Below are positions 1 through 20,182 of a DNA stretch of 20,182 nt, one piece after another. The notes below the pieces were generated by a model. It worked only from the letters and a program-made list of their open reading frames with translations, searched no databases and was not told the origin of the DNA. Source of the DNA: a virus; the IMG/VR virus record IMGVR_UViG_3300042564_003227, positions 1 through 20,182 of that record. One strand, given 5' to 3'. Within the stretch, counting starts at the first letter, position 1; every line of letters begins with the position of its first letter. Position numbers and translations under genes: made by a program.

Positions 1-477
1 ATTAAAGGTGATCAAATGATTAAAGCTGGTTATAATTTCTTAAATCTTATGGAAGAACGTGGAGCGGTATTAATCGATACTGAAATTGTTTTGGGTGACC
101 CCGAATTGGGTTATGTTGGTCAGGGGGATACTTGTTGGATAATCATGAATAAAAATAAAACAGGATACGGATTCATTATTACGGATTATAAATCCAATAA
201 GAAGAAAAATATGGAAACAAATTTCTTTACAAAACCAATGAAAGAACCGTTTAAATATTTACCAAATAATGCTTTGGGTCACTATAATACTCAATTACCA
301 CTTTACGGTAAATTACTTTTAAAAATGTTGAAAGATACTAAATTTCAAGATATACCTCTTTTGGGTTGTATTATTGTTCACTTAACGGAAGAACAAGAAT
401 TTATTGAATATCGTGTAGAAAAAAAGGTTATCGACACCATAATGAATATGGACATTAAACAATGTTTGACAAAATAA
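1..477 (+). CDS. PD-(D/E)XK nuclease, RecB/Cas4-like (5'-truncated)
   Basis: The reading frame is open from base 1, so the true start probably lies upstream; the first ATG in the window is at 16. Numbered from that ATG, the protein shows the core of a PD-(D/E)XK nuclease: GQGD with D38, then ITDYKS with D57 and K59 as the (D/E)xK pair, then QLPLYG with Q93 and Y97 as the QxxxY motif typical of RecB, AddB and Cas4-type exonucleases. This family cuts DNA ends with metal ions. The neighbouring gp47/gp46-like genes suggest a role in phage recombination or DNA degradation. The C-terminal half shows no extra domain. The fold call is fairly firm; the exact role is inference. Confidence 0.75.
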   Translation: MKGDQMIKAGYNFLNLMEERGAVLIDTEIVLGDPELGYVGQGDTCWIIMNKNKTGYGFIITDYKSNKKKNMETNFFTKPMKEPFKYLPNNALGHYNTQLPLYGKLLLKMLKDTKFQDIPLLGCIIVHLTEEQEFIEYRVEKKVIDTIMNMDIKQCLTK

Positions 478-496
478 AAAAAATAAATTATATTTT
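465..496 (+). promoter_or_regulatory. Possible Bacteroidota-type promoter (TTTG-N20-TATATTTT)
   Basis: TTTG at 465-468 and TATATTTT at 489-496 are separated by 20 bp. The known Bacteroidota housekeeping consensus is TTTG, 19-21 bp, TAnnTTTG, so only the last base differs. Transcription would start near 501-503, on top of the ATG at 500, so it would more naturally serve the gene at 586 and those after it. In such AT-rich DNA a chance match is possible. Confidence 0.4.
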
Positions 497-499
497 AAT

Positions 500-589
500 A
501 TGAAACCGGAAATAACATTAGCTTGGTATTATACCACCAGTTGGGACAAATCAGTAGGAAAAATAAACGTAAATTATATTATAAAATGA
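500..589 (+). CDS. Possible 29-residue peptide
   Basis: This short frame starts at ATG 500 and ends with TGA at 587-589, which overlaps the ATG of the next gene as ATGA, the coupling used elsewhere in the window (1050, 15126). The peptide begins MKPEITLAWYYTTSW, has two Trp and three Tyr residues, and no recognisable motif. The candidate promoter at 465-496 would start transcription at or just after this ATG, which argues against translation from that transcript. Transcription from further upstream would remove the objection. I do not recognise the peptide; treat it as tentative. Confidence 0.35.
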   Translation: MKPEITLAWYYTTSWDKSVGKINVNYIIK

Positions 590-834
590 AACTTTATATG
601 ACCAAAACGTACTCCGTTTATGAATCATACGGACCGATTGAAATTAACTTGGAAGATTATCCAGAACTTGAAGGAAAAACAGAACAAGAAATCGTTCAAC
701 ACTTTAATGAAATTATGTATGATGACAACATTAAGGGTGGTAGTGAAGATACCTTAGCTGACGAATTTCAGTATAATACTGATATGATAAAACAAAAACA
801 CTCTAACGAAGAAGAAGAAATTGTAAATTATTAA
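586..834 (+). CDS. Conserved-looking acidic phage protein, unknown function
   Basis: This 82-residue protein begins MKLYMTKTYSV. ATG 586 is preferred over the in-frame TTG at 523 because it gives the ATGA overlap with the short frame upstream and the 523 extension is basic and low in complexity; ATG 598 is a second option. The middle, LEDYPELEGKTEQEIVQHF, looks like a folded helix, and the C-terminus is very acidic (EEEEIV). No catalytic motif, signal peptide or membrane segment is visible. It sits in a tight forward run leading to the gp47/gp46 genes, three bases before the zinc-ribbon gene. Function unknown. Confidence 0.65.
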   Translation: MKLYMTKTYSVYESYGPIEINLEDYPELEGKTEQEIVQHFNEIMYDDNIKGGSEDTLADEFQYNTDMIKQKHSNEEEEIVNY

Positions 835-837
835 AAA

Positions 838-1053
838 ATGGATGAATTAATTAAACCAAAAATTAACCTAAAAGAACAACCAACCATTGAATGTGAAAAA
901 TGTAATTGTTTGTACTTTAAGGAAGTTACAATGTTAAAAAAAGTATCAAAAATATTAACAGGTAGTCCCGAAGATACGGTAATTCCCTTCCCAACATATA
1001 TGTGTAATGACTGTGGAAACGTAAATGAAGATTTTAAACTTTTTGACAAATGA
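838..1053 (+). CDS. Small zinc-ribbon protein
   Basis: The 71-residue protein has two CxxC knuckles: C19-E-K-C22 (followed by C24) and C56-N-D-C59, the latter in the form CNDCGNVNEDF. About 33 residues separate them, fitting a single zinc ribbon that binds one zinc ion. Such ribbons are common in small nucleic-acid or RNA-polymerase binding proteins, but nothing here fixes the partner. The gene starts three bases after the previous stop and its own stop overlaps the next ATG as ATGA (1050-1053), so it looks translationally coupled in the block before gp47. The zinc-ribbon call is firm, the role is unknown. Confidence 0.75.
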   Translation: MDELIKPKINLKEQPTIECEKCNCLYFKEVTMLKKVSKILTGSPEDTVIPFPTYMCNDCGNVNEDFKLFDK

Positions 1054-1196
1054 TTGAAATAGGTAAAATGACACTATCCGAAGCATATCCACATCTAAAG
1101 GTAATTGCACACGCTTACGGGTTAAAATTAAATAGAGCGAACGAATTTAAGTTCGCAAGAATGATATTAGTTAACCTATATAATAGAGAACATTAA
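1050..1196 (+). CDS. 48-residue protein, unknown function
   Basis: The frame starts at ATG 1050 inside the ATGA overlap with the zinc-ribbon gene and ends with TAA at 1194-1196, which shares one base with the ATG of the gp47-like gene (TAATG). Overlap at both ends and complete filling of an otherwise empty gap make this a convincing gene despite its size. The protein begins MIEIGKMTLSEAYPHLKVIA and continues with a basic helical segment (NRANEFKFARMILVN). It could be a small helix-turn-helix-like or adaptor protein, but no motif proves this. Confidence 0.65.
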   Translation: MIEIGKMTLSEAYPHLKVIAHAYGLKLNRANEFKFARMILVNLYNREH

Positions 1197-1975
1197 TGAT
1201 AAAAACTTTAGTACATTTTTCTGACCTACACATCAGATTATTTAAAGATCACGATTTATATCGGTCAATATTGACGGATATGTTAGAACAATTTAAAGAA
1301 GTTAAACCTTGTCGAATCGTGTTTACTGGCGACCTAGTACACAGCAAAAATCAGTTAACTCCGGAACTTATTGAAATTGTTAGCTGGGTATTAACCGAAT
1401 GTTCCAAAATCACAAAAACGATATTAATTCCGGGGAATCATGACTTCCTTGTGAATAATTTAGATAGGTTAGACGCTTTATCTCCGATTATCGATTCATT
1501 AAATAACAATAATATTGTTTATTACAAAGATAGGGGTGTCTATGAAGATGAAAACATCAGCTGGTGTGTATATTCGCAATACCAAGGAAATATCCCACCA
1601 GACTTAAATGTTGCAACAGGAATTAAAGTTGGTTTATTTCACGGACCAATACAAGGTATGACGACAGACTTGGGTTATGATTTTGGTGACCACGCCTATG
1701 ACATTGAAAAATTTAATGAGTTGGATGTGGTTTTATGTGGTGACATCCATAAGAGACAAGAATTTAAATTCAAAACAGGTAAAGGGTATATGATTGGTAG
1801 TACCATATCGCAAAACTATGGTGAGTCGGTAACTAAACACGGTTATGGTATTTATGATGTTGAAACCAAAGAATATAACTATGTTGATTTACACAATCCT
1901 AAACCATTTTTAAAATTCTCAATTAAATCTTTTGAAGATATAGTAAATGGAACTGAATTACTCAAAAATCTTTAA
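1196..1975 (+). CDS. 47: Mre11/SbcD-like exonuclease subunit (T4 gp47-like)
   Basis: A 259-residue calcineurin-like metallophosphoesterase with all the expected motifs: FSDLHI (D10, H12), FTGDLVH (D46, H49), IPGNHD (N81, H82), LFHGPI and CGDIHKR, which together hold two metal ions. Mre11/SbcD proteins pair with a Rad50/SbcC ATPase to open and resect DNA ends; in T4 the gp47/gp46 complex drives recombination-dependent replication and host DNA breakdown. The partner is at 3280-5613. Unusually for this pair, four genes' worth of sequence separates the two. The length is slightly below T4 gp47, with a short capping domain. The start overlaps the upstream stop by one base. Confidence 0.92.
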   Translation: MIKTLVHFSDLHIRLFKDHDLYRSILTDMLEQFKEVKPCRIVFTGDLVHSKNQLTPELIEIVSWVLTECSKITKTILIPGNHDFLVNNLDRLDALSPIIDSLNNNNIVYYKDRGVYEDENISWCVYSQYQGNIPPDLNVATGIKVGLFHGPIQGMTTDLGYDFGDHAYDIEKFNELDVVLCGDIHKRQEFKFKTGKGYMIGSTISQNYGESVTKHGYGIYDVETKEYNYVDLHNPKPFLKFSIKSFEDIVNGTELLKNL

Positions 1976-2651
1976 TAAAGAAACAATTAAATCAATCAAT
2001 GAATATTGTAAACTTAACAATATTGAAGATATTGATGGATTCATAAAAAAATGTTTTGAAGCCGGTTTTAATGTTGAAAAATACGGATTGTTAGGAAAAA
2101 CACTTAATGAAGGTGAAAAACACTTAATAAATAGTGATGTTGAAGAAAAACAGATAATAAAGGAGGTAATTGTTGAAAAACGAGTGGAAGTACCGGTTGA
2201 AGTGGTAAAAGAAATTGTTGTTGAAAAAGAAGTGATTAAAGAAGTTCCTGTTGAGGTAATTAAAGAAATTGAAAAAGTTATTACAATAACTAATAATAAG
2301 GAATTAGAAGAAAAAATTTTCCATTTAAACGAGCAAATTGAGTCAGAAAGCAAAATTTTTTCCACTAAGACCCAAGAAATGGAAAATAATTTCCAAAAAG
2401 AAATGTCTAAAAAGGAAAAAGAACTAGATGAACTTAGACAAACTTTAGATATTTCTAGACAAACTTTAGTTGATGATAGTAAAGTAAAAATGTTACAACA
2501 AACAATACAAAATTTAAATTCTGAAATAAGGGATTTGAAAAAGAAAAATGAAGAATTAAATAAAAAATTGTTAGAACAACCAAAACAAAATGTTGATATA
2601 CCGGCAAGATTTCACGGTGGTTCTAACCTAAATGATGATTTATATAAATAA
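1947..2651 (+). CDS. Coiled-coil protein with Val/Glu/Lys/Pro repeats
   Basis: This 234-residue protein overlaps the end of the gp47-like gene by 29 bases in another frame. Residues 1-60 form a helical head (MELNYSKIFNKETIKSINEY). Residues 66-115 are repeats built from KEV, EVPVEV and VKEI units. Residues 118-210 form a long heptad-patterned coiled coil rich in Glu, Lys, Leu and Gln, and the tail is ARFHGGSNLNDDLYK. It is probably an elongated oligomeric protein. Its place between the gp47 and gp46 subunits hints at a scaffold or accessory role there, which is inference. A similar EVPVEV/KEVEKI stretch occurs in the unrelated membrane protein at 11975-13243. No enzymatic motif is visible. Confidence 0.75.
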   Translation: MELNYSKIFNKETIKSINEYCKLNNIEDIDGFIKKCFEAGFNVEKYGLLGKTLNEGEKHLINSDVEEKQIIKEVIVEKRVEVPVEVVKEIVVEKEVIKEVPVEVIKEIEKVITITNNKELEEKIFHLNEQIESESKIFSTKTQEMENNFQKEMSKKEKELDELRQTLDISRQTLVDDSKVKMLQQTIQNLNSEIRDLKKKNEELNKKLLEQPKQNVDIPARFHGGSNLNDDLYK

Positions 2652-2653
2652 TT

Positions 2654-3004
2654 ATGGAAATTTTAGTGTGGTTTATTCTTAGTTACGGACTAATGAATAT
2701 TATGGTCTACGGATCAATCTTTCAGGGATTAAGAGATTTTTTTAGAAATTGGGGAGATAATAAACATCTACCTTTAAGTTTTTTAGGTGGATTTATTTCG
2801 GGTATATTATCGTGTCCGATGTGTTTTTCTACATGGGGAGGGTTTGTTTTATCCCTATTGATATATTCACCAACAAATGTTATGTTTAATACACCTGAAT
2901 GGGGTTCATGGTTTTTTGATGGTATTTTATCATCCGGAGCAGTTTGGGGTATTAATGCGATAATCGAATGGTTTGAGGAAAATCGACCGAGTAATAATAA
3001 ATAA
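2654..3004 (+). CDS. Small integral membrane protein, DUF1360-like
   Basis: The 116-residue protein has an N-terminal hydrophobic segment (residues 3-24), a central one around FLGGFISGILSCPMCFSTW, a third through the FVLSLLIY region, and a C-terminal one near residues 88-104. The CPMCFSTWGG motif (CxxCxxxW) resembles the conserved cysteine signature of the DUF1360 family of phage and bacterial membrane proteins, whose function is unknown. It starts three bases after the upstream stop, with ATTATG and no Shine-Dalgarno sequence. The family call is from memory of the motif and is moderately sure. Confidence 0.65.
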   Translation: MEILVWFILSYGLMNIMVYGSIFQGLRDFFRNWGDNKHLPLSFLGGFISGILSCPMCFSTWGGFVLSLLIYSPTNVMFNTPEWGSWFFDGILSSGAVWGINAIIEWFEENRPSNNK

Positions 3005-3017
3005 ATAATACATAAAA

Positions 3018-3269
3018 ATGGGAAAAGCAGCAAAAGAGCACAGAAAAAAAGTAGCAAAAAGAAACGCTAATTTGAAACAAACAGAAAAAAGAATGCAAAA
3101 ACTATGGCAAGAAGCATTTGAAGAACAAATGAATGTGATGAAGGAAAAATTTGCAGCAATGTCAGGAGACACTATGTCTGGTCTAACTGAATCAAACGAA
3201 AATGAACAAGAAACAACAAAAGAAGAATCCGAACCAGCTGAATCTATTTCAGACGACCAAACAGTTTAA
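3018..3269 (+). CDS. Small basic/acidic bipartite protein, unknown function
   Basis: This 83-residue protein has a strongly basic N-terminus (MGKAAKEHRKKVAKRN), a helical middle (QEAFEEQMNVMKEKFAAM) and an acidic disordered C-terminus ending SISDDQTV. The basic head suggests nucleic-acid contact or polymer binding, but there is no defined domain. The charge split is also seen in small phage scaffolding or accessory proteins. It precedes the gp46-like gene by ten bases when that gene is started at 3280. Function unknown. Confidence 0.65.
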   Translation: MGKAAKEHRKKVAKRNANLKQTEKRMQKLWQEAFEEQMNVMKEKFAAMSGDTMSGLTESNENEQETTKEESEPAESISDDQTV

Positions 3270-3279
3270 TTATAAAAGT

Positions 3280-5613
3280 ATGATAAAAGATTTAGATTTT
3301 TCAAAGTTTGAAAATCCATATATACAAGTGGTATGGGAAGATAATAATGAAAATTTCACACAAGATAAAATTAAAAGTGTTAAACATTACTTCCAAAAAA
3401 AGTATAACACAACTAATGTTAATGTTATAACTAAAGCTAAAGTACAAAAGGAAGAAGGTGAACAAACGGTAGATGTGTCTGTAAATATTATGGACACAAA
3501 TTATCAGATTGAACTTTTAAAACAATACTTAACAAGTAAAAATTACGATAAACATTTGGATGATATTCTCAATCATAATAGAATGGTTGAGAATAAAATG
3601 CAAGAAACCGAAGTTGAAACTGCGGTTTTTAAAAAGTGGTACATTAAAAATATTGAATTCTCAAACTTTTTATCATATGGTGAAAATCAAAAAGTTGATT
3701 TTGAAAAAACTGGTGGTTTAACTGTGATTGAATCAAATCCTCCGAATTTTGGAGGTAAAACAGTACTATCGGTGGATTTATTATTGTTTTTATTCTTTAA
3801 TGAAACGACTAAAACATCCAAAGCTGAAGAAATATTTAATAGGTTTACAGATAATGATAAAGTGACCGTAAAAGGTGAAATAGTTATCGATGGTGAAGAA
3901 TATATTATTGTTAGAAACATTGAACGGAAGTTATCCAAAAAGGGTGAATGGAATGTTAAAACGGAATTGGATTTCTTTAAAAAATTAGCGGACGGAACTT
4001 TACAGAACTTCACTGGGGAACAAAGAAGGGAAACCGAAAAATTCATTAAAGAATCGATTGGTACAAAAGAAGATTTCTTGATGACGATTTTAACAACCGC
4101 CACAAATCTTGAAGAATTAATTGATGCAAAACCAACCGCAAGAGGTCAGGTTTTATCTCGATTTATGGGACTTGATTTTTTAAGAAGGAAGGAAGAAGTG
4201 GCAAAATCAATTTATTCTGATTTTTCTAAATCGATGTTATCAAACATTTACAACACAGAACAATTAAAAACTGATAACGAGAATAATGAAACAAGAATTG
4301 GTGATTTAAAAACAAACATAATTACATTTAAAGATGAATTAACTGAAATTGAATCGAATATTCAAAAAGGTAAGGACTATCGTGATGATATGATGTCTAA
4401 AAAACATACAGATATTGATGTTGAGTTAAGTCGTTTAAATCCGAGTCAAGTTAAACAAGAAATTGAAGGTCATGAGTATCAGATTGAACAAACAAAGTTA
4501 AAGTTATCTGAATTAAATGTTGTTGAACCTAAAGAATTTTATAAGGAAGATGAACATGACAAGATTAAGGAACAATATAATAATGTTTTTAGAGAAAAAG
4601 TTCAGTTAGATACAAAAATATCTGAAGTTGAAAAATTAAAATCTGAAGTTAAAGGAGGGATTAAATGTGAACATTGTGGGATTGAATTGATGAATGCCGC
4701 AATAACACAACAAAAAATCGCTGAACTTGATGGATTAATCACACAAAAAACCGAAAAAGAAGGGTTAATGCTGGAATTATCCACCAAAGAAAAAGGTTTC
4801 GTTGAAATTAAGAAACAATTTGATGAGTATGAAAAAAACAAACTCATTAAAGAAAAATATGACGCAACGATTGAAAATTTTCAATTAAAAATAAACGGAC
4901 TTCAAGTTAAATTAACTGAATATGATAAGATGTTGGATAAAATCAAAACAAATGAACATATTGATTCAATGTTAATAAAGGCTAATATGCGATTGGAGCA
5001 ACTTGATAGAGAAAAAACACAAAAACAAAATCAAATAAATGGTGATGAATATTCAATAAAAACTTTACAAGAAAAAATCAAAACAAATTTAAATAACATC
5101 ATCAAAATTGCTGAAGAACAAGAAAAAGAAAAAATATATAAAATTTATTTGGAAGCGTATGGTAAAAATGGTATTTCTAAAATCATTATGAGAACGATGA
5201 TTCCATTAATCAATTCGGAACTACAAAGATTGATGGAAGAAAGCGCCTATTTCAAACTACAAATCCAAATTAATGATAAGAATGAAGTTGAATTTATTAT
5301 GATTGATAATGGTACTGGTATTGAAAAACTAATGTCATCAGGAAGTGGTTATGAACGTACAATCGCATCATTAGCGTTAAGATCGGTATTAAGTAAAATA
5401 TGTTCTTTACCTAAACCAAATTTGATTGTGTTTGACGAAGTTTTTGGGAAAATATCAAATGAAAATTTGGAAATGGTTCATAATTTCTTTATTGCCATAA
5501 AAGATTTCTTCCCAACCATTTTATTAATTAGTCATAATCCGATAGTTAATAACTGGGCAGACAATACCATTAAAATTTCAAAAGAAGATAATATTTCAAA
5601 AGTTTTTCAGTAA
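3280..5613 (+). CDS. 46: Rad50/SbcC-like ATPase subunit (T4 gp46-like)
   Basis: A 777-residue SMC/Rad50-type ATPase. From ATG 3280, the Walker A loop is NPPNFGGKT (K160), the zinc hook is C463-EHC466 at the apex of two long coiled-coil arms, the ABC signature is SGSGYER (about 687-693), Walker B is LIVFDEVF (D719, E720), and the H-loop is LLISHNP. It should form the DNA-end resection complex with the gp47-like nuclease. About 115 residues precede the normal SbcC start (WYIKNIEFSNFLSYGE), an extra N-terminal domain not found in T4 gp46. An in-frame ATG at 3202 would add 26 low-complexity residues and overlap the upstream gene by 68 bases; 3280 is preferred. Confidence 0.92.
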   Translation: MIKDLDFSKFENPYIQVVWEDNNENFTQDKIKSVKHYFQKKYNTTNVNVITKAKVQKEEGEQTVDVSVNIMDTNYQIELLKQYLTSKNYDKHLDDILNHNRMVENKMQETEVETAVFKKWYIKNIEFSNFLSYGENQKVDFEKTGGLTVIESNPPNFGGKTVLSVDLLLFLFFNETTKTSKAEEIFNRFTDNDKVTVKGEIVIDGEEYIIVRNIERKLSKKGEWNVKTELDFFKKLADGTLQNFTGEQRRETEKFIKESIGTKEDFLMTILTTATNLEELIDAKPTARGQVLSRFMGLDFLRRKEEVAKSIYSDFSKSMLSNIYNTEQLKTDNENNETRIGDLKTNIITFKDELTEIESNIQKGKDYRDDMMSKKHTDIDVELSRLNPSQVKQEIEGHEYQIEQTKLKLSELNVVEPKEFYKEDEHDKIKEQYNNVFREKVQLDTKISEVEKLKSEVKGGIKCEHCGIELMNAAITQQKIAELDGLITQKTEKEGLMLELSTKEKGFVEIKKQFDEYEKNKLIKEKYDATIENFQLKINGLQVKLTEYDKMLDKIKTNEHIDSMLIKANMRLEQLDREKTQKQNQINGDEYSIKTLQEKIKTNLNNIIKIAEEQEKEKIYKIYLEAYGKNGISKIIMRTMIPLINSELQRLMEESAYFKLQIQINDKNEVEFIMIDNGTGIEKLMSSGSGYERTIASLALRSVLSKICSLPKPNLIVFDEVFGKISNENLEMVHNFFIAIKDFFPTILLISHNPIVNNWADNTIKISKEDNISKVFQ

Positions 5614-5654
5614 AAATGTATTATTAATAAAAAAAATTCATATATTTACATATT

Positions 5655-8087
5655 ATGATAATAGATAAAACCATAACACAATTAACAATGTCCATCAATG
5701 AGAAGGATGTTGAAAATAGTTACAGACAATATTTAACAAAGAAAATATCCGATATGATATTCACATCACCATTTGGTTGTGATGGTTTGGGGGTATCTGA
5801 AAATAATAATATACGAGTTTTATGTGAATTTAAAGATGAATTGGATTTACAAAGTAAAGTTGGGCAAGTTAGGGTTTTATCTCAAGTAGTTTATTACATC
5901 AAAAAATTTGAATTAAGTGGGACAATGTTACCGACAACAGTTTTTGTTGGAGACAAAAATGAATGTTTTGTAATACATACCAATGACTTATTTAAATATT
6001 TGTCAATGGATTTAGATTGGAATGTCGCACCATCAAACGCGCACAAAAATCTAATTTTAGTTAATGAAATGTTAATAGATGAAAATATTAACCCACACGT
6101 TTTTACAATTAATGGTATTGACGAATGTTTAACCAAATTAAAAGATTTAACTGATGGTGTCACTCGATTAATTCCAATAACACCACATAACTTAACAGAA
6201 GTTTTTGGTTACTTTGAAAAAAATGTATTAGGTAAACACACATTAAATACAAATCAATTAGCTAATCTATTTACACAGATTTTGATTAATCCTAACGACA
6301 ATTATCTACATCCGGTTAAAAAAAGAAAAACAATTGTTACAAAATCATTTAATGAAGTCTCTGTAAAATCAAGAGAATCTTTTACATCGTTTTTTAGTCA
6401 CTTTTCTAAAGATTACACACCAAGACAAAAAGAAGATCTTACCGCTGTCGTTGACAGGTTGATTCAAGATGTCACAAGACGTAAACAAGGTGAATTTTTT
6501 ACACCAACGATATGGGTTGATAAGGCCCACGAATATATCACATCGGTTTATGGTGAAGATTGGAAAGAAAAATACGTTGTTTGGGATCCTGCTTGGGGTA
6601 CCGGTAACTTAACTCGTGATTATAAATTCAAAGAGTTATATGTATCAACACTTAATTATTCTGATATTCAAACCGCAGAACAGATGGGGTATAACCCTGA
6701 AGCGGTTAAATTTCAGTTTGATTTTTTAAATGATGATTATGACTTTTTACCAAAAGGGTTAAGAGATGCGATTGAGAGTGGTAAAGAAATGATAGTATTG
6801 ATGAATCCACCATATGTAACCGCAAATGTTATGGGAAAAACTTCTGAACATAAAGAAGGTGTTGCGAAAACAAATATGAACCAATTAATGGTTAGTGAAG
6901 GGTGGGGTAAATCTGCTCAAAACCTTTATTCACAATTCTTTTATAGACTCACTAAATTACAAGAAAAAAATAAAAAAATTAAAATTGGTGTTTTTTGTAA
7001 ACCACTTTATTTGACCGGCGACGCGTATAGTGATTTTAGATTAAAATTCTTCAATCATTTTGGTTTTGAAAAAGGATTTTTATTTGAAGCTTCGAATTTT
7101 TCAGATGTCGCTAAAGGATGGGGAATAAATTTTGCAATTTTTACCGAAAATACAAATCAAGAAAAAACTTTTTTCCCACATAATATGATTAAAATTGACG
7201 ATGATATGAATTTAATTTCTTATAACGTAAAAAAATTATATAATACAGATGGGTTAATACAGGCCAGTAAGTGGGTTAGAGAAGAAATAAAAGGATTAAA
7301 AACATTTGACGTACCACAAATCAGTTCCGCAACTATTATTAAAAATAAAGGTATCGGTACTATAACAAAAAACGCTTTAGGGTACTTTTATAATAACTCA
7401 AATAATGTTTCTAAAAATAACCAAAGTGTTGGGTTATTTTCATCCACAATGTCGGCCGGACATGGGCTATCGGTAATACAACAAAATTTTAATAAATGTT
7501 GTAATTTATTTACAAGTAGAAAATTAATTTCTAACGATTGGGTTAACGATAAAGATGAATATTTAACACCAGACGAAAATCACGAAAATTATCAACAATT
7601 CACATACGATAGTATTATACATTCATTATTTAATAATTCCAGTCAACAATCCAGTCTACGTCAAATAACATATAAAGATAAACTATGGGATATTAAAAAT
7701 GAATTCTTTTGGATGTCAAAAGAAGAAATGATGAATCTCGCAAACAATAATAACTATACCGAATTATATAGTGATGCGAGAACTGACAGTAATAGGTATG
7801 TTTATAAGTTATTGTTCGGTGAACAAAATATCTACGAACTATTATCATCTGACGCTAAATTAGTTTTGGATAAGGCAACCGAATTAGTTAGGTTATCAAT
7901 GAATATAAGGAGTCATTTTGCTGATGATCAAAACCATTTAAATTCTTGGGACGCGGGTTATGCACAACTTAAATTAGTATGGAAGGAATATTTTTCTGAA
8001 GAATTTAAAGAATTCAGACAATTATACAAGAATTTAGAAGATAGAATGAGACCTTTGGTCTATGAATTAGGATTTTTATTGAAATAA
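5655..8087 (+). CDS. Single-chain restriction-modification protein (type IIG-like): PD-(D/E)XK nuclease plus N6-adenine methyltransferase
   Basis: This 810-residue protein combines two activities. At the N-terminus, E20, D43 (FGCDG), and E58-F-K60 (LCEFKDE) match the catalytic layout of a PD-(D/E)XK nuclease. In the middle, GEFFTP precedes methyltransferase motif I, DPAWGTG (D311), and motif IV is NPPY (384-387), typical of gamma-class N6-adenine methyltransferases of type I and IIG systems. Residues from about 560 to 810 probably hold the DNA target recognition region. Type IIG enzymes methylate and cut with the same chain. In a phage this could protect its own DNA while attacking host or rival DNA; that is inference. 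ATG 5688 is an alternative start. A TATATTTA box lies at 5641-5648, but no clear TTTG is paired with it. Confidence 0.8.
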   Translation: MIIDKTITQLTMSINEKDVENSYRQYLTKKISDMIFTSPFGCDGLGVSENNNIRVLCEFKDELDLQSKVGQVRVLSQVVYYIKKFELSGTMLPTTVFVGDKNECFVIHTNDLFKYLSMDLDWNVAPSNAHKNLILVNEMLIDENINPHVFTINGIDECLTKLKDLTDGVTRLIPITPHNLTEVFGYFEKNVLGKHTLNTNQLANLFTQILINPNDNYLHPVKKRKTIVTKSFNEVSVKSRESFTSFFSHFSKDYTPRQKEDLTAVVDRLIQDVTRRKQGEFFTPTIWVDKAHEYITSVYGEDWKEKYVVWDPAWGTGNLTRDYKFKELYVSTLNYSDIQTAEQMGYNPEAVKFQFDFLNDDYDFLPKGLRDAIESGKEMIVLMNPPYVTANVMGKTSEHKEGVAKTNMNQLMVSEGWGKSAQNLYSQFFYRLTKLQEKNKKIKIGVFCKPLYLTGDAYSDFRLKFFNHFGFEKGFLFEASNFSDVAKGWGINFAIFTENTNQEKTFFPHNMIKIDDDMNLISYNVKKLYNTDGLIQASKWVREEIKGLKTFDVPQISSATIIKNKGIGTITKNALGYFYNNSNNVSKNNQSVGLFSSTMSAGHGLSVIQQNFNKCCNLFTSRKLISNDWVNDKDEYLTPDENHENYQQFTYDSIIHSLFNNSSQQSSLRQITYKDKLWDIKNEFFWMSKEEMMNLANNNNYTELYSDARTDSNRYVYKLLFGEQNIYELLSSDAKLVLDKATELVRLSMNIRSHFADDQNHLNSWDAGYAQLKLVWKEYFSEEFKEFRQLYKNLEDRMRPLVYELGFLLK

Positions 8088-8713
8088 TGTTAGGAATATC
8101 GAAAAAAATATATAACTTTGTACTATATATAAAACACATATTGATGCGTAAAAGAAACCAAAAAACAGATCCCGCTTATATGTTATTCATATTTGGAGAT
8201 TTTGAAGAACAAGAAACCTTGGCAACAAATTTATCGTCACAGATATTAACGATTGTAAGTTCACCATTTTTAAAATTTACTTATGGTGAATATGGTGTCG
8301 TTTTTCACTTTAGAAGTAAAGAAAAATTTTCAGACCTTAAAGAATATATTGATATGGCTATGTCTGAAATCACCGAACAATACTTTTTGATGGAAACGAC
8401 TAAAAATACGGACGTTAAAATGCCACGAAAATTAAAAAAGGACTTTTTAAATATTGATGGTGAAGAAAAAAAAACAGAAACTAAAACAGGAGAAATTAAT
8501 GTAGAAACAGAATTAAGAGAAAGGAAGGAAGAATTAAAAAACTTCACGTTTGAATTTCTAATGCCTCCGGATTTATTTCAATCAAATAGAAGTGTTGAAG
8601 TAGAAGAACCGACAGTGGATGAAATATTAGACAAAATATCAGAGCAAGGAATAAATTCATTAACAGAACAAGAAAAACAGATTTTAGACAATTATGGAAA
8701 GAGAAAAAACTGA
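8087..8713 (+). CDS. Unknown protein with C-terminal DUF6576-like motif
   Basis: A 208-residue protein whose start overlaps the preceding stop by one base (TAATG). Residues 1-22 are basic and moderately hydrophobic; residues 30-105 look like a compact alpha/beta domain (YMLFIFGDFEEQ, YGVVFHFRS). A charged linker follows. The C-terminus, DEILDKISEQGINSLTEQEK, closely resembles the short helical motif (DUF6576-like) found at the ends of many Bacteroidota proteins, for example rhomboid proteases, and supports a Bacteroidota setting. No protease residues are seen. It overlaps the sigma factor gene by 20 bases, so the two may be expressed together. Confidence 0.65.
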   Translation: MLGISKKIYNFVLYIKHILMRKRNQKTDPAYMLFIFGDFEEQETLATNLSSQILTIVSSPFLKFTYGEYGVVFHFRSKEKFSDLKEYIDMAMSEITEQYFLMETTKNTDVKMPRKLKKDFLNIDGEEKKTETKTGEINVETELRERKEELKNFTFEFLMPPDLFQSNRSVEVEEPTVDEILDKISEQGINSLTEQEKQILDNYGKRKN

Positions 8714-9509
8714 AGATGTTAAATCATCAAATCCTTTGAATCAAGATGAAATCCAAATTTATTTAAAGGATATTAGGAAGTTAAAAGTTATGACCCCTGA
8801 AAGGGAAAAACTATTAGCTGAACGTATTATTTCAGAAAATTGTACGGACAGAGAAAAAGAACTTATTCAAAAAGAAATGTTGGAAGGTAATTTACGATTT
8901 GTAATCACCGTAGCAAAACAATATCAAAATCAAGGAATTGATTTATCAGACCTAATCGCAGAAGGAAACTTCGGTTTAATGAAGGCTATTAAAAACTTTG
9001 ATTGGACAAAAAACAATCGTTTTATATCTTATGCGGTATGGTGGATTAAACAATCAATACTTCAATCGCTTAACGAAAATTCAAGAACGATTAGACTCCC
9101 AGTTAATGTTGTTCAAGATATGCAAAAGGAAAAAAAGGAAAATGAAAAAACCAACAAGGATCTTTCTGACAAGTTTGCAAACCTACCAAGAATGATTGAC
9201 CTTGATATGCACATCAATGAAGATGGTGATACGTTGGTTGACATCATTAAAAACGAAAATGTTGAATCACCAGATGAAATATTTTCAACAAAGGATTTAC
9301 TAAAACAAAAAATGATGAAAATTATGAGTGTTTTAGATGATAGAGAACGTGCCATTGTTGAAGATTATTATGGTATAACTGGTACACCTAGAACTTTGGA
9401 AGATATTGGTTCCGATTTCGGTTTGACAAAAGAGAGAGTGCGTCAGATCAAACAAAAAAGTTTGAGGAAGTTAAGAAATGAATGTTCAGATATCTTTGAT
9501 TTTTTATAA
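8694..9509 (+). CDS. Phage RNA polymerase sigma-70 family factor, RpoD-like
   Basis: A 271-residue sigma factor. Region 1.2 is at about 18-46 (IQIYLKDIRKLKVMTPE), region 2 at 65-136 with LRFVITVAKQY, DLIAEGNFGLMKAI and YAVWWIKQSILQSL, and region 4 at about 205-262 with the helix-turn-helix TLEDIGSDFGLTKERVRQIK. It resembles the short Bacteroidota RpoD (about 287 residues), but region 3 (137-170) is shortened to a charged linker and the sequence has diverged. It would steer host RNA polymerase to phage promoters, probably middle or late ones, which I could not identify with certainty. The start overlaps the preceding gene and keeps region 1.2 intact. Confidence 0.92.
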   Translation: MEREKTEDVKSSNPLNQDEIQIYLKDIRKLKVMTPEREKLLAERIISENCTDREKELIQKEMLEGNLRFVITVAKQYQNQGIDLSDLIAEGNFGLMKAIKNFDWTKNNRFISYAVWWIKQSILQSLNENSRTIRLPVNVVQDMQKEKKENEKTNKDLSDKFANLPRMIDLDMHINEDGDTLVDIIKNENVESPDEIFSTKDLLKQKMMKIMSVLDDRERAIVEDYYGITGTPRTLEDIGSDFGLTKERVRQIKQKSLRKLRNECSDIFDFL

Positions 9510-9551
9510 AATTTAATTTATCTTTTTCGTTCTTTACTCATATTTATATGT

Positions 9552-10460
9552 ATGAGTAAAAGAAAAACGAATGAAGAATTTATTTTAGATTCGATTGAAA
9601 TACATGGTAATAAATATGATTATTCACAAGTAAATTACGTTAGAAACTATGTTAAAGTAGATTTAATTTGCCCAATACATGGTTTATTTAGTGTTAGACC
9701 AAACGACCATTTAAGTAAAAAAGTAGGATGTAATAAATGTAATAATGCGAGTATATCAAAATCTAAAAATGTTGGTAAAAATATAATTGATAGGTTTAAT
9801 AAAAAACACAATAATAAGTATGATTACACAAGTAGTGTTTATGTTCGTAATGAAATAAAAATTGATATAATTTGTCCAATACACGGTTTATTTAGACAGA
9901 CACCACATCATCATTTAACTGGTTCTGGTTGTCAAAAATGTGGAAATGTATATAAAAAAACAACAAGTGAATTTATTGATGAAGCAAATCAGGTACATAA
10001 CAATAAATATGATTATAAATTAACGGAATATAAAAATAATAGTACAAAGGTTATTGTTATTTGTCATCAACACGATGAGTTTAAGGTAACACCAAATGAT
10101 CATTTAAATAAAAAATCTGGATGTCCGAAATGTCAAAATTCAAAAGGTGAAGAAAAAATTGCGGAAATATTAGATAAACAAAAAATTAAATATATTAGAG
10201 AATATATTTTTGATGATTGCAAAAACATTAAACCACTCCCTTTTGATTTTTATTTACCGGAACAAAATTTATGTATTGAATTTGATGGTAAATTACATTT
10301 TAATAGTGTTACGTTTTTTGGGGGTGATAAATCATTAGAAAAAACAAAAAAAAGAGATAAAATTAAAACTAAATATTGTATTGATAATAATATAACATTA
10401 ATTAGGATACCATATTATGAGTTTGATAATATTGAAAAAATCTTATTAAAAATTAAATAA
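9552..10460 (+). CDS. Free-standing homing endonuclease: three DUF723 zinc repeats plus Vsr-like EDxHD nuclease
   Basis: The 302-residue protein has three repeats (about 8-63, 76-130 and 136-194), each with NKYDY, a C-(P)-x-H-G-like pair, P-x-x-H-L and a closing CxxC; these match the DUF723 zinc-binding DNA-recognition repeat. The C-terminal domain (200-302) has E200, FDFYLP (D232), CIEFDGKLHF (E243, D245, H249), KRDKIKTKYC (D269) and LIRIPYYEF, the pattern of Vsr-like EDxHD homing endonucleases. Such genes spread by cutting alleles that lack them. It stands between the sigma factor and the cytosine methyltransferase, each end close to its neighbour, as expected for an insertion. ATG 9548 is out of frame, so 9552 is used. 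Confidence 0.85.
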   Translation: MSKRKTNEEFILDSIEIHGNKYDYSQVNYVRNYVKVDLICPIHGLFSVRPNDHLSKKVGCNKCNNASISKSKNVGKNIIDRFNKKHNNKYDYTSSVYVRNEIKIDIICPIHGLFRQTPHHHLTGSGCQKCGNVYKKTTSEFIDEANQVHNNKYDYKLTEYKNNSTKVIVICHQHDEFKVTPNDHLNKKSGCPKCQNSKGEEKIAEILDKQKIKYIREYIFDDCKNIKPLPFDFYLPEQNLCIEFDGKLHFNSVTFFGGDKSLEKTKKRDKIKTKYCIDNNITLIRIPYYEFDNIEKILLKIK

Positions 10461-10462
10461 TT

Positions 10463-11290
10463 ATGAATGTATTAAGTTTATTTGATGGGATATCCTGTGG
10501 ACAGATAGCCCTCAATCGTGCCGGTATAAAATATGAAAATTATTATGCTTCAGAAATTGATAAGTATGCTATACAAGTCACACAAAGTAATTATCCCAAT
10601 ACGATACAATTAGGTAATATCGTAGAATTAAAAACAGATAACCTACCAAAAATTGATTTAGTTTTTGGTGGATCACCTTGTCAATCTTTTTCAAATGCGG
10701 GTAAAGGTGAAGGGTTTGATGGTAAAAGTGGGTTATTTTGGGAATATGTTAGAGTTCTTAATGAAGTAAAACCAACATATTTTTTACTTGAAAATGTGGT
10801 AATGAAAAAAGAATGGGAAAATGTTATTTCGGAAGCGTTAGGTGTAAAACCAATCAAATTAAATAGTAGATTGGTTTCCGCTCAAAATAGACCAAGGTTA
10901 TATTGGACAAACATTCCAAATTTGATTGAACCAAATGATAAGGAAATTAAAATAAAAGATATTATAGAAACCGACATAGATGAAAAATACTTTTTATCAG
11001 AAAAAGCGGTAACTAGAATTGAAAATAGTAAATTTGGTAGAGAATTCGCAACAATAAATACTGATAAAACAAGAACATTGATTGCTAGCTATTATAAAAT
11101 ACCAAGTGATGGGATATATTTTAATGACGGTAACAGAAAAAGAAAATACACCCCAACAGAGTGTGAAAAATTACAAACAGTTCCAGTAGGTTATACCAAT
11201 TTACTTAGTGATAGTCAAAGATACAAAGTATTGGGGAATGGATGGACTGTAGATGCTATTGCACATATTTTTAAAAATATTCATCAGTAA
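10463..11290 (+). CDS. DNA (cytosine-5-)-methyltransferase
   Basis: A 275-residue C5-cytosine methyltransferase with all key motifs: motif I LSLFDGISCGQIAL (AdoMet binding), motif IV GGSPCQSFS with catalytic C73, motif VI FLLENV (E110), motif VIII QNRPRLYW (141-148), motif IX TPTECEKLQTVP and motif X YKVLGNGWTVDAI. The opening resembles DNMT3-type enzymes more than classical restriction-linked Dcm enzymes. The target recognition domain between motifs VIII and IX is short. There is no matching restriction gene beside it, so it is probably an orphan enzyme that protects phage DNA or alters its expression. It starts three bases after the homing endonuclease stop and is followed directly by the non-coding RNA. 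Confidence 0.93.
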   Translation: MNVLSLFDGISCGQIALNRAGIKYENYYASEIDKYAIQVTQSNYPNTIQLGNIVELKTDNLPKIDLVFGGSPCQSFSNAGKGEGFDGKSGLFWEYVRVLNEVKPTYFLLENVVMKKEWENVISEALGVKPIKLNSRLVSAQNRPRLYWTNIPNLIEPNDKEIKIKDIIETDIDEKYFLSEKAVTRIENSKFGREFATINTDKTRTLIASYYKIPSDGIYFNDGNRKRKYTPTECEKLQTVPVGYTNLLSDSQRYKVLGNGWTVDAIAHIFKNIHQ

Positions 11291-11292
11291 AG

Positions 11293-11324
11293 TTTGGTGA
11301 ATTAGAAAAAAGTGCTTATATTTG
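11293..11324 (+). promoter_or_regulatory. Perfect Bacteroidota-type promoter
   Basis: TTTG at 11293-11296 and TATATTTG at 11317-11324 are exactly 20 bp apart, a full match to the known Bacteroidota consensus (TTTG, 19-21 bp, TAnnTTTG). It lies between the methyltransferase stop and the structured RNA, with no reading frame in front. Transcription should begin about 11329-11333. The match suggests use by the host housekeeping sigma factor, hence probably early or constant expression. Confidence 0.8.
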
Positions 11325-11329
11325 TATTG

Positions 11330-11475
11330 TTAATCTGATAAAGATATGGGTTGAACCGAGATTACCCACACAACTCGGCGGAATGAGACACGAGGTTCTC
11401 AAGGTGAAAATCCTCAATCTTATCTATATGATAAGATGAAACTACACTCCCCCATTGGTACCAGTGGGGGTTTTA
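11330..11475 (+). ncRNA. Stand-alone structured non-coding RNA of unrecognised class
   Basis: A segment of about 145 bases between a consensus promoter and a strong terminator, with no convincing reading frame. Visible pairings are: GATAAAGAT (11337-11345) with ATCTTATC (11417-11424), closing the whole core with one bulge; TGGGT (11347-11351) with ACCCA (11364-11368) interlocked with CCGAG (11356-11360) and CTCGG (11374-11378), an H-type pseudoknot; TGAGA (11384-11388) with TCTCA (11397-11401). ATCTTATC can instead pair perfectly with GATAAGAT (11430-11437), so the core closure and this hairpin exclude each other, as in a switch. It matches no tRNA, tmRNA, 6S, SRP or self-cleaving ribozyme I know. 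The 5' end is approximate. Confidence 0.75.
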
Positions 11476-11480
11476 TTTTT
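11449..11480 (+). terminator. Strong intrinsic terminator of the non-coding RNA
   Basis: CCCCCA at 11449-11454 pairs with TGGGGG at 11465-11470; the stem extends through a T-G wobble, T-A and G-C around a GTAC loop, giving about nine pairs. TTTTATTTTTT follows at 11471-11481. It acts on the + strand; on the minus strand the hairpin lacks a T tract. Its T tract overlaps the 3' end of the convergent gene at 11473-11928. Confidence 0.88.
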
Positions 11481-11928
11481 TCACCCAAATTACAAGTTGA
11501 TTTTTACCAACCCTAAAAGGATTATCTAACGATTCTCTAAAAACTGTTTTAATTTTTAAAATCCAATAAGTCCCACCTTGGAACTTTGGGATTATAGTGA
11601 TTGCTATTTCCCATTTTAGTGATTTAATAACAAATGGGACTTCATCGTTTATTTCTCTTGAAACTATTTTTTCTGCAATTTCTTTTTTTGTAATGTTAAT
11701 AATTTCCTTTATTTCCGGATTACTAATTTCTCTTTGGTTATACTCATAACTATGTTTACCACTTAGTTCAAAACCTTTATCTTCTAAATCTTTTCTGTCC
11801 CTTCTGTCAAAAGCGTGGACACTACGATCAACTTCAAGGTTGAATGTAACTTCAATATTTGAGGCAATTTGAGCTATTGTCTTTTCTAATAATAAATGTT
11901 TTCTAATCGATTCTTTTAATAATGACAT
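11473..11928 (-). CDS. Unknown protein with candidate capsid-targeting N-terminus; possibly RelE/BECR-like
   Basis: A 151-residue minus-strand protein, convergent with the non-coding RNA. It begins MSLLKESIRKHLLLEK, an amphipathic helix ending in LLE15, like the L-x-E site cut by T4-type prohead proteases. The rest has EVDRSVHAFDRRDR, a helix with EIINITKKEIAEKIV, and C-terminal strands (YWILKIKTVF, FRVGKNQLVIWVKK). This helix-then-sheet layout with an early His/Arg cluster resembles phage BECR (RelE/barnase-like) nuclease domains, but that is a weak, memory-based guess. If both readings hold, it would be a nuclease-like protein packaged in the head and injected. Promoter signals in the 46-bp gap to 11975 are unclear. 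Confidence 0.7.
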   Translation of the reverse strand: MSLLKESIRKHLLLEKTIAQIASNIEVTFNLEVDRSVHAFDRRDRKDLEDKGFELSGKHSYEYNQREISNPEIKEIINITKKEIAEKIVSREINDEVPFVIKSLKWEIAITIIPKFQGGTYWILKIKTVFRESLDNPFRVGKNQLVIWVKK

Positions 11929-11974
11929 TCCAATATCGTTTATTATAAGTATTTATAAATTATATTATTATATT

Positions 11975-13243
11975 ATGAATGAAAAAATTTTACCGTGGTT
12001 TTTATTATTTTGTGCGTTAGGTTTATCAGGTAGTGCCGCATATTATAGTGTTGTTGGGTTATCAGTTGTTTTTACGGGTGTCGCAATACCTGTTATTATT
12101 ATGGGATCATTCCTTGAAATATCAAAAATAGCAATCGCAACCTATCTTCACGACAGATGGAAACAAACATATGGTGTTTTAAAGATATATATGACTACGG
12201 CACTTGTTACATTATCGATTATTACTTCATTAGGTATCTACGGATTATTAAGTACGGGATTCCAAGAAAATATCGCAAAACTTGAAATAAGTAACAAAGA
12301 AGTTAATAATGTTGAACTTAAAAAGAAACGTTTTGAAGAAATCAAAGATGAATTAACAAAAGAAAAAGAAACACTTGATGGTGACATCACAAAATTAAGG
12401 GATGGTTTATCAAATAACACAACCACCCAATCTGTTGATAGAAGAACTGGACAAATAGTAACCAAGGCAAATAATGCAAATAGAAAAACATTTGAAAATC
12501 AATTAAAGGATGTTCAAATAAGAAGGGACACAATATCAAAAAGAATTGATTCGATGAACGACAGTATCACAAAATTGGATGTCGACATCTTAAATATGGA
12601 ATCTCAAGAAATCCAAGGAAGCGAACTAGGTACAATAAAATATTTAAGTGAAGTTTTGGGTTGGGATATAAAAAGAACCGCAAACCTTTTTATATTAATT
12701 TTGATTTTTGTTTTTGACCCATTGGCAATAACATTGGTTATTGCAACAAACCAAGCATTCAAAGGGAATAAAAAGGATGAGGACAATTTCACGGTAAATA
12801 CACCTGATTACCCCGTAAATACCCCCCAAGTACCCCTTAACGACCCCTTAACTACCCCACAAGTTGATGAAGAAACCAACCAAGTACCGACTAACCACCG
12901 ACTAACCACCGACCAAGTAGAACCCATTATTATTGAAAAAATAGTTGAAGTTCCGATAGAAGTTATTAAAGAAGTTGAAAAAATAATTGAAGTACCAGTG
13001 GAAGTTGAAAAAATAGTGGAAGTAATAAAAGAAATTGAAGTTCCCATTTATATTGAAAAAGAAAATCCATCAAACGAAGAATATTTTGAAAATGATGGTT
13101 TAATTGATTTACAAAGTTTAGAAAATGAAGTTATAGTTGAAACACCAGTTGAAGAAATTAAAGAAGAAATAGTTCAAATAGAACCTAAACGAATTTCATA
13201 CACAAACAGAAATGGTGGATCTCTCAAAATCAATAGAATTTAA
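11975..13243 (+). CDS. Four-helix membrane protein with coiled coil and repeat-rich tail
   Basis: A 422-residue protein. Membrane segments lie at about 6-28, 30-50, 72-93 and 236-258; a long charged coiled coil (98-215) lies between the third and fourth. The tail (259-422) has a Thr/Pro/Asn/Val-rich stretch (VNTPQVPLND, LTTPQV) encoded by the 11-bp DNA repeats, then EVPIEVIKEVEKI repeats similar to those in the protein at 1947-2651, and a basic end. The layout of three helices, coiled coil, one helix recalls DUF4407-like proteins. The coiled coil and tail should be on opposite sides of the membrane. It heads the run with the amidase-like and spanin-like genes, so an envelope role is likely but unproven. 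Confidence 0.75.
   Translation: MNEKILPWFLLFCALGLSGSAAYYSVVGLSVVFTGVAIPVIIMGSFLEISKIAIATYLHDRWKQTYGVLKIYMTTALVTLSIITSLGIYGLLSTGFQENIAKLEISNKEVNNVELKKKRFEEIKDELTKEKETLDGDITKLRDGLSNNTTTQSVDRRTGQIVTKANNANRKTFENQLKDVQIRRDTISKRIDSMNDSITKLDVDILNMESQEIQGSELGTIKYLSEVLGWDIKRTANLFILILIFVFDPLAITLVIATNQAFKGNKKDEDNFTVNTPDYPVNTPQVPLNDPLTTPQVDEETNQVPTNHRLTTDQVEPIIIEKIVEVPIEVIKEVEKIIEVPVEVEKIVEVIKEIEVPIYIEKENPSNEEYFENDGLIDLQSLENEVIVETPVEEIKEEIVQIEPKRISYTNRNGGSLKINRI
12810..12918 (+). repeat. Nine 11-bp C-rich direct repeats in two blocks; G4-capable on the minus strand
   Basis: Units begin at 12810, 12821, 12832, 12843 and 12854 (block 1) and 12875, 12886, 12897 and 12908 (block 2), separated by 10 bp. Examples are ACCCCTTAACG, ACCCCTTAACT, ACCCCCCAAGT, ACCGACTAACC (twice, identical) and ACCGACCAAGT. 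The CCCC runs start at 12811, 12822, 12833, 12844 and 12855, exactly 11 bp apart, so the minus strand has five GGGG runs with loops of 5-7 bases, a formal G-quadruplex motif. As 11 is not a multiple of 3, each unit is read in a different frame, so the repeat looks like a DNA-level pattern inside the gene at 11975-13243. Confidence 0.85.
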
Positions 13244-13808
13244 AAACATAAAAACATCTGATAAAAAAACACAAATAATTCTATCTGAAACAAAAAGAAG
13301 TTCTAAAGATTATATTAATTCTTTGAGGTATCGTTACAATGGTAATAGTCCGTATATACCGAACTACGTAATCGATAAAGAAGGTAAAGTTTATAAAATA
13401 ATTAAAGATAACGAATATTCCAATTATATGAATAACCATAAAATTGACAAACAATCAATAAATGTGGTTTTAGAAAATTATGGTTGGTTAATAAAAAATC
13501 CGGTTGAAAATACATATGTAAACTACATTGGTGATATTTATAAAAAAGGAGTATTTGAAAAAAAGTGGAGGGATTATAGTTACTGGGATAAGTATGAAGA
13601 ACCTCAGATTAAATCACTCGCGAATCTTTTAAATATTCTATGCGATAAAATGAAAATAAAAAAAGAATGTATCGGTACAAACGTTAGATATACCGAAATC
13701 GTGGATTATCAAGGAATAACAACTAGAAGTAACTACGATTTTGTACATAAAGATGTAAACCCTTCATTTGATTTTGAATTATTAACAAAACTATTAAAAA
13801 ATGAATAA
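13212..13808 (+). CDS. Amidase_2-fold protein, probably missing zinc ligands
   Basis: A 198-residue protein resembling N-acetylmuramoyl-L-alanine amidases (T7 lysozyme type) of phages: IPNYVIDKEGKVYKII, then NNHKIDKQSINVVLENYGW, a helix EEPQIKSLANLLNIL, and the closing TTRSNYDFVHKDVNPSFDF. However, the first zinc His expected in I-x-H-H-T is replaced (IILSET, residues 22-27), and the position of the Cys or Asp ligand before P-S-F-D is Asn (N183). Only H179 remains, with shorter spacing than in T7 lysozyme. It may be an inactive fold kept for wall binding or a virion role, or may use other ligands. The start overlaps the previous gene by 32 bases; its stop overlaps the next ATG. Confidence 0.7.
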   Translation: MVDLSKSIEFKNIKTSDKKTQIILSETKRSSKDYINSLRYRYNGNSPYIPNYVIDKEGKVYKIIKDNEYSNYMNNHKIDKQSINVVLENYGWLIKNPVENTYVNYIGDIYKKGVFEKKWRDYSYWDKYEEPQIKSLANLLNILCDKMKIKKECIGTNVRYTEIVDYQGITTRSNYDFVHKDVNPSFDFELLTKLLKNE

Positions 13809-14373
13809 TCAGTACGACGAAATTAAAAACTTGTTAAAAAAATCAAGATTACTTCAAGAACAAGCCAATAGAATTAATTTGGCAAAAAGTATTGAAGATA
13901 AAATTGAAGATGATGAACAAGAATATGAAACAGCGGAAGTTGATCATGAAGAACCTGAAACAACTAAAAAGGATAAGAGTAAATCTTTTAGAATTTCTGG
14001 TGGGTTATTAACTTTACATGGTAAAGAAAAAAAAGATTTAGAGTTAACGACTGATGAAAAAACGGCGTATCAAGAAACTATGGACGAATTCGTTTCAGAA
14101 GTGTCTGACTTATCAGATTTCGGTGTTTTGAATATGTACCCAAATGAAGTTCAATGGAGTGGTAAAGTTATTGATTTTGATTTGGAATTTTTCTTCTCAA
14201 TCGGTGAAAATAACGGGGTTTATATCAATGGTGATATGATTAAATTGGATGAAAATTTAACTGAATTAGTTAATAAACTGACAAGTTTTTATGAAAAATT
14301 TAAAGCTAAATGGGCTAAAGTTTTATCAAGTAGGAAAAAAACTGAATTTAAAAAAGAAGAAGTAAAACCGTGA
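13801..14373 (+). CDS. Conserved phage protein, possible internal virion protein
   Basis: A 190-residue protein. The N-terminus, MNNQYDEIKNLLKKSRLLQE, is an amphipathic helix ending in LLQE20, a possible prohead-protease site. An acidic linker (about 32-58) follows, then a well-formed domain from about 62: FRISGGLLTLHGKEKKDLEL, WSGKVIDFDLEFFFSIGENN, YINGDMIKLDENLTE, and a helix FYEKFKAKWAKVL. I recognise this domain only as a hypothetical protein seen in related phages and cannot name a function. The start overlaps the amidase-like gene by eight bases and the stop overlaps a GTG start as GTGA. Confidence 0.7.
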   Translation: MNNQYDEIKNLLKKSRLLQEQANRINLAKSIEDKIEDDEQEYETAEVDHEEPETTKKDKSKSFRISGGLLTLHGKEKKDLELTTDEKTAYQETMDEFVSEVSDLSDFGVLNMYPNEVQWSGKVIDFDLEFFFSIGENNGVYINGDMIKLDENLTELVNKLTSFYEKFKAKWAKVLSSRKKTEFKKEEVKP

Positions 14374-14723
14374 AAAATTTAATAATAAAATACCATAAAG
14401 AAATTGCGTTAGTAGTTTTAATTATATGTGTTACATTTTTACTAATAAAGGTTTTTACACCAGCACCAGACAAAAGTGAGTTATTAAAGTACAAATTGGA
14501 AGAATTGGACAAAAGAATTGATGGATTGAAACAAAAACAAAAAGAATTGGATGATTCAATCTCGATGTACAAAAAAGATATCCAAAGGATTGATCAAAAT
14601 ATTGAATTTATAAGGTCACAAAAAACCGTTATTAATAATTTTTATGATAATAAAGCAAAAGAAATACCGGGAATGACGAATAAACAAATTGATAGTGTTT
14701 TTAGAAAAAGATACAAATTTTAA
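14370..14723 (+). CDS. Membrane-anchored coiled-coil protein, i-spanin-like
   Basis: A 117-residue protein from a GTG start overlapping the previous stop (GTGA). A short basic N-terminus (KNLIIKYHKEI) leads into one membrane helix at about 12-29 (ALVVLIICVTFLLIKVF). The rest is a coiled coil (LEELDKRIDGLKQKQKELDD onward) ending in a basic tail (RKRYKF). One N-terminal helix plus a periplasmic coiled coil is the layout of Rz-type inner-membrane spanins, which help disrupt the outer membrane at lysis. The next gene encodes an exported coiled-coil protein, a plausible partner. The assignment rests on layout only. Confidence 0.6.
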   Translation: MKNLIIKYHKEIALVVLIICVTFLLIKVFTPAPDKSELLKYKLEELDKRIDGLKQKQKELDDSISMYKKDIQRIDQNIEFIRSQKTVINNFYDNKAKEIPGMTNKQIDSVFRKRYKF

Positions 14724-14724
14724 T

Positions 14725-15129
14725 ATGAAAAATTTATTTATAATAGTTTTTACCCTTTTTTCTTTTTTATCAATGGCACAAAAAGATACGAATGAAATAT
14801 GCCTACCATCAAAAGTGGGTAAACAAATTTTATTAGACCTTAATGAGTTAGATAGATTAAAAGATAATGAAAAATTAACAAAAAAAGAAATATCTGAATT
14901 GGAAAAAAAAGTTATTAAACAAGATTCAGTTATATCTAAACTAGAACAAAAAGATGTCAATAATCAATTAATTGTTAAAGGCGTTGAAGAAAAATATAAA
15001 TTGGTTGAAAAAGATAACAAAGATTTAAGAAATCAATTAAAATGGATTGGTATTAAAAATAACATCATTGAAATTGCGTCAGGGGCGTTAATGGCTTCAT
15101 TCGTATATATAGAATTATTTAAAAAATGA
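14725..15129 (+). CDS. Exported coiled-coil protein with C-terminal membrane helix, spanin-like
   Basis: Started at ATG 14725 (134 residues), one base after the previous stop, because this places a clear signal peptide at the N-terminus: MKNLFIIVFTLFSFLSMAQ with likely cleavage after MAQ or before it. An upstream in-frame start would bury it. The mature part has NEICLPSKVGKQILLDL, then a long coiled coil (LTKKEISELEKKVI onward), then a C-terminal hydrophobic helix (IIEIASGALMASFVYIELF). No lipobox Cys is present. Similar small exported proteins occur in flavobacterial phages near lysis genes. With the i-spanin-like protein next door it may span the periplasm at lysis; this is inference. Confidence 0.6.
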   Translation: MKNLFIIVFTLFSFLSMAQKDTNEICLPSKVGKQILLDLNELDRLKDNEKLTKKEISELEKKVIKQDSVISKLEQKDVNNQLIVKGVEEKYKLVEKDNKDLRNQLKWIGIKNNIIEIASGALMASFVYIELFKK

Positions 15130-15617
15130 CAAAAAAGGAAAAATTATATAAATTATTGTTTGAAGAAGAAACAAAGGAAGCTACGGGTTCCGGTTCAGCT
15201 GGTGGGTTCACAGGACCAGCATTTTCAATGTGGTCTGAAGATGAAGAAGCCAAATCCGAATATAAAAAAACCGAAAAACAAGAAGGTGAGTTCACTGAAG
15301 CAACTTCATCTTCATCTGTCGGCTCATACGACGCACCTGGGTTTCAGGATGTTAATATGAGGGGAAATACCCTAAAAGGTAAAGGAAGATCGTGGAAACA
15401 AACACAAGTCAAAGGAGGTTCTTTTGTTGAAATTAATCCAAAATGTAAAAAATTCCCTTATTGTAACCAAGGTAATACTGGTGCTGTTAGATACAAAAAA
15501 TCAACAAAAAATGAATCACCATTAAGTGAAGCAATACAAAACGTTTCAATAAAAACCGGTTTAAGTGAAGATGAAATAAAAAAAATAATTTTATCTAAGT
15601 TAAAGGGTGATTTATAA
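15126..15617 (+). CDS. Low-complexity phage protein with repeated EAT-Gly/Ser motif, possible virion-internal protein
   Basis: A 163-residue protein whose ATG overlaps the previous stop (ATGA). The N-terminus MTKKEKLYKLLFEEE ends an amphipathic helix at LFE13, a possible prohead-protease site. Two copies of one motif follow: EATGSGSAGGFTGPAF (18-33) and EATSSSSVGSYDAPGF (58-73). The middle is basic (KGKGRSWKQTQVKGG), then NPKCKKFPYCNQG gives a pair of Cys (C107, C113), and a helix closes the protein (GLSEDEIKKIILSKLK). The combination is familiar from hypothetical proteins of large marine and flavobacterial phages. It is likely structural or packaged; no enzyme motif is visible. Confidence 0.7.
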   Translation: MTKKEKLYKLLFEEETKEATGSGSAGGFTGPAFSMWSEDEEAKSEYKKTEKQEGEFTEATSSSSVGSYDAPGFQDVNMRGNTLKGKGRSWKQTQVKGGSFVEINPKCKKFPYCNQGNTGAVRYKKSTKNESPLSEAIQNVSIKTGLSEDEIKKIILSKLKGDL

Positions 15618-15637
15618 ACAATTAGATATTTATAGTT

Positions 15638-16624
15638 ATGGACAGAAAAATTTATAATATAGTTAGACAAGTGTTATCTGAAGATTCGGATAAAATGTGC
15701 TCTGAATGTGGTGGAAAAATAATGGAAGGTGAATGTATGGAATGTGGTAGTAAAATGATGGAAGATGATTGTTCAGAATGTGGGACAATGGAAACCGAAT
15801 TTAAAGAATCCAAAAAACTATCTAAAGGTCAGGAATATATCGCAAAACAAGCGGAACCTAAAAATAAAATAGACGCTAAAGATTTTGCAAAATTAAGAGC
15901 AAAGAAGTCGGAAAAAAATTTAAAAGAAAATTTAACATACAAAATAGTTTTAGACGAATCCACAAACGAAACTTTTTATTTTAAAGAAAATGAAGTTATC
16001 GATATTATAGAAAATATTGTTAATGAAGAAAAAAGTAAAAAAACCAAAGTTAATAACGTAACAAAAGATTCACAATCTAAATCTAAAAAAGAAAATGATG
16101 ATTATATTAATAGCGTTGTTAAAAAAATGAAGGACTATTTAAAAGGTGGTTCTAAAGGTGAATATGAAACTGAACCAAAACACTTCCCTAAAGGAAATGG
16201 TGAATTGGAAAAAATGGATAAAATGGCATATATACCATCAGATGCTGTTGGAGAATATATTGAAAATTTTACAGCTGCTGGCCTTGAAAATTTGGACTAT
16301 GATGAAATACACCCTAATGAAAAGTGGGTTGAAGATAACTTAGTTGGTTCATCAAGAACGGGTAATAACCCAGAATGGGCAAACGCGGTTGAAACTGAAG
16401 TTGGTGAAAAAAGAAATAAAATCAGAAAAGATAATTTGTTGGCTAAAATGAAAAGAAAAGCTTATAACAAATCACCTCAACCTGTTTTGACAGATAAAAG
16501 TGGATCTGAAACCGATAAAGCATCAAAATTAATGATGAAATTAGAATCCACAGACGGTAAGATTGTTTTAGAAGAAATTCAAAAAATGAAAAATCTTATC
16601 GATTATGGTAAAAAAACACAATAA
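15638..16624 (+). CDS. Cys-knuckle phage protein with candidate capsid-targeting N-terminus
   Basis: A 328-residue protein. It begins MDRKIYNIVRQVLSED, an amphipathic helix ending in LSE15. Three CxxCG knuckles follow at C21/C24, C33/C36 and C45/C48, separated by acidic Met/Glu-rich spacers; an odd number of pairs suggests one pair binds in trans or is degenerate. Then comes LSKGQEYIAKQAEPKNKI with DAKDFAKLRAKK, a segment I associate with structural or head-associated proteins of related phages. The rest is charged and low in complexity, with KHFPKGNGELEKMDKM and a basic end. Likely virion-associated; no activity can be assigned. TATTTATA at 15627-15634 lies just upstream, significance unclear. 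Confidence 0.7.
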   Translation: MDRKIYNIVRQVLSEDSDKMCSECGGKIMEGECMECGSKMMEDDCSECGTMETEFKESKKLSKGQEYIAKQAEPKNKIDAKDFAKLRAKKSEKNLKENLTYKIVLDESTNETFYFKENEVIDIIENIVNEEKSKKTKVNNVTKDSQSKSKKENDDYINSVVKKMKDYLKGGSKGEYETEPKHFPKGNGELEKMDKMAYIPSDAVGEYIENFTAAGLENLDYDEIHPNEKWVEDNLVGSSRTGNNPEWANAVETEVGEKRNKIRKDNLLAKMKRKAYNKSPQPVLTDKSGSETDKASKLMMKLESTDGKIVLEEIQKMKNLIDYGKKTQ

Positions 16625-16663
16625 ACCCTTTTATTTTATAATAACCCATATTATTATTAATTT

Positions 16664-17155
16664 ATGATGATAGATAGTAATAATATGGGTCGTTTTTTTG
16701 ATTGGTTAGCTAAACCAATGAGACAAGAAGATATTACAGCTTGGTTTTTAGCTAATAATATCATACCCGAATTAACCGAACTTTTTAGGGACTTTTGTAT
16801 ATCTTTTTTAAATTTAGTAAAAGATACCTACCTAGGTGATGATTTTGAAGATACCGAAACCAAGGTGGGTATGACTGAAAAACAAAAAAAGGAACATTTA
16901 ACGTGGTGTTTAAATAAAACAATCAGTAACTTCCAAAAAGAAAATATTGACTTCAAATTAAATAACGATGATTTAATATTTTTTGAAGAATTTTTCTTTG
17001 AAATATGTTATGTTCAGAACGATAAAAGTTTTAAAACTGCAATTGACGATTTCTTTGTTAATCTATTTGATAGAAATCAAAAAAAAACAAAATCAGATAT
17101 TGAAATATTCACAGAACTTTACAAATTATTAGAAAGATCAATTAAAGTCTATTAA
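16664..17155 (+). CDS. Alpha-helical phage protein, unknown function
   Basis: A 163-residue, mostly helical protein rich in aromatic residues: MGRFFDWLAKPMRQEDITAW near the start, then LFRDFCISFLNLVKDTYLGD and, in the second half, FEEFFFEICYVQ. Possible starts are ATG 16664, ATG 16667 and ATG 16685; the last begins MGRFFDWL and drops only seven polar residues. The hydrophobic patches are short and amphipathic, so it is probably soluble. No motif is recognised. It opens the last forward run of small genes, after a 39-bp gap with no clear promoter. Confidence 0.65.
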   Translation: MMIDSNNMGRFFDWLAKPMRQEDITAWFLANNIIPELTELFRDFCISFLNLVKDTYLGDDFEDTETKVGMTEKQKKEHLTWCLNKTISNFQKENIDFKLNNDDLIFFEEFFFEICYVQNDKSFKTAIDDFFVNLFDRNQKKTKSDIEIFTELYKLLERSIKVY

Positions 17156-17221
17156 TTTTATTTACAATCAAAAAATAAAAATTATTATTTTTTAAAAAAT
17201 AAACAAATTATAAGTATTAAA

Positions 17222-17401
17222 ATGGAAACATTAGAACAAATCAAAACATTAGTTGAAACATTAACTGCTGAAACAACTAAATTTTACACTAAAGAAAATA
17301 AATCGGCGGGTACTAGAGCGAGAAAAGCTGCACAAGAACTAAAAGATCTTATGCAAGTTTTAAGAAAAGAAATCTTAGCACACAACAAAGAAGAAAAATA
17401 A
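17222..17401 (+). CDS. Histone H1-like (Hc1 family) DNA-binding protein
   Basis: A 59-residue protein, too short for many gene finders. After a helical N-terminus (METLEQIKTLVETLTAE) comes KENKSAGTRARKAAQEL followed by LMQVLRKEI. The segment N-K-(S/A)-A-G-T-R-A-R-K-A is the hallmark of the Hc1 histone H1-like family common in Bacteroidota, where these small proteins bind DNA. In a phage it could compact phage DNA or alter host chromosome structure and transcription. It follows a 66-bp AT-only-like gap containing an 18-bp A/T palindrome (17185-17202) and ends two bases before the next ATG. The family call is strong; the phage role is inference. Confidence 0.82.
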   Translation: METLEQIKTLVETLTAETTKFYTKENKSAGTRARKAAQELKDLMQVLRKEILAHNKEEK

Positions 17402-17403
17402 TT

Positions 17404-17592
17404 ATGGAAATTTTATTTAAAATATCCACATTTTTGTTTGTATTTTCATTGTTAGGGGTTATTAAAAACACAGTTAATTTTTCAACAGCGATTTTTTCAA
17501 ACCCACCTAAAAAAATAGAATATACAGATAAACAAATAATTTTAATGGGAGTTTTTTTATCCTATATTATAACATATTTAATATTTTTATAA
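17404..17592 (+). CDS. Small two-helix membrane protein
   Basis: A 62-residue protein with hydrophobic segments at about 2-20 (EILFKISTFLFVFSLLG) and 44-62 (IILMGVFLSYIITYLIFL), joined by a polar loop (NPPKKIEYTDKQ). Two helices with a short loop place both termini on the same side of the inner membrane. Size and layout would allow a holin or antiholin, but there is no lysin next to it and small phage membrane proteins of other kinds are common, so no role is assigned. It starts two bases after the histone-like gene with ATTATG. Confidence 0.65.
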   Translation: MEILFKISTFLFVFSLLGVIKNTVNFSTAIFSNPPKKIEYTDKQIILMGVFLSYIITYLIFL

Positions 17593-17595
17593 AAA

Positions 17596-18027
17596 ATGAT
17601 TTTTAGTCAATTTATAACTAAAGTGTCGAAATATTTAAAATCGGTACGTACATTAAAAAACTTCATAAGTTTTGATATGACATTTCCAAAAACATGGATG
17701 GAATTAAAAAAATGCCCTGAAGGGATTGAAGTTATACAGACAGAAACGGAAAATGGTGGTATGATTACCTCGTTTGTCTGTGAAAATAATAAAACGTTGA
17801 TTGATATTTTGGAACAAACAATGGATACGTTTATAAAAACGAACATTGAACGAGAAGAAAAAGAACGATTGTTTAAATCTAAAGTACAAGAATTGAAAAA
17901 TATTTTTGAAAATGAAAAATTAGAAAATTTAAAAAGTTTAAAATTTGACATAGAAGAACTAACAAAAATATTACAAGATGATGCAACAGAAGAAGAAGCC
18001 AACGTCGGAACTACAGAAAGAGCTTGA
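17596..18027 (+). CDS. Unknown phage protein with alpha/beta head and helical tail
   Basis: A 143-residue protein. The first half looks like a small alpha/beta domain (FISFDMTFPKTWMELKKCPE, IEVIQTETENGGMITSFVCE). From about residue 85 it is a charged helix, probably a coiled coil (NIEREEKERLFKSKVQELKN). The start is three bases after the previous stop and the end overlaps the next gene by 50 bases in another frame. No known motif is visible. It travels with the two following small genes, which may act with it. Confidence 0.65.
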   Translation: MIFSQFITKVSKYLKSVRTLKNFISFDMTFPKTWMELKKCPEGIEVIQTETENGGMITSFVCENNKTLIDILEQTMDTFIKTNIEREEKERLFKSKVQELKNIFENEKLENLKSLKFDIEELTKILQDDATEEEANVGTTERA

Positions 18028-18196
18028 AAAATTAAAAGAAGAACAACAAAAAAACAATCGACTTTTAGAAGTTGACAAAAAAAAGTTCTCAGAAGAATTA
18101 ATAAAGTTTAAAAAGAACGAAATAAAAAACACTATACATATAGAAGAAAAGTACAGTTTATGGCAAAGAATTTTGAGAACTTTAGGGATGAATTAG
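17978..18196 (+). CDS. Small coiled-coil protein, unknown function
   Basis: A 72-residue protein (start ATG 17978 or, three bases later, 17981). It is almost entirely charged coiled coil (SELQKELEKLKEEQQKNNRL, then VDKKKFSEELIKF) with a C-terminal Trp-containing segment, EEKYSLWQRILRTLG, which may be an amphipathic membrane-touching or docking helix. It overlaps its neighbours on both sides by 37-50 bases. No function can be given. Confidence 0.6.
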   Translation: MMQQKKKPTSELQKELEKLKEEQQKNNRLLEVDKKKFSEELIKFKKNEIKNTIHIEEKYSLWQRILRTLGMN

Positions 18197-18378
18197 TGAA
18201 GTTCGCAAATGTGGTCGAAATTATTGAAGATACTTTTTTAGGTAACGATTCTTTGGAAGTAATTGGGTATTTGGACGAAAATGTTTATGAACAATTATCC
18301 AAAGAATTGGACACCAACCAAAAAAACAAATGTGTAATATCTATAGGTAATGTTAATTTTACCTTTTTGAAAAAGTAG
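18160..18378 (+). CDS. Small acidic phage protein, unknown function
   Basis: A 72-residue protein starting MAKNFENFRDELVKFANVVE and continuing with LEVIGYLDENVYEQL and a C-terminal strand region (CVISIGNVNFTFLKK). The composition is that of a small folded alpha/beta protein. It overlaps the preceding gene by 37 bases, and its last 20 bases overlap the 3' end of the convergent minus-strand gene at 18359-19003. It ends the forward run of small genes. No motif is recognised. Confidence 0.6.
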   Translation: MAKNFENFRDELVKFANVVEIIEDTFLGNDSLEVIGYLDENVYEQLSKELDTNQKNKCVISIGNVNFTFLKK

Positions 18379-19003
18379 TTTTTAATCTGTATAATCTTTT
18401 TTTATCAAATCCTTTTTCGGTTAAAACATTATATATCCACTTCCTTTGTGTTGTGGATATATCTTTTACAAATATACCATCTACCCTATTATTATTGAAA
18501 AAATAATTTTGTAGAATATCCAAAAACCGTATCGATTCGTTTTTATCTTTTAATGAAAATAAATAAAGTCGTTCATCTATTTGTACACAAATTTTATTAT
18601 GTAAGGTAAATATGTTTTTAAGTTCGTTATTATTACAATAGGTTGTAATGAATTCATTAAAGGTTATTTTGTTATCTGTTTGCCAGTCAAATAGTTTTTC
18701 TTCTTGTTTAAAAGTAACAATATCAATAAAAACATAATTACTATTTTCAATATTTGCGGGGATATTTCGGCCAAGGTCGTCCTTTAAAAATAAACTTTTT
18801 TGAACATTAGTGGTATTTGTTAGTAACCCCAACGTGTATGAGGTTTCTTCAGCATTTTCAATAATCTTAGGGAAAATTATCTTATTCTGTTGTTCAATTA
18901 AATCTTTAAAAAAATTAATCGCACTTTTTTCTTTAGTATAACGTTTGATTATTTTTCTTTTTTTTTTATTTTTAAAAAGTACAATAAGATAATTACTATC
19001 CAT
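18359..19003 (-). CDS. Minus-strand phage protein, unknown function
   Basis: A 214-residue protein beginning MDSNYLIVLFKNKKKRKIIK, with a basic N-terminal strand-turn region, an N-terminal domain including EKSAINFFKDLIEQQNKIIF, and a C-terminal part (NKICVQIDERLYLFSLK, RKWIYNVLTEKGFDKKRLYR) rich in aromatic and basic residues. No catalytic motif is seen. It is convergent with the gene at 18160 and divergent from dnaJ. Its ATG and that of dnaJ overlap in one CATG (19001-19004), leaving no intergenic space, so its transcription signals must lie inside dnaJ. Confidence 0.7.
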   Translation of the reverse strand: MDSNYLIVLFKNKKKRKIIKRYTKEKSAINFFKDLIEQQNKIIFPKIIENAEETSYTLGLLTNTTNVQKSLFLKDDLGRNIPANIENSNYVFIDIVTFKQEEKLFDWQTDNKITFNEFITTYCNNNELKNIFTLHNKICVQIDERLYLFSLKDKNESIRFLDILQNYFFNNNRVDGIFVKDISTTQRKWIYNVLTEKGFDKKRLYRLKTTFSKR

Positions 19004-19991
19004 GAAGAACTATTATGAAATTTTAGGTGTTGATGAAAAAGCAACACAGGACGATATTAAAAAAGCCTATAGAAAATTAAGTAAACAATATCATCCAGAT
19101 GTAAACCCTGGTGGTGAAGAAAAATTTAAAGAAGTGAGTGAAGCCTATGAAAATATAGGTGACGAACAAAAAAGGATGGATTACGATAATAGGAAAAATA
19201 ACCCATTTGTCGGAATGGGTAATGGTGGTTTTGATATTCATAGTATGTTTGAACAAATGATGGGTAATGGTCGTCGTAATAGACCCACAGCACCCGATAA
19301 GGTCATTAGTTTTGATATTACACCAATAGATTCCTATTATGGGGTTAAAAAGGAAATAAAAGTACATAACAATTTAACTTGCGAACCTTGTAATGGTGGT
19401 GGTGGAGATAAAAAAATATGTGAGACTTGTTTAGGTAACGGATTTGTGATTCAAACCTTCGGTACGAATATGTTCAGACAACAAGTTCAAACTAATTGTC
19501 CCACTTGTCAAGGTCATGGTTCGATATTAATAAATCCTTGTAATATTTGTAATGGATCTGGTGTAAATGCTAAATTGGAAACATTTATGGTTACAATACC
19601 ACAAAATGTGGATAATGGTGACTTTATGCGTTTAAAAGATAAGGGTGACTATTATCCAAAAATTAAACTAAGAGGTGATTTAATTATAAAGATTAATATG
19701 GTTAATGATAAAAACTACGAAAAAGTGGGTATGGATCTCGTATTAAAAATGAAATTAACACCACTTCAACTAATATTAGATGATAAATTAATGATTGAAC
19801 ACCCTGATGGTTTATTATCTATTAATATCCCAAATAAACTCGACACAGACGTACCATTAAGAATACCGGCTAAAGGGTATAAAACACAAAACGGCGTCGG
19901 ACATTTTTATATTAAATTATCCGTATCCAAAAATGAAAATATTGATGAAGATTTAAAAAATAAAATAAAATCAATATTAGAACATGTTTAA
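19002..19991 (+). CDS. dnaJ: DnaJ (Hsp40) co-chaperone, phage-encoded
   Basis: A 329-residue DnaJ. The J domain (1-65) has YYEILGV and the HPD triad at 31-33, which stimulates the DnaK ATPase. A short Gly/Phe-Met region follows (67-90). The zinc domain has all four CxxCxGxG repeats: C127/C130, C140/C143, C166/C169 and C180/C183, holding two zinc ions. The C-terminal substrate domains follow. It is somewhat shorter than host DnaJ (about 370 residues), mainly through the G/F linker. No dnaK is in the window, so it probably works with host DnaK, perhaps in head or tail assembly or replication. The start is fixed by the J domain, and its 5' end is shared with the minus-strand gene. Confidence 0.93.
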   Translation: MKNYYEILGVDEKATQDDIKKAYRKLSKQYHPDVNPGGEEKFKEVSEAYENIGDEQKRMDYDNRKNNPFVGMGNGGFDIHSMFEQMMGNGRRNRPTAPDKVISFDITPIDSYYGVKKEIKVHNNLTCEPCNGGGGDKKICETCLGNGFVIQTFGTNMFRQQVQTNCPTCQGHGSILINPCNICNGSGVNAKLETFMVTIPQNVDNGDFMRLKDKGDYYPKIKLRGDLIIKINMVNDKNYEKVGMDLVLKMKLTPLQLILDDKLMIEHPDGLLSINIPNKLDTDVPLRIPAKGYKTQNGVGHFYIKLSVSKNENIDEDLKNKIKSILEHV

Positions 19992-20135
19992 TACATTTTC
20001 TATGATTTTATAAGTACCATATATAGCACTAACCAAAAGGTAACCCGAAAAAATCACCATACCTATTTGTGTTTTACTTAAACCTTTTTTACATTGTTTA
20101 CATTCTTTAGCTTCTGTTGCGTATTGTTCTTCCAT
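19977..20135 (-). CDS. 52-residue membrane protein with CxxC knuckle
   Basis: A minus-strand frame from ATG at 20135 to TAA at 19979-19977, overlapping the end of dnaJ by 15 bases on the opposite strand. The protein begins MEEQYATEAKECKQCKKGLS, has a single CxxC (C12, C15), then one hydrophobic helix (MVIFSGYLLVSAIYGTY) and ends ENVLNMF. The Cys-x-x-Cys-Lys-Lys-Gly plus single-helix layout is familiar to me from small hypothetical proteins of related phages. Two Cys alone would not hold a zinc ion, so dimerisation is possible. An ATG on the + strand at 20177 may begin another gene, but too few bases remain to judge. Confidence 0.6.
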   Translation of the reverse strand: MEEQYATEAKECKQCKKGLSKTQIGMVIFSGYLLVSAIYGTYKIIENVLNMF

Positions 20136-20182
20136 AATTATATTTTAATAGAATTGTGTTTTAAAATAAATAATTAATGGAT

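Follow-up and report, generated by a model that had tools for sequence, protein, structure and literature searches.

A small structured RNA gene outside the known families in uncultured viruses

The sequence analyzed here (the window) is a 20,182-nt stretch of viral DNA in which genes for a sigma factor, an endonuclease, and a DNA methyltransferase are followed by a short interval, a convergent gene that we call c3, and a gene, c0, for a predicted membrane protein (Table 1). The interval opens with TTTG-N20-TATATTTG (11293–11324), an exact match to the Bacteroidota-type promoter consensus, and closes with the hairpin CCCCCATTGGTACCAGTGGGGG (11449–11470), whose nine pairs precede a T-rich tail. 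This terminator is the strongest of four in the window, where 1.5 are expected. The pattern TTTG-N17–23-TAnnTTTG has no other match on either strand of the window; since the mean in dinucleotide shuffles of the full window is 2.7 matches, a match somewhere is not rare, but 0.25% of shuffles have one within this 60-nt stretch. Both the perfect promoter and the terminator with a T tract described in a first-pass annotation of this DNA are thus present. The RNA gene that these signals delimit would be transcribed from its own promoter.

Table 1. The RNA gene and its neighbors, in window positions
Feature	Position	Strand	Remarks
Phage sigma-70-family factor	8694..9509	+	Gene usually upstream of the RNA in relatives
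HNH/homing-type endonuclease	9552..10460	+	Variable insertion, sigma gene to RNA
C5-cytosine DNA methyltransferase	10463..11290	+	Variable insertion, sigma gene to RNA
−33 element TTTG	11293..11296	+	3 nt past methyltransferase stop codon; Bacteroidota-type promoter
−7 element TATATTTG (TAnnTTTG)	11317..11324	+	Spacer 20 nt; start expected near 11330
Predicted RNA, about 145 nt	11330..11480	+	Predicted transcription start
P1 5′ strand UGGGU	11347..11351	+	Pairs with 11364–11368
P2 5′ strand CCGAG	11356..11360	+	Within P1 loop; H-type pseudoknot with 11374–11378; invariant 58/58
P1 3′ strand ACCCA	11364..11368	+	Alignment A6 pairing
P2 3′ strand CUCGG	11374..11378	+	Alignment A6 and P2-free scans
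Joining segment CGGAAU	11379..11384	+	Conserved; C-R-GAA in most homologs
P3 hairpin GAGAC-ACGAG-G(U)UCUC	11385..11400	+	Bulged U; loop NNGAN; 5/5 pairs changed on both sides
P4 hairpin AGG-UGAAAAU-CCU	11402..11414	+	Closing pair A-U 29, G-U 19, G-C 9
P5 hairpin AUCUUAUC-UAUAU-GAUAAGAU	11417..11437	+	Variable sequence and length; four pairs changed on both sides
GAAAC after P5	11438..11442	+	Conserved
Intrinsic terminator	hairpin 11449–11470 plus T-rich tail, to 11480	+	Hairpin covaries (26-sequence test)
c3, 151 aa, function unknown	11473..11928	−	Convergent; 3′ end overlaps terminator; often, not always, adjoins RNA
c0, predicted membrane protein	11975..13243	+	Downstream anchor of locus

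Two further features concern the proteins of these phages. A similar short N-terminal leader (M-x-LL/IR-x-x-L-x-E-E) occurs on many of them, including those encoded in the window at 11473–11928 (− strand) and 15638–16624 (+ strand) and by several ORFs of the related locus L047; it recalls the leaders that target T4 internal head proteins to the capsid. The window gene at 19002–19991 (+ strand) encodes a DnaJ-like chaperone that has a J domain, a zinc finger, and a C-terminal domain.

The predicted RNA consists of a 5′ H-type pseudoknot of near-invariant sequence, three hairpins, and the terminator. A single fixed pseudoknotted structure was tested against alignment A6, which contains 58 distinct sequences. 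In this alignment, 96.3% of cells pair, compared with 88.8% in shuffles, and 146 cells are changed on both sides, compared with 49 in shuffles, counts that include relatedness, which neither the shuffled nor the slid controls remove. When the structure is slid by 1–3 columns, 32–51% of cells pair, a comparison that somewhat favors the proposed fold because the tested structure was partly derived from the same sequences. An independent covariation test of 26 sequences, terminator included, agrees with A6. Compensatory changes therefore go beyond both types of control, as they should for a conserved structured RNA, and uphold the stand-alone structured RNA that had been proposed for this interval.

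Variation is unevenly spread over the molecule. P3 changes its sequence completely, with all five pairs replaced among variants such as GAGAC/GUUCUC, GGGAC/GAUCCC, and GGUGC/GUCACC, against a pseudoknot core that stays fixed. In P1, the four GGGU/ACCC pairs are identical in 58 of 58 sequences and the next pair is A-U in 30 and U-A in 18; P2 (CCGAG/CUCGG) does not vary at all, so that covariation cannot test P2, and P1 rests on one covarying pair. Covariation shows the predicted fold of P3–P5 and this one pair of P1, and P1 and P2 would coexist in one RNA. As scans in which either P2 or P1 was left free returned only chance matches and no true variants, the sequence of the pseudoknot, and not just its pairing, is held fixed. 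The evidence for structure is comparative rather than energetic: the fold energy of the stretch is modest (z = −2.5), and energy folding alone does not single out the proposed fold, as expected with a pseudoknot. An alternative closing helix suggested by RNAalifold, GGUU/AAC(U/C), is by eye not kept in the L138 and L148 types, unlike P1. An extended form occurs in L148 (466–1071), L163 (2927–3534), and L184 (220–825), where P5 is short and the core continues for ~100 nt before the terminator.

The first-pass annotation had seen no convincing reading frame and recognized no known class of RNA, and on both counts we agree. A short coding gene, MRHEVLKVKILNLIYMIR, might be read from the ATG at 11383, which in the window and some relatives starts an open frame of 18 codons (ATGAGACACGAG...), but several homologs have an in-frame TAG, one codon varies radically between K, R, W, and stop, and the changes all follow the stems; as a conserved function, this gene is refuted. 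A covariance search of the window with the models of Rfam 15, a check that the annotation had itself suggested, gave no match at the gathering score (ribozymes, riboswitches, 6S, tmRNA, GOLLD, and ROOL included), and matches at E ≤ 10 were at chance level and mostly on the terminator. The divergent family members L110, L130, and L137 likewise had no Rfam match, and neither ARAGORN nor the Rfam tRNA fold detected a tRNA or tmRNA at the RNA. No direct repeats of the kind that form a ToxI-like tandem array are present at 11285–11485. Likewise, a ToxN/CptN-type endoribonuclease was not found beside the RNA in Pfam or PADLOC searches of c3, c0, the sigma factor, and a 179-aa protein encoded upstream in some relatives. 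We conclude that this interval genuinely encodes a small folded RNA, one that belongs to no known family.

Relatives of this RNA are numerous among uncultured viruses. An IMG/VR search with the neighboring gene c3 retrieved 15 loci, 11 with a close homolog of the RNA and 4 with a different RNA, and the motifs GGCGGAATGAGACACGA and ACCGAGANNACCCN{1,5}AACTCGG were found in 35 and 93 IMG/VR stretches (contigs), respectively. Altogether, the family comprises at least 93 IMG/VR contigs and 59 distinct cores. Searches of isolated phages (INPHARED) and plasmids (PLSDB) gave no convincing homolog. For cellular genomes, one exact-pattern scan of GTDB returned 7 stretches, which is the number that we estimate to be expected by chance; none resembles the RNA beyond the pattern or has its other features. 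The family is thus known here from uncultured viruses alone. Judging from the promoter type, the ~100 carrier viruses, presumed to be mostly freshwater, probably infect Bacteroidota.

In carriers, the gene order is sigma factor, variable genes, RNA, an optional convergent c3, c0, and an amidase gene. L047, where the contig ends, is an exception, and two lineages (L138/L144 and L148/L163/L184) carry the RNA off-locus, with its own promoter and a convergent c3 homolog; no sigma gene or c0 was found there. This arrangement bears on several earlier suggestions. Asking whether related phages keep the same genes on either side of the locus yields a divided answer, as the sigma gene upstream and c0 and the amidase gene downstream are kept while the RNA comes and goes at the site. 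The speculative link to the methyltransferase or the homing endonuclease falls away, both genes being variable insertions. The view that the RNA does not lead into a gene farther along its strand is right for the immediate neighbor, which is convergent, but not for c0, which starts ~500 nt downstream in the window (from 11975) and follows the RNA directly in many relatives.

The RNA is single-copy and accessory. Among 25 whole records, 15 have a single strong copy, in one case along with a second, weak match (E = 0.003), and the 10 without the RNA at the locus (25–304 kb; possibly incomplete) also lack it elsewhere in the record. When loci were retrieved by c0 alone, 35 of 78 matched the RNA model, the others having a bare terminator or another RNA, and a quick c0 tree of the 78 rows implies at least 15 changes of RNA state; because presence of the RNA was part of the basis for choosing these rows, 35 of 78 should not be read as a frequency. 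L031 and L066 have identical c0 segments, the former with the RNA and the latter with a bare terminator. Such patchy presence also fits a selfish or neutral element.

Two other types of RNA were observed at these loci. RNA-B (L070, 3700–3848, + strand; alignment A7; ...GGGAAGCTTACTCCTGGGGTCGTAAGTCGTCGTGACACCGCGGTTAGTGTGTCGGGTTTAAA...) is a second apparently stand-alone RNA that is also found in L018, L073, L103, L105, L147, L150, L161, L162, and L170, mostly with its own TTTG/TAnCTTTG-type promoter and a terminator. Several phages have it between their sigma gene and the 179-aa gene, which is then followed by a member of the window RNA family. RNA-B has no Rfam match; its CCGCGGU is like the 16S 530 loop, a likeness that may be due to chance. 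A short copy resembling its 3′ part lies behind a promoter directly upstream of the window RNA family in L006 (5595–5658, − strand), L037 (3488–3551, − strand), and L039 (4150–4213, + strand). RNA-C, a third type with a single or repeated ACGATTYAGATAC loop motif, fills the slot beside c3 where the window RNA is absent (L013–L016; and, at about 3440–3590, L069, L081, L094, and L106–L109). It has no Rfam match at the gathering level and a weak match in L107 only. L013 also has 23 tRNA genes in 10 kb among small ORFs (774–10048, − strand).

How is the RNA made, and does it act on the transcript that it is part of? Among 60 distinct upstream contexts, 18 (the window included) have TAnnTTTG near the core, compared with 8 of 168 control segments, and this promoter is seen where the RNA is separated from the preceding gene. 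The remaining 42 have no own promoter near the core, which mostly starts 3–20 nt past the stop codon of the sigma gene or another gene, and a terminator always lies 3′ of the core where the sequence extends far enough. One possibility is that the RNA is a 3′-end element that acts in cis, capping the mRNA of the sigma factor or other upstream gene against 3′ exonucleases or directing its processing and termination. The 42 promoterless contexts and the ever-present terminator are in keeping with such a role. However, in 18 contexts a promoter intervenes between the upstream gene and the RNA, the upstream gene itself varies (sigma, c12, the 179-aa gene, or the methyltransferase), a bare terminator suffices in many relatives, and a stabilizer has no obvious need for an invariant core, all of which make this explanation unlikely. 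Stop-codon read-through driven by the pseudoknot was also considered and rejected, since the spacing to the upstream stop codon varies and a promoter often intervenes. As the fold is kept with its own promoter, behind differing upstream genes, and where a convergent gene replaces c0, we infer that the RNA acts in trans rather than as a leader. Nonetheless, many copies lack a recognizable promoter of their own, leaving some room for a role tied to the upstream transcript.

On the downstream side, an aptamer-like invariant core followed by a terminator could be a riboswitch-like attenuator that senses something and sets read-through into c0 and later genes, and at loci without c3, c0 starts roughly 165–200 nt after P1. 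We consider this improbable: in the window, as in many relatives, a convergent gene separates the RNA from c0, L138/L144 and L148/L163/L184 showed no c0 downstream, and an unsystematic look revealed no conserved alternative pairing with the terminator. With a convergent gene or no c0 downstream, many carriers do not place the RNA where a riboswitch leader would stand, before a gene that it controls.

We give equally little credence to a partnership in which the RNA would serve the c3 product or the 179-aa protein as an antitoxin or a substrate. Convergent c3 homologs accompany the RNA in the window, in many relatives, and in the two off-locus lineages, and where RNA-C takes the slot it too adjoins c3, but many carriers have no c3 nearby and many c3 loci have no RNA. 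Moreover, searches of Pfam, PADLOC, and PDB folds gave no match for c3, and hence no nuclease is shown; its resemblance by eye to BECR/DUF4258-type nucleases (H..R and T-V motifs) was dismissed, as Pfam gave nothing and its AlphaFold model (pLDDT 78) matched no PDB structure at E < 0.18. Finally, ribozymes are known in phages, and the small pseudoknotted fold with its invariant core might suggest a self-cleaving or otherwise catalytic RNA, but this is very improbable, as no Rfam ribozyme family or known self-cleaving fold was matched, no conserved flank could hold an upstream cleavage site, and the pairing order P1-P2-P1′-P2′ lacks the inner helices of HDV-like ribozymes. The earlier proposal of a trans-acting RNA or ribozyme is thus retained in its first half, on the strength of the RNA's own promoter and varied neighbors, and nothing found in this analysis points to cleavage.

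The reading that we favor, and to which we give about an even chance, is that of a free, folded, noncoding RNA that acts in trans, binds a protein during infection, and is used against the host. Host RNA polymerase, with the host main sigma factor, would probably transcribe the RNA from its own promoter; in carriers without this promoter, the RNA would be the 3′ end of the mRNA for the sigma factor or another protein and would need trimming. The transcript would then fold into the P1/P2 pseudoknot of fixed sequence, three hairpins that are free in sequence but fixed in shape, and the terminator. Since the pseudoknot and joining bases are fixed beside freely changing stems, their simplest reading is a surface that a protein recognizes. 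The pattern of gain and loss and the exchange with other RNAs suggest a role against the host. Its optional presence, and its replacement at the site by either a terminator alone or a different structured RNA, point to a decoy or inhibitor of a host protein, such as a defense nuclease, as the likeliest role. A counter-defense role specifically is possible but tentative. More doubtful is the idea that this is a new class of phage RNA in which the invariant pseudoknot imitates an RNA of the cell and disarms a defense or takeover target of Bacteroidota, encoded at a site that exchanges unrelated RNAs (the window RNA as A, along with B and C) as weapons.

Only a few free structured RNAs are known from phages, and most of them lack an explanation. 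The RNA described here is short, has a sharply delimited invariant core, is found in ~100 related phages, and comes with natural pairs that differ in its presence and with a site at which RNAs replace one another, features that make its role directly testable. It could reveal an RNA-based way past Bacteroidota hosts.

Phage T4 makes two small stable RNAs, C and D, of 120–140 nt, encoded in its tRNA cluster and of unknown role. They resemble the window RNA as small phage RNAs but differ in their location in a tRNA cluster, and we claim no relation in sequence. Closest in kind to this new RNA class are GOLLD and ROOL, stand-alone structured RNAs of phages and prophages that have no known function (PMC12286853). 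Like the window RNA, they are phage-encoded and noncoding, with a strongly conserved, pseudoknotted fold (PMC12286853), but their size is far greater and their genes neighbor tRNA islands, whereas the window RNA, at about 145 nt, has a sigma gene beside it. For mimicry by phage RNA, a precedent is the pseudo-ToxI or type III antitoxin RNA, which shares with the window RNA an H-type pseudoknot that could imitate the RNA ligand of a defense nuclease (PMC3475682). However, ToxI consists of 36-nt tandem repeats, and the window RNA has one pseudoknot without repeats, to which three hairpins and a terminator are added. RNA anti-CRISPRs (Racrs) are also phage RNA mimics, in the form of solitary CRISPR repeats (PMC10651486). 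Here the likeness lies in a short phage RNA beside a promoter, without cas genes and possibly acting as a molecular mimic (PMC10651486), although the window RNA is much longer and multi-domain. By analogy with these systems, we propose that the window RNA may work like a decoy, while assigning it to neither ToxI nor the Racrs.
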